Source: Bacteroidota bacterium
GTDB lineage: Bacteria > Bacteroidota > Bacteroidia > Bacteroidales > UBA12077
DNA: 64,000 nucleotides
Assembly (NCBI GenBank): GCA_020444275.1
Contig: JAHLLG010000002.1
Location: 793,991 to 857,990, forward strand
Direction: 5' to 3'
Under the pieces are notes generated by a model. The model searched no databases. It had not been told where the DNA came from and was given only the letters and a program-made list of their open reading frames with translations. The position numbers and the translations under genes were made by a program. This document shows, piece by piece, positions 1 through 64,000 of this stretch; within the stretch, counting starts at the first letter, position 1; every line of letters begins with the position of its first letter.

Positions 1-63
1 GTTATTGATGAATCCGGGGAGCAAAGCGAAAAATCAGATTCTAACGAAAATGTTGAAGAATAG
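1..63 (+). CDS. 3' end of an upstream gene (partial), possibly gyrA
   Basis: Only the last 20 codons are inside the window. They read VIDESGEQSEKSDSNENVEE and end in TAG at 61-63. The tail is acidic and disordered, as in many DNA gyrase A subunits of Bacteroidota, where gyrA is often followed by a secreted TPR protein as here. The gyrA assignment rests on that neighbour and tail composition only; no catalytic part is visible. Confidence 0.5.
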   Translation, partial: VIDESGEQSEKSDSNENVEE

Positions 64-83
64 GCTTAATTTTCGGTATAAAA

Positions 84-114
84 TTTGTCATGAGTTAAAT
101 ATATTTTATTTTTG
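84..114 (+). promoter_or_regulatory. Bacteroidota-type promoter of the TPR gene
   Basis: TTTG at 84-87 and TATTTTTG at 107-114 are separated by 19 bases, which fits the -33 TTTG / -7 TAnnTTTG pattern of the primary sigma factor in Bacteroidota. The ATG of the TPR gene follows at 152, leaving a leader of about 30 bases. Confidence 0.6.
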
Positions 115-151
115 AAAAAAATTATTAATAAACCTAAATAACAAAAACATT

Positions 152-1318
152 ATGAAAATGAAAAAGTTAGTATTAACAACAATATCCGTTGCTTTTGCTT
201 TACTTATGTTTATAGGTAACGCGCAAGCGCAAAAAAAGTATGTTAATAAAGCTCAGATATGGGCAGAAAGCGGTGAAAAATTGGATACTGCACTAGGTGC
301 TGTTAAATATGCCGAAACACAAGAAAAAACTGCTGATTGGGCAAAAACATACTATGTAAAAGGATTAGTGTATAATGCGATAGCGGAAAGTGAAAACGAA
401 GAGTTTAAAAAACTATCAGACGAACCATTAATTGAAGCATTTAACAGCTTCAAAAAAGCATATACCATGGATGGTGGTAAAGCTTACGAAGGAGCAATGG
501 ATGTAAAGTTTGTAACCTTATCAGGAGCGTTTATTCAGAATGCTGTAAATGCATACAATGAGCAGGATTACGAAACTGCGTTTAAGAATTTCAAAACAAG
601 TCTTGAAGTAAAAAAGATGCCTGTTTTTGAAAATGAAGTAGATACAGCAATCATTTTTAACACTGCTATAACAGCGCAACGCACTGAAAAGTATGATGAA
701 GCCATTAAATATTATAAGAAAGCTATCGAATTAGGTTACGGAGAAGGAGATACCTACGCGTTATTAGCAGACTGTTATAAATCTAAAGGTGATAACGAAA
801 CCTATTTGAGTACATTAAAAGAAGGTTTTGAAAGATATCCAGCAAATCAGTCGTTGTTAGGTGGAATTATCAATTACTATTTATTAGAAGCTGAAAACTC
901 TGAGGGAGCATTCAAATATATTGAAGTAGCACGCCAGGGAGATCCTGATAATCCACAATTTTACTCAGCTGAAGCACATTTATACAATAAAATTGGTGAG
1001 TATGACAAAGCCATTGAAAAGTATAAAGAAGCTATTGAGTTAGATCCGGAGCTTTTCGAAGCACAATATAACTTAGGTGTAATCTTCTTTAACGAAGGTG
1101 TTGAATTAAGCGATTCTGCTAATATGATTACCGATAATGCAAAATATGAAGCAGCTAAGAAAAAAGCTGATGAAAAATTTGCCGAGTCGTTACCATATAT
1201 TGAAAAGGCTCACGAATTAAATCCTGAAGACCAAATGATTATGCAAACACTAAAGACTTTATATTATCGTTTAAAAATGGATGAAAAGTATGAAGAGATT
1301 AGTGCAAAAATGGAATAA
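152..1318 (+). CDS. Secreted tetratricopeptide-repeat protein
   Basis: The 388-residue product starts with a Sec signal peptide: lysines at 2-5, a hydrophobic core to about residue 22, and a likely cut after AQA near residue 26. TPR-type helix pairs follow, clearest at about 165-200 (TAQRTEKYDEAIKYYKKAIE) and 270-305 (NKIGEYDKAIEKYKEAIELD), so it is probably a periplasmic scaffold for protein contacts. No catalytic domain is visible. It has its own promoter at 84-114 and a hairpin terminator at 1338-1359, and it is the last ordinary gene before the accessory island. The partner is unknown. The family call is sure; the role is not. Confidence 0.85.
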   Translation: MKMKKLVLTTISVAFALLMFIGNAQAQKKYVNKAQIWAESGEKLDTALGAVKYAETQEKTADWAKTYYVKGLVYNAIAESENEEFKKLSDEPLIEAFNSFKKAYTMDGGKAYEGAMDVKFVTLSGAFIQNAVNAYNEQDYETAFKNFKTSLEVKKMPVFENEVDTAIIFNTAITAQRTEKYDEAIKYYKKAIELGYGEGDTYALLADCYKSKGDNETYLSTLKEGFERYPANQSLLGGIINYYLLEAENSEGAFKYIEVARQGDPDNPQFYSAEAHLYNKIGEYDKAIEKYKEAIELDPELFEAQYNLGVIFFNEGVELSDSANMITDNAKYEAAKKKADEKFAESLPYIEKAHELNPEDQMIMQTLKTLYYRLKMDEKYEEISAKME

Positions 1319-1337
1319 GATATAAAAAGAGAAAGTA

Positions 1338-1366
1338 GGGAGGTTATTTTTAATCTCCCTTATCTT
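1338..1366 (+). terminator. Rho-independent terminator after the TPR gene
   Basis: GGGAG (1338-1342) pairs with CTCCC (1355-1359) and is followed by TTATCTTT, 19 bases past the TPR stop codon. Confidence 0.55.
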
Positions 1367-1379
1367 TAAAATATTCAAT

Positions 1380-2309
1380 TTAACATAATATAAATTATAG
1401 GTCATTGCCAGCAAAAACCGTAATAGGCCTGTAAGGCATATTTAATATAACTTCAGTTGTCGGACTTCAGTTCGATAACGATCGAAATTATGTTAAGGTT
1501 TTTGTTCCCATCAAATCAAAGTTGTCAGCTATAATTTATACTATGTCTTCTCCCGACGATAAATGTCGGGATTCGCCCTTACGCTGACGCTGAAGCTTTA
1601 GCGCAAGCGTTCTGGTAAATAGCAATATTTTTTTCTGTAGGTTTTAATATTCTGGGTCATATTACAATTTAATTTCAAATATCTAATTCTAAGGTGTTTA
1701 TTTGCCAGAATACGTTTTTATGGACAATTATCCTATTAAAATGTAAATATTCAATTCTCGTGGACTTAACAGCACACTATTGTCCTATAATTATTCGTTC
1801 CGAAAACTTTCGGAACTCATGAGATCGCTTCGCTTAGTTAGTCATTATTTTAAATAGCCGCTTCGGCTAAGCCAAAATTTGCTTTCATGAATTAATTTTA
1901 ATTGTAAGCAAATTGTCCAACGCTTTGCAAACGCTCACCAATAATTTATTTCTTTTTTGCTAGCCCGCAAGAAAAATTATTGGCTTACGCACAACATAAG
2001 TATTTACAAATTCACTTCACTAACGTTTCGTTCAGTTTGCAATACACATGTTTTTCCTAACGCACTTTTTATTAATGTTCATTTTTGCCTTGATGCAAAA
2101 ACGAACCAAAAAAATCAAGGCAAAACAATGCTTCAACGCGCTGGACTTGCGCTACTGCGTTTGAAAACAAGGTTAGTACACATTTGTAACCAACTGCCAT
2201 CAGTCCATCTTTTATGCTAAATTTCCAGTCCTACGCCAACGCATGGCTCGCCGTTTTGCCTGTCTGACGCGCGTTTAATATATAAGGACTTTCTATTTAA
2301 CATAATGTT
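1380..2309. repeat. Left boundary element of the island: non-coding, rich in inverted repeats
   Basis: These 930 bases hold no convincing gene; the one open frame (1957-2220 +) is not protein-like. The element begins with TTAACATAAT (1380-1389), whose exact inverted copy lies at 1487-1496. Other hairpins are TTCGAT/ATCGAA (1471-1486), TCCCGAC/GTCGGGA (1551-1571), CCAATAATTT/AAATTATTGG (1938-1947 and 1974-1983) and a 12-bp perfect pair, TTTTGCCTTGAT/ATCAAGGCAAAA (2083-2094 and 2114-2125). It ends with CTATTTAACATAATGTT (2293-2309), three bases from the stop codon of the last island gene. A shorter relative lies at 10937-11393. Confidence 0.75.
1394..1536 (+). repeat. 143-bp direct repeat, left copy
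   Basis: This segment is identical base for base to 10954-11096, an offset of 9,560 bp in the same orientation. After it the two copies diverge but stay recognisable, with matching blocks such as TTCTAAG, TTATTTGC and GAACTCATGAGATCG (ending near 1827 and 11306). Identity over this length, next to diverged flanks, points to recent duplication, gene conversion or strong constraint. Confidence 0.95.
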
Positions 2310-2311
2310 AT

Positions 2312-2554
2312 TCACATTGTGTTTTTCAATGTAATCCGATCTGGAGATTGATAATTAAATAAATGTTGGTATTGTCCTTTTGCCAATTTAGTTCTTAACA
2401 TGATATGATGCGCAGGTACAGGGCTGCCATCGTTTTGTTTGAATAAATTTCTTCTATTTATTTCATCAGCAATTTCTTGCTCAGAAGCTGTTCTGTTGGG
2501 CTTATTCAAAAGAACAACTGCAATAGCTTCATGAAGTTTTAAAAAGTTGTTCAT
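2312..2554 (-). CDS. HARE-HTH (HB1/ASXL/restriction-endonuclease HTH) domain protein
   Basis: This 80-residue protein is essentially one winged-helix-like domain. Residues 5-60 match the HARE-HTH pattern: a first helix LHEAIAVVLLNKP, then EQEIADEINRRNLF, then NDGSPVPAHHIMLRTKL. Family knowledge: HARE-HTH domains are linked with restriction enzymes and DNA-modification readers, and with eukaryotic chromatin proteins. It overlaps the vsr gene by 26 bases and is the last of six genes, so it is probably translated with vsr. It could bind modified DNA for the nuclease or act as the island's regulator. No catalytic residues are visible. Its stop codon lies three bases from the boundary element. Confidence 0.7.
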   Translation of the reverse strand: MNNFLKLHEAIAVVLLNKPNRTASEQEIADEINRRNLFKQNDGSPVPAHHIMLRTKLAKGQYQHLFNYQSPDRITLKNTM

Positions 2555-2969
2555 TTTGTGTAATTTGATTTATAAGTAATTCTAATCTTTTTTCTCTATT
2601 ATTTTTATTCTTTATTTCACATTCCCAAACAATAAAGACTTTCCAACCCATTTTTTTGAGAACTCCCCTATTTTTCTCATCCCTTGTTTTATTATCTGAT
2701 ATTTTTTTAGTCCAAAACTCTTTCCTTGTATCAGGAAGTTTAGCAGCTTTGCAATTATGATTGTGCCAAAAACAGCCATGGACAAATATAATGGATTTGT
2801 ATTTAGGTAGAACTATATCAGGTTTGCCTGGTAAATTGGATACATTTTTTCGATATCTAAATCCTTTGGAGAATAAAAACTTTCGTACAATAATTTCCGG
2901 TTTTGTTTCTTTTCCGGAAATTTTGGACATTAAATTACTTCGTTCTTCTCTTTTATAAATATCAGTCAA
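2529..2969 (-). CDS. vsr: Very-short-patch-repair (Vsr) family endonuclease
   Basis: The 146-residue protein is a full-length Vsr. Residues known to matter in E. coli Vsr appear at the same positions: E25, D51 (in LPGKPDIV), H64 and H69 (in VHGCFWHNHNC). The zinc-site cysteines C66 and C73 and the late WECE motif are also present. The family nicks DNA at T:G mismatches made by deamination of methylated cytosine; some relatives act as restriction nucleases. It starts with TTG, and that codon shares TTGA with the TGA stop of the ATPase gene upstream, so translation is probably coupled. The TTG start gives the E. coli length. As the only clear nuclease beside the Dcm enzyme, it may be the cutting part of the system rather than a repair accessory. 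Confidence 0.93.
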   Translation of the reverse strand: MTDIYKREERSNLMSKISGKETKPEIIVRKFLFSKGFRYRKNVSNLPGKPDIVLPKYKSIIFVHGCFWHNHNCKAAKLPDTRKEFWTKKISDNKTRDEKNRGVLKKMGWKVFIVWECEIKNKNNREKRLELLINQITQNEQLFKTS

Positions 2970-4750
2970 TAGTTTATAATATGTTCAATATATCCTTTTA
3001 TTAATTTGAAGTCATCATTTTGTTTTTTAAACCAATGATTTAGAAATATTTTTTGGATTGCAAAAATATCTTCTCCTGTATTAACACCTTTTACTTCCTT
3101 AGTTAAAACTGCAAATCTTTCTTTATATGCATGTAATCCTAATAATTGATTTAGTTTCTCTTGGGCATCTAGTTCATTAATTTCAAGTAACTTTTTTGCA
3201 ATATTATCATCCCAGATCATTTCCTCCGGAATATTACTAGGTAAGTAAAAAACATTATTTTTATAGAAATCCAAGTATTTTTTTAATAGTTCAACTTTCT
3301 GTTCTTCATTTCCTCCTTGAGCTCCACCATCAACATCAAATGAAATATCTTCATTTGAAATTTCTTTAATCTTTTTTATTAAATACGTGGAATCTATAAT
3401 TCCTATAGAATCATTTCTCCAATCATAACCATCGCAATATTTTTGATCACCATCAAAAAATACATAATTAATACTATTCTGATCTCTGCAAAAAACTTTT
3501 ATAAATTCTTTTTTAATTACTGAAACACCCCCAGGATTATATTTTACATTAAATAAGCTTTTTGTTTCTAATCCAATATTCTCTAGAACTCCATCTACCA
3601 CTGATTTTGCTAATATGTCTTCAACTGTAATATTGTATTTTGTATCAACTTTGTGTTCTAAGTAATAGAATGCTTCTTTTGCAGTAAGATCTTCTTTAAT
3701 TAAAAATCTTCCTGAATCAGGATTTTGATAAAATGTCTTGATTGCACTTCTTGGGAGCATTTTAGCAATAACAGGAGAATGAGTTGATAATATTATTTGA
3801 TGCTTTTTTTTAATAATTTGATTCAGTAAGAAAATAACTAATCTGTTTTGAGCGCCTGGATGAAGAGAAACTTCAGGTTCATCTAGTATAATCAATGAAT
3901 AATCCGGAGCATCAAGGATTTTTAAAACTAACCTCACTATAGCTACTTCCCCACTTCCAGCAAATGCCTCCGAATAATTAGCAAAATTTGAATTAAATAT
4001 CACAGAATATCCATCATTTTTAAAAAAAGTATGTTCAATATATTTAGCACTTTTGTAATTTCTTCCAAGAATAAATGATATTTCGTCCAATTCCGCTCTC
4101 TCTAATAGTCTTATTTCTTTATTATATATTCCAGAACTTTTATTTATAATTTTCTTTTTTCCGTTTATTACTTTCTCAAGATGTTTTGACTGATACCTTA
4201 TATATTCTTGTTTATTTCTTGACTTTAATCCTTTAACATCTCCAAAATAAAAATATTTATCAAAGGCACTTAATTCAGCTCTAAAATCGATATAAACTAC
4301 TTCCTTTTTTATTGGAATATCTCTTTTTTTTCTCGGTTTCATTCCTGCCCATTTTAAAGGCCTACTTGTCTCCCAATAATTAGGATCATTTTCTCTTCGT
4401 ATCCTTGCTTTAATTACTTCTCTTAACTTTCCTTCTTCATCTTTATACGAGTACCAAAATGAATGTCTTTTTCTTTCATCATCATAATATTGTATTGGAT
4501 CAACAGAGGTGCTAAACCAAAACGTAGTTGGTGTTTTACCTTCCGGCATACCATAAGCTGCGTGTAAACAAGTGCTTTTACCACAACCATTTTGTCCAAT
4601 AAAAATTGTTAATGGAAAATTAAAATTGATTACAGAATCTATCTCTATACTATGAAAATATGGAAATCGCAAAAAATCAATATAGTACCTAAACTGATTA
4701 GCTTCTTTGATCTTAATTATTTTTTCTATCTGTTGATTGACATGCATCAT
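2966..4750 (-). CDS. OLD-like ABC-type ATPase with a possible TOPRIM-like C-terminus
   Basis: The 594-residue protein has an SMC/ABC ATPase core: Walker A GQNGCGKS at 52-59, a signature-like AGSGE at 264-268, Walker B LIILDEPE at 286-292, and the switch histidine STH at 322-324. The long insert between Walker A and the signature is typical of OLD-family nucleases. The C-terminal 200 residues contain VFFDGDQ (D433-x-D435), which could be the acidic pair of a TOPRIM nuclease, but the usual leading glutamate motif is not clear, so that part is uncertain. It lies fourth in the island operon, after a 194-base gap, and overlaps vsr by four bases. Related ATPases drive nucleases in anti-phage systems such as Gabija and OLD. 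Confidence 0.8.
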   Translation of the reverse strand: MMHVNQQIEKIIKIKEANQFRYYIDFLRFPYFHSIEIDSVINFNFPLTIFIGQNGCGKSTCLHAAYGMPEGKTPTTFWFSTSVDPIQYYDDERKRHSFWYSYKDEEGKLREVIKARIRRENDPNYWETSRPLKWAGMKPRKKRDIPIKKEVVYIDFRAELSAFDKYFYFGDVKGLKSRNKQEYIRYQSKHLEKVINGKKKIINKSSGIYNKEIRLLERAELDEISFILGRNYKSAKYIEHTFFKNDGYSVIFNSNFANYSEAFAGSGEVAIVRLVLKILDAPDYSLIILDEPEVSLHPGAQNRLVIFLLNQIIKKKHQIILSTHSPVIAKMLPRSAIKTFYQNPDSGRFLIKEDLTAKEAFYYLEHKVDTKYNITVEDILAKSVVDGVLENIGLETKSLFNVKYNPGGVSVIKKEFIKVFCRDQNSINYVFFDGDQKYCDGYDWRNDSIGIIDSTYLIKKIKEISNEDISFDVDGGAQGGNEEQKVELLKKYLDFYKNNVFYLPSNIPEEMIWDDNIAKKLLEINELDAQEKLNQLLGLHAYKERFAVLTKEVKGVNTGEDIFAIQKIFLNHWFKKQNDDFKLIKGYIEHIINY

Positions 4751-4944
4751 TTGTTTCTTTAGCGCATTCTATTATTCACATTCACCTCTTATTTCTTTAA
4801 TAGTAGTATGATATTCCATTTTTAAAGTTCGCTTGTTATATTTAAAAGTAGTTGCTGATAAGGAATTCAAATTACTATTTTCAATGTATATTTTAAATGT
4901 TTAATCTGATTGCTTATCTTTTGAATATAAATCCTACAGACTAT
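4751..4944 (-). other. 194-base gap inside the defence operon
   Basis: This is the only real gap between island genes. On the minus strand it is AT-rich and includes a 15-codon open frame with start MEYHTT at about 4820, ending before the ATPase start; nothing shows that it is used. An internal promoter or an mRNA-processing site could sit here, but no clear TTTG/TAnnTTTG pair was found. Confidence 0.4.
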
Positions 4945-6537
4945 TTATTGTTTTGATAAATGATTTCTCAACCATTCATAATCATCGAGACCAACTCTTG
5001 ATAATTTTACTGAATATGCGTGAACAATTCTTTGTGCTTGATTATCCTTTAATTCTGTAATCCACTTATACCAACTACCATAATCTTTATTCTCCTCACA
5101 ATATGAATAAAAATTTATTCTATTATATTTATGAAAGCCAGATATTGTTTCTTTTTCTGTTGGAGCAAAAGGAATGGTAATAAAATCAGAAACTAAGTAA
5201 TTTAATCTAAATTTTTTATACCCATCATGATTTATTATTATATCAAATTGATTATCCTCTGATTCAATCATAGGAACAAAGAGTATATTTGTAACTTCTT
5301 TTAAACGAACAGAATCACATTTAGGTTGTAAACACAAATAATAATTTCCTCTTGTTAAATTCTGAATAATTGTTCCTAATTGCAATATAGGTTTAAAAGA
5401 TTTATTGTTTAGAGTTATTTTATTTTGAGTAATAAAAGAAAATCCCAGGTCATTGTTTACATCATAATTCCCTTTTTTTGAAAAAAATCTCGATCCATCT
5501 ATTTGAAAAGATTTTCTAATTTTTTGTAGTTTCTTTCCAGATATATCGCTATCAGTCTGCATCCTCCAGTGTTCTTTGATTGCATTATCAAACCCTTTCA
5601 TGATAACATCCTTTAACACTTCTCCATTTACATTAAACCCTTCAACAGTATTAGATGTAATATTATTATCATCGATCCAATAACTTAAGTTATCGTGACT
5701 AACTATTTTTTCAACATCATCATATATCATTAAATCTGCCAGAGTTTCCTTTAACTGATCTACAATAAAATTTTGTGCATTTTCAGTTAAACTTCTATGA
5801 GCTAAGTAAGATCCATCAAAATTTTCACTATTATATAAATTTAACAGTTTAAATGTATGTGCCCTTATTGAACAAATAGACTTTGTAACAATGTTTCCTA
5901 AAAGTCCTTTCGTAAGGTATGAAAACTCTCTTGATATAGCATCAGGTAGTTCATCAAAACTATATGCCCTATCTCTAATTTCCGCTATTCTATGCTCTTT
6001 ATGATTCCTTTTACCTAATATAGCTATTCTGATTTTATCTTTTTGAATTGTGAAATCGTTTATGCTCTCAAAATTTAGATCTCTCTCATTCAAATAATCC
6101 TTAATTGAATCGATTATCTGAACCATTCCATTTTCTGCAGTATAAATTATGATAATTTTAAGCTTTTCCTCTTTTAGTGCATTTAAAACTATATTGAATA
6201 TTATTGGGTTAGTATATTTTCCTCTTACATCATCACTTTCTGCATCATCTTCTAAGTCTTTCTCATCAAGATCATCTTTTTTTTCTTCTGAATGTAACTT
6301 CCAATCTAATATAGTTACATCGGAATTTTGATCCATTAATATTATATCTTCAGAGTCTAATTCAGAATCAAACTTTACAATTGAGCAATTTTTTTTATGT
6401 TTAGCAAACGCACTTACTACATCTTTTGTGTTAAATTCTCCCCCATAACTTGCTTCATCATCAGCAATTAGTACCGAATTTATGAAATTACTTGCAATAT
6501 TTTTTGATAAATCCGAAAAGTTAGTTGTCATCATCAT
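4945..6537 (-). CDS. Receiver-domain (response-regulator-like) protein of the island
   Basis: The open frame extends to 6591, but three ATGs at 6537, 6534 and 6531 follow an AAAAAAGG stretch and overlap the end of the kinase gene by up to 17 bases. These are the likely starts; 6531 has the best spacing. Near the N-terminus is a receiver-like fold: the acidic pair in VLIADDEAS, then VTILDWKL, whose aspartate (codon 6304-6306) is the probable phosphate acceptor, then IIIIYTAEN. A strongly acidic insert of about 25 residues (DDLDEKDLEDDAESDD) interrupts the domain. The remaining 350 residues match no domain I know and hold no DNA-binding motif I recognise. Overlap with a kinase-like partner suggests a phospho-relay. 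The output is unknown. Confidence 0.75.
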   Translation of the reverse strand: MMMTTNFSDLSKNIASNFINSVLIADDEASYGGEFNTKDVVSAFAKHKKNCSIVKFDSELDSEDIILMDQNSDVTILDWKLHSEEKKDDLDEKDLEDDAESDDVRGKYTNPIIFNIVLNALKEEKLKIIIIYTAENGMVQIIDSIKDYLNERDLNFESINDFTIQKDKIRIAILGKRNHKEHRIAEIRDRAYSFDELPDAISREFSYLTKGLLGNIVTKSICSIRAHTFKLLNLYNSENFDGSYLAHRSLTENAQNFIVDQLKETLADLMIYDDVEKIVSHDNLSYWIDDNNITSNTVEGFNVNGEVLKDVIMKGFDNAIKEHWRMQTDSDISGKKLQKIRKSFQIDGSRFFSKKGNYDVNNDLGFSFITQNKITLNNKSFKPILQLGTIIQNLTRGNYYLCLQPKCDSVRLKEVTNILFVPMIESEDNQFDIIINHDGYKKFRLNYLVSDFITIPFAPTEKETISGFHKYNRINFYSYCEENKDYGSWYKWITELKDNQAQRIVHAYSVKLSRVGLDDYEWLRNHLSKQ

Positions 6538-9511
6538 TTCCTTTTTTAAATATCTTAAAGGTGACCGTGCTATCCTTACGAGGATTGGCAACTAAACTAA
6601 TATCCCAACCTTCAGCGTTTAATACTTCTTTTGAAATATGGAGTCCCATTCCCCTACCTTTTAATTTTCTAGTAAAACCAAGATCAAAAATCCGTTCAGA
6701 ATCTCTTGGTGAAATTTCAGGTCCATTATTTGAAACATAAAACCCATTTTCATCAGCATGTAGTCTTATTATTTTTTCTTTAATTGTTTGATCTTGTTTT
6801 AACCAATAAAGAGCATTATCAACTAAATTTACGTAAACTGGATAAAATGTCGAATGAAATCCATAAAAACTATGTTGTTCAAATCCTTTAGTGTGCCTTA
6901 ACCTAATTCCATGTCTTTCCAATCTGGCTTTAAATAAATCTAATAAGAATATTTTAATATCTAGACATTTTATTTCAGTTCTACTTCTTTGCAGTCGGCG
7001 ATTAAGTGGAGTAAATAAATTCAAATAACTATCTAAATGATCAAAACTAAGTTTAATATTCTCATAAAGACTTTCCATATTCTGATTTACATCTGCCCAG
7101 GCTTTTAAATCTTTTATACTCTTACGAATAACTTTTACTGTACTATCAAACTCATGGTGTATAACCCCAACGGCTAATCCAAGCTGACTTAATTCAATAT
7201 CAGCAGTTATTTTATCTTTTAATTCAGCAATTTCTTCTTCAAGAGAATCTTGAATCTGGTCATTTGTTATAAAGCTACCTTTATCCTTTTCCCAATAAAT
7301 ACTCTCTAATTGGTTAATTATTCTTTCGAGAATTTCAGTATTTCTGTTCTTCTCTGAAACTATAATCTCCTCAATCCTTCTTCTTTCAATAACAAGATCA
7401 AAATCATCTTTTCCTGATATTTCATAGCTTTTAAATTCATTTCGAACGTCTCTTATTTTATCCTGCAAACTAATCATTAATTCGTTTGCCAATTTCTTTA
7501 CTTTAATAGATACGTCATCGGCTACTTCCTTAGCTTCGACTTCTTTCTTTTTGGTCACTTTTTTGGCATCTTCAGAAATTGCTACCACTGCTGACTCGAG
7601 TCTTTTTCTTTTACTTAATTCTAAATGTAATTTGTTTCTATATTTCTCTACCAGTTCATCTATCTTTTCATCAGCAGGATTAAAAACGTTTATCGTTAAT
7701 TTGTCCATTTCTTGTAGAAAAGCCTCATAGTCATGTTTTTGTTCTTTGGTTGGAGAAAATCCTTTTGGAGCAGGGACTATCCAGCTAGATTTCAAAGAGT
7801 TTAGCTTCTCTCTTGCATCTTGCTCATAATCTAGCAATTTTTGTGTAGCTTGATCTTTATCTTCGATATATGCAACAGAATTAAAATGCTTTTCAAATTC
7901 TAATAATAAGTTCTCTGTTTCTAAGTTATATTGTTTTTTCTCTAGATTATTAAAAAAAACATTTAACCTTTGAGAGAATTGAGCTTTCCTTTCCTTTGCC
8001 CTATTTTCTCTTTTTTCTATAGCCTTATAATATGATTCTCTATCTTTTCTTCTTTCTATCCAAAACTCAGATTTAGCACTTCCACCTTCTCTAAAAAAAT
8101 CGGCAGCTAATTGCAGAAAGAAATTCATAAGAATTTCCCTTAAGTGTTTATATGCCTTATTTTCAACAAACCCCTCCCTTCCAGCTTTCTCAACTAAACT
8201 TTTATTATTTTTCTGTTCAATACATACAGCACCAAACATTCGTCTGAAAGAAAAGAAATAATATGATGCACTTTTTGTCCTATTTTTTTCAATATCAATA
8301 AAATCATAATCACTTAAACCATATGGCAAAATTCTAATACCATCTTTATATATATATAATCCTCCAAACTTATCAACCTTTGCAAGAAGCCTAGAATGTT
8401 CTTCCTGTGGTAATGATGATTGCCTTAGCAAACCTTGTAAATATGATACATCAATTGAAAATGGTCCGCAAGCTGTTTCCTTAAAATTATTTCCTCCCCA
8501 AACTATTTTGTGTTCAAATTCCTTTTCATTGTAAATCTTTACAGTACCTGTAAATTGACCATATTCATCAAATTTTCCCCGAAATTGATGATCCATTTTT
8601 AAAAATTCATCTGGAGCAAAGAATTCATCTTTATCAATTAAATTATAATAGGTTTTATCATCACCTCTATAATCCCTAAATGCAGTTTCTATAAAAGGTT
8701 CTGGATGCTTAGGAATCATTGTGTTAGTAAATCCATGTAACATTCTTTCTAATGGTGCCGAACCTTTATCATCTTTAATACCATCAATCGAATAATTTAA
8801 TGTTTCATTGGTAGGAGAAATATAAAAGTGAGTACCATGACCATCTTTATTGAGTGATAATCCTTTCAATTTTTTATCCAATTCGAAAGGATCTAGCTTA
8901 AAGTCTCTAATGGTTTGACCAATATCTTCAAAGTCATCCCATTCTATTTTATCCTGATTATACAATTCTTCAAGATTTTTTAATGATTCTTCCTTTAAAT
9001 CATCTATAACATAGTAAACAGGCATTTCATGATACTCAAATTCCATTAAAGGAATATTTATATCTTCAAGATCTAATCCTGGTAATTCGAATAAATCCCA
9101 ATTAATAAACGCAAGAATATAATTTTGTAAAACTCCACTTCTTATTGCTCTACTTAAAACAAGCACCTGCTTCCCTAATGCTGCAATTGCCAATCTTCCG
9201 ATCCCTTTTTCGCCCATAACAGGCCTTTTAGGCTTATTTGGATCAATAGGTGGTGGAGTCATTCTCCCTTTGGAGTACTTACTTTCAGTACCTACTGTTA
9301 ACCAACGACTTTGAAATTCTTCCAATGTCATACCAAGTCCATCATCTCTTAAAACGAGTAACTTATCTTTTCTAAAATAATCAATCTCCACTTTATCAGC
9401 ATAAGCATCATGTGCGTTTTTAAACAATTCACTTATAGCGGTTGGCACACCAGCTATTTGCTGTCTACCTAGCATATCTAATGCTCTAGCTCTGGTTTTA
9501 AAGTAAGCCAT
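6521..9511 (-). CDS. Two-headed GHKL ATPase: MORC/HSP90-like N-terminus and histidine-kinase-like C-terminus
   Basis: In this 996-residue protein the N-terminal ATPase shows motif I ELFKNAHDAY (N32), DDGLGM (D56-D57) and VMGEKGIGRLA (100-108). That is the layout of HSP90/MutL/MORC-type GHKL ATPases found in restriction operons. Residues about 500-760 are charged and coiled-coil-like. A second module follows: a dimerisation-type helix with HHEF (H785-H786), an N-box NLVDNALYW (N895, N899), a G1-like SNNGPEI and a G2 box GRGMGLHISKEVL. The second module looks like a working histidine kinase, although the G1 aspartate is replaced by Asn. It starts four bases after dcm and overlaps the receiver gene, so the three are one translational unit. 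No membrane segment is present, so it should act in the cytoplasm. Confidence 0.88.
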   Translation of the reverse strand: MAYFKTRARALDMLGRQQIAGVPTAISELFKNAHDAYADKVEIDYFRKDKLLVLRDDGLGMTLEEFQSRWLTVGTESKYSKGRMTPPPIDPNKPKRPVMGEKGIGRLAIAALGKQVLVLSRAIRSGVLQNYILAFINWDLFELPGLDLEDINIPLMEFEYHEMPVYYVIDDLKEESLKNLEELYNQDKIEWDDFEDIGQTIRDFKLDPFELDKKLKGLSLNKDGHGTHFYISPTNETLNYSIDGIKDDKGSAPLERMLHGFTNTMIPKHPEPFIETAFRDYRGDDKTYYNLIDKDEFFAPDEFLKMDHQFRGKFDEYGQFTGTVKIYNEKEFEHKIVWGGNNFKETACGPFSIDVSYLQGLLRQSSLPQEEHSRLLAKVDKFGGLYIYKDGIRILPYGLSDYDFIDIEKNRTKSASYYFFSFRRMFGAVCIEQKNNKSLVEKAGREGFVENKAYKHLREILMNFFLQLAADFFREGGSAKSEFWIERRKDRESYYKAIEKRENRAKERKAQFSQRLNVFFNNLEKKQYNLETENLLLEFEKHFNSVAYIEDKDQATQKLLDYEQDAREKLNSLKSSWIVPAPKGFSPTKEQKHDYEAFLQEMDKLTINVFNPADEKIDELVEKYRNKLHLELSKRKRLESAVVAISEDAKKVTKKKEVEAKEVADDVSIKVKKLANELMISLQDKIRDVRNEFKSYEISGKDDFDLVIERRRIEEIIVSEKNRNTEILERIINQLESIYWEKDKGSFITNDQIQDSLEEEIAELKDKITADIELSQLGLAVGVIHHEFDSTVKVIRKSIKDLKAWADVNQNMESLYENIKLSFDHLDSYLNLFTPLNRRLQRSRTEIKCLDIKIFLLDLFKARLERHGIRLRHTKGFEQHSFYGFHSTFYPVYVNLVDNALYWLKQDQTIKEKIIRLHADENGFYVSNNGPEISPRDSERIFDLGFTRKLKGRGMGLHISKEVLNAEGWDISLVANPRKDSTVTFKIFKKGNDDDN

Positions 9512-9515
9512 ATAC

Positions 9516-10541
9516 TTATTTTTTTAAACAGCGTCCTATTTTTTCGGCAAGTTTTGGAGGTACTGCATTTCCGATCATTCTAGCAACTGTTCCTTGGCTG
9601 TTCGAGTAAAATTTATAATCTAAAGGAAAACTTTGTATTGTTGCTCCTTCTCTCAATGAAATAGCTCTATCTTGTTCAGGGTGACCATATCTTCCGTTTG
9701 AATAACTTACAAATCTAGTAGTTATGGTTGGTGCCGGTTTATCCCAACTCATCCTTCCATATACGTCATAATGTCCGGAATGATCATTATAGCAATTTGG
9801 CTGCAAATTTTCAGGCCAGCTTCTTCTATCACCTCCATTATGTTTTGTTGCTTTTATTCTTTTTAAGTTCAGTGCACTCAGTTTGGCGGAGCTATGCTTT
9901 AGGTCAGACTTATCTATATGTCCCGCTTCAATGGAAGGAAATTTTTTAGAATCTCCAATTGCTTGACGTAGAGTTGTTATGTTATTTTTATTTTCCTTAG
10001 GTAATTTTATCTCTTTTTTAACTCGACTAGCTATTAAAACATATCTTCTCCTATTTTGAGGTACACCAAAATACTTTGAATTTAACACCCCTTCATCAAA
10101 AACATAATCATTTTTAACTAAGAACTTCTTGAATTTTCCGAGTGGACTTTCCGGTTTATTATCTAATCCAGGCACATTCTCTATAAAAACATATCCTGGT
10201 CTGTAAAAATCCACGAATTCTTGAAAATCTGCCAGAAGTAACCTGGTTTGACAAGATTTAGTTTTATCAGTTTTTATATTTGAGTAATATTGACAGGGAC
10301 TACATCCTACAAATATCAGATCGTCCTGATTTTTTTTAACTTTAAAAAAGGAAGCTACTTTTTCTTTATCTAAAGATGATACGTCAGCAGACAGAAATTT
10401 TGCATTATTATTCTTTTCATATGTTTCCTTACATGAAGCATCAATATCAATACCTCCTAATACATCTATTCCTGCTTCTTTAAACCCGCGTGTTACCCCG
10501 CCTATGGAGCAAAAAAAATCAACTGCCTTTAATTTCTTCAT
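9516..10541 (-). CDS. dcm: DNA (cytosine-5) methyltransferase
   Basis: The 341-residue enzyme has the ordered C5-methyltransferase motifs: motif I DFFCSIGGVTRGF, in which the usual Phe-Ala/Ser-Gly-x-Gly is altered; motif IV GCSPCQ with the catalytic C83; motif VI FIENVPG; motif VIII PQNRRRYV; and motif X IGNAVPP near the end. The target-recognition region between VIII and IX is short. It is the first gene of the island operon, with the operator-like dyads at 10565-10653 upstream. Together with Vsr it forms a Dcm-Vsr pair, though separated by three large signalling and ATPase genes. The recognition sequence cannot be read from the protein. Confidence 0.93.
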   Translation of the reverse strand: MKKLKAVDFFCSIGGVTRGFKEAGIDVLGGIDIDASCKETYEKNNNAKFLSADVSSLDKEKVASFFKVKKNQDDLIFVGCSPCQYYSNIKTDKTKSCQTRLLLADFQEFVDFYRPGYVFIENVPGLDNKPESPLGKFKKFLVKNDYVFDEGVLNSKYFGVPQNRRRYVLIASRVKKEIKLPKENKNNITTLRQAIGDSKKFPSIEAGHIDKSDLKHSSAKLSALNLKRIKATKHNGGDRRSWPENLQPNCYNDHSGHYDVYGRMSWDKPAPTITTRFVSYSNGRYGHPEQDRAISLREGATIQSFPLDYKFYSNSQGTVARMIGNAVPPKLAEKIGRCLKK

Positions 10542-10564
10542 TGATTAAAAAGTTGCTAACTATA

Positions 10565-10653
10565 CAAAATTAGCATCATTAATGTAAATTGAAAGAAAAA
10601 TGATACAAAATTATGAACAATTATGCATAATTTGGAGATTATAAATTGTTCAT
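10565..10653 (-). promoter_or_regulatory. Candidate promoter and operator of the defence operon
   Basis: TAATTTTG (minus strand) occurs twice, at 10565-10572 and 10606-10613, and matches the TAnnTTTG -7 pattern; no good -33 TTTG pairs with either. Directly upstream are a perfect 10-bp inverted repeat, ATGAACAATT (10613-10622) and AATTGTTCAT (10644-10653), and a 14-bp palindrome, AATTATGCATAATT (10619-10632), nested inside it. Dyads touching the -7 box suggest repression by a dimeric regulator. Confidence 0.45.
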
Positions 10654-10760
10654 TTGTTGATAATTGTGTAATTTAATTTGTATGATCCTTAAATGTCTAG
10701 AATTAAGTTTTTTATCACGTTTGTAAGCTTGTGAATGAAACTCCACACCCATTTTGCTTC

Positions 10761-10778
10761 TCCCGATAGCCATCGGGA
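10761..10778. repeat. Short REP-like palindrome
   Basis: TCCCGAT and ATCGGGA flank AGCC. The same unit recurs at 10883-10900, and a variant, TCCCGAC/GTCGGGA, lies in both boundary elements (1551-1571 and 11112-11132). Confidence 0.7.
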
Positions 10779-10856
10779 TTCGCAAAAAACGTGTTCCGTT
10801 TGAAGATATCTAATAGGGAATTTTTCTTTTCCTGACCTTTAAAAATCAATAAATCA

Positions 10857-10929
10857 TTGGTAACTTTTGTTTTATGCCATTCTCCCGATAGCCATCGGGA
10901 TCAAGGCATACACAAAAGTTATTAACCAA
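10857..10929. repeat. Long imperfect hairpin with a REP-like core
   Basis: TTGGTAACTTTTGT (10857-10870) pairs with ACAAAAGTTATTAACCAA (10912-10929) with a few bulged bases. Inside it ATGCC pairs with GGCAT, and the REP-like palindrome (10883-10900) forms the tip. Bulged long hairpins of this kind resemble integron recombination sites, but no conserved core site was identified. Confidence 0.55.
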
Positions 10930-10936
10930 AGCTATA

Positions 10937-11393
10937 TTAACATAATGCAGGACATTATAGGTCATTGCCAGCAAAAACCGTAATAGGCCTGTAAGGCATA
11001 TTTAATATAACTTCAGTTGTCGGACTTCAGTTCGATAACGATCGAAATTATGTTAAGGTTTTTGTTCCCATCAAATCAAAGTTGTCAGCTATAATTCTAT
11101 ATTATGTCTTCTCCCGACGATAAATGTCGGGAACAAGATTAAATAATTCTAAAATGTGTCAACGAGCGCTTCGCGGTTCTAAGACGGTTATTTGCTAGAA
11201 ATCGTTTTGCTGGATATTATTCCATAAAAAATCAAATATCGTATTCTAAACGAGTTAATTCCACACAACTGATACGTTCCAACAACTTCTTGAACTCATG
11301 AGATCGATATAATTAATTATGTGTTGTCTAAATTCTAACTAAGAGTATTTGAATAAATTTAACACATGATAATTCTCTATTTAACATAATGTT
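10937..11393. repeat. Right boundary element of the island
   Basis: This 457-base relative of the left element starts with TTAACATAAT (10937-10946), carries the 143-bp identical repeat, and ends with CTATTTAACATAATGTT (11377-11393), five bases from the stop codon of the next gene. Between them the sequence is related to the left copy but diverged, and it lacks the extra 470 bases found there. No gene is seen in 10542-11398. Confidence 0.75.
10954..11096 (+). repeat. 143-bp direct repeat, right copy
   Basis: Identical to 1394-1536 in the same orientation. It contains the stem TTCGAT/ATCGAA and the twice-repeated word ACTTCAGTT. Confidence 0.95.
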
Positions 11394-11398
11394 CAAGA

Positions 11399-14041
11399 TT
11401 AATCAATAATCTCCGAAATATCCATTTCTTTTTTAGTGTGATCATCGTCGTAATCAAAAACAATCTTTCCGTTGCTATTTAAATCAATGTGATTTAAGTC
11501 GTACCATACGATAGCTTTACCTACTTCAACACCATTTAAAAATGAAAGCTTATATGAATTTTCCGATGTTTTAACTATTTTCATATTACTATCGTTTTCG
11601 ATTCGCATGGATGATAATGAAATATCTTTTCCATTTTCTGTCTGGATTTTTACAATACCGCCTTTATTGATAACAAAACGCATACTGGAAAGGCTTTTGT
11701 AAATGCTTGGATTGTTTTCCTTAAAATCCGGATTGTGCTGATTTAAAAGGTTTTTTACATCAGTTCCTGAAATGCTTCCTCCGTTTAGTGAAAGAAGTTT
11801 TAAGGATGCAAATATACCGGTAGCTTTAGGTTCGAAAGCTCGACTCTTATAATCATCCATGTAAGCACTGATCTGATTTTCTGCACTAAATGAAGCACTG
11901 GAGACTTGCTTTGGAACTTCTTTCGTTAAGCCTTCAACTTCTCCAATAACTCCTCGAACTACAATGTCGTTGTATGGATCTACGATGATTTCAGAATCAA
12001 AATGAATTTCATCTAAAGGAAACGAAACCAAATCTACTTTTGTGCCATCGGGTTTATATTTTACATAAAAGGCAATTTTATTGTTTTCTTCCGTTTCCAG
12101 GCTAATATTTTCATGGAAAACTACTTCTGCATGATTTGATATACCTAAAATCAGTTGTGATGTAATATCGCTGCTATATAATGTACGCTGGTTTATTCTA
12201 ATCGTTCCATTATAATTCATGTGAGCATACACCTCTCCTTTTCTACCAACAGCCACAGCTTGCGTATAACTATACCCTGAACATTCTATAGGTAAAAACC
12301 AATCCAGTCTGCCTGCTTTATTAAACGTGGCAAAGAATAAATCCCGTGTATTATTCAATGGAATATACGTTCTGCCCTGGATTGAAACCGGATCTGTAAA
12401 CCAACCGGATACAATATATTTTCCATCTTCGGATATTTTTCTGTGATTTATAAAGATTTTACCCTGATTGTCTTCTTCAATGGTTTGCGTTATGTGTTGC
12501 CAAATATTATTCAGTTTGCTGTTGTTATTTATTTTAACAATATGAGGAAAATACTCTTTATACTTTGGCATAATGGCTCCGATGGGTGCATCTGCATAGG
12601 TAGGATCACAAATGGTATACGCTTTTCCATCTACCATAAACTGATGTCCTTCAATAGGTTCACTAAAAGCTACTGCTGCAGTCATATGATCACGGTATGA
12701 TACGGCAACGACATCCAATCCGAGTAAGCTGTTTACCAGCTTGGTAAATAGAACTGTGTTATCTTCACAATCTGAATACGGATAATAGAATATCTCATCA
12801 GGGAAAAATGTTTTTTCCTTTCCAAATTGATCATAGTCTGTTTTATATTCAAAAGAGTGATGCAGATAATTTAATAAATAGCTTACCGCTTCCGTTTCAG
12901 ATTTATCTTTGATTTGAGCCTGAATAGCTTCAAAAAGAGATTCCTTAATGTTATTTGATAGCGCTGCATTCAAATAAACAGCGTTTTCAGTTTGCGGATA
13001 ACTTGCTAACAAACCGACTGTGGTTTTGTCTATTTTTAACTGTATAGCTTCTGTCACGCCAGGTATTTTGGTTGTTCTTTCGGCATAACCGGCTTGGCCG
13101 CCAAAATTTAGGCTATAAGGTATATGTAAATCGATCGACTTTGTTGCCATGCCAAAATCTCCGGCATAGGTTTGTATTTTACCGGCATTATTTAAGGTAT
13201 TCAGGGTGTAATATTTAGTACCTTTAATGATAAAATAAGGCTTTTCGTATACTTCCTGAATAATAGGTAGTAATAAGGTTGTTTGATTTTGATTGTAGGC
13301 AATTTTCACCCGGTATCCGGCCTGGTTTAGCATGGCCCACATCCACATATTTTGATTGTTTGAAGAGCTAAATAATGATTTTGCAGTACTTTCTACTAAC
13401 TTATATATTCCCCAGTCGTTTAAATTGGTTTGGTTTGCATAATTTGTAACCGATTGGATATAGGTTTGATAGTAGATATTGGTGAAGTTTTCCCAGTATT
13501 TTGCAAAGGTATCAGGAGTAACTGCAGTTAGCTCAAGATTTCTCATTCGTTTATCAATGCTAAGTTTTATCTGGCTCGAAAAGAAATCAACCGTTATTTC
13601 TTGCGAAAAAGAACTTGCCTCCTGGGGCTCATTCGGAATAAGGGAAATGGAGTGCGTAGAAGCATCTATAACCTCTATTTCTAGTTCTTTCTCTTCTATT
13701 TTAGCAACTTCTGGCTGAGCTTCTTCTTCCACTTTTGGTTCAAATTTGGGTTGATCTACCGGCTTAGGTTCTTTATTTGGTTTTTCTTCAGGTTCTGATT
13801 TTTGATATTCTTTGAAACTGGATTTAAGATATTTTTGGAAAGCTGCATTCATCGCATCCATGCGAGCATCATATTCCTTTTGCATTTGCTCTTTGGTCTT
13901 TTGGTAGCGATCATCCATTCCAAACTTGGTATTTTCATACCTTTTATTCATTTGATAAAAGAGATCAGTAGTATCTTCTTGAGCTATACCTTGAAGGCAT
14001 AAAAAAAGCACTGTGGCCACTATGTAATATTTCTTCTTCAT
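11399..14041 (-). CDS. Secreted protein with a transglutaminase-like core
   Basis: The 880-residue product has a signal peptide (cut near QGIAQ, residue 21), then a charged coiled-coil stretch (30-100) rich in Lys, Glu and Pro. A transglutaminase-like core near 380-490 shows the Cys-His-Asp series: C425 in YPYSDCEDNT, the histidine of SYRDHMTAAV and the aspartate of TICDPTYADA. The C-terminal 370 residues look like beta-rich repeats. The family includes peptidases and cross-linking enzymes outside the cytoplasm; the substrate is unknown. It stands alone on the minus strand and borders the island. Its base composition (about 45 % GC in a sampled line against 27 % in one from the island) marks it as resident DNA. 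Confidence 0.75.
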   Translation of the reverse strand: MKKKYYIVATVLFLCLQGIAQEDTTDLFYQMNKRYENTKFGMDDRYQKTKEQMQKEYDARMDAMNAAFQKYLKSSFKEYQKSEPEEKPNKEPKPVDQPKFEPKVEEEAQPEVAKIEEKELEIEVIDASTHSISLIPNEPQEASSFSQEITVDFFSSQIKLSIDKRMRNLELTAVTPDTFAKYWENFTNIYYQTYIQSVTNYANQTNLNDWGIYKLVESTAKSLFSSSNNQNMWMWAMLNQAGYRVKIAYNQNQTTLLLPIIQEVYEKPYFIIKGTKYYTLNTLNNAGKIQTYAGDFGMATKSIDLHIPYSLNFGGQAGYAERTTKIPGVTEAIQLKIDKTTVGLLASYPQTENAVYLNAALSNNIKESLFEAIQAQIKDKSETEAVSYLLNYLHHSFEYKTDYDQFGKEKTFFPDEIFYYPYSDCEDNTVLFTKLVNSLLGLDVVAVSYRDHMTAAVAFSEPIEGHQFMVDGKAYTICDPTYADAPIGAIMPKYKEYFPHIVKINNNSKLNNIWQHITQTIEEDNQGKIFINHRKISEDGKYIVSGWFTDPVSIQGRTYIPLNNTRDLFFATFNKAGRLDWFLPIECSGYSYTQAVAVGRKGEVYAHMNYNGTIRINQRTLYSSDITSQLILGISNHAEVVFHENISLETEENNKIAFYVKYKPDGTKVDLVSFPLDEIHFDSEIIVDPYNDIVVRGVIGEVEGLTKEVPKQVSSASFSAENQISAYMDDYKSRAFEPKATGIFASLKLLSLNGGSISGTDVKNLLNQHNPDFKENNPSIYKSLSSMRFVINKGGIVKIQTENGKDISLSSMRIENDSNMKIVKTSENSYKLSFLNGVEVGKAIVWYDLNHIDLNSNGKIVFDYDDDHTKKEMDISEIID

Positions 14042-14186
14042 CTTGTTTCTTATTATTATCCTACATAAATATGTTATTTTTTACAGTAATCATGCCAAAA
14101 ATAATTTAAGACTAAATTATGAAAATACTAAAAAGTTTATATAAACTATGATTCAAAGATTAGTTTATTATTTGTTATCATACTCG

Positions 14187-15113
14187 TTATGACGTTATTC
14201 TTCTGAGTTCACGAATCAAAGCCTTTTTATTTTCAGCATCAGAAGCAGAATGTCCGGCATTGGTTATGTTCAGTTTTGATTTTTTTAACTTGGAATGCAA
14301 TCTGAAAGCTTGCACTGGAGTGCAGATAAAGTCATATCTTCCATGCACAATAGACGTTTTAATATGTTCAATTTTATCCACATTCTTCATAATAAAATCC
14401 TCTGGCAAGAAACAATTGTTTTTGATAAAATGAGCTTCCAGTATAGCCAATGATTTATACGAAAAAGTCTTGATTACTTCATCAGGATCAGAAATTTTAT
14501 TGATAGTATAAAAAGACATCTCGTATCGAGCCCATTCATAGGCATATTTATCACTAATCGTTGGATCATTTGATTGCATTTGATCTAAGTAATAACTCAC
14601 CGGATTTTCTCCCTCGGGAACTAATTTTGCGAATCTTTCCCAAACATCCGGAAAGAATTCCTTAATTCCACCATTAATGTAGTGATCGAGTCCATATTTG
14701 TTAGCTAACCAAATACCTCGAACAATAAGTCCCAATACTCTATCAGGATGATGTATGGCATAAACCAAAGCGAGCGAGCTACCCCACGAACCTCCAAAAA
14801 CGTATACTTTATCGAAGTTTAAATAATCTAATATTTTATTTATATCACTAACCAGGTCTTGTGTGGTGTTATTCTTAATAGAACCAAAGGGTTTACTTCG
14901 TGATGCACCTCTTTGGTCAAAGAAAATAACATGGTATCTTCTCTTATTAAAAAAGAGTTTGTCTTTATCGGAAAAACCTGCTCCAGGCCCACCATGAAGG
15001 AAAATCACCGGAATTCCTTTAGGATTTCCATAGAGTTCGAAATATAATGAGTGATCATTGGAAACGTCAATATAACCGTTCCTATACGATTGAAGATTTT
15101 TTACCGTTGCCAT
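14187..15113 (-). CDS. pip: Proline iminopeptidase, alpha/beta hydrolase (S33)
   Basis: The 308-residue enzyme has the S33 signatures: the oxyanion-hole motif HGGPGAGF near 40, DQRGASRS near 66, the nucleophile elbow GGSWGSSLAL near 107, and a C-terminal histidine in NAGHSAS. The family removes N-terminal proline from peptides in the cytoplasm; no signal peptide is present. The lid region with WARYEMSFYT fits prolyl aminopeptidases. Related hydrolases with other amide or ester substrates cannot be excluded. It is a single gene. Confidence 0.85.
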   Translation of the reverse strand: MATVKNLQSYRNGYIDVSNDHSLYFELYGNPKGIPVIFLHGGPGAGFSDKDKLFFNKRRYHVIFFDQRGASRSKPFGSIKNNTTQDLVSDINKILDYLNFDKVYVFGGSWGSSLALVYAIHHPDRVLGLIVRGIWLANKYGLDHYINGGIKEFFPDVWERFAKLVPEGENPVSYYLDQMQSNDPTISDKYAYEWARYEMSFYTINKISDPDEVIKTFSYKSLAILEAHFIKNNCFLPEDFIMKNVDKIEHIKTSIVHGRYDFICTPVQAFRLHSKLKKSKLNITNAGHSASDAENKKALIRELRRITS

Positions 15114-15229
15114 ATTTTTTTTAGTTTATTGTTTTGATCAAAGATACAAAAACATTCGCTGGTTCCATTAACCTTCCAGTTTCGGAGTCTTAGATTCTAT
15201 TATTTTATTTCTCCTTTAATTGATCCAAC

Positions 15230-15976
15230 CTAAAATATCAAATCTTTATAAACATATTCTTCAGTTGCCTCTGGAACATTACCTGGCGAATCTTTCCCAG
15301 TAAGTTTACGCACGGTATGTGTATGAAGCTCTTTTTGAGGATATGGTTTAATTAACTTTTTAACTAATTGCTGATCCGTTGAAGTTAACCACTCATCTTC
15401 TAAACCTTCAGGCAAAATTACCGGCATGCGTGGTTCGGGTAATTTTGGGTTGTTATGAATTTTTGCCATTATCGGATTGGCCTTGGTGGTGACAATGGAA
15501 CAACTGGTAAGCGCCTCTCCTGTTTCTTTATTGGTCCATTCGCTCCAGATTCCGGCTAAATTCATCGGTTCTTTATTGATCTGCCTGATGTAATAAGGAT
15601 ATTTTTGTCCTTTAAAATGATGATGTTCATAGAAACCATTTACAGGAATGATGCATCTTTTGTTTTTTGCGGCATCACGAAATGATGGTTTTTCAAATAG
15701 TGATTCACCCCGTGCATTAATCGTTTTATTTTGGATACTCTTTGCATCCTTCTCCGTTTTTATCCAGTGCGGAATTAATCCCCAGTGAAAAAGTTCTGGT
15801 TTATAAGGCTTTAAATTGCTATATGCTATGATTTTAGGATGTGCAAACCCTGAAGCATTATACTGATCTTCGAACCCTTTAAGAATCTCTTCAATGCGCT
15901 GAATATTGCGTTCATCGTTCCAGTACTTAGCTCTTTTTAATGCTGCTTGTAATCGTTGTTCTATGGTATAACACAT
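15230..15976 (-). CDS. SRAP (HMCES/YedK) abasic-site DNA-protein crosslink protein
   Basis: The 248-residue protein begins MCYTIE. After removal of Met, Cys2 is the residue that bonds to abasic sites in single-stranded DNA. Other active-site residues are in place: N87 (INARGESL), E117 (PVNGFYEH) and H174 (KIHNNP). The motif usually read as HxRMPVIL is stretched here to HNNPKLPEPRMPVIL, a small insertion. The family shields abasic sites at forks and is often found with SOS genes, which fits the lexA-dinB-dnaE2 cluster just upstream, although a 425-base gap separates it from them. Confidence 0.9.
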   Translation of the reverse strand: MCYTIEQRLQAALKRAKYWNDERNIQRIEEILKGFEDQYNASGFAHPKIIAYSNLKPYKPELFHWGLIPHWIKTEKDAKSIQNKTINARGESLFEKPSFRDAAKNKRCIIPVNGFYEHHHFKGQKYPYYIRQINKEPMNLAGIWSEWTNKETGEALTSCSIVTTKANPIMAKIHNNPKLPEPRMPVILPEGLEDEWLTSTDQQLVKKLIKPYPQKELHTHTVRKLTGKDSPGNVPEATEEYVYKDLIF

Positions 15977-16401
15977 AGGTTAATTTCTTTCAGATGATTA
16001 ATTTACAAAATAAAATGCTTTAATGACTTTTTATAGTAGGAATTTCAAAATATTGACTACCAATTATGTAATATAAAACAACTTTTTAAACCTTTAAGTT
16101 ATGTAGCTTATTTGTTCTTTCCTTGATGAAAGAACCAAAATCAATCGAAATGAACGAATTTTGATAATCTATCCATTTCTTTTTTAATCCATGTATTTCA
16201 AGAATGCTTTTAATCATGACTCTCTATTATAATTTTGTGGTCACTTGGTGATTATCAACAATTCCACACCCATTTCGTCTTCCCCACTACGCATCCTATT
16301 CGTTGCATTCCAATTCTATAATGTTTAGTATTTGCCCGACAAAGTTTATCGTTGATAAACGATAGCGAAAAAACAGAAGGTTAATCATAACAATTTTAAA
16401 T
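15977..16401. other. 425-base intergenic region, no gene
   Basis: It is AT-rich. One clear hairpin, GTTCTTTC-CTTGAT-GAAAGAAC, lies near 16114-16135, and GTTTATC/GATAAAC near 16340. The phrase CCACACCCATTT near 16263 also occurs near 10743. Nothing protein-coding is seen. Confidence 0.5.
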
Positions 16402-19395
16402 TCATAATAGCTTTTCATTTGATGGTAAAACCTTTGGTCTTAACCGCGTTGATGGCTCTTCAATGTTCACATTGGCTAACCGATGTAATTCAGTAACCTC
16501 AATACTTATAAAACCGAATTCGCTTATTACTTTTCCTTTAATCAAGTAACATCCGGGACCACGAAAAGGATATTCTTTTGCAATATTCGGAAACTGTACG
16601 GTATCTATCCAATAGCCTTCAATATCAATAAAGGTTCCAAAACTCATTCGTTTGCCACCTCCTGTTCGGGTTCCTTTTACATGAACCAGGTAACCTACAA
16701 TTTCAACCTGCTTATTTACCAGGTGAACAAGATTCCTGGATACCAATGTTGTTTCGGGCATTTCATCTATCAACTTAAACGGTGAAATACTCGATGAGAA
16801 TCCCAGTAGCTCTAATTCGTCATACGCAGGTTCTAATGGATGCGCATACAGCTCAGGCAGACTGAATTCTTTAGGTTTCTCATTAAATAATGTTTTTACA
16901 GGCTTGGTCTTTTTATCCTTTTTTAAAATAAAATGTGCATCCCAAAGCAGCTCCTTTTTATTTTTGCCGGTAAAACGAAAAGCATTCACCCGAAGCAATA
17001 TGGTTAGCTGCTCGAGCGATATGGGAACCCGTTTCATAAAATCACGCAAATCTTTAAATGTTCCGTTGGTATATCGCTCAATCAAAATGCTTCTCATCGT
17101 TTCTCTTTCGAGATGATCAATCAAATCCAAACCTAAATGAATAACGTTTTTATGAATCACAGTTTCCGATTCGCTGATATTGATGCAAGGAGCTTCAATT
17201 TGGCCACCAAGCATGCGGGCTTCGTGTACATAGAGCTCTTTACGGTAAAAACCGCCACCATTGTTAATGGTTGCTACGATATATTCGAGCGGGTAATGCG
17301 CTTTTAAGTAAAGTGCCTGGTAACTTTCTACCGCATACGAAGCCGAATGTCCCTTGGAAAAAGCATAGTTTGCAAAACTTTCAATCTGAGTCCACACTTG
17401 CTGTACAATATGCAGCGGATAATTTCTCTCTTTACAGTTAGAAAAAAATTTATCTTTGATCTTACCAAATTCGTTACGCTGCTTAAATTTCCAGGACATT
17501 CCCCTACGCAAAATATCAGCCTCGGCCAGTGTTAATCCGGCGAAATAATGTGCTACCTTAATGACATCTTCCTGGTAAACCATAACCCCGTAGGTTTCTT
17601 TTAATAAATCGTACAATTGGGGCATCTCTTTTCGGGCTACTTCTCTCCTTTCCGGATACCGGTATCGTAAGATATATTCGCGCATCATGCCACTTTTAGC
17701 AACTCCCGGGCGAATAATTGAGCTTGCTGCTACCAGCCTGATGTAATCATCAGCTTCGAGTTTAGTAAGCAGCATACGCATAGCCGGCGATTCTACATAA
17801 AAACATCCGATTGTTTTTCCTTTACTCAATAGTTTTTTTACTTTTTCATCTTTCTTAAATCGCTCTAAATCATGAATATCGACTTTATTACCTGTATTAT
17901 TTTTTACAATTTCTATGGCATCTTCAATCTTGCTTAACCCACGCTGGCCCAGCACATCGAACTTGGCAAACCCGAGATCTTCCGCTTCGAGCATACTAAA
18001 ATGTATGGTAGGAAAACCTTTAGGGGGCATTATAGTTGCCGTATAAGCACTTATAGGTTTTTCAGAGATGATAATTCCGCTGGAATGCACGCTTAAATGA
18101 CTCGGAAAACCATGAATAAGCTTGCTGTACTTTAAAACCAATTGCCCCATCTCATCAATATCGGCCAGGTTTTTAGCTTTTTGTAGTTTTTCAATTTCTT
18201 GCGATGGCAACCCAAAAACTTTACCTATCTCACGAATCATAGAGCGATACTGAAAAGTAATGTATGTTCCGACCAAAGCGGTATGATTCCAGCCATGCCT
18301 GTCGAAAAGATACTTTGTAATATTGTTTCTGTCGCGCGATGCAAAATCAATATCAAAATCGGGCGGACTGTTTCGTGCCGGATTGATAAAACGCTCGAAA
18401 TACAGATCGAGCTCAATGGGATCAACATCGGTAATACGCAACAGGTAGGCAACCATACTGTTGGCTCCACTCCCACGACCTACGTAATAACAGCCTTTGC
18501 TTCGTGCATACTGAACCATATCCCAGTTGATTAAAAAATAAGAACAGAAATTCAGCTCTTTAATAACTTCCAACTCTTTTTTAATACGGTCAAACACTTC
18601 GTCGGATGGATCTTTGTACCTGTATTTTATGCCTTTGTAGCTTTCGCTTACCAGCAGTTTATAATCTTCGTCGTGCGAGCTGGTATACGTTTGTTTGTTT
18701 TTTGATGTTTTAAACTCGAAGTGAATAGAGCAACTGTCAAGGAGTTTCTTCGTGTTTTCAATGATTTGAGGATAATCTTTAAAATGATTTAAAATATCCT
18801 GATGCGGATACATGATTTCGTTAGGATTTGCTTCTTCGGATTTGGGCAAACGACTCAATAATATGTTCTTATCTATTGCGCGAAGTAACCGATGAATGTT
18901 AAAATCGCGTTTATGCCGAAAGGTAACAGGCTGTAAAACAACTAATTTATCCAGAGAGTTCTTCCATTTGGAAAAAGGAAGCTTATTCAGTTGCGATGGT
19001 ATTATTCCAATAAATTCATTTTTATTTAATTCTTGATAATTAGTATAATTAAACGGATATATAATGTACGCATCTGAAAAAACAGGCGCTGTAGACGGGA
19101 AATCTTCTTCGGAATGCAAATGGTGTGTTAAATGCTCGTTTAACTGCTGAAATCCTTTGTTATTTTGTGCTATCCCAATGTATTGTTGATCAGCCCCATT
19201 TCTAAAATCAATACCTAAAACGGGCTTTATTTGCGCTTTTTCGCACTGACGGATAAAATCAAAACAGGCCGATGTGTTATTGATGTCGGTAAGCACAATA
19301 GAATCATATGATTTTGCCTTGGCTTCCTCTATTAACTGTTCGATAGAAAGTGTTCCAAATTTGTAGCTGTAGTATGTGTGGCAGTTTAGTAACAA
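16402..19395 (-). CDS. dnaE2: Error-prone DNA polymerase III alpha subunit (DnaE2/ImuC type)
   Basis: At 997 residues it is shorter than replicative DnaE. In order: an N-terminal PHP domain (LNCHTYYSYKFG, where the metal-binding set is incomplete), the C-family palm with GRGSGANS and catalytic aspartates D346, D348 and D350 (PPDFDIDF), a helix-hairpin-helix region, and a C-terminal OB fold (VEIVGYLVHVKGTRTGGG). DnaE2 extends past lesions during the SOS response. It lies 227 bases after dinB and could be in one transcription unit with lexA and dinB. Its short length and the altered PHP motif argue against the housekeeping replicase. Confidence 0.9.
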   Translation of the reverse strand: MLLNCHTYYSYKFGTLSIEQLIEEAKAKSYDSIVLTDINNTSACFDFIRQCEKAQIKPVLGIDFRNGADQQYIGIAQNNKGFQQLNEHLTHHLHSEEDFPSTAPVFSDAYIIYPFNYTNYQELNKNEFIGIIPSQLNKLPFSKWKNSLDKLVVLQPVTFRHKRDFNIHRLLRAIDKNILLSRLPKSEEANPNEIMYPHQDILNHFKDYPQIIENTKKLLDSCSIHFEFKTSKNKQTYTSSHDEDYKLLVSESYKGIKYRYKDPSDEVFDRIKKELEVIKELNFCSYFLINWDMVQYARSKGCYYVGRGSGANSMVAYLLRITDVDPIELDLYFERFINPARNSPPDFDIDFASRDRNNITKYLFDRHGWNHTALVGTYITFQYRSMIREIGKVFGLPSQEIEKLQKAKNLADIDEMGQLVLKYSKLIHGFPSHLSVHSSGIIISEKPISAYTATIMPPKGFPTIHFSMLEAEDLGFAKFDVLGQRGLSKIEDAIEIVKNNTGNKVDIHDLERFKKDEKVKKLLSKGKTIGCFYVESPAMRMLLTKLEADDYIRLVAASSIIRPGVAKSGMMREYILRYRYPERREVARKEMPQLYDLLKETYGVMVYQEDVIKVAHYFAGLTLAEADILRRGMSWKFKQRNEFGKIKDKFFSNCKERNYPLHIVQQVWTQIESFANYAFSKGHSASYAVESYQALYLKAHYPLEYIVATINNGGGFYRKELYVHEARMLGGQIEAPCINISESETVIHKNVIHLGLDLIDHLERETMRSILIERYTNGTFKDLRDFMKRVPISLEQLTILLRVNAFRFTGKNKKELLWDAHFILKKDKKTKPVKTLFNEKPKEFSLPELYAHPLEPAYDELELLGFSSSISPFKLIDEMPETTLVSRNLVHLVNKQVEIVGYLVHVKGTRTGGGKRMSFGTFIDIEGYWIDTVQFPNIAKEYPFRGPGCYLIKGKVISEFGFISIEVTELHRLANVNIEEPSTRLRPKVLPSNEKLL

Positions 19396-19508
19396 GTTTA
19401 TTGGTAAATTAGTGAATTAGTAAAATTGTAAATTGGTTAATATGTTAATTTGTTTTTTCAAAGTTGCTAGTTACTAGTTTCTGGTTTAATGATTATTCTT
19501 AGTTTACT

Positions 19509-19533
19509 GACTGTGGACTGTGGACTGTGGACT
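19509..19533. repeat. Short tandem repeat (GACTGTG)x3
   Basis: Three perfect copies of a 7-base unit plus a partial fourth, in the dnaE2-dinB gap. Low-complexity T-rich sequence surrounds it. Confidence 0.8.
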
Positions 19534-19622
19534 ATTGACAATGGACAGATACTATTTACTATCTTTTCCTACACTCTGACAGGTTTTAATTTATAATTCC
19601 TCATTCTACATTTATAATTCGT

Positions 19623-20837
19623 TTATATTCTTCTGTGTGCAGGGATTACAGGTGGTTGCCCGTTAAATGGATTAGACATTTGCCCTATTCCTCTTGTTCC
19701 CATGGTTACAACACGCTTAATTGCATTTTGCCCGTATCGGTTTCTAATTCGATCCATGGCCTGATAGAGATTTACCATTTCGGCAGTATCTTCAAAAAGG
19801 TTCATTTGATAGGTTCCCGAAAGTAAATGACTAAACCGTACTCCAACCAAGCGCACCAATACTCTGCGCTCATATAACTGATCGAATAGTTCCAAGGTTG
19901 TTTTAATCAATGTATGGTCCAGCGATGTATACGGAATTCGCTTTTGCCGTGTACGCGTGTCAAAGTCAGAATATCTTACTGTAACCGTAACACAAGATGT
20001 AAGTTTATTTCCGTTTCGGAGGTAATAACTCAATTTCTCAGCCATAGATGCAAGTATGTTTTTCAATTGCCGAACATCAATGGTATCTTTCTCGAGTGTT
20101 AACGATGATGAAATGGATTTACGTTCATGGTAAGGTTCAACAGGCGTATTATCAATGCCCTGGGCTTTTTTCCAGAGCATGATCCCGTTTTTACCCAGCA
20201 CCCTATCCATTAATTCCATAGGCATTTCCTGCACTGTTTTTACGTATTTTATACCCATGTTTAACAGTGTTTTATAGGTCTGATCACCAACCATAGGGAT
20301 TTTTTTAACAGCCAATGGAGCCAAAAAAGGTTTTTCTATGCCGAATGGTACATTAATGTGATTATTGGGTTTAGCTTCGTTGGTGGCTACTTTCGAGACA
20401 GTTTTACTGGTTGAAAGCCCGAAAGATATAGGTAACCGGGTCTCTTTTACAATTTTCTGACGAAGCTCCTGAGCCCATTTATAGGTTCCGAAAAATTTAT
20501 CCATCCCGGTAACATCAATATAGAATTCGTCGATAGAAGATTTTTCGTACAAAGGCGATTGTTCCTTAATGATTTCGGTAACCATATCGGAGAATTTACT
20601 GTAGATAGAACTATTCCCACGAATTACGGTTGCTTCGGGACAAAGCATTTGTGCCATTCGCATAGGCATGGCCGAATGGATACCATATTGGCGTGCTTCA
20701 TAGCTACACGCAGCCACAACACCTCTCCCGCTGGTTCCACCAACCAAAACAGGTTTACCATTCAGGCTGGAATCGAGTAGCCGCTCACACGACACAAAAA
20801 AAGTGTCTAAATCAATATGAACTATAGACTTATGCAT
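19623..20837 (-). CDS. dinB: DNA polymerase IV (Y family)
   Basis: The frame extends to a TTG at 20852, but the ATG at 20835-20837 (MHKSIVHIDLD) matches known family starts. Catalytic residues are visible: D9 and D11 in HIDLDTFF, and D103-E104 in SSIDEFYIDVTG. YEARQYGIHSAMP is the fingers motif. The HhH region near PMVGDQTYKTLL and the little-finger domain complete a full-length enzyme of 404 residues. No clear beta-clamp QLxLF motif is visible at the very end; MNLFEDT near 360 may serve. It lies 63 bases after lexA, in the same direction, and is probably co-transcribed with it. Confidence 0.95.
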   Translation of the reverse strand: MHKSIVHIDLDTFFVSCERLLDSSLNGKPVLVGGTSGRGVVAACSYEARQYGIHSAMPMRMAQMLCPEATVIRGNSSIYSKFSDMVTEIIKEQSPLYEKSSIDEFYIDVTGMDKFFGTYKWAQELRQKIVKETRLPISFGLSTSKTVSKVATNEAKPNNHINVPFGIEKPFLAPLAVKKIPMVGDQTYKTLLNMGIKYVKTVQEMPMELMDRVLGKNGIMLWKKAQGIDNTPVEPYHERKSISSSLTLEKDTIDVRQLKNILASMAEKLSYYLRNGNKLTSCVTVTVRYSDFDTRTRQKRIPYTSLDHTLIKTTLELFDQLYERRVLVRLVGVRFSHLLSGTYQMNLFEDTAEMVNLYQAMDRIRNRYGQNAIKRVVTMGTRGIGQMSNPFNGQPPVIPAHRRI

Positions 20838-20900
20838 CTGTTCAGTTAACAATAATCAATGATCAATTTTCAAATACTTGTGTAAATTCCCTGTTTAAGT

Positions 20901-21533
20901 TTAGTAATCAATCTTTGGTATAGTTGATACTACAACTCCCTGTACGATAAAATCTCTTGAGAGAATAATGGGTGTGTGTGTATTGTTCGATGATCGTGGG
21001 ATTAATACCACATGGTCATCATTTACTCTTAGTTCCTTAATGGTTGCTTCATCGTCGATTAAAGCCACTACCATATCGCCATTATCGGCTGTGTTTTGTT
21101 GTTTTACCAGAACCAGATCGCCATCGTTAATGCCTTTTTTATTCATGGAATCGCCTTTGGCTTGTAATAAAAAGTATGTATTATTGGGTTTAGCAATTTT
21201 GGTTGAAACCGCAATCATGGCCTCAATATTTTCTTCTGCAAGGATCGGTAAGCCACAAGCGACTGTTCCTAACAAAGGTATTTTAACTGTTTGTTCGCTG
21301 GTGACTTCGTTGGTTTCAAATTCGTATTTAATAAACTGAATACTGCCATCTTCTCTTTTTTGCAGAATTTCTTTATCGATTAAGTTTTGTAAAATTACTG
21401 CAGCAGAGCGTGGCGATTTGTAATCCATCTCTTTCATTAACTCACGTACACTGGGCATTTTCCTGTTTTTCATCAGAAAATCCCGTATAACACGTAAGGC
21501 TGTTAATTCTTTATTTGAAACAGAATTTTGCAT
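20901..21533 (-). CDS. lexA: LexA-family repressor / S24 self-cleaving protein
   Basis: A TTG at 21539 is possible, but ATG at 21531-21533 is preferred. The 210-residue product has an N-terminal winged helix (ALRVIRDFLMKNRKMPSVRELMKEM) and an S24 domain with the cleavage bond C93-G94 (VACGLPILAE), Ser129 (KGDSM) and Lys166 (EATIKEL). The Cys-Gly bond resembles UmuD more than most LexA proteins, which have Ala-Gly. With the DNA-binding domain intact and dinB and dnaE2 following, it is probably the local SOS repressor. Confidence 0.88.
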   Translation of the reverse strand: MQNSVSNKELTALRVIRDFLMKNRKMPSVRELMKEMDYKSPRSAAVILQNLIDKEILQKREDGSIQFIKYEFETNEVTSEQTVKIPLLGTVACGLPILAEENIEAMIAVSTKIAKPNNTYFLLQAKGDSMNKKGINDGDLVLVKQQNTADNGDMVVALIDDEATIKELRVNDDHVVLIPRSSNNTHTPIILSRDFIVQGVVVSTIPKIDY

Positions 21534-21536
21534 ACA

Positions 21537-21568
21537 CAAATATACACTTGAAATACGAAAAAAGCAAA
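21537..21568 (-). promoter_or_regulatory. lexA promoter, start very close to the initiation codon
   Basis: On the minus strand, TTTG (21565-21568) and TATATTTG (21537-21544) are 20 bases apart, a near-perfect Bacteroidota promoter. The -7 box ends three bases before the ATG, so the transcript would be leaderless or nearly so; no Shine-Dalgarno site lies upstream of the ATG. Confidence 0.6.
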
Positions 21569-21803
21569 TAAAAATATTTAGATAAGATTCAATTCTCAGT
21601 AAAACAATGTTTTAAATTATAATAAAAGGTGTATGTTAAAAATGCTATACGAAGAATTGTAATTTCAAATCACAAAAAAATAAATAGTTGAGTCAATATT
21701 TAGGGATTCTAAAGGTGTTTCATTAAATTTACTAAGATAACACGCGTTTGATGTAAACAAAATCTTGATTAAATAACTTTTTAAACTATTTTTTAAAGAA
21801 TGC

Positions 21804-22250
21804 ATGAAAGAGCTTGTCGTTATATTATCTAGTACCTGGAAATTTGCTGCCACTTTTCCTGTAGCAATTTATTTGTTTCATATGTCGTTTTTTGAAACTA
21901 TTCTTTATACTAATATTGGTGGTTTAGTGGGAATTATTGTATTTACAATGGTTTCAAAAGGTATTATTAAATTATTTACATTTCTTTTACCAGTAAGATT
22001 CAGAGATAGAAAAAAGCCAAAGAAAGTATTTACAAAACGAAACCGTTGGTTGGTATTGCTCAAAACCAAATACGGGCTACCGGGAATTGTCATTTTAACT
22101 CCCGTTATATTGTCTATTCCCGTTGGTGTATTTTTAAATACGAAGTATTACGGACACAAAAAAATGAGTTACCTCTATTTGTTTTTAGGGCAAGTGGTTT
22201 GGTCAATTATTTATACCACTGTATTAATAAAAGCGAAAATGGTTATTTAG
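21804..22250 (+). CDS. Small membrane protein of unknown function
   Basis: The 148-residue protein has about four hydrophobic segments (near 8-25, 35-60, 85-112 and 122-142) and a basic loop, RFRDRKKPKKVFTKRNR, expected in the cytoplasm. KYGLPGIVILTPVILSIPVG resembles the re-entrant core of small export or DedA-like proteins, but the match is loose. It is followed 24 bases later by a CPBP-like gene on the same strand, so the two may form one unit. Confidence 0.7.
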   Translation: MKELVVILSSTWKFAATFPVAIYLFHMSFFETILYTNIGGLVGIIVFTMVSKGIIKLFTFLLPVRFRDRKKPKKVFTKRNRWLVLLKTKYGLPGIVILTPVILSIPVGVFLNTKYYGHKKMSYLYLFLGQVVWSIIYTTVLIKAKMVI

Positions 22251-22274
22251 TATTTATTAACAACCAATACCTCT

Positions 22275-22919
22275 ATGCTAATTGATAATAAAACAAGGTG
22301 GTTCGAAATTACAGCAGTAATAATAACAGGGTTATTTAAGTTTATTTTCGTTAATGTACTGGAGTTACAGTTATTATTTATTATCGTAAGCATTGTCTTC
22401 TGGGGTACTTATATTGCATACCGGTATACAAAAAACAGCAGTTTACTTGATTACTGGGGATTTACAAAAAATAATTTCTTAAAAAGTTTTAAAAATACAG
22501 GAGTTTTTGCTCTGATTTGCATTGTAATTTTCATTACATACGGAATTTATAACCAGTTTCAGGTTGATAAACTCCATTTATTGTATGTTCTGATATTATA
22601 TCCTATCTGGGGTACAATTCAGCAATTCATGGTTATGAGCTTAGTATTAGGAAACCTGAAAGATATGGTATCAGCAAAAATACCTTTGGTTATTCTTATA
22701 CTTATATCTTCATTATTATTTTCGGCCGTGCACATACCTTCATTAACCCTAATGCTAATTACCTTTATTTTAGCATTGTATTATTCGCAGTTATTTCTAA
22801 AATTCAGAAATTTATTGCCCCTGGGCCTATTTCATGGAATGATTGGTGGGTTTTATTATTATTATGTTTTAAACCAGGACCCCTGGTTGGATGTAATTCG
22901 CATGATTTCAGGATTTTAA
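22275..22919 (+). CDS. CPBP-family intramembrane protein, Gln-Gln variant
   Basis: The 214-residue protein has six or seven membrane segments. The C-terminal half follows the CPBP (Abi/CAAX protease-like) plan: a first motif WGTIQQF, then LLFSAVHIPS with the conserved His, then LFHGMIGG. The normal EExxxR glutamates are Gln-Gln here. It may be a degenerate protease or a subfamily with other chemistry. The nearby CPBP protein at 34200-35075 keeps the full EE motif for comparison. Confidence 0.7.
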   Translation: MLIDNKTRWFEITAVIITGLFKFIFVNVLELQLLFIIVSIVFWGTYIAYRYTKNSSLLDYWGFTKNNFLKSFKNTGVFALICIVIFITYGIYNQFQVDKLHLLYVLILYPIWGTIQQFMVMSLVLGNLKDMVSAKIPLVILILISSLLFSAVHIPSLTLMLITFILALYYSQLFLKFRNLLPLGLFHGMIGGFYYYYVLNQDPWLDVIRMISGF

Positions 22920-22933
22920 AGAGATGAAGTGTT

Positions 22934-23647
22934 TTATATATGAAAAAATCGCTTCAAGTCTATTCCTTTCTTAAGCCTGTAATGCATAAACATTAATATT
23001 GCTGATATAGGAAGCACACAAACCATTACGATAACACTCCAATGTAAAGTAATTGCCTGATCAGCATAAAAAGCTATGATTCCCTCTATACACATAGAAA
23101 ATACGCCTATGATAATAAAAACATATGCTAATAAATTAAAGCCTTTGCGTTTTAAAGATTTTGTTATGATAACGAACAAGAGTAACAAAACATAAAATGA
23201 AAATAAAACTGGTATTCCTAGACGAATACCCCACCCTATATTCATATTGTACCAATCAAGCAAAACGAGCAGAGCCGATGTTGACAAAAAGCTAATTGTA
23301 GACAACAAAAACAACCTGTTTCGCAAGAAAGTAATTAGCGTAGTATTTACCAATAGAACCAGTGATATGGTAATACTATACTTTGACCATGTAATACATT
23401 GATTTATTATCAGATCGATTATAAATGTTACTATAATTCCGGAAAGAAGAATTAATCCGGATAATTCCCAGAATATTTTACGCTTCTGACTCTTCGTTAA
23501 TTTTTCGTAATGCGCATATAATTCCAGTTCGGCATGATCTTTTATAGGTTCTTTATCTGCTTCTTCATTGGCAGGATGGCCACATAAAGGGCAAAATACC
23601 ATGTTTTCATCTAACTCAACTCCACATTTTTTGCAATATGACATCAT
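22934..23647 (-). CDS. Zinc-ribbon membrane protein (DUF6320-like)
   Basis: The 237-residue protein starts with a zinc ribbon (CKKCG at 5-9, CPLCG at 19-23), then a charged linker, then six hydrophobic segments from about residue 60 to 225. It begins one base after the stop of the acyltransferase gene, so the two are an operon. Similar acyltransferase plus zinc-ribbon membrane pairs occur in Firmicutes; the function is not established. The DUF6320 name is from memory of the family and was not searched. Confidence 0.7.
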   Translation of the reverse strand: MMSYCKKCGVELDENMVFCPLCGHPANEEADKEPIKDHAELELYAHYEKLTKSQKRKIFWELSGLILLSGIIVTFIIDLIINQCITWSKYSITISLVLLVNTTLITFLRNRLFLLSTISFLSTSALLVLLDWYNMNIGWGIRLGIPVLFSFYVLLLLFVIITKSLKRKGFNLLAYVFIIIGVFSMCIEGIIAFYADQAITLHWSVIVMVCVLPISAILMFMHYRLKKGIDLKRFFHI

Positions 23648-23648
23648 T

Positions 23649-24953
23649 TTAATATCTTGTTATTTTTACTTTAATTCCTTGATCTGCAATAAATCTTAAA
23701 AATTTCTTTTCAAATTCTTTCGAAGTGGTAATGTTTCCAAAACTTAGTGTGAGTTTGTTATTTATACCAATCACACCACAATTTATTTTAAGTTTTCTAT
23801 TTGGAGGTGGCGGTGTAATTACAAAATAGTCAATTTTATCGTTAATTTCGCCTGAAAAGTCCATTTTCCCCAAATTAGTAATTACTCCACTATACAGGTT
23901 GGTTCCCATGGTATAATATTTTAAATATAGAATCATGTTTTTTAGAAATAACGGCATACCTCTAATGATATAGTTTTTCTCGCCTCCAACATTTCTTGAG
24001 ATGATTTTATTAATTAACTTTTCTTCTGTTTCTAATTGCATGGTGTGGTATACAATCTTTAGTATTTCATCAAAAGTATAATAGCCTAAACGTAAATCAA
24101 TTTCAGGCATTACAAACAAGGAGAAATTCCTCATTGTTTTCGAGAGGTAAATATTTCTTAAATTAACTGGTACCTGAATACGTTGTATTTTACGTCTTCT
24201 AAATTTACTTAATTTATGAAGTCCTTGATAAATATCTTGAAGAATATATAGGTAAAGAGAAACCAAATAAACAGTAATATTGACACCTTTTTCCTTTGCT
24301 TTCTTTTTAATTTCATCAATTGGCAAGATTGCAATTAAAACATCGAATCGAGGAACGCTTCTTAACGGGTAAGGTAAATGAAAAGCTTTAAGCTTTTTTA
24401 CGTTGGGAGGTATATTTTCTTTGAAATATTTTTTATAAGAATCTTCTGTTTCATTGCTTAATGTATCATTATCAGGAATATTTACCAGGTTCTTTGTTAA
24501 CGGTATTTCTTGTTGCCGGAAATATTGTTGTAACAGAAATTCAAAAAAATTAAGAGCGCCTGCTCCATCGGTTAAAATATGAGAGAATTCGATACTTATT
24601 ATATTTTTAAATGCCAGGATTCGAACTAAGGGTTGATTTTTATCTTTTTTGCTAAATTCCCGGCAAGGTATACCATCCTGAACTTTGAGTGGTATTGGAG
24701 CATTGACTTGTTCAAGGTAATACCAGAAAAAACCTTTTTTTAAAGTGACTTTATAATAAGGAAATCGTTGCTCTAAAAGAGGAATAACATGTATAAGGTG
24801 TTTTATTTTTACTCTTTCTTTCAATACAACCGAAATTCTGAATACTGCAGTAAGTTCTTTTGAGCGTATAGCAGGAAATATTTTAGCGGCATTATCGAGC
24901 GTATACCAACTGGAATCACCATTTATATTATTTGAGGATATTAAATTTTGCAT
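23649..24953 (-). CDS. Condensation-fold acyltransferase (alcohol acetyltransferase-like)
   Basis: The frame opens at 24995, but ATG at 24951-24953 (MQNLISSNN) is the better start, because the earlier codons overlap the promoter region. The 434-residue protein has the condensation/acyltransferase motif HxxxDG as SHILTDGAGALNFFEFLL, about residue 135-150, and the family's later GNITTSKEFEKKF segment. Enzymes of this fold join acyl-CoA with alcohols or amines. It is followed one base later by the zinc-ribbon membrane protein, perhaps its membrane partner. The substrate is unknown. Confidence 0.75.
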   Translation of the reverse strand: MQNLISSNNINGDSSWYTLDNAAKIFPAIRSKELTAVFRISVVLKERVKIKHLIHVIPLLEQRFPYYKVTLKKGFFWYYLEQVNAPIPLKVQDGIPCREFSKKDKNQPLVRILAFKNIISIEFSHILTDGAGALNFFEFLLQQYFRQQEIPLTKNLVNIPDNDTLSNETEDSYKKYFKENIPPNVKKLKAFHLPYPLRSVPRFDVLIAILPIDEIKKKAKEKGVNITVYLVSLYLYILQDIYQGLHKLSKFRRRKIQRIQVPVNLRNIYLSKTMRNFSLFVMPEIDLRLGYYTFDEILKIVYHTMQLETEEKLINKIISRNVGGEKNYIIRGMPLFLKNMILYLKYYTMGTNLYSGVITNLGKMDFSGEINDKIDYFVITPPPPNRKLKINCGVIGINNKLTLSFGNITTSKEFEKKFLRFIADQGIKVKITRY

Positions 24954-24957
24954 ACCT

Positions 24958-24989
24958 ATAATATACACCTTGTATACAAAAAATGCAAA
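24958..24989 (-). promoter_or_regulatory. Promoter region similar to that of lexA
   Basis: TTTG (24986-24989) and TATATTAT (24958-24965) are 20 bases apart on the minus strand. The stretch 24944-24990 aligns with 21524-21570 upstream of lexA, sharing the blocks ATTTTGCATAC, ATATACAC and GCAAATA, and both genes start ATGCAAAAT. Between the boxes lies a TTGTATACAA palindrome. Confidence 0.5.
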
Positions 24990-25051
24990 TAGCATTTAGG
25001 TATAATATCTAATTTGTATATGTGTATTTTATTTTAATATCCAAGTGTATG

Positions 25052-25774
25052 TTACTGATTACGAAAAGCATGAATTATATCCCTTCGAAACTGCGTAATA
25101 TCTAACCCTTTAGTTATGGACAAACACTTATATTTTGAGGTACTTTGTTTCATGCTTTTATATACGCCCTTTTTTACCATCAAATTTTTACTGCAACCAG
25201 CCACAAAATAGAGATCTATCCACCTTTTTTTTAAGAATTCACCAAACTCTTCCGGTTTCATCGGTTTCAGGTTATCAAATAGCGGTCTGATATAATAATC
25301 AACATATGTTTCTTTATATTTTGCTGATGATATATAGGGTCCTATAATATCCAAATCATGAATTGCTTCTAAAAGTGTTCTTTTATAGGTTAATGATGAT
25401 CGGGATTCTATTTTAACTACTTTATTACTTGTGCTATTTACGATCTTAATATCATATTCGTTTTGTGGATTTTTAAACTGATCGGTTCGTACATCGTCGT
25501 AACGAATAACTTCACAGTTAACCAGATTAGAGTCGGCCAACCAGGATTTGATGAGCTCAACCGCATAAACTTCTGCGATCATTCCACGAAACTGGTTTTG
25601 CAGCTTTAATTTTTGAGTGCGTTCTCTCCCATCCTGACCTGCCTGAATGGTATGTAAAACTTTTTGTTTAGCCTGGCGGGAAGCACGAGATATAAAATCT
25701 GAATGAATATCCAGCTTGACTTTTACAATATGCCAATTGCCCTGTTTTGTTCTATATTGTTGATACTCGAACAT
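25052..25774 (-). CDS. Putative restriction endonuclease, partner of the adjacent methyltransferase
   Basis: The 240-residue protein begins two bases after the methyltransferase stop. It matches no family I can name. A PD-(D/E)xK-like core is visible: E68 in RGMIAEVYAVELI, D108 in QNEYDIKIV and E123-S-R125 in VVKIESRSSL, with Arg in place of the usual Lys. A nuclease next to an Eco57I-type methylase gives a normal type II gene pair. The role is inferred mainly from position. Confidence 0.6.
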   Translation of the reverse strand: MFEYQQYRTKQGNWHIVKVKLDIHSDFISRASRQAKQKVLHTIQAGQDGRERTQKLKLQNQFRGMIAEVYAVELIKSWLADSNLVNCEVIRYDDVRTDQFKNPQNEYDIKIVNSTSNKVVKIESRSSLTYKRTLLEAIHDLDIIGPYISSAKYKETYVDYYIRPLFDNLKPMKPEEFGEFLKKRWIDLYFVAGCSKNLMVKKGVYKSMKQSTSKYKCLSITKGLDITQFRRDIIHAFRNQ

Positions 25775-25776
25775 AT

Positions 25777-28191
25777 TTATCTTTTCTTTACCGGTCGTTT
25801 AATGGTTTTAACCGATTCGGATTTTACTTTTCGGTCACGCACTAACCGAACTGCATCATTGTGCAACTGATCAGTGTGTTTATCATCAAAACCCAACGAT
25901 TCCATGATCAGGTTATCCAGCTTTTTACGATCATCCAAGTGTATTTCTTCAAAAATACTTTCCTGCTTTCGTTCACACATAGAGCGCATACAGGTATTAA
26001 GCTCTTTTTCTTTGCCTACAAGATACTTTGGATGCGGAATCAACGTATTTTGAATTACATGAACATCTACGTCACTTAATGTTTGACTTCCGGTTAACTG
26101 CCGTGCAAAAAGATCGATAAGATGCCTGAATAATGTACTGTTAAGCGTGGCAAATAAGATATCACCATATTCTGCGAATTCTGGTTTTATTAAGATCTTA
26201 TAATTCACCTTATCGCAATAAACACGTTTTGTTCTATTATCTAATAACCGAAATCGCTCTCCTATTTTTGAAGGAATGATAAAATCACCTGGAATAATCT
26301 CTTTCCCCAGGTTAAACCAATCTGTTGATTTATCAGCAGAAACACGGGCTTTGCAGGTTGGACGTTGATGAATTTTATAAGCAGAACTCTCAGCTTTTTG
26401 TATGTATTTATAAATGTCAGATTTAGAGTTTTTTAATTTACTTCTATTATATTTTACATCCAAAACACAATACTTTAAATCCGAACTATTTACAGACAAA
26501 CCCTGAGCTTCGCGCTGACTTTTTAAAATAGGTTTTACCAAAGATCGTTCAATAATATAGTGTTTCTTATCCATTGCAGAACGATACTTGCCATATACTG
26601 ACCAGAATTCGCTGTTCTTCTCTCCTGCCACAATGGCCTGATCTGTTTCATCGGTAAGATAAAAGAAACTATTTGCTCCGGTTTTGATTCCATATTTTAC
26701 GTCGCAAAGTGCTTTAAGCGGTATCAGCTTACTTTTTGCTTTCTGTATAATCTCCTGGTATAATGGAGTGGTTCTAAAAAATTGTGTTCCCCAATATCCG
26801 TTATGGTACTTGTTATTCTCTGAGCTGTTTAGTTCTAGTTCTCTTTGATTTATGGTATGAATGGAAATGATCTTACTCTTTATATTTTTAGATGCTTGTT
26901 CAATTTGTTGAACGAAGCCTTCCAGGTTATCCAATCGATCAGTATCCTCTACTGTACCTATAAAATTATTATATGGCTCGTTTAAACGCACAAATTTAAC
27001 CTTGTTGCTTTCTCTTTCTTCTTTTTGACAGCACTTTTCGATAATTAAGATTACTGTATTTACCGAAGCTGTTTGAAAGCTTCTTGTGCTCTGTTGATCA
27101 ATTATAGCAATAATCTTAAAGTGACCTAATAAAAATTTTTGCAGGTCTTTACCATACGAAACATCCATCCAGCTGCTTGCAATAACATAACCTAATCTGC
27201 CACCCTCTTTTAAAAGTGAAGCTGTATGCATTAAATAATAGATATACAGATCACTCTGCTTATTAATTTTCTGAATACCAAAATCTGCTTTAATCAACTG
27301 TACCCACTTTTCTTTATTCTTAATAAGCTCCTGCCTTATATAAGGAGGATTTCCAATACACGCATCAAATGGAGTACTAAAAGATGAGTTGTTCGAATGA
27401 ATTGTAACAAAATCTTTAAGAATGATACTATTACTAATCTTTGGATTATAAATATCCTGAATAAGCATATTCATTCTGGCTAAAAATACAGGAATTTGAG
27501 CTACATCAATACCTTTTAAATTCTCCGGTTTGGCTTTCAGATGTAAATGCTTTAACCTTTGAAAAGCACGCACCAGAAATGCTCCTGAACCGCATGCAGT
27601 ATCAATAATTGATTTTGTTTTTGGCTTAATACAGAACGTATTTATGATATCAATTTCATCGTTGGAGGTAAAATGTTGACCTTTTTCTGTTTGCTGTTGA
27701 TTCTTAAAAAGGTTATTATAAATAGTTCCCAGAATATCTGTTTTAAAATCTACTTTGGTTATTTTCTCGAGTTTTTGTGTAAGACGTAAAGGCAACGAAA
27801 GTTTCTTATTTTGCAGTAAAAAAGGATTAAACAATGTATAAACATGCCCAAAACCAGCTTTTTTCAGTGCAGTAAAACTTCTTTGTATATCATTGCTTTC
27901 ACTAATCTTTTGAAGCGCTGGATGATTACTTTCTTTTTGAATTAAGATATAAACAATATATTTTGTTGTAATGAGAAAGCTAAGTGCAAGAGCAAGTTCT
28001 TTATATTGATCCCTATCTAATTTATCCAGATCAAAAATATCCAGTCGACTTAGTTCTTCAACAACCTGATTATACAATGTTTTATCTGCTGATAAGATAT
28101 CCAGATAATGAACACCTGCTTTTTGAACTATATTGGAGATATACTGGTGATTTTTAGCTTGATATGCTCGTGCGATATATTCAGGTTGCAT
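25777..28191 (-). CDS. N6-adenine DNA methyltransferase, Eco57I/TaqI-like
   Basis: The 804-residue protein has an N-terminal helical region (1-165), the HsdM-like GQHFTS at 171-176, AdoMet motif I DTACGSGAF at 198-206, and the catalytic NPPY at 281-284 (CIGNPPYIRQ). The C-terminal half, from about 480, resembles the target-recognition domain of TaqI and type IIG enzymes. Type IIG enzymes carry a nuclease at the N-terminus; here no PD-(D/E)xK motif is clear before residue 165, which fits a separate nuclease gene downstream. Composition is not obviously different from neighbours. Confidence 0.85.
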   Translation of the reverse strand: MQPEYIARAYQAKNHQYISNIVQKAGVHYLDILSADKTLYNQVVEELSRLDIFDLDKLDRDQYKELALALSFLITTKYIVYILIQKESNHPALQKISESNDIQRSFTALKKAGFGHVYTLFNPFLLQNKKLSLPLRLTQKLEKITKVDFKTDILGTIYNNLFKNQQQTEKGQHFTSNDEIDIINTFCIKPKTKSIIDTACGSGAFLVRAFQRLKHLHLKAKPENLKGIDVAQIPVFLARMNMLIQDIYNPKISNSIILKDFVTIHSNNSSFSTPFDACIGNPPYIRQELIKNKEKWVQLIKADFGIQKINKQSDLYIYYLMHTASLLKEGGRLGYVIASSWMDVSYGKDLQKFLLGHFKIIAIIDQQSTRSFQTASVNTVILIIEKCCQKEERESNKVKFVRLNEPYNNFIGTVEDTDRLDNLEGFVQQIEQASKNIKSKIISIHTINQRELELNSSENNKYHNGYWGTQFFRTTPLYQEIIQKAKSKLIPLKALCDVKYGIKTGANSFFYLTDETDQAIVAGEKNSEFWSVYGKYRSAMDKKHYIIERSLVKPILKSQREAQGLSVNSSDLKYCVLDVKYNRSKLKNSKSDIYKYIQKAESSAYKIHQRPTCKARVSADKSTDWFNLGKEIIPGDFIIPSKIGERFRLLDNRTKRVYCDKVNYKILIKPEFAEYGDILFATLNSTLFRHLIDLFARQLTGSQTLSDVDVHVIQNTLIPHPKYLVGKEKELNTCMRSMCERKQESIFEEIHLDDRKKLDNLIMESLGFDDKHTDQLHNDAVRLVRDRKVKSESVKTIKRPVKKR

Positions 28192-28343
28192 TGCTTATTT
28201 TCGATAACGTGTATTCTACTATCTCAAAGATACATTTTTGCATAAAATTTACTTCATATACCTGTTAATTTAGATTAAATACTTGACAAGGGGTATATTC
28301 ATTTAATAACTTTACAAAAGGTAAACCATTAAAAATTTGGCAT

Positions 28344-28487
28344 ATGTCTCATGAGAAAACAGTTCACGATGGTAAAAAGCAGAAATCTCCGCTTAAGAAG
28401 TTAAAAGAAAAAAGAGCAGAACGAAAGGCCAGACGCGCCGAGGTGAAAAAAGCAAAACGTAAGCCACGTCACAAGGTAACTTCTTAA
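28344..28487 (+). CDS. Small basic protein, 47 residues
   Basis: ATG at 28344, TAA at 28485-28487. The product (MSHEKTVHDGKKQKSPLKKL at its start) is about 40 % Lys and Arg, with a helical, highly charged middle and no hydrophobic part. It could bind nucleic acid or ribosomes. Support comes from a good terminator directly after the stop and an isolated position; there is no recognised family. Confidence 0.6.
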   Translation: MSHEKTVHDGKKQKSPLKKLKEKRAERKARRAEVKKAKRKPRHKVTS

Positions 28488-28490
28488 ACT

Positions 28491-28516
28491 AAAGCCATCA
28501 TTTTCGATGGCTTTTT
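28491..28516 (+). terminator. Rho-independent terminator after the small basic protein
   Basis: AAAGCCATC (28491-28499) pairs with GATGGCTTT (28506-28514), then further Ts. Confidence 0.85.
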
Positions 28517-28543
28517 AATTATAAAACAATAAACACGTTTATG

Positions 28544-29713
28544 CTAAATAACTTCGATACTGTTTAATTTGCAAAAATAGTTAAGCAGTTCTTCTTGTTT
28601 ACCCGGAATAACCAAATGGTGATTGCCCAAAGGATTATCTTTTAATTTCTGTCTATCTTTATCCGGGATTTGTACCTTAATTTGGGTTCTGCATGCATCA
28701 TCTTTTTCGGGAATTTCAATTACTTTACCACTGGATATAAAAGCTTTGTTTAACTGATTATTCATTCTGAAAATGGTTACTTCGCTAGCTTTAAATCTCC
28801 CTTGAACAGCTGTTCCCAGGTTAGTTTCAAAATGAGTGGTGATGTTAAAATCTTCAACCAGATTTGTTGCAATCGTGCAATGCGCTAAAAAGATGCTTTC
28901 TCTTTCAATGGCTGCCATATTGGCCATCCAGGGAATTTCGCCAGTTAATGCCTTTACTATCACTTTACCGGTAATGCTGGTAATATCGCCCTCACAACCT
29001 GCAGGCAGACCATCTGTATTCATTTTTGATAATGCCAGACAAGCGGTAACAGCATGATTTCTTACCAGTGGAAAACACTCTACCGTAATCGCATCCAGCT
29101 TTTTATCATCTTTAATATGCTGAAGTAAATTAAATACGCGCGATGAATCTTCCAAACTAAAGTCGGAAGTTTTAAAATGTTCCATAAAACTTGCATTGGA
29201 AGAAAACTCTGAATACTCCGGATAGTTATTCCATGCAATTTGTTCAAGCTCAATTCCTAACTTCCTTTTTAGTAAACTAGTATCTATTGTAGAATTAATA
29301 AGCCATTCCGATACATTCCCAATTAGTCCTATCTTGTAATTAGCCAAAATATTTAAAGCCTGAATACTTGTAAGATAAAATTTAATTTTCTGTTGAATAT
29401 CCAATTCATGATCAAGATTGTACAGTACTGAACTAATATTGTGTTGATTACAATACGATTTTATTTCCGTTGCAGCAGCAAAACTATTATCCGATGTGAT
29501 CGCTAAAATGAGTATTTGTTTTTTAGAATTTAATAGACGAGCCACTTGCTTTTCAGAACCTCCGGTTACAATAAAAACAGCATCGGGATTTTCGTTAACC
29601 ACATTGATATTTATACCGCTAAGCTTTGATTTCAGGATATCTTCTCCCCTTTCTATAATTGACTCTGGAGCATCGGGAAATGCTATTATACTTAATTTTA
29701 ATGTATTCATCAT
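28544..29713 (-). CDS. L-fucose/L-arabinose isomerase-fold protein
   Basis: The 389-residue product resembles the FucI/AraA superfamily: a Rossmann-like N-terminal half, a middle part with ITVECFPLVRNHAVTACLALS and LPAGCEGDITS, and a C-terminal segment FETNLGTAVQGRF that corresponds to the metal-binding end. It is shorter than L-fucose isomerase (about 590 residues) and closer to fucose-isomerase-like proteins of uncertain substrate. No sugar kinase or aldolase lies nearby. A metal ligand set EGD is visible, the rest is unclear. Confidence 0.65.
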   Translation of the reverse strand: MMNTLKLSIIAFPDAPESIIERGEDILKSKLSGININVVNENPDAVFIVTGGSEKQVARLLNSKKQILILAITSDNSFAAATEIKSYCNQHNISSVLYNLDHELDIQQKIKFYLTSIQALNILANYKIGLIGNVSEWLINSTIDTSLLKRKLGIELEQIAWNNYPEYSEFSSNASFMEHFKTSDFSLEDSSRVFNLLQHIKDDKKLDAITVECFPLVRNHAVTACLALSKMNTDGLPAGCEGDITSITGKVIVKALTGEIPWMANMAAIERESIFLAHCTIATNLVEDFNITTHFETNLGTAVQGRFKASEVTIFRMNNQLNKAFISSGKVIEIPEKDDACRTQIKVQIPDKDRQKLKDNPLGNHHLVIPGKQEELLNYFCKLNSIEVI

Positions 29714-29754
29714 AAATAGGAATTAGGAGTTAAAAATACCTCAAAATGACGAAT

Positions 29755-29785
29755 AAAAAAAGGTAGCTTCGAAAAGCTACCTTAT
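29755..29785 (-). terminator. Terminator of the FAS1 gene
   Basis: On the minus strand AAGGTAGCTT pairs with AAGCTACCTT over a short loop, followed by TTTTTTT. The FAS1 stop is about 75 bases upstream. Confidence 0.8.
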
Positions 29786-29862
29786 AAAACTTTGCTCATT
29801 TGCTAACAAACTGTCGGACCTTTCATAAAACTTTTCAAATGAACAAAGCAGAAATCGTATAC

Positions 29863-31734
29863 TTATGGAAGTATCACTTCGTCAATTACGTGAATAACTC
29901 CATTGGTTGCCAAAATATCAGTACTTACAATAGTTGCATCAGCTGATCCTAACCCTAATGCTGAATCAGCATCAGTAATGGTTAAGCTACTAAGGTTCAA
30001 GGTGAAGTCACCACCACCTAATGTTGTAACGACATTGCTTGATAGATTTGGCAAATCTGTTGAGAATACTCTTGATTCAACAACGTGATATTTTAGTACT
30101 GCTTCAATTACACCTATACCTTGAGCTGTTACTAGTGCGTCAAAATCTGCAACGCCAGCAAGTGTATATAATGATTCAAAAGCGTCATCTGTAGGTGCAA
30201 ATACTGTAAATGGTCCATCACCTTTAAGCGCAGTAATTAGATCTGCAGCACTTTCGTCTTCTTCAACTGCCGTTAAAGCTGCAACTAATTGTCCGAATTC
30301 AGCACCTTCTGAAGCTTGTGAAGCAGCAACCGCTATTTCAACGATATCACTTGAAGCAGGAACCAATGTTCTGTCGATTAAGTGAACAACACCATTATCA
30401 TAGTCTAGAGCTTCACCCGATAATGTTGCTGCTGTAACTTTTGTTAATCCGTTAAGGAATGCTCCATCATCGTTAATACTCAAGTAGAAATCGCCACCTA
30501 ACGAAGTAATAGCTGAACCTGATTCAGGTAAACCATCACCAAACACTTCAGTATCTAGTACATGATATGTTAATATAGGCGCAAGATCATTTGCAGAATA
30601 GTCATCTAAACTTGTTATTCCCGCAGCTTCAAATGCATCATTATTTGGAGCAAATAGTGTATAATTTGCTTCGCTATCAATTAAGGTACTCAATAAATTA
30701 GCTTTAACAACTGCTGCTGTTAAAATTGAAAAATCGTCGTTAAAATAAGCAGGCTCTACAATGGTATTTACAATACTTAGCTCTAGTGAAGGAACTAATA
30801 CCGCATCAACAATGTGTATAACACCATTGGAAGCTTCAACGTTTGCTGTTGTAACATTCGCTCCGTTAATCATAACATCGCTTCCACTTATTTCTACTGT
30901 AATTTTATCATCATTACTTAAGATTGTAGCCGCCATCTGACCATCGCTTAAATCGCCTGACATTAAAGCAGCACTTGAAATTACATGATATTTCAATAAT
31001 CTTTCAATTACAGCTTCTGGTACATCATCTAAACTTGATTGTCCGATAACTCCCAATAATGCTGTAAACGCATCGTTGGTTGGTGCAAAAACAGTATAAT
31101 TACCATCTGAACTTAATGCGTCTACAAGATCAGGGAACATACTCAATGCATCCACTAAAATACTTAATGAAGGAGTTTCTGAAGCTATTGTTACGATATT
31201 ATCTTTAGGTAGTTCAAAACCTTCTGGTAGTAAAACTTCATCAATAAGGTGTACTACACCATTGGAAGCTTCAATATCGGCATTGGTTACCATAGCATTT
31301 CCATTCAATGTAACAACGCCATCCATAATACTCACGCTGATTGACTTTCCTGAAAGTAATGTGGTTACATTACCATCCATTAAATCAGTTGACATTACTT
31401 TACCACTTACTACATGGTATTGAAGTACTTCAGCCAGTACATCAGGATTATCTAAAAGTGTTTCTAACACGCCATCTTCTAAATTTTCGAATGCATCATT
31501 TGTTGGTGCAAACACAGTGAAAGGTCCCTCACCTTGTAAAGTAGAAGTTAAGTTAGCTGTTGAAATAGCAGTAACTAAAGTACTTAAATCCGATGTTGAA
31601 GTTGCCAGAGCTACAATATCATTTGTAACTATCATGTTATCATCATCATCGTCATCATCACAAGATGTAAATGCAAACATTGCTATTAATGCAATAGCAA
31701 ACATGCTGATCAGTTTCTTAGAAATTGTTTTCAT
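29863..31734 (-). CDS. Lipoprotein with four fasciclin (FAS1) domains
   Basis: The 623-residue protein has a lipoprotein signal, with the lipid cysteine in FAFTSC followed by seven aspartates, a typical surface-export tag in Bacteroidota. Four FAS1 domains of 130-150 residues follow, each with the H1 motif: VFAPTNDAFENL, VFAPTNDAFTAL, LFAPNNDAFEAA and VFAPTDDAFESL, and an H2-like GVVHLIDEVL or GVIHIVDAVL near the domain end. FAS1 domains mediate adhesion or matrix contact. It is a single gene with its own terminator. Confidence 0.93.
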   Translation of the reverse strand: MKTISKKLISMFAIALIAMFAFTSCDDDDDDDNMIVTNDIVALATSTSDLSTLVTAISTANLTSTLQGEGPFTVFAPTNDAFENLEDGVLETLLDNPDVLAEVLQYHVVSGKVMSTDLMDGNVTTLLSGKSISVSIMDGVVTLNGNAMVTNADIEASNGVVHLIDEVLLPEGFELPKDNIVTIASETPSLSILVDALSMFPDLVDALSSDGNYTVFAPTNDAFTALLGVIGQSSLDDVPEAVIERLLKYHVISSAALMSGDLSDGQMAATILSNDDKITVEISGSDVMINGANVTTANVEASNGVIHIVDAVLVPSLELSIVNTIVEPAYFNDDFSILTAAVVKANLLSTLIDSEANYTLFAPNNDAFEAAGITSLDDYSANDLAPILTYHVLDTEVFGDGLPESGSAITSLGGDFYLSINDDGAFLNGLTKVTAATLSGEALDYDNGVVHLIDRTLVPASSDIVEIAVAASQASEGAEFGQLVAALTAVEEDESAADLITALKGDGPFTVFAPTDDAFESLYTLAGVADFDALVTAQGIGVIEAVLKYHVVESRVFSTDLPNLSSNVVTTLGGGDFTLNLSSLTITDADSALGLGSADATIVSTDILATNGVIHVIDEVILP

Positions 31735-31928
31735 AATTTATTGGTTTTAGTTAATAATTTTTATAACCAAGAAACATGAAAACGTAATTTTTGTTTATTA
31801 TTTATAATTAATTATTAAACATAAATAATGTTTTCTAAATAATATTATTACCTGTTATTATTGATTTTTCTAGGTATTTTACGAATAATTTGATGTTTAA
31901 TATAAATTAGTATAATTTAAACAATGCA

Positions 31929-32513
31929 TTATCCTACTCTTCGATTTGTATAGCTAAAATGGAATAAAACCATTTCTAAAGCCTTTTGAATTGCCTGGTT
32001 AATTGGGTAGTAATTTGATGAGAGTTTTAAATCGATTGCATATAATTTCATGTAATATTTTCCAGATAAAGGTACACCTAAACCTGAATTTATTAACCTT
32101 TCAGCTTTGAGGAAGCCTTCTTGTTGTTGCGATTTGATCAATTTACAGGTAATTATTCTTTTGGTATCCTGTTTATCAATCATGGCAGAAAAACCAAATA
32201 ACCTGCAAATTAAACCACGGTATGGATAAAAACTACAAGCTCCGACCGAATTAAACGGATTAAAGAGAAGACAAACCTTTTGGTTGTTATATTCATTCAA
32301 TTTCTCTAAAAATATATCAGCCTGATGCGTTTTGTGCAAATGAAATGCCAATGGAAGAAACTCCAGTGGCGTTGCTTCTATCTTGCTATTCGTACAACAA
32401 TGATGACAACCCGGAATACATTTTAAATTTGTACTTTTTTGAAAGCCATGAATTTCTTTCTCGAGGGATTTGAAAACCGATTCAACCGCCCTCACCTTTT
32501 TTATTAAGGACAT
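31929..32513 (-). CDS. YkgJ-family cysteine-cluster protein
   Basis: The 194-residue protein has the metal-binding Cys cluster CIPGCHHCCTNS (residues about 33-44) and later cysteines in VGACSFYPYRGLICRLFG. The family is predicted to bind zinc or iron-sulfur; no enzyme role is proven. It is cytoplasmic, with no signal peptide. Confidence 0.8.
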   Translation of the reverse strand: MSLIKKVRAVESVFKSLEKEIHGFQKSTNLKCIPGCHHCCTNSKIEATPLEFLPLAFHLHKTHQADIFLEKLNEYNNQKVCLLFNPFNSVGACSFYPYRGLICRLFGFSAMIDKQDTKRIITCKLIKSQQQEGFLKAERLINSGLGVPLSGKYYMKLYAIDLKLSSNYYPINQAIQKALEMVLFHFSYTNRRVG

Positions 32514-32664
32514 CTGTTCTATCTAATAATCTGGCGAAATTAGATAAAAAATAAATTCGTTATGCAGGTACTGTAAAATTTTAAGAGTCTGTATAATAAC
32601 ATTTTAAATGCAATTATCGACTTTTAGCATGATTAAATGCAGAACCAAACGTCATTTTACTGTA

Positions 32665-33273
32665 CTATTTCACTTTATCCTTAAAAACTTTTTTAAACTT
32701 TTCTAACTTGGGAGTAATCACAAAATTACAATACGGCTGGGCTTTATTATTATCATAGTACTCCTGATGATAATCTTCTGCAATATAGAATGTTTCAAAT
32801 TTAGTAATTTCTGTAACAATAGGATTGTTATATATTTTAGCTTCGTCCAGTTTCTTTTTATATTCTTCAGCCAACTTTTTCTGTTCCGGCGTATGGTAAA
32901 AAATCACCGAACGGTATTGTGTACCTACATCGGCTCCCTGCCTGTTTAATGTTGTAGGATCATGTGTTTGCCAGAAAACTTCTAATAGTTCTTTAAAACT
33001 TATTGTTTCGGGATTAAAGGTTACCTGAATAACTTCGGCATGTCCGGTATTACCTGTACAAACTTCTTTATAGGTTGGATTTTTAACTGTTCCTCCCGAA
33101 TATCCGGAAACAGCAGATTCAACACCTTTTAACTGTTGAAAAATAGCTTCGGTACACCAAAAACATCCTGATCCAAATGTTGCAATTTCCATAGTCGATC
33201 TGTTTTGTGCAGTTAAATTCATGCTCCATAAAACCACAAGAATTACTGCTGATATTTTTACAAATAATTTCAT
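32665..33273 (-). CDS. msrA: Exported peptide-methionine (S)-S-oxide reductase
   Basis: The 202-residue enzyme has a signal peptide (cut near LTAQN, residue 23), so it works outside the cytoplasm. The catalytic motif [12 protein letters not shown] (Cys near 37), [24 protein letters not shown] and [12 protein letters not shown] are standard. MsrA repairs oxidised methionine S-sulfoxides; the reductant is probably a periplasmic thioredoxin-like protein. No MsrB is attached or adjacent. Confidence 0.95.
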
Positions 33274-33354
33274 TCAATATTTTTTAGTAATAACATCTAA
33301 CAAAGTGTATTTGTTTCTGAATAGTTTGTATTTTTAAATGCTAAACAGAAAAGA

Positions 33355-33882
33355 ATGAATTTTAGAGATCAGTTGTTAGCAGAGCTTTCTAAACGAAATA
33401 CAGATTATATAGCTTCTGTAGTAAACCGGGATAAAACATTATTCAAGGAACTCATTGAAATACTCCTAAGTAATGAGAAACTAGTCTCCGGACGCGCAGG
33501 TTGGGTAATTGAAACCATCTGGTTAAAATATCCGCAAATGATTAAACCATATATTAACGATCTGATCGATTTTTTGCCAAAAGCCCACCGCGATAATCAA
33601 AGACGACATTGCCTGAAGATATTATCGACTATAAATCTTGAAACGCTTGACGAGGAACGATTAGGGATTCTTATAGACAGATGCTTTACATGGCTTGAAG
33701 ATCCGATTTATCCCCCGGCAGTAAAAGTGCTATCTATGCAAATTATCTTTAATTACGTAAAGATAGAATCTTTAATAGCTTCAGAATTAATTGCTATAAT
33801 AGAAAATCAATTTGAAGATGCCACACCGGGTTTTAAGAACAGAGGTGAAAAACTGTTGAAAGAACTCTATAAGTTGGAATAA
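33355..33882 (+). CDS. Helical-repeat protein of unknown function
   Basis: The 175-residue protein is mostly alpha-helical and reads like HEAT repeats (LVSGRAGWVIETIWLKYPQMIKPYINDLIDFL is one pair; KILSTINLETLDEERLGILIDRCFTWL another). It has no signal peptide or known motif. Such proteins are scaffolds; no partner is suggested by the neighbours. Confidence 0.7.
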   Translation: MNFRDQLLAELSKRNTDYIASVVNRDKTLFKELIEILLSNEKLVSGRAGWVIETIWLKYPQMIKPYINDLIDFLPKAHRDNQRRHCLKILSTINLETLDEERLGILIDRCFTWLEDPIYPPAVKVLSMQIIFNYVKIESLIASELIAIIENQFEDATPGFKNRGEKLLKELYKLE

Positions 33883-33981
33883 TTTCCAGTTATTTAAAAA
33901 TATTCATATATAGATATGGTAATATTTAAAAAATATTTTAGTTTTGCAGCCGATTTTTAATACTTAAAATTTGAATTAGTA

Positions 33982-34173
33982 ATGAAAAGAAATATTGTTG
34001 TAAACGAAAACTTTTGTCCCCAGAATCATCCATGCCCTTCAACCGGAATTTGTCCGGTAGGTGCTATAAGTCAGAAAAGCCCTTTTAGTGCACCTGAAAT
34101 TGATTACAGTAAATGCACAGGATGCGGTATTTGCACAAGATCATGCATGGCATTTCAATGTACTGATTGTTAA
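33982..34173 (+). CDS. Small 4Fe-4S ferredoxin-like protein
   Basis: The 63-residue protein has nine cysteines, including CTGCGICTRSC at 45-55, a full 4Fe-4S motif, with two N-terminal Cys (CPQNHPCPSTGICP) replacing a second cluster. A -7 box TAGTTTTG lies at 33939-33946. A strong terminator follows at the stop. It probably carries electrons; the partner is unknown. Confidence 0.85.
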   Translation: MKRNIVVNENFCPQNHPCPSTGICPVGAISQKSPFSAPEIDYSKCTGCGICTRSCMAFQCTDC

Positions 34174-34201
34174 AAAAGGCTGCAAATACGCAGCCTTTTT
34201 T
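34172..34201. terminator. Bidirectional terminator
   Basis: AAAAAAGGCTGC pairs with GCAGCCTTTTTT; it serves the ferredoxin gene (+) and the CPBP gene that ends at 34200 (-). Confidence 0.9.
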
Positions 34202-35075
34202 ATTTATTGGTTAAGGATTGTCTCTTTATTGATTTCAATAGCCATAGACTAACGGTTGTGTAAACCAATATGGCAATTAACGATGCTTCAACACCAAAAC
34301 TGCCACCGTTTAATAGTGAGTTTCCATTGTTCAGATGAACAGCAAAAACTGAATTTATTTCTACTATTGGTAATACCTTTATTTTCAGAATCTTTCCGGC
34401 AAAAAACATATTCCACACTAAATGCACTATTGCAGCAGTATAAACGGATTTTGTTTTAATAACCATTAGACTGAACATCACACCAACCATAGTTCCTGCT
34501 AAAAATAACAGAATGAAATCGACTATATGAAACGTTTCCATCATCCCCAGATGTAATAATCCGAATATCATAGATGGAACGACAACAGCGGCTCGAATAT
34601 TCCATTTTTCTTCGATTATGCTCATAATATAACCCCTGAACAGGATCTCTTCAATAAAACCACCGTTAATAGACATTGCAATGGTTGATACTACAAAATA
34701 TATAATCAAGTCGTTGGACAACTGCTTTCCCTTGTATTCATAATTCACATCGTTAAATAATAGTGTGAAAGCCAAAAAAAGTATCGAAATAATTACTCCT
34801 GCAATGAACCATTGGTAAGGTTTACTATTTGACCTTCTAATATTAAATGTTGCAGCATCTCTTTTAAGAACCTTTTTAGCAAAGAGATACATCAGAAACA
34901 GCGTTACAGGTAATCTCAAAATAAGTTCCCGAAAAACAAACCTTATACTCCTATCTTGAATCCACTGAGTAGCGGAATCGCTTAGGATGGCAACCATTAA
35001 AAAGATTGCCAGAAATGCTATACAAGCTAAAACTGCCTGCCACCAGGTATAGTTACTTTTATATTTCATGATCAT
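34200..35075 (-). CDS. CPBP-family intramembrane metalloprotease
   Basis: The 291-residue protein has about eight membrane segments and the complete motif set: EEILFR (E142, E143, R147), FGLLHLG with the first conserved His, and VHLVWN with the second. The family cleaves within or near the membrane, on prenylated-type or bacteriocin-related substrates in some cases. No bacteriocin gene is nearby, so the substrate is open. Confidence 0.88.
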   Translation of the reverse strand: MIMKYKSNYTWWQAVLACIAFLAIFLMVAILSDSATQWIQDRSIRFVFRELILRLPVTLFLMYLFAKKVLKRDAATFNIRRSNSKPYQWFIAGVIISILFLAFTLLFNDVNYEYKGKQLSNDLIIYFVVSTIAMSINGGFIEEILFRGYIMSIIEEKWNIRAAVVVPSMIFGLLHLGMMETFHIVDFILLFLAGTMVGVMFSLMVIKTKSVYTAAIVHLVWNMFFAGKILKIKVLPIVEINSVFAVHLNNGNSLLNGGSFGVEASLIAILVYTTVSLWLLKSIKRQSLTNK

Positions 35076-35297
35076 AAATTTTTGTTAATAATTGATTCAT
35101 AATCCGAAAATAAAGTATATTATAATAATTTAGAAATGAATTATTTAATACACTCAAATGTGGTTATATAAAGGGGTAATTGTTATTTCAAGTGAGTTCA
35201 AATAAGATTTTAATGGTTTCATAAAGGGTTTTAATAATTTCAAATAAAAAACTAGATTATCTTGTTTTTTATCTTCAATTTTGTTTAAAACAACTTT

Positions 35298-36326
35298 ATG
35301 TTTAAAAAAGAACACATTATACATGCTATTTTTTGGCTAGTCCCCAGTATTTATATTCTTTTTTTAACCGATAACTTTATAATTGGCGTTTTTAGCAAAA
35401 AGGAAGGAACCCTTTTAATCCCGTTTTTGTATGGAACCTTATGTAATGTATTATTATTCTATGGTAACATTAGTATAATTCATCAATCATTTCAAAAAAA
35501 GAAGAGACATCAACATTGGATATGGTTTACTTTGTTTCTATTACTATCAATAACTATGATAGAAAGCCTGATTGATTTTACGGTCATACATGCATATAAA
35601 CCCAATAAATACTACGATCTTGCAGGTAATATATTCATTGGCAATCTGGTAATTCATATTGTGTTTTATGGGTTATCACTGGCTTACATATTTTCTGTAA
35701 AAGCAGTAAGAGGTGAACAGCAGAAACAAAGATTAATTCAGGAAAAACTTTATTCCGAGTTAACATATTTAAAATCACAGGTTAACCCGCATTTTTTATT
35801 CAATACGTTAAATAATCTTTTTTCTTTGGCACGAAAAAACAAAGATTTTGAAACAGCCAATGGCATTTCAAAGCTCTCCAAAATGATGCGTTACATGCTT
35901 TATGAAGGTAATACCGATAAAATTATGCTTAGCAAAGAAATAGATTATATCGAGAATTATATCAATCTTCAGAAACTTAGGTTTCATCCCGACGATGATA
36001 TAACAATAGGCTTTAATTATACCGGAAATATAGAATCTTTTATGATCGCTCCTCTCCTGCTAATTCCGTTTGTAGAAAACGCTTTTAAACATGGAATAAG
36101 CATACAAAATCATTCATATATTATGATTAATGTTCATGTAAAAGGCGATGTACTTGAATTTATTATACGCAATACTAAGCATTCAGCTGATAAAAACAGC
36201 GAGTATTCAGGTTTTGGATTAAACAATGTTCAAAACCGGCTTCAAATGCTTTATGAAAATGAACATGAACTAATAATTAAAGAAACAGATATTGAATATC
36301 AGGTAACTTTAATACTTAACCATTAA
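35298..36326 (+). CDS. LytS/YpdA-type sensor histidine kinase
   Basis: The 342-residue kinase has four hydrophobic segments (about 8-30, 40-62, 74-98 and 110-135), then a His_kinase domain: LKSQVNPHFLFNTLNNLF with phospho-acceptor H165, and an ATPase module with PFVENAFKHGI and SGFGLNNVQNRL. It pairs with the LytTR regulator that starts four bases after its stop. The signal sensed by the membrane part is unknown. Confidence 0.93.
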   Translation: MFKKEHIIHAIFWLVPSIYILFLTDNFIIGVFSKKEGTLLIPFLYGTLCNVLLFYGNISIIHQSFQKKKRHQHWIWFTLFLLLSITMIESLIDFTVIHAYKPNKYYDLAGNIFIGNLVIHIVFYGLSLAYIFSVKAVRGEQQKQRLIQEKLYSELTYLKSQVNPHFLFNTLNNLFSLARKNKDFETANGISKLSKMMRYMLYEGNTDKIMLSKEIDYIENYINLQKLRFHPDDDITIGFNYTGNIESFMIAPLLLIPFVENAFKHGISIQNHSYIMINVHVKGDVLEFIIRNTKHSADKNSEYSGFGLNNVQNRLQMLYENEHELIIKETDIEYQVTLILNH

Positions 36327-36330
36327 GACC

Positions 36331-37047
36331 ATGAAATTTATCGCTATTGATGACGAACCTATGGCCCTCGATATCATTACAGACTATGCATCGAAAGTTC
36401 CATATTTGGAACTGGCCGGAAAATTCAGAAATGCTGTATCAGCATTGGAATATTTACAATCCAACACGATAGATTTAATATTTCTTGATATTAATATGCC
36501 CGATTTAACGGGAATTCAAATGCTCAAAACCATACAAAATCCGCCTATGGTAATTTTTACAACAGCCTACAGTGAATATGCCTTAGAAAGTTACCAGTTT
36601 CATGCGATCGACTATCTTTTAAAACCTATTGATTTTGAGCAGTTTCTTAAAGCTGTAAACCATGCCAATGAACAGTTTTTATTAAAAAACAGGCAGCGAA
36701 ATAAAAGTACTCTTATTTCTGAGACCACAGATAAACAGCATGAATTGATATGGGTCAAAAGTGGCACAGAATATTTTAAGATTAACCTAAACGAAATATT
36801 TTACATTAAAAGCGAAGGAAATTATGTCGAATTTCATTTGCAAAATAAAAGAATTGTTTCTCTTGATTCGTTAAATAACTTGACTGAAAAGCTTCCGTCT
36901 AATTCGTTTGCCCGAATTCATAAATCATATATTGTAGCCATTAAACATATTGAATCGTTTGAAAGGCATCAGGTAAAAATAAAAAATGAAAGCCTTCCCG
37001 TTAGCACACTATACAGAGGTAGCTTTCTTCGAATAATTAAAGGATAA
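36331..37047 (+). CDS. LytTR-family response regulator
   Basis: The 238-residue regulator has a receiver domain (acidic pair D7-D8, acceptor D53 in FLDINMPDLTG, K in YLLKPIDF) and a LytTR DNA-binding domain (about 130-236, FYIKSEGNYVEFHLQNKRI and FARIHKSYIVAI). It works with the upstream kinase. LytTR proteins bind imperfect direct repeats; no target in this window was found. Confidence 0.95.
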   Translation: MKFIAIDDEPMALDIITDYASKVPYLELAGKFRNAVSALEYLQSNTIDLIFLDINMPDLTGIQMLKTIQNPPMVIFTTAYSEYALESYQFHAIDYLLKPIDFEQFLKAVNHANEQFLLKNRQRNKSTLISETTDKQHELIWVKSGTEYFKINLNEIFYIKSEGNYVEFHLQNKRIVSLDSLNNLTEKLPSNSFARIHKSYIVAIKHIESFERHQVKIKNESLPVSTLYRGSFLRIIKG

Positions 37048-37051
37048 GGTC

Positions 37052-37228
37052 TTATTTTGGCTCCCAAAAACAACGTTTGGGTGATATAATCTTTTCTTCT
37101 GTTTTAAGCTCTTTCATTGCTTTATCGACATCTTTCTTATCCAGTCCTGAAAGTTCTGCTATTTCACCTGCTTTTAATGCCTTCCCTGCCTTCTTCATAA
37201 CGTCTAATACTTTATCTGCATTTTCCAT
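37052..37228 (-). CDS. Small winged-helix-like protein, 58 residues
   Basis: ATG at 37226-37228, stop at 37052-37054. The product begins [20 protein letters not shown] and continues [27 protein letters not shown], an HTH typical of MarR or TFIIE-alpha-like winged helices, and ends KRCFWEPK. It faces the LytTR gene tail-to-tail, with four bases between the stops. It is probably a small transcription factor or DNA-bound protein; no target is known. Confidence 0.75.
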
Positions 37229-37359
37229 TCTTATCTATTTTTTAGTTTATAATCATTCTAACTGGTACTAAATTACAAAAAATATAGCTCATATAATAAC
37301 CTAATCGGTTATGTAAAAGCCTGCATTCGTTGACATTTAACAAAATTTAACATCTATTC

Positions 37360-37432
37360 TACGAATTTTATCGTAGAAAAATTTGGAAGTACGAAATTAA
37401 TCGTATATGTTTGTAGTACGAAATTAATCGTA
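37360..37432 (+). promoter_or_regulatory. BlaI operators and promoter
   Basis: Three palindromes, TACGA-N6-TCGTA, lie at 37360-37375, 37390-37405 and 37417-37432; the last two are identical. A promoter, TTTG (37382-37385)-N20-TATGTTTG (37406-37413), has the second operator exactly filling its spacer and the third just downstream. A half-site follows near 37450. This fits dimeric BlaI binding and autorepression of the blaI-blaR1 operon. Confidence 0.85.
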
Positions 37433-37467
37433 GTGCATCAAAACATATAATTAATCGTCTTTAGTGT

Positions 37468-37914
37468 ATGAGTTTAAAGAACAGAAATAATCCAACAGAA
37501 GCAGAACTTGAAATTCTTCAGTTATTATGGGAATACGGTCCTTCAACCGTGCGGTTTATTAACGAAAAACAGAACGAAGAAAAAGACCTACCTGCCGAAC
37601 ATGCAGGCAAGGCAGGAGTTGGCTACACAACAACGCTAAAGGTTATGCAAATTATGGCCGAAAAAGGTATGTTATCTGTAAATAAGGAAAGCAGGCAACA
37701 TATTTACACCCCTACTCTCGATGAACACGAAACCAAAAGCAAACTGCTTGATGGTTTTTTAAAGAAAACGTTCTCAGGCTCTGCCATGAAAATGGTTATG
37801 CAGGCTCTGGGTAATCATAAGCCATCGAAAGAAGAACTCGATGAGATAAAAACGTTGATTGAAAAGATTGAGCACCAGTCGAGAAAAAAATCTGAAAACA
37901 ATAAAAAATCATGA
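37468..37914 (+). CDS. BlaI/MecI/CopY-family repressor
   Basis: The 148-residue protein has the N-terminal winged helix of the family (PTEAELEILQLLWEYGPSTVRFINE, then YTTTLKVMQIMAEKGMLSVNKESRQHIYTP) and a C-terminal dimerisation and cleavage region. An insert near residue 37-48 (EEKDLPAEHAGKAG) is unusual. It overlaps the M56 gene by four bases and has the operator array upstream. Confidence 0.92.
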   Translation: MSLKNRNNPTEAELEILQLLWEYGPSTVRFINEKQNEEKDLPAEHAGKAGVGYTTTLKVMQIMAEKGMLSVNKESRQHIYTPTLDEHETKSKLLDGFLKKTFSGSAMKMVMQALGNHKPSKEELDEIKTLIEKIEHQSRKKSENNKKS

Positions 37915-39842
37915 ATGCTTTAATTGATTTCTTTGGTTATGAATTAATCAATGCTCTTGGGTGGAGTATATTTCATATTCTTTGGCAGGGAGTTATCCTG
38001 ATTCTGTTTCTTGGATTGTTATTACGACTTTTAAGAAACAAATCATCAAATGTGCGATATAATATAGCTGTAATAGGATTAGTAGCGATTGTAGGTCTTT
38101 CAGCAATGAATTTCGTGCAAAATTATAACAAATCAGCAAATAGTAACATAGAACTACCCTATTATCAGGACATCAGCAAGAATGTATTATTTGATTTTAG
38201 CGATACCGAAAATGATTTTTATTCAGTATCTGCATATGATGATATAAAAAGCATCGTATTAAAAGTTGATAAATACTTTCCTTTCATGGTTAATTTATGG
38301 ATTTTAGGAGTAATTCTTTTCACCTTAAAATTCATTTTCAGTTTTTTGTATACAATACGATTAAAAAATACTAAAACAAGACCCGTTTCAATTCAGTGGA
38401 TTAAGCGATTTGAAAATCTTCAAGACAGATTGCGCATTCAAAAATCCATTGCCTACCTGGAATCTTATATTATTAAAATTCCGGTTGTTTTGGGGCATTT
38501 AAAACCTGTTGTTTTAGTTCCCGCTGAAATGTTAACCGGAATGCCCGGTAATCAAATTGAAGCGATTATAGCGCATGAATTAGCTCATATTAGACGAAAC
38601 GATTATATTATTAATGTACTGCAAACTATTGTTGAAACTATTTTCTTTTTCCATCCTGCTGTATGGTATATTTCTGCACAAATAAGGAAGGAAAGAGAAA
38701 ACTGTTGCGACGACCTGGCTTTAACGGTATGCAATGAGTCCATTGTGTATGCTAAAGCCCTGGTATCTATTCAAGAACTTACCTTAAACAGGCATTATTC
38801 CGCGGTAGCCTTTTCTGGTAATAAGAAACATTTATTAAACAGAATTAAACGTATGATTATGAAACCAAAAGAAAAATCGAATATTACAGATAAATTAATT
38901 GCTGCATTTATTATTTTTTCAAGCTTTATTGCCTTATCATTCTCTTATGCAGCCGAAATAAACAGCAATTTATCAGATTTGGGATATAAAACTGAAATAA
39001 ACAGTATACCTGTATTAACTGATGAAGATGGAGAACTACTTACAACAAATACGGTAAAAAGTGCTCAGGATGTAAATACAGTGCTAACAGAATCTAACGA
39101 CACTGTGAATATCAGATATCATCATCAAGATGAATTTGATATTGATGATAATACGGTAATAAGAACGTATACCGACGAAAAAGGTAAAAAAGAAAAGATC
39201 AGATTTACGTTGGTAAATGGCAAGGCAACCGATCTTTATGTAGATGGAAAAAAAGTTCCTGAAAAAGATTACGATAAATATCAGGACAGAATTGATGATA
39301 CCATTGAAGCCCTAAAAAAGGCAAAGGCAGATGTTCGAAAAGCCATGAAAGACATTGAAGATCTGGATATTGAGGAGCTTCGACGAGAAATGGAAGAAGC
39401 CATGAAAAATGTAAACGTTGACGTTGCACAAATCCAGGAAGAAATAGCCAACTCGATGGCAGAAATGAAAGAGATCGATGTACAAAAAATGATGGAGGAT
39501 ATCGAGAAAGGATTAGAATCGTTAGAAGATTTAAATATTGATTTCGATGATCATGAGCTAAATATCCGGATTGAAGATATGGATATAGATATTAATTTGG
39601 ATGAAATTAGAGCTCAAATGGAAAAAACTCGCGAAGCACTTCATGAAAATATCGATATGAAGGCCATTGAGGAGGAATTAAAAAGAGTTCAGGAAGAAAT
39701 GAGTCAATTAGATCAAGAAAAAATCAGAATACAAATGCATAAAAGTATAGAAGATTTTGAGCAATTCGATAAGCAACAAACGCTAAAAGAAATGGAAGAA
39801 ACTCTTGAAGAGCTGGAGCAACTTGAACTTGAAGAAAAATAA
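37911..39842 (+). CDS. BlaR1/MecR1-like M56 membrane metallopeptidase with a long coiled-coil tail
   Basis: The 643-residue protein has about four membrane segments (18-40, 50-70, 125-150, 325-345), with the M56 zinc motif HELAH at 222-226 and the later E in RENCCDDLAL. The C-terminal part (from about 350) is outside the membrane: a short beta-like segment, then a 180-residue acidic coiled coil with heptads of Glu, Met and Ile. It has no penicillin-binding sensor domain, so it is not a classical beta-lactam sensor. With BlaI it forms a signal-transducing pair; the ligand is unknown. Confidence 0.88.
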   Translation: MNALIDFFGYELINALGWSIFHILWQGVILILFLGLLLRLLRNKSSNVRYNIAVIGLVAIVGLSAMNFVQNYNKSANSNIELPYYQDISKNVLFDFSDTENDFYSVSAYDDIKSIVLKVDKYFPFMVNLWILGVILFTLKFIFSFLYTIRLKNTKTRPVSIQWIKRFENLQDRLRIQKSIAYLESYIIKIPVVLGHLKPVVLVPAEMLTGMPGNQIEAIIAHELAHIRRNDYIINVLQTIVETIFFFHPAVWYISAQIRKERENCCDDLALTVCNESIVYAKALVSIQELTLNRHYSAVAFSGNKKHLLNRIKRMIMKPKEKSNITDKLIAAFIIFSSFIALSFSYAAEINSNLSDLGYKTEINSIPVLTDEDGELLTTNTVKSAQDVNTVLTESNDTVNIRYHHQDEFDIDDNTVIRTYTDEKGKKEKIRFTLVNGKATDLYVDGKKVPEKDYDKYQDRIDDTIEALKKAKADVRKAMKDIEDLDIEELRREMEEAMKNVNVDVAQIQEEIANSMAEMKEIDVQKMMEDIEKGLESLEDLNIDFDDHELNIRIEDMDIDINLDEIRAQMEKTREALHENIDMKAIEEELKRVQEEMSQLDQEKIRIQMHKSIEDFEQFDKQQTLKEMEETLEELEQLELEEK

Positions 39843-39861
39843 AAACTAGTTATAAGCAATG

Positions 39862-39891
39862 AACCTGTATGTTTTTGCATACAGGTTTTTT
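39862..39891. terminator. Terminator after the M56 gene
   Basis: AACCTGTATG pairs with CATACAGGTT, then T-rich sequence. The neighbouring minus-strand gene ends at 39890. Confidence 0.85.
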
Positions 39892-40825
39892 ATTTTTTCA
39901 GGTATTTTACTTCAAACTTCTTATAAGCAGGTAATGCTCCTCTAATTGTAAACTGAATGGTATCATTTTCCACATAAAATGTAACCGGAAAGAATGGTGT
40001 AAGTTCACTCATTTCAATATAACGTAACTGCTTATACGTAAACTGAGGATTAATATTTTCATCAAAAAAACGTTTTTCAGCCCTTGTTCCTTTAGTTAGC
40101 CCAATAACTTGATCAATTCGATTGCTTTTGATATAGTCTTTTAATAAGATGGATGAACTTAAACAATGTGGGCATTTGTAGGAAAAAATAAATACCAAAT
40201 AGGTCGAATCTTCTGATGTTGTTACATAATTATTTAAAAGCGTTTCCTGAATGCTTTTTCCAACAAATTCTTTATTATGATATTCCAATACTGTTGATTT
40301 ATCGTAAGGTCTTTCCTTAAGATAATCACCCAGATTAGATCTAAGACCTACAAATATTACAACCACTAACATAATAAGGCATAAACCTATGATTTGCGCT
40401 AGGGAAAATTTCTTTTCATATTTAATATCCATAACGGATGAGTACAAATAAACAGATAAAGTTATTAATAAACCGTTACGAATATAAAAAGTTGCAGGTG
40501 ACATTTTTAAGAAATCGACACCACCAAAACAACCACAATCGGAGATGCTCTGTGTGAAATGTCCATAAGTAAATATAAGCGTGAAAAATATCAGCAGGCT
40601 TATGGATAAAACCAGAACTTCTTTTAATCGTTTTCTAAGTATAAATAACAAACCTATACCTATCTCGATTACAGGTATTACAGGGGCAGTATAAATAAAA
40701 AATCTGATTTGATAAGATTTAATTAAATATAAAAAGTTATCAATATCAATGATTTTAATAGTACCGGAAAAGAGATAAAATGCACCAAAAAGAAAAATTA
40801 AAATATGGAAAAGTTTTTTTTTCAT
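39890..40825 (-). CDS. MauE/DoxX-like membrane protein fused to a thioredoxin-like domain
   Basis: The frame opens at 40852, but the first nine codons lie in the terminator of the upstream gene, so the ATG at 40823-40825 is the likely start. The product (about 311 residues) has four or five membrane segments in the first 170 residues with a DCGCFGG motif, typical of MauE/DoxX redox proteins, and a C-terminal thioredoxin-like part with FSYKCPHCLSS (CPHC). It probably passes reducing or oxidising equivalents across the inner membrane. The small Cys-rich lipoprotein upstream is a likely partner. Confidence 0.75.
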   Translation of the reverse strand: MKKKLFHILIFLFGAFYLFSGTIKIIDIDNFLYLIKSYQIRFFIYTAPVIPVIEIGIGLLFILRKRLKEVLVLSISLLIFFTLIFTYGHFTQSISDCGCFGGVDFLKMSPATFYIRNGLLITLSVYLYSSVMDIKYEKKFSLAQIIGLCLIMLVVVIFVGLRSNLGDYLKERPYDKSTVLEYHNKEFVGKSIQETLLNNYVTTSEDSTYLVFIFSYKCPHCLSSSILLKDYIKSNRIDQVIGLTKGTRAEKRFFDENINPQFTYKQLRYIEMSELTPFFPVTFYVENDTIQFTIRGALPAYKKFEVKYLKK

Positions 40826-40836
40826 TTTAAGCAAAA

Positions 40837-40862
40837 AAAAAGGGCTCAACAAAGAGCCCTAT
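40837..40862 (-). terminator. Terminator of the small lipoprotein gene
   Basis: AGGGCTC and GAGCCCT flank a six-base loop (AACAAA on the plus strand), followed on the minus strand by TTTTTTTT. It separates the two genes partly, so read-through or a second promoter would be needed to express the MauE-like gene. Confidence 0.85.
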
Positions 40863-40877
40863 GCGTGATAAAATATC

Positions 40878-41102
40878 TTAATATGTATCAACCTCATCAC
40901 AATCTGCACCTGGGTGCTCAGAAGCAAAGTCAATTAATTTAGCTAATGCATCAATTTGGTTACCTTCTTCCCAGCATACTTCATATGATACGCCTTCATC
41001 AGTACAAGTTGTACATTTTTCATTATCATCATCACTACAAGAAGTTGCTACTAAAGCTAATGAAAATAATGCAGCAGCACCTAATAAAAATACTTTTTTC
41101 AT
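40878..41102 (-). CDS. Small cysteine-rich lipoprotein
   Basis: The better start is ATG at 41100-41102 (MKKVFLLG), giving 74 residues; the upstream codons are not signal-like. A lipobox ATSC is followed by SDDDNEKCTTC, then C in YEVCWEE and C in PGADCDEV. After lipid attachment four other cysteines remain, including a CxxC. It lies just before the MauE/thioredoxin gene in the same direction. No family is recognised. Confidence 0.7.
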   Translation of the reverse strand: MKKVFLLGAAALFSLALVATSCSDDDNEKCTTCTDEGVSYEVCWEEGNQIDALAKLIDFASEHPGADCDEVDTY

Positions 41103-41236
41103 AATAGTTTGTTTAAAAGTGGTTAATAGTTGATTTAACAAATACCTTATCGAAAGGCAGCTGCTAAGATAGCAAAAATGTTTTTTAATGCTAATAAATG
41201 GTTAGTAAAAATTTATGAAGTGTTTTTTTTTATTGA

Positions 41237-42031
41237 TTAAAGTCTATTCCCGCAATTAGAGCAATATTTGTCATCTACCTTAACCTCGTTGTTACATTGT
41301 TTACATTTCGGCAATTTTTCCGAATATCGTTGTTTGGTTATTTCAGATGAAACAATACCGGTAGGAACGGCAATAATGGCATATCCGATTAACATGATGA
41401 TGGATGACATAAACTGGCCAAGAGATGTTTGTGGTGATATATCGCCATAACCTACGGTGGTTATGGTAACAATTGCCCAGTATATGCTTCTTGGTATGCT
41501 ATCGAAACCATTGGCCTCGCCTTCTATTACATACATTGCAGCTCCAATAATAATGACCACATTTAATATGGCAAACATAAAAACACTTATTTTTCGCAAA
41601 CTGGCTTTTAAGGCTAAAGCAATAAGCTCACCCTGGTTTAAAAAGTAGTTTAGCTTGAGTATACGAAAAACACGTAGTAAGCGAATAGCGCGAATCACAA
41701 TTAGATAATGTGTTCCTGCAAATGTTAAACTTAAGTACGTGGGAATTATAGATAATAAATCAACCAATCCAAGAAAACTAAAAATATATTTGAATGGTTT
41801 GGGAGAAACCCAAATTCGAATGATGTATTCCACTGTAAAAAGGATTGTAAAAAACCATTCGGAATAAATAAAGAAAGCAGAAAACTCAATTCTTAACGAC
41901 TTTAAGCTTTCTAAAATAACAACTGTAATACTAAGAAGTATGGCCCACAGTAGAATAATATCAAATAATTTTCCTAAGCGCGTGTCTGTTTCAAATATAA
42001 TTTGATAAAGATGTTTTCTTAGTTTATCCAT
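41237..42031 (-). CDS. Voltage-gated-type potassium channel with a C-terminal zinc ribbon
   Basis: The ORF opens at 42073, but the early codons coincide with the terminator of the dipeptidase gene, so the ATG at 42029-42031 (MDKLRKHLYQ) is preferred. The product has six membrane segments. S4 carries regularly spaced arginines (RAIRLLRVFRILKL), and the pore motif TVGYGD is intact. The C-terminal end is a zinc ribbon (CKQCNN...YCSNCGNRL), an uncommon addition to a Kv-type channel, possibly a regulatory or assembly domain. Confidence 0.9.
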   Translation of the reverse strand: MDKLRKHLYQIIFETDTRLGKLFDIILLWAILLSITVVILESLKSLRIEFSAFFIYSEWFFTILFTVEYIIRIWVSPKPFKYIFSFLGLVDLLSIIPTYLSLTFAGTHYLIVIRAIRLLRVFRILKLNYFLNQGELIALALKASLRKISVFMFAILNVVIIIGAAMYVIEGEANGFDSIPRSIYWAIVTITTVGYGDISPQTSLGQFMSSIIMLIGYAIIAVPTGIVSSEITKQRYSEKLPKCKQCNNEVKVDDKYCSNCGNRL

Positions 42032-42057
42032 TGGCTTTATATTATGATCATAAAAAT

Positions 42058-42089
42058 AAAAAAACTTCCACACAATGCATGGAAGTTTC
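42058..42089 (-). terminator. Terminator of the dipeptidase gene
   Basis: On the minus strand AAACTTCCATGCAT pairs with the complement in TGTGGAAGTTT, then TTTTATTTTT. Confidence 0.8.
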
Positions 42090-42111
42090 GTAATTTGAAT
42101 TTAATTATCAG

Positions 42112-43332
42112 TTAAATTTCTCGTAAGCTTTCAACCTGCCTGAATACTCTTAAGAAATTTTCACCCCAAATCTTTCGAATATCTTCTTTGGTATATCCTC
42201 GCTTTATAAGTTCTATAGTAATATTTTTCATTTCACTGGCATCTCTGCAATCGGCCAAACCTCCTCCACCATCGAAATCGGTGCCTATTCCAACATAATC
42301 AATACCAATAGTTTTCACCACATAATCAATATGATCAACAGCGTCGGCAATTGTAGCTAAATCTTTTGGATACTCAATTTGTAAAGCCCTCCACTCCTTG
42401 CTCGCTTGTTTATACTCTTCTTCTGATAGATCTCTAAAGTAATTATATTTTTCTCGTAAAGCTTGAAAAGCAGAATCTCTTGCCGGATACGGTTCTGGTT
42501 CCTTAATATAATCGCTTAAAATACAGATTTGTATAACACCGCCGTTCTCTTTCAATGCATGCAACATATCATCATCAAAATTTCGAGGATTATCACAAAT
42601 AGCCCTAACGCTTGAATGTGATGCTATGATAGGTGCTTTAGAAAGTTTTAACACATCATAATAGGCTGAATCAGAAATGTGTGAAACATCGATAATCATC
42701 CCTAAACGATTCATTTCTTGTACCACATCTTCTCCAAACTTACTCAGTCCATTAAATTCGGAGCCATTTTTATCAGTCGATGAGTCGGAAATATCATTGT
42801 TTCGTGTATGACTCAATGTAATATACCTTGCTCCTAAATCGTAAAATTCTTTAATATTCTCAAGATCATTGCCAACAGGATAACCGTTTTCCAAACCAAT
42901 AAACACAGTGCTTTTTCCTTCTTTTTTTATTTTATAAATATCATCGGCACGATAAGCAATTTGAGCTTGCTCAGGGTATTGGTCAATCTGATCGTGTAAA
43001 GCATCAAAAATTTCCAGAGCACGCTCTTTTGCCTGCTGATTTCCGTCTTCAGTTCGTGGCCCCTGGCCAACAAATACTGCCATAAAAATACCATCTAACC
43101 TTCCGGCTTTCATTCGCGGAAAATCAACTCTTGTATAGGTTGAATCAAAATTATTCCACTTGCCAATATCGAAACCCTCCTCTAAAAAATTCAGTGGAGT
43201 ATCCGAATGCGTATCGATCGAAACAATTTCATCGTGAATTTCCAGTGCTTTTTCTTCAATAGTTTTTTCTGTACACGAGTAACTAAGCATTGTCAGGCAT
43301 GTTGCAGCCATCAATAATTTAAAGTATGTCAT
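42112..43332 (-). CDS. Membrane dipeptidase (M19, renal-dipeptidase-like) lipoprotein
   Basis: The 406-residue protein has a lipoprotein signal (LSYSC, Cys near 20). The M19 metal ligands are visible: SIDTHSDTP (His and Asp), the glutamate of GLENGYPVG, IASHSSVRA and the late GIGTDFDGGGG. The enzyme is a zinc dipeptidase, cleaving dipeptides including some D-amino-acid ones, on the periplasmic or outer membrane face. It has its own terminator. Confidence 0.93.
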   Translation of the reverse strand: MTYFKLLMAATCLTMLSYSCTEKTIEEKALEIHDEIVSIDTHSDTPLNFLEEGFDIGKWNNFDSTYTRVDFPRMKAGRLDGIFMAVFVGQGPRTEDGNQQAKERALEIFDALHDQIDQYPEQAQIAYRADDIYKIKKEGKSTVFIGLENGYPVGNDLENIKEFYDLGARYITLSHTRNNDISDSSTDKNGSEFNGLSKFGEDVVQEMNRLGMIIDVSHISDSAYYDVLKLSKAPIIASHSSVRAICDNPRNFDDDMLHALKENGGVIQICILSDYIKEPEPYPARDSAFQALREKYNYFRDLSEEEYKQASKEWRALQIEYPKDLATIADAVDHIDYVVKTIGIDYVGIGTDFDGGGGLADCRDASEMKNITIELIKRGYTKEDIRKIWGENFLRVFRQVESLREI

Positions 43333-43569
43333 CTTTGGTTTTCTTTGAGTAAAACAATATTCTTTAGATAAAATAAATGTAAAAAAGTTTAATGATTAAT
43401 TAAGGTTAATTATGATACTGAGATTCTGGGTTTTATATTTGTATCATTAGGTATTACCAATGTTTTCAGGCTGTTCAATAACATAATTTGATATGTTTAA
43501 AGTCATCTGATGATAAAAAATAGTAGCCTACTTTTGAAGCACATTATAACAACTATAAAAATAAATACT

Positions 43570-44016
43570 ATGGCTATATCAACATTAAAATTAGAAGGAA
43601 AAGTACAAGAAGGATTTAAAACAGAAATCAAATGTTCGCACGATTTTATCATCGACCAACCTAAGCAAGGTGGCGGAAATGATTTAGGTCCTAATCCGAT
43701 GGAAATTTTCTTATCGTCGCTTCCTGCTTGTATTTGTGCAATAGGTAGAATCATTTCCAATCAAAAAAGACTGAACGTAAGAGGTATTCATGTTAGCCTG
43801 GAAGCTGATATTGATAAAAACTTCTTATTGGGACAAACCACCGAAGGCAGAGCCGGATTTACTGAGATACGAACATTTGTTGACATTGATGCAGATATGA
43901 CAACAGAAGAAAAGGAAGAATTTCTTCATGAGATTGAAAGAAGATGCCCAATTGCAGATAACATGATCAACACTACAAATGTAAAAAGTATGGTTGTTGA
44001 ACCAGCTATGAAGTAA
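43570..44016 (+). CDS. OsmC-family peroxiredoxin-like protein
   Basis: The frame opens at 43510, but the ATG at 43570 (MAISTLKLEGK) starts the conserved fold. The 148-residue protein has the OsmC layout: GPNPMEIFLSSLPACICAIGR with the peroxidatic-type Cys, and a second Cys in EIERRCPIADNM. The family reduces organic hydroperoxides or acts on thiols. It is followed by a strong terminator. Confidence 0.88.
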   Translation: MAISTLKLEGKVQEGFKTEIKCSHDFIIDQPKQGGGNDLGPNPMEIFLSSLPACICAIGRIISNQKRLNVRGIHVSLEADIDKNFLLGQTTEGRAGFTEIRTFVDIDADMTTEEKEEFLHEIERRCPIADNMINTTNVKSMVVEPAMK

Positions 44017-44039
44017 GATATATCGAAGAAATAGACTAA

Positions 44040-44078
44040 TAAAAGCCGTCTCCAAAAAATGAGACGGCTTTTTTTTTA
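44040..44078. terminator. Terminator after the OsmC gene
   Basis: AAAAGCCGTCTC pairs with GAGACGGCTTTT, then Ts. It lies between the two convergent genes. Confidence 0.9.
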
Positions 44079-44089
44079 TTCAGTTAATA

Positions 44090-44818
44090 TTAATATCTTT
44101 TACCATCATTACGAACCATTGGTACAAAACGAACCGAGCTTACCTCTTTTCGTATTAACTTCCCCTTTCGTTTTTCGATTAAAACCAGCTCTTGCGTAAT
44201 ACTTCCTCCGAGTGGAATAATCATTCTACCACCTTCTTTCAGCTGCTTTTCTAGAGGTTTAGGAATATTTGAAGGCGCACATGTTACAATAATAGCATCG
44301 AACGGAGCTTTCTCTTCCCAGCCCAGGTATCCATCTCCGATTTTAAATGAAATATTTGTATAACCAAGTGCACTGAGGGTATTCTTTGCCTTTATGGCTA
44401 ACGATTCAAGAATTTCTATGGTATACACTTCTTTTACAATTTCGGATAATATAGCTGCCTGATATCCCGACCCGGTTCCTATCTCGAGCACACTCATACT
44501 TTCATCCAAATCAAGTGTTTCAGTCATTAATGCTACAATATAGGGTTGCGAAATGGTCTGCCCTTCTCCTATTGGTAATGGTCTGTCTTCATAAGCCATT
44601 CTTTCTTGATTTTCAGGAACAAACAAATGCCTTGGAACATCTAGCATGGCCTGAATAACTTTCTGATCTTTTATTCCCCTGGCTACAATTTGTTCTCTAA
44701 CCATTCTTTGTCGTACTCTTTCGTATTTGTCACCATATTTTTTTATTGGAACAAAAGCAACACTTGAAATTACTACAGCAGAAAGGATAATTATTTTGAT
44801 TTTTTTATGCAATATCAT
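44090..44818 (-). CDS. pcm: Protein-L-isoaspartate O-methyltransferase
   Basis: The 242-residue enzyme has an N-terminal hydrophobic segment (residues 7-25), so it may be exported or membrane-anchored, unlike cytoplasmic E. coli Pcm. AdoMet motif I reads VLEIGTGSGY, and GQTISQPYIVALM is the Pcm substrate motif. It repairs isoaspartyl damage in aged proteins. With MsrA it is the second exported-type protein-repair enzyme in the window. Confidence 0.92.
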   Translation of the reverse strand: MILHKKIKIIILSAVVISSVAFVPIKKYGDKYERVRQRMVREQIVARGIKDQKVIQAMLDVPRHLFVPENQERMAYEDRPLPIGEGQTISQPYIVALMTETLDLDESMSVLEIGTGSGYQAAILSEIVKEVYTIEILESLAIKAKNTLSALGYTNISFKIGDGYLGWEEKAPFDAIIVTCAPSNIPKPLEKQLKEGGRMIIPLGGSITQELVLIEKRKGKLIRKEVSSVRFVPMVRNDGKRY

Positions 44819-44893
44819 TCTCTTAAAATTTAACTAAAGGTATAAAATAAAGAATTTTAATTTGTAATCAGTAACATTTAATTTGGTAATAAT

Positions 44894-44925
44894 GTTGACA
44901 AACATTCCTTAATTACCTAATTTTG
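44894..44925 (+). promoter_or_regulatory. Candidate promoter of the small lipoprotein
   Basis: GTTG (44894-44897) and TAATTTTG (44918-44925) are 20 bases apart, one mismatch from the -33 consensus; the start codon GTG is at 44951. Confidence 0.5.
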
Positions 44926-44950
44926 AGTATCTAACCAACCTTATAATGCC

Positions 44951-45319
44951 GTGAAGAAAATATTGTATAAATTGTTATTCATTTATGCGCTTCTTGTGGT
45001 GTTCAGTTGTGATAAACCTGATGCTTTGAAACAAAAGGCGTATTTTGAAGTGGAAAACTACTCTTCTGTATACAACATAACTGGTGTTTTTTATGCGAAT
45101 ACGGGATATGGAACCAATAGAATCAGCAGTAATATTGGTCCCGGACAAAGTAAAACGTTTACACTAGATGCTGAGGGTGACTATATTTATAACATTAAAG
45201 TTACTTCTGATAATCCTAATGCTTATGAATACAGTAATGAAGGCGTACATTTTTATGATGAACGCAGAATAACTGTAGAACTATGGGATGATGGATGGGA
45301 TAGTTATTATCCCTGGTAA
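44951..45319 (+). CDS. Small lipoprotein of unknown function
   Basis: The GTG start at 44951 is required because the ATG just upstream leads to a stop in two codons. The 122-residue protein has a lipoprotein signal (VVFSC, Cys near 20) and a beta-rich, Tyr- and Asp-rich body with ENYSSVYNITGVFYANTGYG. No family is recognised. Confidence 0.7.
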   Translation: MKKILYKLLFIYALLVVFSCDKPDALKQKAYFEVENYSSVYNITGVFYANTGYGTNRISSNIGPGQSKTFTLDAEGDYIYNIKVTSDNPNAYEYSNEGVHFYDERRITVELWDDGWDSYYPW

Positions 45320-45350
45320 AAAAGAAAGAATCTGTCCTAAAAGATTATTT

Positions 45351-45462
45351 TTCGCCACGAAGGCACAAAATCACAATACCGAAAGCTTTCGGTACACGAA
45401 GTTATAACATGCTTTAGATTTGGATTTTGTGGTTCTTTGAGACTTTGTGCTTTAGTGGCTAA
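45351..45462. repeat. Dispersed repeat with inverted ends and an 18-bp palindrome
   Basis: GCCACGAAGGCACAAA (left) pairs imperfectly with TTTGTGCTTTAGTGGC (right). Inside lies the perfect palindrome TACCGAAAGCTTTCGGTA (45377-45394). A related CCGAAAACTTTCGG sits near 1800 in the left boundary element. The GCCACGAAGGCACAAA phrase is common between Bacteroidota genes. Confidence 0.65.
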
Positions 45463-45512
45463 TCTTTATTTTTATACCTATTCGGACAGCTTCTATTAAT
45501 GTATATTAAAAT

Positions 45513-46415
45513 TTACCAAAGTTTTTCCGGGTATTTGCCTTGCTCAGTTAATTCTTTTATCTTTTCTACAACTAACGGCTTATCCTCCTGATAAGTAACA
45601 CCAAACCACTGGTCGGTTGCTTCCAAAACTTTTACTGTAGCCAATCCGTTATTCATTTGATGACTAACAATTGAAGGAATATAGTATTCCGATTTAATGT
45701 TGGTATAATTATCAACGATAAATTTCTTGAATTCAGATTCCAACTCAGGAAAAACGTCAGGTGTAAAACCCCAGAAGTTCATGGAAACAAAAAGATTTCC
45801 ATCTAATTCTAAATCTTTACCATGATCATCGGCAACGATTCTTCCATCCTTCCATCCTATTTTTGTTCTCTCTGTAATTTCTACCAACTCATTCTCATTA
45901 TTTACTTTGCAAACTCCCCTTGAAACGGTTCCATATTCGGACAACGTATTTTTCAGGCGATAACCTGCCATGCAGTTTTTCCCTTTTAAATTGTCCTGCT
46001 GGCTCTTCATATAATCGGCAACTACTTGAAAAGCACTCTTTCCGTAAAAATCGTCAGCATTAATTACAACAAACGGTTCATTGATTACATCCTTAGCCAT
46101 TAATACAGCATGCCCTGTACCCCAAGGTTTAACTCTATCTTTTGGTAATTCGATTCCATCAGGTATATTGTCAAGCTCCTGAAAAACATATTCTATTTTA
46201 ACTTTTTTGCTATACTTATCAAATAGCAGTTCTTTCATATCCTTCTCAATATCCTTGCGAATAATAAACACAATTTTATTAAATCCTGCTTCGATTGCAT
46301 CGTAAACCGAATAATCGATTATGGTTTCACCACCTGGTCCTACCTGATCCAATTGTTTTAAGCCTCCATATCGGCTTCCCATTCCTGCTGCTAATACTAA
46401 TAGTGTTAAATCCAT
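45513..46415 (-). CDS. Sugar nucleotidyltransferase-like protein
   Basis: The 300-residue protein has the NTP-transferase start LVLAAGMGSRYGGLKQLDQVG, and INADDFYGKSAF holds the metal-binding Asp. It resembles glucose-1-phosphate-type nucleotidyltransferases without the C-terminal beta helix. It lies 92 bases after the symporter on the same strand, so they may be co-transcribed. The sugar is not known. Confidence 0.8.
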   Translation of the reverse strand: MDLTLLVLAAGMGSRYGGLKQLDQVGPGGETIIDYSVYDAIEAGFNKIVFIIRKDIEKDMKELLFDKYSKKVKIEYVFQELDNIPDGIELPKDRVKPWGTGHAVLMAKDVINEPFVVINADDFYGKSAFQVVADYMKSQQDNLKGKNCMAGYRLKNTLSEYGTVSRGVCKVNNENELVEITERTKIGWKDGRIVADDHGKDLELDGNLFVSMNFWGFTPDVFPELESEFKKFIVDNYTNIKSEYYIPSIVSHQMNNGLATVKVLEATDQWFGVTYQEDKPLVVEKIKELTEQGKYPEKLW

Positions 46416-46507
46416 GCTTTCTAGTTTAATATTTCAGATTCTCAAAATTTCAATTTTATCAAAGAATGCAAATATATAACCTGAAATGCGAAATCTGAAA
46501 TCTGAAA

Positions 46508-48319
46508 TTAATTAGCTCTTAATTTATTAAATGATTTAAATAGAAAAAATGTTCCTATGCCTGCTATCGTCAACAATATAAACCCGTATAAAGTTCTACC
46601 ATACACAAAATTACCAATGGCAAATAAACTTGAATAAATAACAATACATCCAATGAATACTAATAAGATTTGTATTGGCATCTCCCAGGGTTTTCCTAAA
46701 TCTTTTTTATTAATGATCTCACCATCTTTAGCTGCATCTGTCACTACCTTTTTCCAACCTGGACCACCTGGATTGGTTAATTTATAAAACTCACGTAATA
46801 CCTGTTTGTTCTCGGGTTTTGTAATCAAAGTAGTAACAATCCAAATTACAGATGTTACGGTAACTGCTATAAGTAATTTCATGGTAAATCCATCTAAAAC
46901 GTTTGTTGCCACGGTTTGATCATCAACAAAAAATACCAGAACAACCGCAACTATTGTAGCTCCTATCATAGCTATAATTTCTGTCCAGGCGTTAATGCGC
47001 CACCAGAACCAGCGAAGCAGATAAATTGCTCCCGAACCAGCTCCTGAAAGCAACAAAATATTAAATGCCTGTGTAGCATTATTCAAGAAGAATAAAGATA
47101 CCACAGCAGCAAGAAGCATTAATACAAATGTTGAGATTCTGCCTACCATTACATATTCTTTATCCGAGGCTCCCGGACATGCGAAGCGCTTATAAAAATC
47201 GTTTACAATATATGATGATCCCCAGTTCAGGTGTGTTCCAATTGTCGACATGTAAGCTGCGATCAGCGAAGCTACAACAAGTCCTAACCAACCTGGTTTT
47301 AACTTGGATAACATAACCGGATAGGCAATATCATCTTTTAAATATGTAGGATCGATATGTGGAAAATCCGCTTTTATAGAAGTTAAATCAGGATATATAA
47401 TCATGGATGCCAAAGCAACTATGATCCATGGCCACGGACGTAATGCATAGTGTGCAAAATTAAACAATAATGTTGCTCCTATGGCGTTTTTTTCATTCTT
47501 AGCAGCCAGCATTCTTTGGGCAATATAACCGCCACCACCGGGTTCAGCTCCCGGATACCACACACTCCACCACTGAACAGCTATTGGAATAATTAGTAAT
47601 GGAACATATATCGAAGGGTTTGAAAAATCGGGAATAAATTCAACGGTTTCTCCTAATTTGCCGATAATACCTTGCATTCCACCAATAGCAGTAACTTCTG
47701 GTTGTTGCATGGCCACAATAGCAGCATAAACCGCTCCAGCCATAGCTATGGAGTATTGAAAGAAATCGGCCCAGATTACACCTTTTAATCCTCCTAAACC
47801 GGCGTATAGAACTACGGCTACTGATGCCACCAAAACTGTTGTTAAAGGCTGCAATCCAAACATTACAGCGCCTATCTTTATGGCTGCAAGGGTAACAGAC
47901 CCCATAATCAGAACGTTAAAAAACAGGCCTAAATAAAGCGATCTGAAACCTCTCAAAAAAGCAGCGGGCTTTCCACCATATCTTTTTTCATAAAATTCAA
48001 GGTCGGTTACTACATTTGAACGGCGCCATAATTTGGCATAAATAAATACAGTTACCATTCCGGTAATTAGAAAGGCCCACCAGGCCCAGTTTTTAGCTAC
48101 ACCGTTTTCTCTAACCATGCCTGTTACCAGGTTCGGCGTATCTGCCGAAAATGTACAAGCAACCATTGAAATACCCAACAACCACCAAGGCATTCCTCTG
48201 CCGCCTAAGAAAAATTCAGAAATATTTTTACCTGCTGTTCTTGATGCTATCCATCCTATTGAAATAACAATAAGAAAGAAAATAGCTATGATAATCCAAT
48301 CTATTCTTGATAAAATCAT
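46508..48319 (-). CDS. Sodium:solute symporter (SSS family)
   Basis: The 603-residue protein has about fourteen membrane segments. The early motif SRTAGKNISEFFLGGRGMPWWLLG and later VVLYAGLGGLKGVIWADFFQ match the SSS (SGLT-like) family. It imports an unknown substrate, perhaps a sugar in view of the adjacent nucleotidyltransferase. Confidence 0.9.
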   Translation of the reverse strand: MILSRIDWIIIAIFFLIVISIGWIASRTAGKNISEFFLGGRGMPWWLLGISMVACTFSADTPNLVTGMVRENGVAKNWAWWAFLITGMVTVFIYAKLWRRSNVVTDLEFYEKRYGGKPAAFLRGFRSLYLGLFFNVLIMGSVTLAAIKIGAVMFGLQPLTTVLVASVAVVLYAGLGGLKGVIWADFFQYSIAMAGAVYAAIVAMQQPEVTAIGGMQGIIGKLGETVEFIPDFSNPSIYVPLLIIPIAVQWWSVWYPGAEPGGGGYIAQRMLAAKNEKNAIGATLLFNFAHYALRPWPWIIVALASMIIYPDLTSIKADFPHIDPTYLKDDIAYPVMLSKLKPGWLGLVVASLIAAYMSTIGTHLNWGSSYIVNDFYKRFACPGASDKEYVMVGRISTFVLMLLAAVVSLFFLNNATQAFNILLLSGAGSGAIYLLRWFWWRINAWTEIIAMIGATIVAVVLVFFVDDQTVATNVLDGFTMKLLIAVTVTSVIWIVTTLITKPENKQVLREFYKLTNPGGPGWKKVVTDAAKDGEIINKKDLGKPWEMPIQILLVFIGCIVIYSSLFAIGNFVYGRTLYGFILLTIAGIGTFFLFKSFNKLRAN

Positions 48320-48408
48320 GTTCGAAATTTTAAATAATATGCTAAGAAAGCATTTTATTTTGAACTCCGATAAAATAACATTACCGATTTATTAACAGAA
48401 TATCCATG

Positions 48409-49050
48409 CTATGCCCTTTTTCGTTGTTGAAATTTGAGTTTTATTTCTTTAGGTTTTTTGTTTTTATCATTATCCGGCTTAAGTAGTTCAATTCTTAACA
48501 TCAGTAAAAGCAGAACGGCTGTGGAAACTATTGCACGCACAGAATAGATTGTAGCTAATGTTCCTTTACTGGAAAGTAAAGCAAAAACAGGTGCAATCAT
48601 TAGTAGAATCCAAACTGAAAAAGGCTCGGTGTTTTCTTTGGATTGCCAAAGCCTTTTGATAACCGGAAAATAAGCAATTACTAATATGGTTTGAATTAAA
48701 ATATGTGATAAGAAATGCGTTTTGGTAATAACCCAAAATAATGAGATCATGATAACTGCTATTAAGCATCCTTTATCGAATGAGGTAAATTTAGAGCTTT
48801 GATCACCGAATAAATAAATCATTATGGTAACTGAAAATACTAATAACAAATCGGTTGTATTCAATATGTTATCCCACAAACTAAAATCTCCGTCTGCCAT
48901 ATACGTTGTCAAACTCATGGCAACAGCGATGGTAAAAAATGCCCACATGGCTAATGCTGGTTTAATCTTTTGCTTATAGGTTAAAATTCCGTATCGTACA
49001 CCTATTATTACGTTAATAACTGATACTGTTATAATTGAAAATTCTTTCAT
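48409..49050 (-). CDS. Membrane protein of unknown function
   Basis: The 213-residue protein has six hydrophobic segments and a basic C-terminus (KNKKPKEIKLKFQQRKR). It overlaps the MocR gene by four bases, so the two are one operon. No family is recognised. Control by or transport for the MocR regulator is possible. Confidence 0.7.
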   Translation of the reverse strand: MKEFSIITVSVINVIIGVRYGILTYKQKIKPALAMWAFFTIAVAMSLTTYMADGDFSLWDNILNTTDLLLVFSVTIMIYLFGDQSSKFTSFDKGCLIAVIMISLFWVITKTHFLSHILIQTILVIAYFPVIKRLWQSKENTEPFSVWILLMIAPVFALLSSKGTLATIYSVRAIVSTAVLLLLMLRIELLKPDNDKNKKPKEIKLKFQQRKRA

Positions 49051-50504
49051 AGTTTATTTAATATTTGAGTTATAATTTCTAATCCTTTTTCTATTTCATC
49101 TTCTTTTCTGTGTGCTATGGAAATTCGAAAGCTTATTTTATCTGTTTGTGAATAGTATGCTTTACTTCCTGGCATGACTTGAATTCCATTCATTTTTAAC
49201 TTTTCTACAAGATCACTTTCAGAAATATTACTTTTCATAGTTTCGAACCAAATAGTGTATCCACCAGCAGGTTTAGTGTATGTTATGTTTTTGTTTGTCA
49301 GGTTTTCTCTGATTGTTTTTAACGCAACATACATTCGTTTTCGGTATAATGTATGTATTCGTTTTAGCTGTTTTTCGAATAAACCTTGTTTACAATATAA
49401 TTCTAATGCAACCTGATTAAGCTGATTTACAGATATAGCAGAGGCTTTGATTTGCTCAGCAAAGCGATCAGTGCAATATTTGTTTGAAGCGATCCAACCT
49501 ATGCGTATTCCGGGAAATAAAACTTTTGAGAATGTTCCGACATAAAACACTAACCCACTCTTATCCATTGATTTTACCGGTAAAATATTCTTTCCAAAGT
49601 ATTTCATCTCTTCAACAAATCCATCTTCAATAACTGGGATTTCGTAGCGTTCACAAATTTCCAACAGCTTCTCCCGGTGCGCCTGATTTGTAGTAATTCC
49701 TGTTGGATTGTGAAAATTAGGCATTGTGTACAATAACTTTGGTTTATGCGTTTTTAAGAGCGATTCAAGAATCTGAAGATCAATTCCATGTTCACTCATC
49801 GGTAGTTCCAAAACATTCACGTCGTAATACTCTAAAAGTGGAATAATCGCCGAATACGTAGGACTTTCAATTAATACTTCTGAACCGGGTTCAATAAACA
49901 ACTTTAAAATAAGTTCAATAGCGTGTTGTGCACCACTTGTAACTATTATTTCATCTTTGGTAACATTTATTCCGTGCAACTGCATATGATTTGAAATAAA
50001 CTCTCTAAGAGGTTCATAACCATATGGATTACCATATGCTAAAATATCAGAACCTGAATTTTTTAACGAATCATTGATACATTTTCGAAATTCTTCACTG
50101 GGAATAACGTCAGGATCTGGAGATAATGGAGTAAAATCAATGTAATCTTTTTCCTGTTTTTCAATTTTATAATTTGATTCGATTAATTTTTGTGATTTTG
50201 AATTGATCTTTGCACTCCAATCAATATTTTCACTGTTGCTTGCAAGCTTTTCAGCAATATTCTTCCGTTCTCTTATTGTTGAATATGATCCCGTTTTACT
50301 TTCGATATATCCTAATGCCCACAACTCCTCATAAGCTTTATAAACGGTATTTCTGTTCAACTGATGATGATTCGCCAAACTTCTTGTTGATGGCAATTTA
50401 TCACCGGGTTTCAAAACTCCTTTCTCAATGAGTTCTGTTAATTGAAACAAAATCTGCTTAAAAATTGGTGTTTTGCTTTTTTTATTTAAATTTAACAAAA
50501 TCAT
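49047..50504 (-). CDS. MocR/PdxR-type GntR regulator with an aminotransferase domain
   Basis: The 485-residue protein has an N-terminal GntR winged helix (KPGDKLPSTRSLANHHQLNRNTVYKAYEEL, about 30-65) and a fold-I aminotransferase domain with the PLP lysine in TFSKVLFPGIRIGW. Members sense PLP or amino acids and control vitamin B6 or other metabolism. Its first downstream gene is an unknown membrane protein, which may be the regulated or transport partner. Confidence 0.92.
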   Translation of the reverse strand: MILLNLNKKSKTPIFKQILFQLTELIEKGVLKPGDKLPSTRSLANHHQLNRNTVYKAYEELWALGYIESKTGSYSTIRERKNIAEKLASNSENIDWSAKINSKSQKLIESNYKIEKQEKDYIDFTPLSPDPDVIPSEEFRKCINDSLKNSGSDILAYGNPYGYEPLREFISNHMQLHGINVTKDEIIVTSGAQHAIELILKLFIEPGSEVLIESPTYSAIIPLLEYYDVNVLELPMSEHGIDLQILESLLKTHKPKLLYTMPNFHNPTGITTNQAHREKLLEICERYEIPVIEDGFVEEMKYFGKNILPVKSMDKSGLVFYVGTFSKVLFPGIRIGWIASNKYCTDRFAEQIKASAISVNQLNQVALELYCKQGLFEKQLKRIHTLYRKRMYVALKTIRENLTNKNITYTKPAGGYTIWFETMKSNISESDLVEKLKMNGIQVMPGSKAYYSQTDKISFRISIAHRKEDEIEKGLEIITQILNKL

Positions 50505-50666
50505 AACTAGTTGTTTACAGAGTTGTTTGCAAAGATAGTGTTATTTTAGCCTATTCAAAAGAGCCAATTTTTAATAATTGCTAATAGGCCAATTAATCAT
50601 AGAAAAATATTTTTCAACTCAATAGTTTTAGCTAATTTAGTTTGCTGATTAATACTTTAACTTATT

Positions 50667-51005
50667 ATGAAAGAAAAAATAGAAAGTCTTGTCTTTCGAA
50701 AGAAATCAAAAGATCAGTTAATTGAAGATACGCTGGCAAGCTTAAGCGGATTACTTGCTGATGTTTTTACTGGTGATGATGTAAATCAGCTTAAGAAAGA
50801 ACTTCCGGAAGGAATTCAGATTGAAGATATTGGTGTACAACTCAAAGCTACTTCAGTTTATCTGGATAGCAGAGAATTTAACGTGCCTTGTATAGAAGTA
50901 GCTATAGATTTAATTGTTGAAAAAACGCAATATGAGATTGGAACATATTCTTTAATCTTTAATGAAGACCTTGAGCAAGTAGATGAAATTTTGAATATAA
51001 ATTAA
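50667..51005 (+). CDS. Conserved small protein of unknown function
   Basis: The 112-residue protein is acidic with mixed alpha-beta character (IEDIGVQLKATSVYLDSREF, then CIEVAIDLIVEKTQYEIGTYSLIFN). It has no signal peptide. It is divergent from the MocR gene and ends in a terminator. Confidence 0.65.
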   Translation: MKEKIESLVFRKKSKDQLIEDTLASLSGLLADVFTGDDVNQLKKELPEGIQIEDIGVQLKATSVYLDSREFNVPCIEVAIDLIVEKTQYEIGTYSLIFNEDLEQVDEILNIN

Positions 51006-51037
51006 AAAAGCTCCTGAAGAATCAGGAGCTTTTTATT
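51003..51037. terminator. Bidirectional terminator
   Basis: AAAAAAGCTCCTGA pairs with TCAGGAGCTTTTT; it serves the genes ending at 51005 (+) and 51042 (-). Confidence 0.88.
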
Positions 51038-51041
51038 TTAA

Positions 51042-52211
51042 TTATCTTGCGTGTTTAAAAGCCAGTTCAAGTTTCTCTACTAATCTGTTATACACCTCTT
51101 TTTCGGTACCTATACCATCGATAGTATAAATATTTTTACGTTTTTGATAATAGTTTAGTACAGGGGTTGTAATATTCTGGAAACTCTCTAATCTTTTAAT
51201 GATAACATCAGTATCCATGTCGTAATACCTTGCTTGCTCGGTTTTACTTCTTGCTGTAAGTCGTTTTATTGATTCAAGAGTCGGTAAATCCAAATTAAAT
51301 ATACAAGAAACCGATGAATTTAATTTTCGTAGTAATCCATCTAAAATATACGCCTGAACAATAGTTCTGGGAAATCCTTTAAAAAAGAATCCTTTGGCAT
51401 CCGGATTGGTTTGTATCTGTTTTTCAATAAGTTTAATGGCAAATTCATCCGGCACAATTTCTCCCTTTTCCATATACTGCTTGGCTTCTAATCCCATTTT
51501 GGTACCTTTTTCAATTTCTCTTCGAAGCAAAGAACCTGTTGAAATATAAACCAAATCGTATTTATCTGCCAGAAGTTTTCCCTGTGTTCCTTTACCTGAT
51601 CCCGGAGGGCCAAATAAAACAACATTCAGATATGTTTTTGTTAGAGATTGCTCAACCACATTGGTTATTCGTTCAAAGATTTCATCAACAGTTCCAACAC
51701 CATCTACCGTATAACAAATTCCTTTATCCTTATAAAAATCGGCTACAGGAACAGTTTTGTTTTTATATTCTTTTAGTCTGTTTTCAATTACATCAATGGT
51801 ATCATCAATTCTATTCTCTTTCTTTGCACGATCAAGCATACGTTCCATCAATGTATCCTGCGGAACATCCAACGTAACCATACAATTAAGTGATGTATTT
51901 AACTTAAGTAACAATCCTTCGAGGATGTATGCTTGCACAACCGTTCGGGGAAATCCGTCAAAAAGAAATCCATTAACCTCAGTGTTGGTTTTAATCTTCT
52001 TTTCAATAATCTGAACTATTATTTCGTCAGATACCAAGCCTCCAGTTTCAATTACACTCTTTGCCTGCATACCCAAATCAGATCCTTCGGCAATTTCTTC
52101 GCGAAGAATATCACCCGTAGAGATATACGCTAAATTGTATTTTTCTATAAGTTTTCGTGATTGAGTTCCCTTTCCTGCTCCGGGAGGTCCAAATAAAGCG
52201 ATATTATACAT
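51042..52211 (-). CDS. adk: Tandem adenylate kinase fusion, second domain probably inactive
   Basis: The 389-residue protein is two adenylate kinases end to end. Domain 1 (1-190) has the P-loop GPPGAGKGTQ (8-17), STGD (D34) and DGFPRT (D85), with a short lid, so it should be active. Domain 2 (from about 193) keeps the P-loop GPPGSGKGTQ (201-210), but has STGS (S227) for STGD and KGFPRT (K278) for DGFPRT. Those two aspartates matter for Mg-nucleotide binding and catalysis, so domain 2 is probably a regulatory or structural pseudokinase. No other adk is seen here, so this may be the essential enzyme. Confidence 0.9.
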   Translation of the reverse strand: MYNIALFGPPGAGKGTQSRKLIEKYNLAYISTGDILREEIAEGSDLGMQAKSVIETGGLVSDEIIVQIIEKKIKTNTEVNGFLFDGFPRTVVQAYILEGLLLKLNTSLNCMVTLDVPQDTLMERMLDRAKKENRIDDTIDVIENRLKEYKNKTVPVADFYKDKGICYTVDGVGTVDEIFERITNVVEQSLTKTYLNVVLFGPPGSGKGTQGKLLADKYDLVYISTGSLLRREIEKGTKMGLEAKQYMEKGEIVPDEFAIKLIEKQIQTNPDAKGFFFKGFPRTIVQAYILDGLLRKLNSSVSCIFNLDLPTLESIKRLTARSKTEQARYYDMDTDVIIKRLESFQNITTPVLNYYQKRKNIYTIDGIGTEKEVYNRLVEKLELAFKHAR

Positions 52212-52297
52212 TAGTTAAGTTTTAGAGGGTTAAATATGTCCAAAAGCTAAAATAAGATTAATTGCCTAATTACACAATATATTTTTTCATTTACAAT

Positions 52298-52331
52298 AAA
52301 AAAAGCCCTGGAGGTAATATCTTCAGGGCTT
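52298..52331 (-). terminator. Terminator of the darA-darB operon
   Basis: On the minus strand AAGCCCTG pairs with CAGGGCTT, then TTTTTTTATTG. Confidence 0.82.
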
Positions 52332-52354
52332 CTATTCATATATTAATTATCATT

Positions 52355-53497
52355 TTAAACTACTGTTAAATACATAAATGCATATGAGAATCGGCCACTT
52401 TCAGGAACCATAACCAGGATTTTCTCATCTTTTTTAAGTTTACCTGAATTGAATAGTTCTTCAAGTATAATGTATATCGATGCCGATCCTACATTTCCTA
52501 CTTTTGTAAGATTTGTAAACCATTTTTCTTCGGCTACTTCTATTCCCTGCTTTTTCATCTCATCATATAATCTTTGTTTAAAGAACATGGATGAAAGATG
52601 TGGTAAGAAATAGTCAACCTCTGCTTCGCTATCTATATTACGCTTTTTAAGCGATGCAGCCAGAGGTGTTATGCATTTTTCAACAACATATTTGTCTAAT
52701 AATCGAACATCTTGTTTTACGGCAAAAATAGAATGATCGAGCCACATTTCAGGATCAAACTCTCTCCAACCCTTTAAACTTCCATCTTCATTTTTTTCAG
52801 AACCGGCATACATACATGCATCAAGCTCATTAGCATACGAAATGGTATCTATCCACTCTATTTGCAAGGATAAACCATTATCATTTGGTTTATTTTCCAA
52901 CAACATTGCTCCAGCACCATCAGAAAGCATCCAGCGAAGAAAGTCTTTTTCAAAAGCTAAAATAGGATTCTTTTCCAGATGATTGGTACAATTTAGTTCT
53001 TTATCAAATTTATCGGCTCGTAATAATGTAGAAATAACTTCTGAACCAGTTGACACTGCATTGTTTGATTCACCCGCTCTTACTGATAAATATGCATATT
53101 TTAACGAATGCATTCCGGCACAGCATACTCCTGATGGAGAAATAACTTCTAAGGTTTTATTACCCAATTCGCCATGAACCATTGAAGCATGCGATGGTAA
53201 TAACTGATCTGGTAACGATGTACCGCATGATAAAACCTCAATATCTTGTGTTGAAAAATGATCATTTTCAAGATTTTTAATCGCATTTGCGGTTATTTGT
53301 GCATTGTTATAATTGATATTACCTTCTTTATCAATAACATAATACCTATTCTGAATACCATTCTGTCGTAAAACAATTCGTCTGGATCGAGAAGGTTTCC
53401 CGTTAACCATTCCAAGAATGGATTCCATATCATCGTTTGAAACAGGTTTGTTAGGTAAAAATTTTGCAATGTTGTTTATATAAACTTGATTCGGCAT
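52355..53497 (-). CDS. darB: KAS III-like ketosynthase, probable DarB-type
   Basis: The 380-residue protein has a thiolase-fold ketosynthase III with a Cys pair C125-C126 in PSGVCCAGMHS, YFLPHLSS with the His, and KVGNVGSASIYII with the Asn. DarB-type enzymes condense activated beta-keto acyl chains in dialkylresorcinol synthesis. It lies 14 bases after a DarA-type gene, the known order. The exact product is not determined by sequence, and the name is given by family and neighbour. Confidence 0.72.
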   Translation of the reverse strand: MPNQVYINNIAKFLPNKPVSNDDMESILGMVNGKPSRSRRIVLRQNGIQNRYYVIDKEGNINYNNAQITANAIKNLENDHFSTQDIEVLSCGTSLPDQLLPSHASMVHGELGNKTLEVISPSGVCCAGMHSLKYAYLSVRAGESNNAVSTGSEVISTLLRADKFDKELNCTNHLEKNPILAFEKDFLRWMLSDGAGAMLLENKPNDNGLSLQIEWIDTISYANELDACMYAGSEKNEDGSLKGWREFDPEMWLDHSIFAVKQDVRLLDKYVVEKCITPLAASLKKRNIDSEAEVDYFLPHLSSMFFKQRLYDEMKKQGIEVAEEKWFTNLTKVGNVGSASIYIILEELFNSGKLKKDEKILVMVPESGRFSYAFMYLTVV

Positions 53498-53511
53498 TTT
53501 TATATATCGTT

Positions 53512-54441
53512 CTAAATATTTGACTTTGATTCAGTTCCGGAATAATACCGGATTTCTTGCTTGATCTTTTTTAATCTGAAAGGAGCAAAAATAAGAAAAA
53601 ATATGTATTTAATAGGTGCAATAACCAAAATTGCAAAAGGAAAATAAAAAGCAAAAGTTCTTACCCTGGCTTTTCTTGCAGGATTACCCGGACCACCTTT
53701 TTTTAGCATAAATGCCGACCATTTCAAGAATACCCTGTTATACGCAGTTTTTTCGGTTGAAACCAAATATGGATTTACTTTTACTGCTTTATGAGCAACT
53801 AATTCTTGTTGTAAATTCTGCAAATCATTATTCTCGAGATAGTTTTTACTAATTTCTCCAAATTTTGAAGCACCATTAATGTCTTTTTGAGAAATACCGG
53901 CTTTAGGAAAAAACCAAGCAAAGCGTCCTTTACTTCCACTAAACAAGAAATACGAAATTGTTACTATTCCTGTAAGGTTTTCCGCCCGATCTCTTAAAAC
54001 TACATTTCCAACCACATTTCCGCCACATTCAGTTATTTTTGCCTTAACATATTCCTGGGCAACAATCCACATGTTTCTAACTCCAAGTAAAGTAATTACA
54101 GATTTTCCTTTAAAAATCCGTTTAGCTTGCTCTGATAATAGAAACGAATTACACGGAATACAAGGCGACATATACCAAACACTATAGGCAAATACAATTA
54201 AATCAAAATCTTCATGTTCTAGTTCCAAAGGATGGATTTCACATGGTATTCGTTCAACAGATTCGGGAAAAGCATCGAAGAATTTATATCCGGTCCATGG
54301 AAATGGGTAATCTTCTACCGGTTTTATTTCGGCATAAGATACTGAATGTTGCTCTGATTCTTCAAATGGTTTTGCAAAGTTTTTAACGATTTCTGTAAGT
54401 TGTCCTGACTGTGAATAATAGATTAAAAGGATTTTACTCAT
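53512..54441 (-). CDS. darA: DarA-type dialkylresorcinol-condensing protein with a flavodoxin-like fold
   Basis: The 309-residue protein begins with a flavodoxin-like ILLIYYSQSGQLTEIVKNFAK, but the middle and end differ from flavodoxin, with WYMSPCIPCNSFLLS and a C-terminal hydrophobic segment (FAFYFPFAILVIAPIKYIFFLI). This matches proteins annotated as dialkylresorcinol condensing enzyme DarA, which are paired with DarB. No other gene of an aryl-polyene or flexirubin cluster is near. Confidence 0.7.
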   Translation of the reverse strand: MSKILLIYYSQSGQLTEIVKNFAKPFEESEQHSVSYAEIKPVEDYPFPWTGYKFFDAFPESVERIPCEIHPLELEHEDFDLIVFAYSVWYMSPCIPCNSFLLSEQAKRIFKGKSVITLLGVRNMWIVAQEYVKAKITECGGNVVGNVVLRDRAENLTGIVTISYFLFSGSKGRFAWFFPKAGISQKDINGASKFGEISKNYLENNDLQNLQQELVAHKAVKVNPYLVSTEKTAYNRVFLKWSAFMLKKGGPGNPARKARVRTFAFYFPFAILVIAPIKYIFFLIFAPFRLKKIKQEIRYYSGTESKSNI

Positions 54442-54556
54442 CTTCTGCCCAAGTATTTATTACATAGTTAAAAATTGCAGCTAAAATTAACTGAAAATAT
54501 CGTAAAACAAAGCATGTTCTACAATATTTTAAACTCAATAAAAATAAAACGTACTC

Positions 54557-54898
54557 CTACTTACCACTTGGATTTGCAAGAAAAAACACCGCAATACTAG
54601 CTATTAAAAAGTTGATGATTAAATCAGTACCTAATCCTTCATCTATTGTATTTATTACATTGTAAATTGAAATAAGTGTTATAACAAAACCCGCGATAAC
54701 AGTTAGAGATGATCTTTTTTTAATTCCGGTAACAAAAATAATTGCACTAAAAATTAAGAATAGAAAGGCGATATAAAAATCAACTTTATCTAATTTAAAT
54801 TTGGTAAAGGTTTTAAAATATTCATCGTAGGCATATAATACCAAACCAATTCTCATAAGCCATAACGAAACGGGTAATAAAGCTTTAATAGGTTGCAT
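54557..54898 (-). CDS. Small four-segment membrane protein
   Basis: The 113-residue protein has four hydrophobic segments and no charged catalytic motif. It is an isolated minus-strand gene. No family is recognised. Confidence 0.65.
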   Translation of the reverse strand: MQPIKALLPVSLWLMRIGLVLYAYDEYFKTFTKFKLDKVDFYIAFLFLIFSAIIFVTGIKKRSSLTVIAGFVITLISIYNVINTIDEGLGTDLIINFLIASIAVFFLANPSGK

Positions 54899-54995
54899 AA
54901 AATTTAGTGTTTATTAAATATGTTGTTTAATAATATAGTACTTTAATTGAACAAAATATGATCTATTCTGTTTCTAAAATAAAAACTTTAATATT

Positions 54996-55646
54996 ATGAA
55001 AAATTTTCGAAACTTAATAATCATGTTTAGCATCACTGCAATGCTTTTTGGATCGTTTAGGCTATTTGCTAAAAATCCGGATAAGACAATAGCCAATGTA
55101 GAGGTTAATGCACCCTACGATGCCATTATAGTGCCAGGTGTTCCTTATAATGATGAAGACTGGAGCAGAGTGCTAATGGCCAGAATTTACTGGTCGTATT
55201 ATTTATATAAAAACGGATATACAAAAAATATAATATATTCAGGTTCTGCAGTTTACACACCGTATATTGAATCCAAAATTATGTCGCTTTATGGCCAGGA
55301 GTTAGGAATTCCGGAGAAGCATATTTTTATAGAAACCAATGCGGAACATAGCGTTGAAAATGTTTATTATTCATATCATTTAGCACAGGATTTAGGATTA
55401 ACAAAGGTTGCACTGGCTACCGATCCCTTTCAGTCCAGATTCATGAAAGGACCATCAAAACGAATGGATGTGCCTATAGATTTTATTCCTTTTTCAACAG
55501 AGTTATTAGATACTTTAAATGTTAAGGAAATGGATATTCCTGCAGAACAAGCTTTTGTCGAAGATTTTATTCCGCTAACAGAAAGAGAAGGTTTTTTTAA
55601 ACGTTTGGGAGGAACTTTAGGTAGAAAAATTGAATATAGAGACTAA
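54996..55646 (+). CDS. DUF218 (SanA/ElyC/YdcF-like) exported protein
   Basis: The 216-residue protein has an N-terminal hydrophobic anchor (7-24) and the DUF218 layout: YDAIIVPGVPYN, IIYSGSAVYTP, IFIETNAEHSVENVYYS and VALATDPFQSRF. E. coli relatives act in envelope integrity. It is expected on the outer face of the inner membrane. Confidence 0.85.
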   Translation: MKNFRNLIIMFSITAMLFGSFRLFAKNPDKTIANVEVNAPYDAIIVPGVPYNDEDWSRVLMARIYWSYYLYKNGYTKNIIYSGSAVYTPYIESKIMSLYGQELGIPEKHIFIETNAEHSVENVYYSYHLAQDLGLTKVALATDPFQSRFMKGPSKRMDVPIDFIPFSTELLDTLNVKEMDIPAEQAFVEDFIPLTEREGFFKRLGGTLGRKIEYRD

Positions 55647-55763
55647 ACTACACAGCAACATCAAATAATTTCAGGGTGCATTCCATAATTGGTGCACCTT
55701 TTATTTTTATTGCAATTTCAAGAATACATTATCTTATCATGGGGTAAAACAGCATTCATTAAA

Positions 55764-55793
55764 CTTTATATACGATTTAATGTCTTATTTTTG
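55764..55793 (+). promoter_or_regulatory. Candidate promoter of the M14 peptidase
   Basis: TATTTTTG at 55786-55793 matches the -7 pattern; the -33 candidate TTTA at 55764-55767 is one mismatch off and 18 bases away. Confidence 0.4.
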
Positions 55794-55824
55794 GATCAAT
55801 ACTTAACTCTAAATATTATATCCT

Positions 55825-57582
55825 ATGAAAAAAGTATATTTGATATTCTTTTTACTTATAGTACAACTAACTGTATTAGCACAGGAAGAACTCATCACAT
55901 CTTATGAAAAATCAGATTTTCTTGAAACACCCCGATATCAAGAAACCATAGAATATTCAAAACTGTTAGCCGAATCATCAGAATTTATTCACTACACAAC
56001 ATTTGGCAAAAGTCTGCAGGGAAGAGATCTTCCATTACTTATTATAGATAAGAACAAAAATTTTACACCTGAAAGTGTTAAAAAATCGGGTAATGCAGTT
56101 TTACTTGTGGAGGCCTGTATTCATCCGGGCGAATCAGAAGGTAAAGATGCCGGATTTATGCTTATCAGAGATATTATTATTCATAAGAAATATGAGGATT
56201 TATTAGAAAATACCACTCTCCTTTTTATTCCAATATTTAATACCGACGGTCATGAACGATTTAGTAAGTATAGCAGGATTAATCAAAACGGTCCCAAAGA
56301 AATGGGATGGCGAACAACAGCTAATAATCTAAATCTGAATCGAGATTTTATAAAGGCGGATGCTATTGAAATGCAACAGTGGTTAGCACTTTTTAACGAA
56401 TGGTTGCCCGATATGTTTATTGATATTCATACTACCGATGGCGCCGATTACCAATATCAGCTAACCTACGGAATGCCCGTGCAAGGTGAGATGAACGAAC
56501 AGCAAACCGAATGGCAAAATAACTATTTAACTCAAATAGAAAATTATCTTTTGAAGGATGAAATTTTCATGTTTCCGTACGTTTCTTTTCGACGTTGGCA
56601 TGATCCTCGCAGCGGACTAATCCGTCACTCTCAGTCGCCACGATACTCTATTGGATACGCAGCTTATCAAAATCGCCCGGCTTTGCTTGTTGAAACACAT
56701 ATGCTAAAAGATTATAAAACTCGTGTAGATGCAACATATCATTTATTAAAATATACACTGCATTATGTCGATCAGGATTTTAAAAACTTACAACAAATCA
56801 ATAAAGAAGCTGATGAAGAAACTCAAAACCTAGCAGGAAAAGAATTTGTATTAGATTATTACACTTCACAGGAAGATAGCACCACAGTTGAATTTAAAGG
56901 TGTTGAGTATGATATTGAGCACAGTGAATTAACGGATGGAATTTGGGTAAAATTCAGCGATAACCCCAAAGATTATGAATTGGTACTATTTGATAAATTA
57001 ATGCCTGCAGCTAGTGCTACAATTCCTGAAGCATATATTATTCCTGTTGAATGGACCGAAGTTATTGACCGAATAAAGCTACATGGAATTAAGTATACAA
57101 TATTGAAGGAGACCAAAGAGCTTGAAGTAACCACATATCGCTTTACTAATGTGCAATTTAACAACTATCCGTTCGAAGGACGGCAAATGGTACAGGATTT
57201 TAACCTGAATGAAATCCAGATCAAGAAAAAATATTATCCTGGATCCATAATTATTCCAACCAACCAGCGTACTGCAAAAATAGTAGCTCATTTATTAGAA
57301 CCAGAAGGACCTGACTCATTTGTTCGTTGGGGATTCTTTAATTCAATATTCGAAAGAAAAGAGTATGTGGAAACCTATGTTATGGAAAAGATGGCACGCG
57401 AAATGATTAAAGAAAAACCTGAATTATTAGATCAATACAAAAAAGCCGTTGAAGAAAACCCTCAGGTATATAATAATCAGTGGACAAAACTATTTTGGTT
57501 TTATGCGTTAACCCCCTATTGGGATGATCAGAAAGATATTTATCCGGTTGGGAAAATTGAAGATGTTTCAATGCTTGATTAG
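55825..57582 (+). CDS. Exported M14 zinc carboxypeptidase-like protein
   Basis: The 585-residue protein has a signal peptide (cut near LAQEE, residue 20) and an M14 domain: EACIHPGESE with zinc ligands H100 and E103, NLNRDF for substrate binding, FIDIHTTDG with the third ligand, and LLVETHM with the catalytic Glu near residue 300. The last 250 residues are an extra domain of unknown type. It probably trims peptides in the periplasm. Confidence 0.9.
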   Translation: MKKVYLIFFLLIVQLTVLAQEELITSYEKSDFLETPRYQETIEYSKLLAESSEFIHYTTFGKSLQGRDLPLLIIDKNKNFTPESVKKSGNAVLLVEACIHPGESEGKDAGFMLIRDIIIHKKYEDLLENTTLLFIPIFNTDGHERFSKYSRINQNGPKEMGWRTTANNLNLNRDFIKADAIEMQQWLALFNEWLPDMFIDIHTTDGADYQYQLTYGMPVQGEMNEQQTEWQNNYLTQIENYLLKDEIFMFPYVSFRRWHDPRSGLIRHSQSPRYSIGYAAYQNRPALLVETHMLKDYKTRVDATYHLLKYTLHYVDQDFKNLQQINKEADEETQNLAGKEFVLDYYTSQEDSTTVEFKGVEYDIEHSELTDGIWVKFSDNPKDYELVLFDKLMPAASATIPEAYIIPVEWTEVIDRIKLHGIKYTILKETKELEVTTYRFTNVQFNNYPFEGRQMVQDFNLNEIQIKKKYYPGSIIIPTNQRTAKIVAHLLEPEGPDSFVRWGFFNSIFERKEYVETYVMEKMAREMIKEKPELLDQYKKAVEENPQVYNNQWTKLFWFYALTPYWDDQKDIYPVGKIEDVSMLD

Positions 57583-57667
57583 AAAAGTTATTTAGGATTA
57601 AATTTTGACGACTTTCTATTTTATAGTATTTTCAATGCTTTTTAATAGTTAATATAAAAATAGAACT

Positions 57668-59110
57668 ATGTCTTCATCTAATTACATCTTTTTTAAGGCT
57701 CCATTCAGAACTCATTTTAGTTTGCAAGAAGGAAATGTACTTGCTTCAGGGAGAGATTATCATCAATTTTGGAATAAAGTTGAACAATTTAACCTGGGGA
57801 AAAGTATAAGTAAAAACAGCTATGAACTGGATTATTTGCATAATATTAATATCGATAACAGCATTCTATTCGAAAGTGTAGCCAGCGATGCAAATGTGCT
57901 CAATGTTTTCTCACCACAAGTTATTCAAATTAAACCCGGAGAATGGTTTACAGATAAATTAAAATCGTGGTTAAACGATATCGTTCATATTTTACCAGAT
58001 GATAAAAAGGATGTTTTAGAATATGATCCTCATTCGTGCATAATAACCATATTCAAAAATACAGTTGCTAATGTTGAAGTTATTTTTAAGCTAAACTTAA
58101 CGAATAAGGAAATTGATGATAATTTTATAGAATCTGTTGAAAAATGGACCAACCAGCTGGCAACCAGGATGATTACTTTTTTTTACGATGATTTTATACT
58201 CCCATTTATTAAGAAGCTCTATAAAATTGGTGAAAATCATAACTATTTAAGTTCACTAAATAATCATTATGGTTTCCCTGATATTAATAATCGCCCAGAG
58301 AAACAGATACTTTTTAAGAGAAAAATGAACTGTGCTATTCCTCTTTGGGTAAGTCGAACCCTTTTGGTTGGAAAAATAGATGATACGTTTGACGATCTGG
58401 TACGTCGATGGATTATAACTACACGATCTAAAGATGAAGTAATCAATCAGCTAAAAAACAGTAAATTTGATGAAAAGAACGGTATTTATCTTGGATGGAT
58501 GCATAGTCTTTTTACTTCAACTAAAAATAGTAAGGTATTTTCTGATGCTCGTCAAGCATTATCTTTAACACAGTATTATTATGCTGTTCTCGACTCTATT
58601 AATTTAAATTTATCTCAAATTATTGGAATTTCACACAAAAAAAAGTCTATTAAAGAAACACAGCATTATAAGCGACTTTTAGAAGAGATGGTATTTATTG
58701 CAGACCTGAATAAAACAGAATTTACAGATGTTACTCAAAGTATGCAAAGAAACAGAGCTTTCTTTTTAAATGATCTGGTTAAAAAATGGACTGTAAACGA
58801 ACTATTTGATAATGTGGATAAGAAGATCGAATTATGTAAAGATAATATCAATAAGATATACCAAAAAGCTTTTAATCGAAGTCAGCGAGTTGCCGAGCTG
58901 CTTCTGTTTTTTATTAGTGGTTTTGCCATTCTCGAGTTTTTAAAAGGATTATCGGAGTTTTTCTGGAGTCCGGATAACTACAACGATGAAGTTTGGGGGT
59001 TATATAACCTTGGAAAAATATTCGATCCAAATACTATGCTCTGGTTCGGAATATCGGTATTTTTAATGCTTTTTATTGTATATACTACTATTATTAATCG
59101 TCAGAAATAA
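57668..59110 (+). CDS. Large protein with two C-terminal membrane segments, unknown function
   Basis: The 480-residue protein is soluble-like up to about 415, with no recognised motif, and ends in two hydrophobic segments (about 412-432 and 457-475). It resembles CorA-like or tail-anchored proteins only in shape. It lies 85 bases after the M14 gene on the same strand. Confidence 0.65.
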   Translation: MSSSNYIFFKAPFRTHFSLQEGNVLASGRDYHQFWNKVEQFNLGKSISKNSYELDYLHNINIDNSILFESVASDANVLNVFSPQVIQIKPGEWFTDKLKSWLNDIVHILPDDKKDVLEYDPHSCIITIFKNTVANVEVIFKLNLTNKEIDDNFIESVEKWTNQLATRMITFFYDDFILPFIKKLYKIGENHNYLSSLNNHYGFPDINNRPEKQILFKRKMNCAIPLWVSRTLLVGKIDDTFDDLVRRWIITTRSKDEVINQLKNSKFDEKNGIYLGWMHSLFTSTKNSKVFSDARQALSLTQYYYAVLDSINLNLSQIIGISHKKKSIKETQHYKRLLEEMVFIADLNKTEFTDVTQSMQRNRAFFLNDLVKKWTVNELFDNVDKKIELCKDNINKIYQKAFNRSQRVAELLLFFISGFAILEFLKGLSEFFWSPDNYNDEVWGLYNLGKIFDPNTMLWFGISVFLMLFIVYTTIINRQK

Positions 59111-59130
59111 AAAAAACAGTCAACTGTTTA
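59111..59130 (+). terminator. Weak hairpin after the membrane-anchored protein
   Basis: AAACAGT and ACTGTTT flank CA, 3 bases after the stop codon. The following sequence has few Ts, so termination is doubtful. Confidence 0.35.
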
Positions 59131-59219
59131 ACCATGGAGCATAAAAGTATGTGAATCAAACTAAAGTACAAATTAAATCAAAATCACATAGTTATTTAGT
59201 ATCAGCTGACTGTTTCAGT

Positions 59220-59513
59220 TTATTCTTCTCGAACTATTAACCCACTCTTTTGATAAAAAGCAATTCTGTCTTTTATCATTTTCGCTTTTTCTTTCGGATT
59301 TGGATAGTACCAAACCATATTTTCCAACTTTTTACCATCTATGATTAAATGGTAATAATGCGCCTCTCCTTTCCACGGACAGGTTGTTGTAAGATCACTT
59401 TCTTCTAGTAAATCCTCTGATAATACTTCTTTTGGAAAATAATGATTCTCTTCAACTACAACTGTATCATCGGTTTGTGCAATAACTTTATGATTATAAA
59501 TTACGTTTACCAT
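59220..59513 (-). CDS. DUF427-family protein
   Basis: The frame opens at 59573, but ATG at 59511-59513 (MVNVIYNHKV) starts the domain. The 97-residue protein has the DUF427 layout ending in CPWKGEAHYYHLIIDGK, with AWYYPNP-like NMVWYYPNP. The family has no proven activity. Confidence 0.82.
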   Translation of the reverse strand: MVNVIYNHKVIAQTDDTVVVEENHYFPKEVLSEDLLEESDLTTTCPWKGEAHYYHLIIDGKKLENMVWYYPNPKEKAKMIKDRIAFYQKSGLIVREE

Positions 59514-59692
59514 TTTGCTTATTTTTAATATATAATTTATAACATTAGGTTGATAACAAATGTTCATGATCAACTGATAACATTTTTTATTTATTTCAGG
59601 TCATGTTTTAAACCAATTGGTTTTGATTCAATCCTATAAATGCTAATTTTACCATCTTAATACGTTAAACAATAAACTAGAATAAATTCACC

Positions 59693-61753
59693 ATGAAAAA
59701 GAATCTTACAATTATTTTAACATTAGCTGTTATGGTATTTTCACAGTGTACAAATACCGACTCAAATCAGCAGGCTGATCAAAAAAATATAACTGATCAG
59801 ATTATACAGGAAACGCAAAACGCAATCCAGGAAAAGTATGCAGATGCCGACCAGGAAGTACTGAACAGAGGTGTAGCTCATGCTGCATCGTTATGGCGTA
59901 CTTCCGATGGTACTCCAGAAGAGTTTAAAGAGTTTTGTTTGGAACAATTTATTGGCAATGCCGACGAAAAGAAAGTGGTTTTTGAAAAAATATCCCGTAA
60001 TTTTGAATCATTGTGGGGACATCAGAACAAAATCCTGTTAGACCTAAACAAAAATATGCACGAGCTGCATAAAGAACTAGGTGAACCTCATAAAATTGAC
60101 GCTATGTTTGCAGCGTATAGTCCAGGGGCTCATCTAAAAAGCGATTTCTATAACAATAAAATTGCTTTTGTAATTGCACTGAATTATCCACCGTATTCTT
60201 TAGATGAGAAAAACGAATTAGGTAAGAACTGGAGCACATTAGATTGGGCTTATGCTCGCTTAGGCGATGTTTTTACCGCTCGGGTTCCTGCTGAAATATC
60301 TCAAAAAATATCACTTGCAGGTACCAATGCAGATATCTATATTGCAGATTATAATATTTACATGGGACATCTTTTAAATAACGAAGGTGAGAAATTATTC
60401 CCTGAAGATATGGTTTTACTTTCGCACTGGAACTTGCGCGATGAGATCAAATCTAATTATGCAAACGAAGAAAACGGAATTGAAAAACAAGATATGATCT
60501 ATACCGTAATGAAACGAATTATAGATCAATCAATCCCTGAAAAGGTAATTAATTCAGGAGATTATGACTGGAATCCTTTTGAAAACAAGGTGTACCAAAA
60601 TGATCAGGAAGTAGCTTTATCGACAGAACCAGATACTCGTTACCAGAAAATATTAGACAACTTTCATGCAAATAAAGCTGCCGATCCTTACTACACCGAT
60701 TATAACACGTTTATTAAGAGAGCATTTTCAGGATCAAAGGAAATACCACAAGCAGAAGTTGAGAAGCTTTTTGATGAGTATCTTTCTTCGCCTGTTGCCA
60801 AAGAAGTAGGTCAATTAATCGCAAAACGACTTGGTAGAGATTTAAAGCCTTATGATATTTGGTATGATGGTTTTAAAGCACGTAGTTCTATTTCTGAGGA
60901 AACCTTAAATGAAATGACTCAGAAGAAATATCCTGATGCACAAGCCATGAAAGAAGACCTGGATAACATTCTAAAAAAATTAGGTTGGAATGATGAGCGT
61001 GCAGAGTTTATTGCTTCCAAAGTATCAGTTGATCCAGCTCGCGGATCAGGACATGCCTGGGGTGCACAAATGAAAGCTGAAAACGCGCACTTGCGTACAC
61101 GTATTTCTGATAAAGGAATGGATTATAAAGGATACAACATCGCTATACACGAGTTTGGACATAACGTAGAACAAACCATTTCATTACACGATGTAGATTA
61201 TTATATGATTGAAGGCGTACCAAACACTGCATTTACCGAAGCTTTAGCATTTATTTTCCAAAAACGAGATTTACAACTACTTGGATTTACCAATGAAAAT
61301 CCTGATAAGGAATATTTACAAACACTGGATTTATACTGGTCTGTTTTCGAGATTATGGGGGTTTCAATGGTTGATATGAAAGTATGGAAATGGTTATATG
61401 CCAATCCTGATGCAACTGCAGCACAACTAAAAGAAGCTACCATGAGTATAGCTAAAGAAGTTTGGAATCAATATTTCGCGCCGGTATATGGCATCGAAGA
61501 TGAACCAATTCTTGCGATTTATTCTCACATGATTGCAAGTCCTTTATATTTAGCTAATTACTCTTTCGGTCATTTGATCGATTTCCAGATTGAACAGTAT
61601 CTCGATGGTAAAAATTTCTCTGATGAAGTAGATAGAATTTGGAGCATTGGTCGATTAACACCCGAAGCATGGATGCAAAAAGCAGTGGGTGAAAGTATTT
61701 CAATACAACCCATGATAAAATCAACAGAAGAAGCTTTGAAGCATATTAACTAA
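59693..61753 (+). CDS. Lipoprotein zinc metallopeptidase (M3-like HEFGH type)
   Basis: The 686-residue protein has a lipoprotein signal (MVFSQC, Cys near 19). A HExxH site, HEFGHN (H486, E487, H490), is followed by E516 in FTEALAF, the third zinc ligand, as in M3 oligopeptidases and other gluzincins. The exact family is unclear; overall it looks like a large two-domain oligopeptidase. It has no partner in the immediate neighbourhood. Confidence 0.8.
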   Translation: MKKNLTIILTLAVMVFSQCTNTDSNQQADQKNITDQIIQETQNAIQEKYADADQEVLNRGVAHAASLWRTSDGTPEEFKEFCLEQFIGNADEKKVVFEKISRNFESLWGHQNKILLDLNKNMHELHKELGEPHKIDAMFAAYSPGAHLKSDFYNNKIAFVIALNYPPYSLDEKNELGKNWSTLDWAYARLGDVFTARVPAEISQKISLAGTNADIYIADYNIYMGHLLNNEGEKLFPEDMVLLSHWNLRDEIKSNYANEENGIEKQDMIYTVMKRIIDQSIPEKVINSGDYDWNPFENKVYQNDQEVALSTEPDTRYQKILDNFHANKAADPYYTDYNTFIKRAFSGSKEIPQAEVEKLFDEYLSSPVAKEVGQLIAKRLGRDLKPYDIWYDGFKARSSISEETLNEMTQKKYPDAQAMKEDLDNILKKLGWNDERAEFIASKVSVDPARGSGHAWGAQMKAENAHLRTRISDKGMDYKGYNIAIHEFGHNVEQTISLHDVDYYMIEGVPNTAFTEALAFIFQKRDLQLLGFTNENPDKEYLQTLDLYWSVFEIMGVSMVDMKVWKWLYANPDATAAQLKEATMSIAKEVWNQYFAPVYGIEDEPILAIYSHMIASPLYLANYSFGHLIDFQIEQYLDGKNFSDEVDRIWSIGRLTPEAWMQKAVGESISIQPMIKSTEEALKHIN

Positions 61754-61772
61754 TTTTTTTTATTAGAAGTTG

Positions 61773-61805
61773 AGACCTAACAGGTTTTGGAAACCTGTTA
61801 GGTCT
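61773..61805. repeat. REP-like perfect hairpin, left of the RAYT gene
   Basis: AGACCTAACAGGTTT (61773-61787) and AAACCTGTTAGGTCT (61791-61805) are exact complements over a TGG loop and precede TTTT. It can end the metallopeptidase transcript and also acts as the left copy of the RAYT-associated repeat. Confidence 0.9.
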
Positions 61806-61808
61806 TTT

Positions 61809-62402
61809 CTATTCATCCAATTCTTCAATTTCTTGCAGCAAGTTTAACTTTAATTTTCTTTGTTGATGACAATAAGCAAAATTCTCTTGATCATCGAAAT
61901 AACTGATAACTTCATTCCTTTTAATCCAAGAAGAACCATTAAGTAAAGTTTGATACGATGAATACTTATATATAGAATAATCTTCAGTTATTCTATGTTT
62001 CTCGGGATTAAGATGTATATAAAGTATTAATTGTCTAAAGTATTCTTCCGAATCTATTCTAACTCTATGTAAATGTTCCTGAAATAAACTTCCTGCTCGG
62101 TTGTACTTCTTGTTAATAGCTTTACTGTAAGCATTAAATAGGTTTGAAAAAGGTTGATGTAATTTCCTCTTCCCTAATTTGTATAACTCAGGTAAGTACT
62201 CAATTTCTTTTATTTTAAGAAGTAAATGAAAATGATTAGGTAATAAGCAGTAAGAATAAATATTCGCAGTTGGCGTTATATACCTTTGAATCAATTGAAT
62301 AAAATAGTTGTAATTTAAATTTTCTTTAAAGATATTCTCCTTATTATTTCCTCTGTTAAAAATGTGGTAATAGTTACCACTTTCGAAAGGTTCTTTTTTC
62401 AT
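61809..62402 (-). CDS. REP-associated tyrosine transposase-like protein (RAYT, Y1/IS200 type)
   Basis: A TTG at 62408 is possible, but ATG at 62400-62402 (MKKEPFESGNYYHIF) is the normal start. The 197-residue protein has the HUH motif in PNHFHLLL (H57, H59) and the Tyr-rich segment YFRQLILYIHLNPEKH that provides the catalytic Tyr. RAYTs are single-copy domesticated relatives of IS200 transposases that act on REP sequences. Matching hairpins lie on both sides. Confidence 0.92.
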   Translation of the reverse strand: MKKEPFESGNYYHIFNRGNNKENIFKENLNYNYFIQLIQRYITPTANIYSYCLLPNHFHLLLKIKEIEYLPELYKLGKRKLHQPFSNLFNAYSKAINKKYNRAGSLFQEHLHRVRIDSEEYFRQLILYIHLNPEKHRITEDYSIYKYSSYQTLLNGSSWIKRNEVISYFDDQENFAYCHQQRKLKLNLLQEIEELDE

Positions 62403-62443
62403 AATCAATTAGTTTAAACTAAAAATACAATTTTAATTTTAAT

Positions 62444-62504
62444 AGACATAACAAGTTTCTAAAACCTGTTAGGTTTATTCTATCATTTAATTCCTGTTAG
62501 GTCT
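62444..62504. repeat. REP-like hairpins right of the RAYT gene
   Basis: AGACATAACAAGTTT (62444-62458) and AAACCTGTTAGGTTT (62462-62476) form a diverged copy of the left hairpin; a further half-copy, CCTGTTAGGTCT, lies at 62493-62504. Confidence 0.8.
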
Positions 62505-62561
62505 TGATCTTTTTATCTGTTTTTTTTATATCTTTAACCATTGGCAAGAAAATAGATTATT

Positions 62562-64000
62562 ATGAGCGCACAATTTTCGTTAAAAGCACTATTTGGAGCT
62601 ATTCCAAAAACTTCTGTTTTAGAAGAGAAAGAGAACAAGTTAAAGCAGGAATATGAAGAGTTTACTGCTTATTCAGAATCAGAAGAACTAGCCCGTTTTA
62701 AAGAACTGGAGGCGTTTGTTAACTCTCCTGAATTTGAAAAAATCAAAAAGGAAATTAACGCGAAAAAGTATCCAGGCTCTGAAGCTTACGAGAAAGAGAA
62801 AAAATACAAAGAGCTTAAAAAATCGAAGCGCATTAAAACCTATTATCATGTGAAGGATTCGCAGGAATTAAAAGATTATGAATCGTTTAAAGACTCGGAA
62901 AAACTTGCCAATTATGAAGAGTTAAATCAGTTTTTTAATTCACCTGAATTTGAAGAGTTCAAGAAATCGCTCGAAGAACAAAAAAAGCAGAAAACACAGG
63001 AAATAAAAGATAAACAAGCAAAATATAAGGAGCTTAAGAAAAAATATGCATGGTTCTTTAAGCTAAAAGATTCCAAACAGCTAGCTGAGTTCAATAACTT
63101 TGAAGGATCAAAAGAGCTGGAAGATTATCTGGAATTAAAGAAATACATTGATTCGTTAGATTTTAATTCACTTGATAAAAAAGAAAATCCCGAAGAGTTT
63201 GCCAAACTTAATGAATATAAGAAGCTTTCCAAATCATCAAAAGTTAAAAACTATTTTAAATTTAAAGAATCTGATAAATACAAGAAATATCTTGAACTTG
63301 ATGGCTCACCTGAAATTGATGAATTTTTAGCTTTGGAAAAAGAAGTTACTTCCGATGAATTTAAAAAACACATTGAAGAGGTTAAAAATCTTAAATTTCA
63401 AAATACCGACGAATTCAAAAAACTACAGGAATATAAATCATTAAAGAAATCGCCTGAAATTAAGAAATATTTTAAGTTTAAAGACTCGGAAAAACTTGCC
63501 ATTTTTAAAGAACTAGATGGTTCTCAAGAAATAGCTGATTTTGAAGAGTTAGAAACCTATATTAATTCAGACGAATTTAAAGAAGAGAAAAAATATCTTC
63601 AAACTAAAGATAAATTCAAGCTTTCAGAAGAATACAAACAAGCTGAAGAGTACAAAGAGCTTAAAAATTCAGATAAGATTAAGTGGTATTTAAAACTTGA
63701 AAAGAAAAACGATTTTGATAAATTACATGAATGGAACTTAACGTTTGAAGATGATTTTGACCAAAATAAGCTGGATGTAGAAAAATGGATGAGTGGTTAT
63801 TTCTGGGGTAAGAATTTACTTCAGGATAGTTATGTGCAAGTTAACGAAAGACAATTTTTTAAAGATTCAAATATCGAAGTTTCAAATAGTAATTTAAAAA
63901 TTGTAACCAAGCAAGAAAAGGCTGAAGGAAAAGTGTGGGATCCATCAATGGGCTTCTATGCAAAAGAATTTGACTTTACATCTGGTTTGGTTAATACTGG
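62562..64000 (+). CDS. Partial: charged repeat protein joined to a GH16-like domain
   Basis: ATG at 62562; the gene runs off the window, so 479 codons are visible. There is no obvious signal peptide. Residues about 25-395 are a Lys/Glu-rich helical repeat with a period of roughly 70-80 residues and about five units; a unit contains YKELKKS, IKxYFKxKDS, LxxYxEL and SxEFxEF. From about 395 (LTFEDDFDQNKLDVEKW) a GH16/laminarinase-like beta domain begins. The repeat is unknown to me; the hydrolase call rests on the first 85 residues of that domain only. Confidence 0.75.
   Translation, partial: MSAQFSLKALFGAIPKTSVLEEKENKLKQEYEEFTAYSESEELARFKELEAFVNSPEFEKIKKEINAKKYPGSEAYEKEKKYKELKKSKRIKTYYHVKDSQELKDYESFKDSEKLANYEELNQFFNSPEFEEFKKSLEEQKKQKTQEIKDKQAKYKELKKKYAWFFKLKDSKQLAEFNNFEGSKELEDYLELKKYIDSLDFNSLDKKENPEEFAKLNEYKKLSKSSKVKNYFKFKESDKYKKYLELDGSPEIDEFLALEKEVTSDEFKKHIEEVKNLKFQNTDEFKKLQEYKSLKKSPEIKKYFKFKDSEKLAIFKELDGSQEIADFEELETYINSDEFKEEKKYLQTKDKFKLSEEYKQAEEYKELKNSDKIKWYLKLEKKNDFDKLHEWNLTFEDDFDQNKLDVEKWMSGYFWGKNLLQDSYVQVNERQFFKDSNIEVSNSNLKIVTKQEKAEGKVWDPSMGFYAKEFDFTSGLVNT

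Follow-up and report, generated by a model that had tools for sequence, protein, structure and literature searches.

The window, a stretch of 64,000 nucleotides of Bacteroidota DNA, carries on its minus strand a run of six open reading frames, read in the order methyltransferase, kinase, receiver, OLD-like ATPase, Vsr and a final 80-aa ORF:

9516..10541, minus strand: DNA (cytosine-5) methyltransferase, 341 aa (Pfam DNA_methylase, 185 bits; NCBIfam dcm above cut-off)
6521..9511, minus strand: two-headed GHKL protein, 996 aa, with MORC-like ATPase, coiled coil and histidine kinase
4945..6531, minus strand: response-regulator-like protein, 528 aa from the ATG at 6531 (Pfam Response_reg_2)
2966..4750, minus strand: OLD-like ATPase/Toprim-like candidate nuclease, 594 aa, optional cargo
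2529..2969, minus strand: Vsr very-short-patch-repair endonuclease (Pfam Vsr, E 1.4e-34; TIGR00632 above cut-off)
2312..2554, minus strand: 80-aa ORF overlapping the Vsr gene, membership uncertain (placed by position only)

The C5 methyltransferase gene is the first gene of the core, and the kinase/receiver pair sits inside a restriction-modification (R-M) operon. The DNA methyltransferase of a type II R-M system is thus present; Vsr and the OLD-like ATPase accompany it, neither being a shown cognate restriction enzyme, and no canonical endonuclease was found in the three-gene core. The methyltransferase and kinase genes are separated by 4 nt and the kinase and receiver genes overlap, which suggests a single transcription unit for the three. 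The receiver ORF had been listed with a TTG start at 6591; homologues favour an ATG at 6537, 6534 or 6531, which reduces the true overlap to about 11–17 nt (receiver residues are numbered here from ATG 6531). A gap of 194 nt (4751-4944) follows the receiver gene and may hold a separate promoter for the OLD-like ATPase, Vsr and 80-aa genes; in several relatives the ATPase gene begins 5–13 nt past the receiver gene. The 80-aa ORF (2312-2554, minus strand) had zero matches in Pfam, NCBIfam and PADLOC, and by eye has a small winged-helix-like look. Beside the island, a minus-strand cluster at 15230-20852 resembles a mutagenesis cassette, as judged by eye from translations, with a SRAP/HMCES-like ORF (15230-15976), a DNA polymerase III alpha-like ORF (16402-19395) and a DinB-like Y-family polymerase (19623-20852).

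The 996-aa protein was examined by Pfam, by an AlphaFold2 model built with 56 sequences (mean pLDDT 80.7, pTM 0.62), and by comparison with relatives from a phylum-wide search and a species-genome scan (at least 80 loci), from which 87 kinase sequences were aligned. Its parts are as follows:

9038..9511, minus strand: N-terminal GHKL ATPase domain, residues 1-158, with motifs E28, N32, D56xGxG and G100EKGIGR (HATPase_c_3; invariant motifs; MORC3/SMCHD1/HSP90 fold)
8219..8836, minus strand: S5/transducer-like part, residues ~226-431 (inside the MORC3 structural match, 10-485)
7304..8158, minus strand: long helical, coiled-coil-like region, residues ~452-736 (AlphaFold2 secondary structure)
7022..7264, minus strand: DHp dimerisation/phosphoacceptor helices, residues ~750-830, with H786-E787-F788 (HEF_HK, 94 bits)
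7154-7156, minus strand: codon for H786
6545..6985, minus strand: CA kinase ATPase domain, residues ~843-989, with N-, G1-, F- and G2-boxes (HATPase_c; ThkA match)

Three Pfam families matched above their curated cut-offs, namely HATPase_c_3 (residues 24-123, E 2.7e-13), HEF_HK (776-842, E 8e-27, 94 bits against a cut-off of 24.1) and HATPase_c (892-987, E 5.4e-16), an order that is the group 1 architecture. In the model, long helices (452-736) follow a GHKL domain and an S5-like module and lead on to a DHp helix (750-808) and a CA domain (845-989). When it was compared with solved structures, residues 10-485 superposed on the ATPase cassette of MORC3 (Z 18.5, 327 aligned, 4.1 A), followed by MORC4, SMCHD1, HSP90 and MORC2, and residues 842-994 on the kinase domain of ThkA (Z 18.4, 144 aligned, 2.6 A), with wider stretches matching HK853; Foldseek agreed. 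Sequence profiles alone gave HtpG for residues 40-127 (E 2.6e-4) and ThkA for residues 759-987 (E 1.3e-14). From these structure and profile matches, MORC3- and HtpG-like at one end and ThkA-like at the other, the chain as modelled carries two GHKL modules of different types, one MORC/HSP90 and one histidine kinase. The sequence-only reading had claimed just this, two unlike heads with a long coiled coil between them, and on both counts it was borne out.

The HSP90/MORC-type motifs that it had seen in the N-terminal head were also confirmed: E28, N32, D56, G58, G60, M61, G100, K102, G103 and G105 are identical in all 87 sequences, and E101 in 86. Within the S5-like part K378, R393 and R411 are invariant, as are K442 and R445 just beyond it. 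The N-terminal GHKL domain with intact ATP motifs and the S5 domain that mark MORC/paraMORC proteins are therefore both present. The head also shows a likeness to those of BbrUII/HgiDII-type restriction enzymes, with a score below the whole-protein cut-off.

For the C-terminal head, the histidine-kinase DHp with N- and G2-boxes was upheld by the HEF_HK match and by conservation: N895 and N899 are identical in 87 of 87, and G952, G954 and G956 in 86 with one gap. The HHEF motif fared less evenly. Its HEF part (H786, E787, F788) is invariant in 87/87, and H786 lines up with the HE of ThkA and ZraS; on this basis H786 is likely the phosphoacceptor. The preceding H785, put forward earlier as another candidate site, is rejected as not conserved, with His in only 40 of the 87 and otherwise N (30), D (8), Q (4), S (4) or G (1). 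Loss of the HEF residues or of the receiver Asp among homologues had been named beforehand as what would refute the relay reading; it was looked for and did not occur: H786 was kept in 87/87 and the Asp in 78/78. Four positions past the His, most sequences have Ser, Gly or Ala. HisKA phosphatases use Thr or Asn at this +4 position, from which we infer that the phosphatase activity of the kinase head may be weak. At position 928 of the G1 box the usual residue is Asp; here Asn was found in 60/87 sequences and Asp in 26, and ThkA also aligns an Asn.

The overlapping receiver-like gene proved to encode a true REC receiver, joined to a conserved domain that the sequence-only reading had passed over, as it had the R-M context and a publication of 2021, so that it was in all partly supported:

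5908..6531, minus strand: receiver domain, residues 1-208, with D24, D25, D76, T131 and K174 (REC fold)
4948..5418, minus strand: conserved C-terminal output domain, residues ~372-528, with C400, C405-D406, R409 and R512

Response_reg_2 (PF19192) matched with 63 bits against a cut-off of 27. In the model (pLDDT 92.1, pTM 0.88) residues 1-208 adopt a REC fold (best Z 12.8, 118 aligned, 2.5 A), and the features expected of Response_reg_2, i.e., an acidic pair, a phosphoacceptor Asp, Thr, Lys and a (beta-alpha)5 fold, were all found. D24 and D76 are kept in 78 of 78 sequences, K174 in 77, T131 in 75 and D25 in 74. A helical part (~209-369) leads to the output domain, which is strand-rich; among 67-78 sequences G386, C400, C405, D406 and R409 are invariant, R512 is near-invariant and E519-W520 are mostly kept. 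The resulting motif, C-x4-C-D-x2-R, is common to the receivers of the compact clade (see below) too. The Pfam scan of 67 receiver proteins found no family that matched the output domain consistently and no recognised DNA-binding output domain; a PDB sequence search with the output-domain profile gave nothing credible; and Foldseek, run with the model of the entire receiver on PDB and BFVD, gave no match below E 0.001, its second search covering mainly residues 15-208. A PemK-like toxin barrel was tried too: set against a single PemK-like protein, the profile gave no match (E 0.13 over 6 columns), a comparison that leaves the fold itself possible. What chiefly calls for explanation in the system is this conserved domain, since the Response_reg_2 proteins were described without any other known domain in the main text of Bellieny-Rabelo et al. 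(PMC8011034), and any activity given to it is a guess, as it has no recognised relative.

Of the 84 loci that could be tested, 83 have the methyltransferase gene no more than 300 nt from the kinase gene, and the receiver gene was found by BLAST directly 3' of the kinase gene in at least 80/84; three of the four exceptions are receivers too diverged for BLAST, as those loci were fetched via a PF19192 match. The kinase and receiver families co-diverge: over 74 loci the distance correlation was 0.887 for kinase-receiver, 0.617 for kinase-methyltransferase and 0.583 for receiver-methyltransferase, and 0 of 999 permutations reached any of the three. The nuclease cargo is swappable: 10 loci carry an OLD-like ATPase, 10 an HNH_2-type protein, about 5 a McrBC-like pair and more than 30 Vsr; many loci are without Vsr. 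Where at least 3 kb was available downstream, 41 of 66 loci had only Vsr or none of the labelled cargo families, a count in which unlabelled ORFs could hide others. The OLD-like ATPase of the window matched AAA_21 and PADLOC HEC-04, has PtuA, OLD and AriA as PDB relatives, and keeps Walker A, GSGE, LDEPE and E377-D378/D433-x-D435 invariant in 10 homologues. In one locus (L030, 6285-10733) the OLD-like ATPase gene is interrupted by an insertion with a rve/Mu-type transposase. Bare three-gene loci were seen amid unrelated genes on Pantoea and Pseudoalteromonas plasmids, suggesting that the core needs no other nuclease and that an effector lies inside it.

PF19192 exceeded its cut-off in 9 of 395 genomes of the phylum and in 3 of 149 of the order. 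The operon order recurs across Bacteria and Archaea, the matches listed including Methanosarcina, Methanoperedens, Chloroflexi, Nitrospira and Acidobacteria, and matches occur on plasmids and on 13 IMG/VR viral contigs. This rare, patchy, cross-phylum occurrence, with carriage on plasmids and viral contigs, is what one expects of defence genes that move as a set; PADLOC holds no model for a methyltransferase-kinase-receiver system.

The protein of the window belongs to a published kind, and the novelty lies in details. Its architecture, receiver linkage and R-M context were described in 2021 (PMC8011034), where, according to the main text, 174 of 222 proteins had HATPase_c_3 + HEF_HK + HATPase_c and receiver adjacency was 91.6%; the architecture, the adjacent receiver gene and the neighbourhood of C5 methyltransferase and Vsr are the same in the window, whereas that main text reports no experiment and describes neither the compact clade, nor the C-x4-C-D-x2-R domain, nor how the N-module folds as a whole. 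New here are the MORC-type fold of the whole N-module, the fold of the kinase module, the correct His (H786), the shared C-terminal domain of the receivers, the compact clade, the exchangeable cargo and the bare three-gene loci. MORC-like R-M ATPases were described in 2008 (Iyer et al., PMC2292703); these paraMORC/MORC GHKL-S5 ATPases share the N-terminal GHKL + S5 and the R-M context with cytosine methylase and Vsr, but the window adds a fused full histidine kinase and a paired receiver, and its core is without a helicase. VcSduA of Shedu type I-D (paraMORC3; PMC12137116), for which anti-phage activity was shown and whose GHKL head is proposed to control the effector, has a fused DUF4263 nuclease as effector, in contrast to the kinase and separate receiver protein here; Pfam gave no DUF4263 match in the 996-aa protein, which lacks this mark of Shedu type I-D. 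The kinase head shares the DHp + CA fold and the H/N/G/F boxes with ThkA, HK853 and ZraS, and differs from classical kinases in that its sensor is a second ATPase, its HEF H-box is without the usual Thr/Asn at +4 and it is soluble, the main text of PMC8011034 reporting no membrane segment in the family. A search of the open-access literature found no experimental work on the HEF_HK/Response_reg_2 family.

Phosphorelay-like logic in phage defence has a precedent in Detocs, a defensive two-component-like system. Detocs is listed in PMC10952713, and its effector domain is a PNP (PF01048) on the response regulator. We know of no MORC head or methyltransferase in Detocs, and PNP (PF01048) gave no match on the receiver protein of the window, which lacks this mark of Detocs.

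The domain make-up, the predicted folds, the conserved catalytic heads, the His, the Asp and the gene linkage are direct observations, and from them we infer that the operon is probably a restriction (anti-phage) system using a phosphate relay; to the reading as a phosphorelay-controlled, R-M-linked module acting in defence against foreign DNA we assign a probability of about 0.5, held down mainly by the output. Counting against it are an output domain with no recognised relative, a core in which no canonical endonuclease was found, the Asn in the G1 box of 60/87 sequences and the lack of a PADLOC model. The methyltransferase would label self DNA, and the N-terminal MORC/MutL-like ATPase would be an ATP-driven clamp, closing probably on unmarked DNA. 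The coiled coil would relay clamp closure to the DHp helix, whose H786 the C-terminal kinase head would phosphorylate, and the phosphate would pass to D76 of the adjacent receiver protein, activating its Cys-Cys-Asp-Arg C-terminal domain. The activated domain might then cut DNA itself or license an adjacent nuclease, which would be the OLD-like ATPase here and HNH or McrBC at other loci. If this is true, a histidine-aspartate phosphorelay that takes its signal from a MORC-type DNA clamp would gate restriction, and two-component signalling, MORC/MutL ATPases and restriction would be joined in one three-gene module that would serve as a simple bacterial model of MORC clamp signalling, readily testable for its small core and clear active residues.

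The constant linkage to the methyltransferase, and a receiver with its own distinct C-terminal domain, would also suit a two-component regulator of the R-M genes that senses nucleotide pools or the state of the DNA and controls how strongly or when the methyltransferase and nearby nucleases are expressed, with no attack on DNA; this is close to the control over R-M systems on which the main text of PMC8011034 speculates. Such a regulator seems unlikely, however, given that Pfam recognised no DNA-binding output domain in the 67 receiver proteins and that in the bare methyltransferase-kinase-receiver loci there is no nuclease for it to act on. A role in DNA repair or stress signalling tied to cytosine methylation, not mainly anti-phage, with a MutL-like clamp as sensor and Vsr handling T:G mismatches, is a good deal harder to credit: Vsr is missing from many loci, and carriage on plasmids and viral contigs with defence-type nuclease cargo suits defence better, although Vsr does occur in many loci, the head is of MORC/MutL type and the mutagenesis-type cluster lies close by in the window.

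It is also conceivable that kinase head and receiver are a docking scaffold without phosphotransfer and that ATP clamping by the N-terminal head alone drives restriction. The Ser/Gly/Ala at +4 in place of Thr/Asn, and the Asn that replaces the G1 Asp in most sequences, would agree with this; we consider it very improbable, as the strict conservation of H786, E787, N895, N899, the G2 box, D24, D76 and K174 is hard to explain without phosphotransfer.

Returning to the relay-controlled defence module, its kind is wider than the published definition, as seen from a clade of compact two-headed proteins (~690-790 aa) found on many plasmids. These are full-length homologues of the kinase (profile E 1.2e-73) with the coiled coil mostly missing, and across nine sequences the His, the two ATP sites and the G2 box never vary; HEF_HK and Response_reg_2 were undetected in the members scanned. 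The gene after the compact kinase encodes a receiver-like protein in which an Asp and, near the end, a Cys-Asp are invariant (8/8 aligned); the C-terminal part of this protein matched Response_reg_2 proteins with E 1.5e-5 (L020) and more weakly, with E 0.0069, in Campylobacter. A DNA methyltransferase lay nearby in 6 of 9 compact loci, the Enterobacter, Polaromonas and Pseudanabaena loci showing none. We raise only tentatively that the HEF_HK clade and the compact clade are two, at least, of a wider and so far undescribed class of restriction systems under phosphorelay control, in which a MORC-headed kinase is paired with a receiver that would carry a phosphorylation-switched Cys-Asp effector of a new type.

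Some single loci had further features. In L092 (14655-16289) a second GHKL protein of 544 aa (HATPase_c_3 + Hypoth_Ymh) is encoded immediately 3' of the receiver gene. Campylobacter pTet plasmids (L109, 5983-12358) carry a compact kinase, a receiver, a C5 methyltransferase and an unrelated AAA ATPase; the AAA protein of the window, compared with it as a possible homologue, had no meaningful similarity. On a Polaromonas plasmid (L116, 1-10219) a compact kinase and a 675-aa receiver-like protein, with no methyltransferase in view, are flanked by an FtsK/SpoIIIE-type gene and a PAPS-reductase-family gene.
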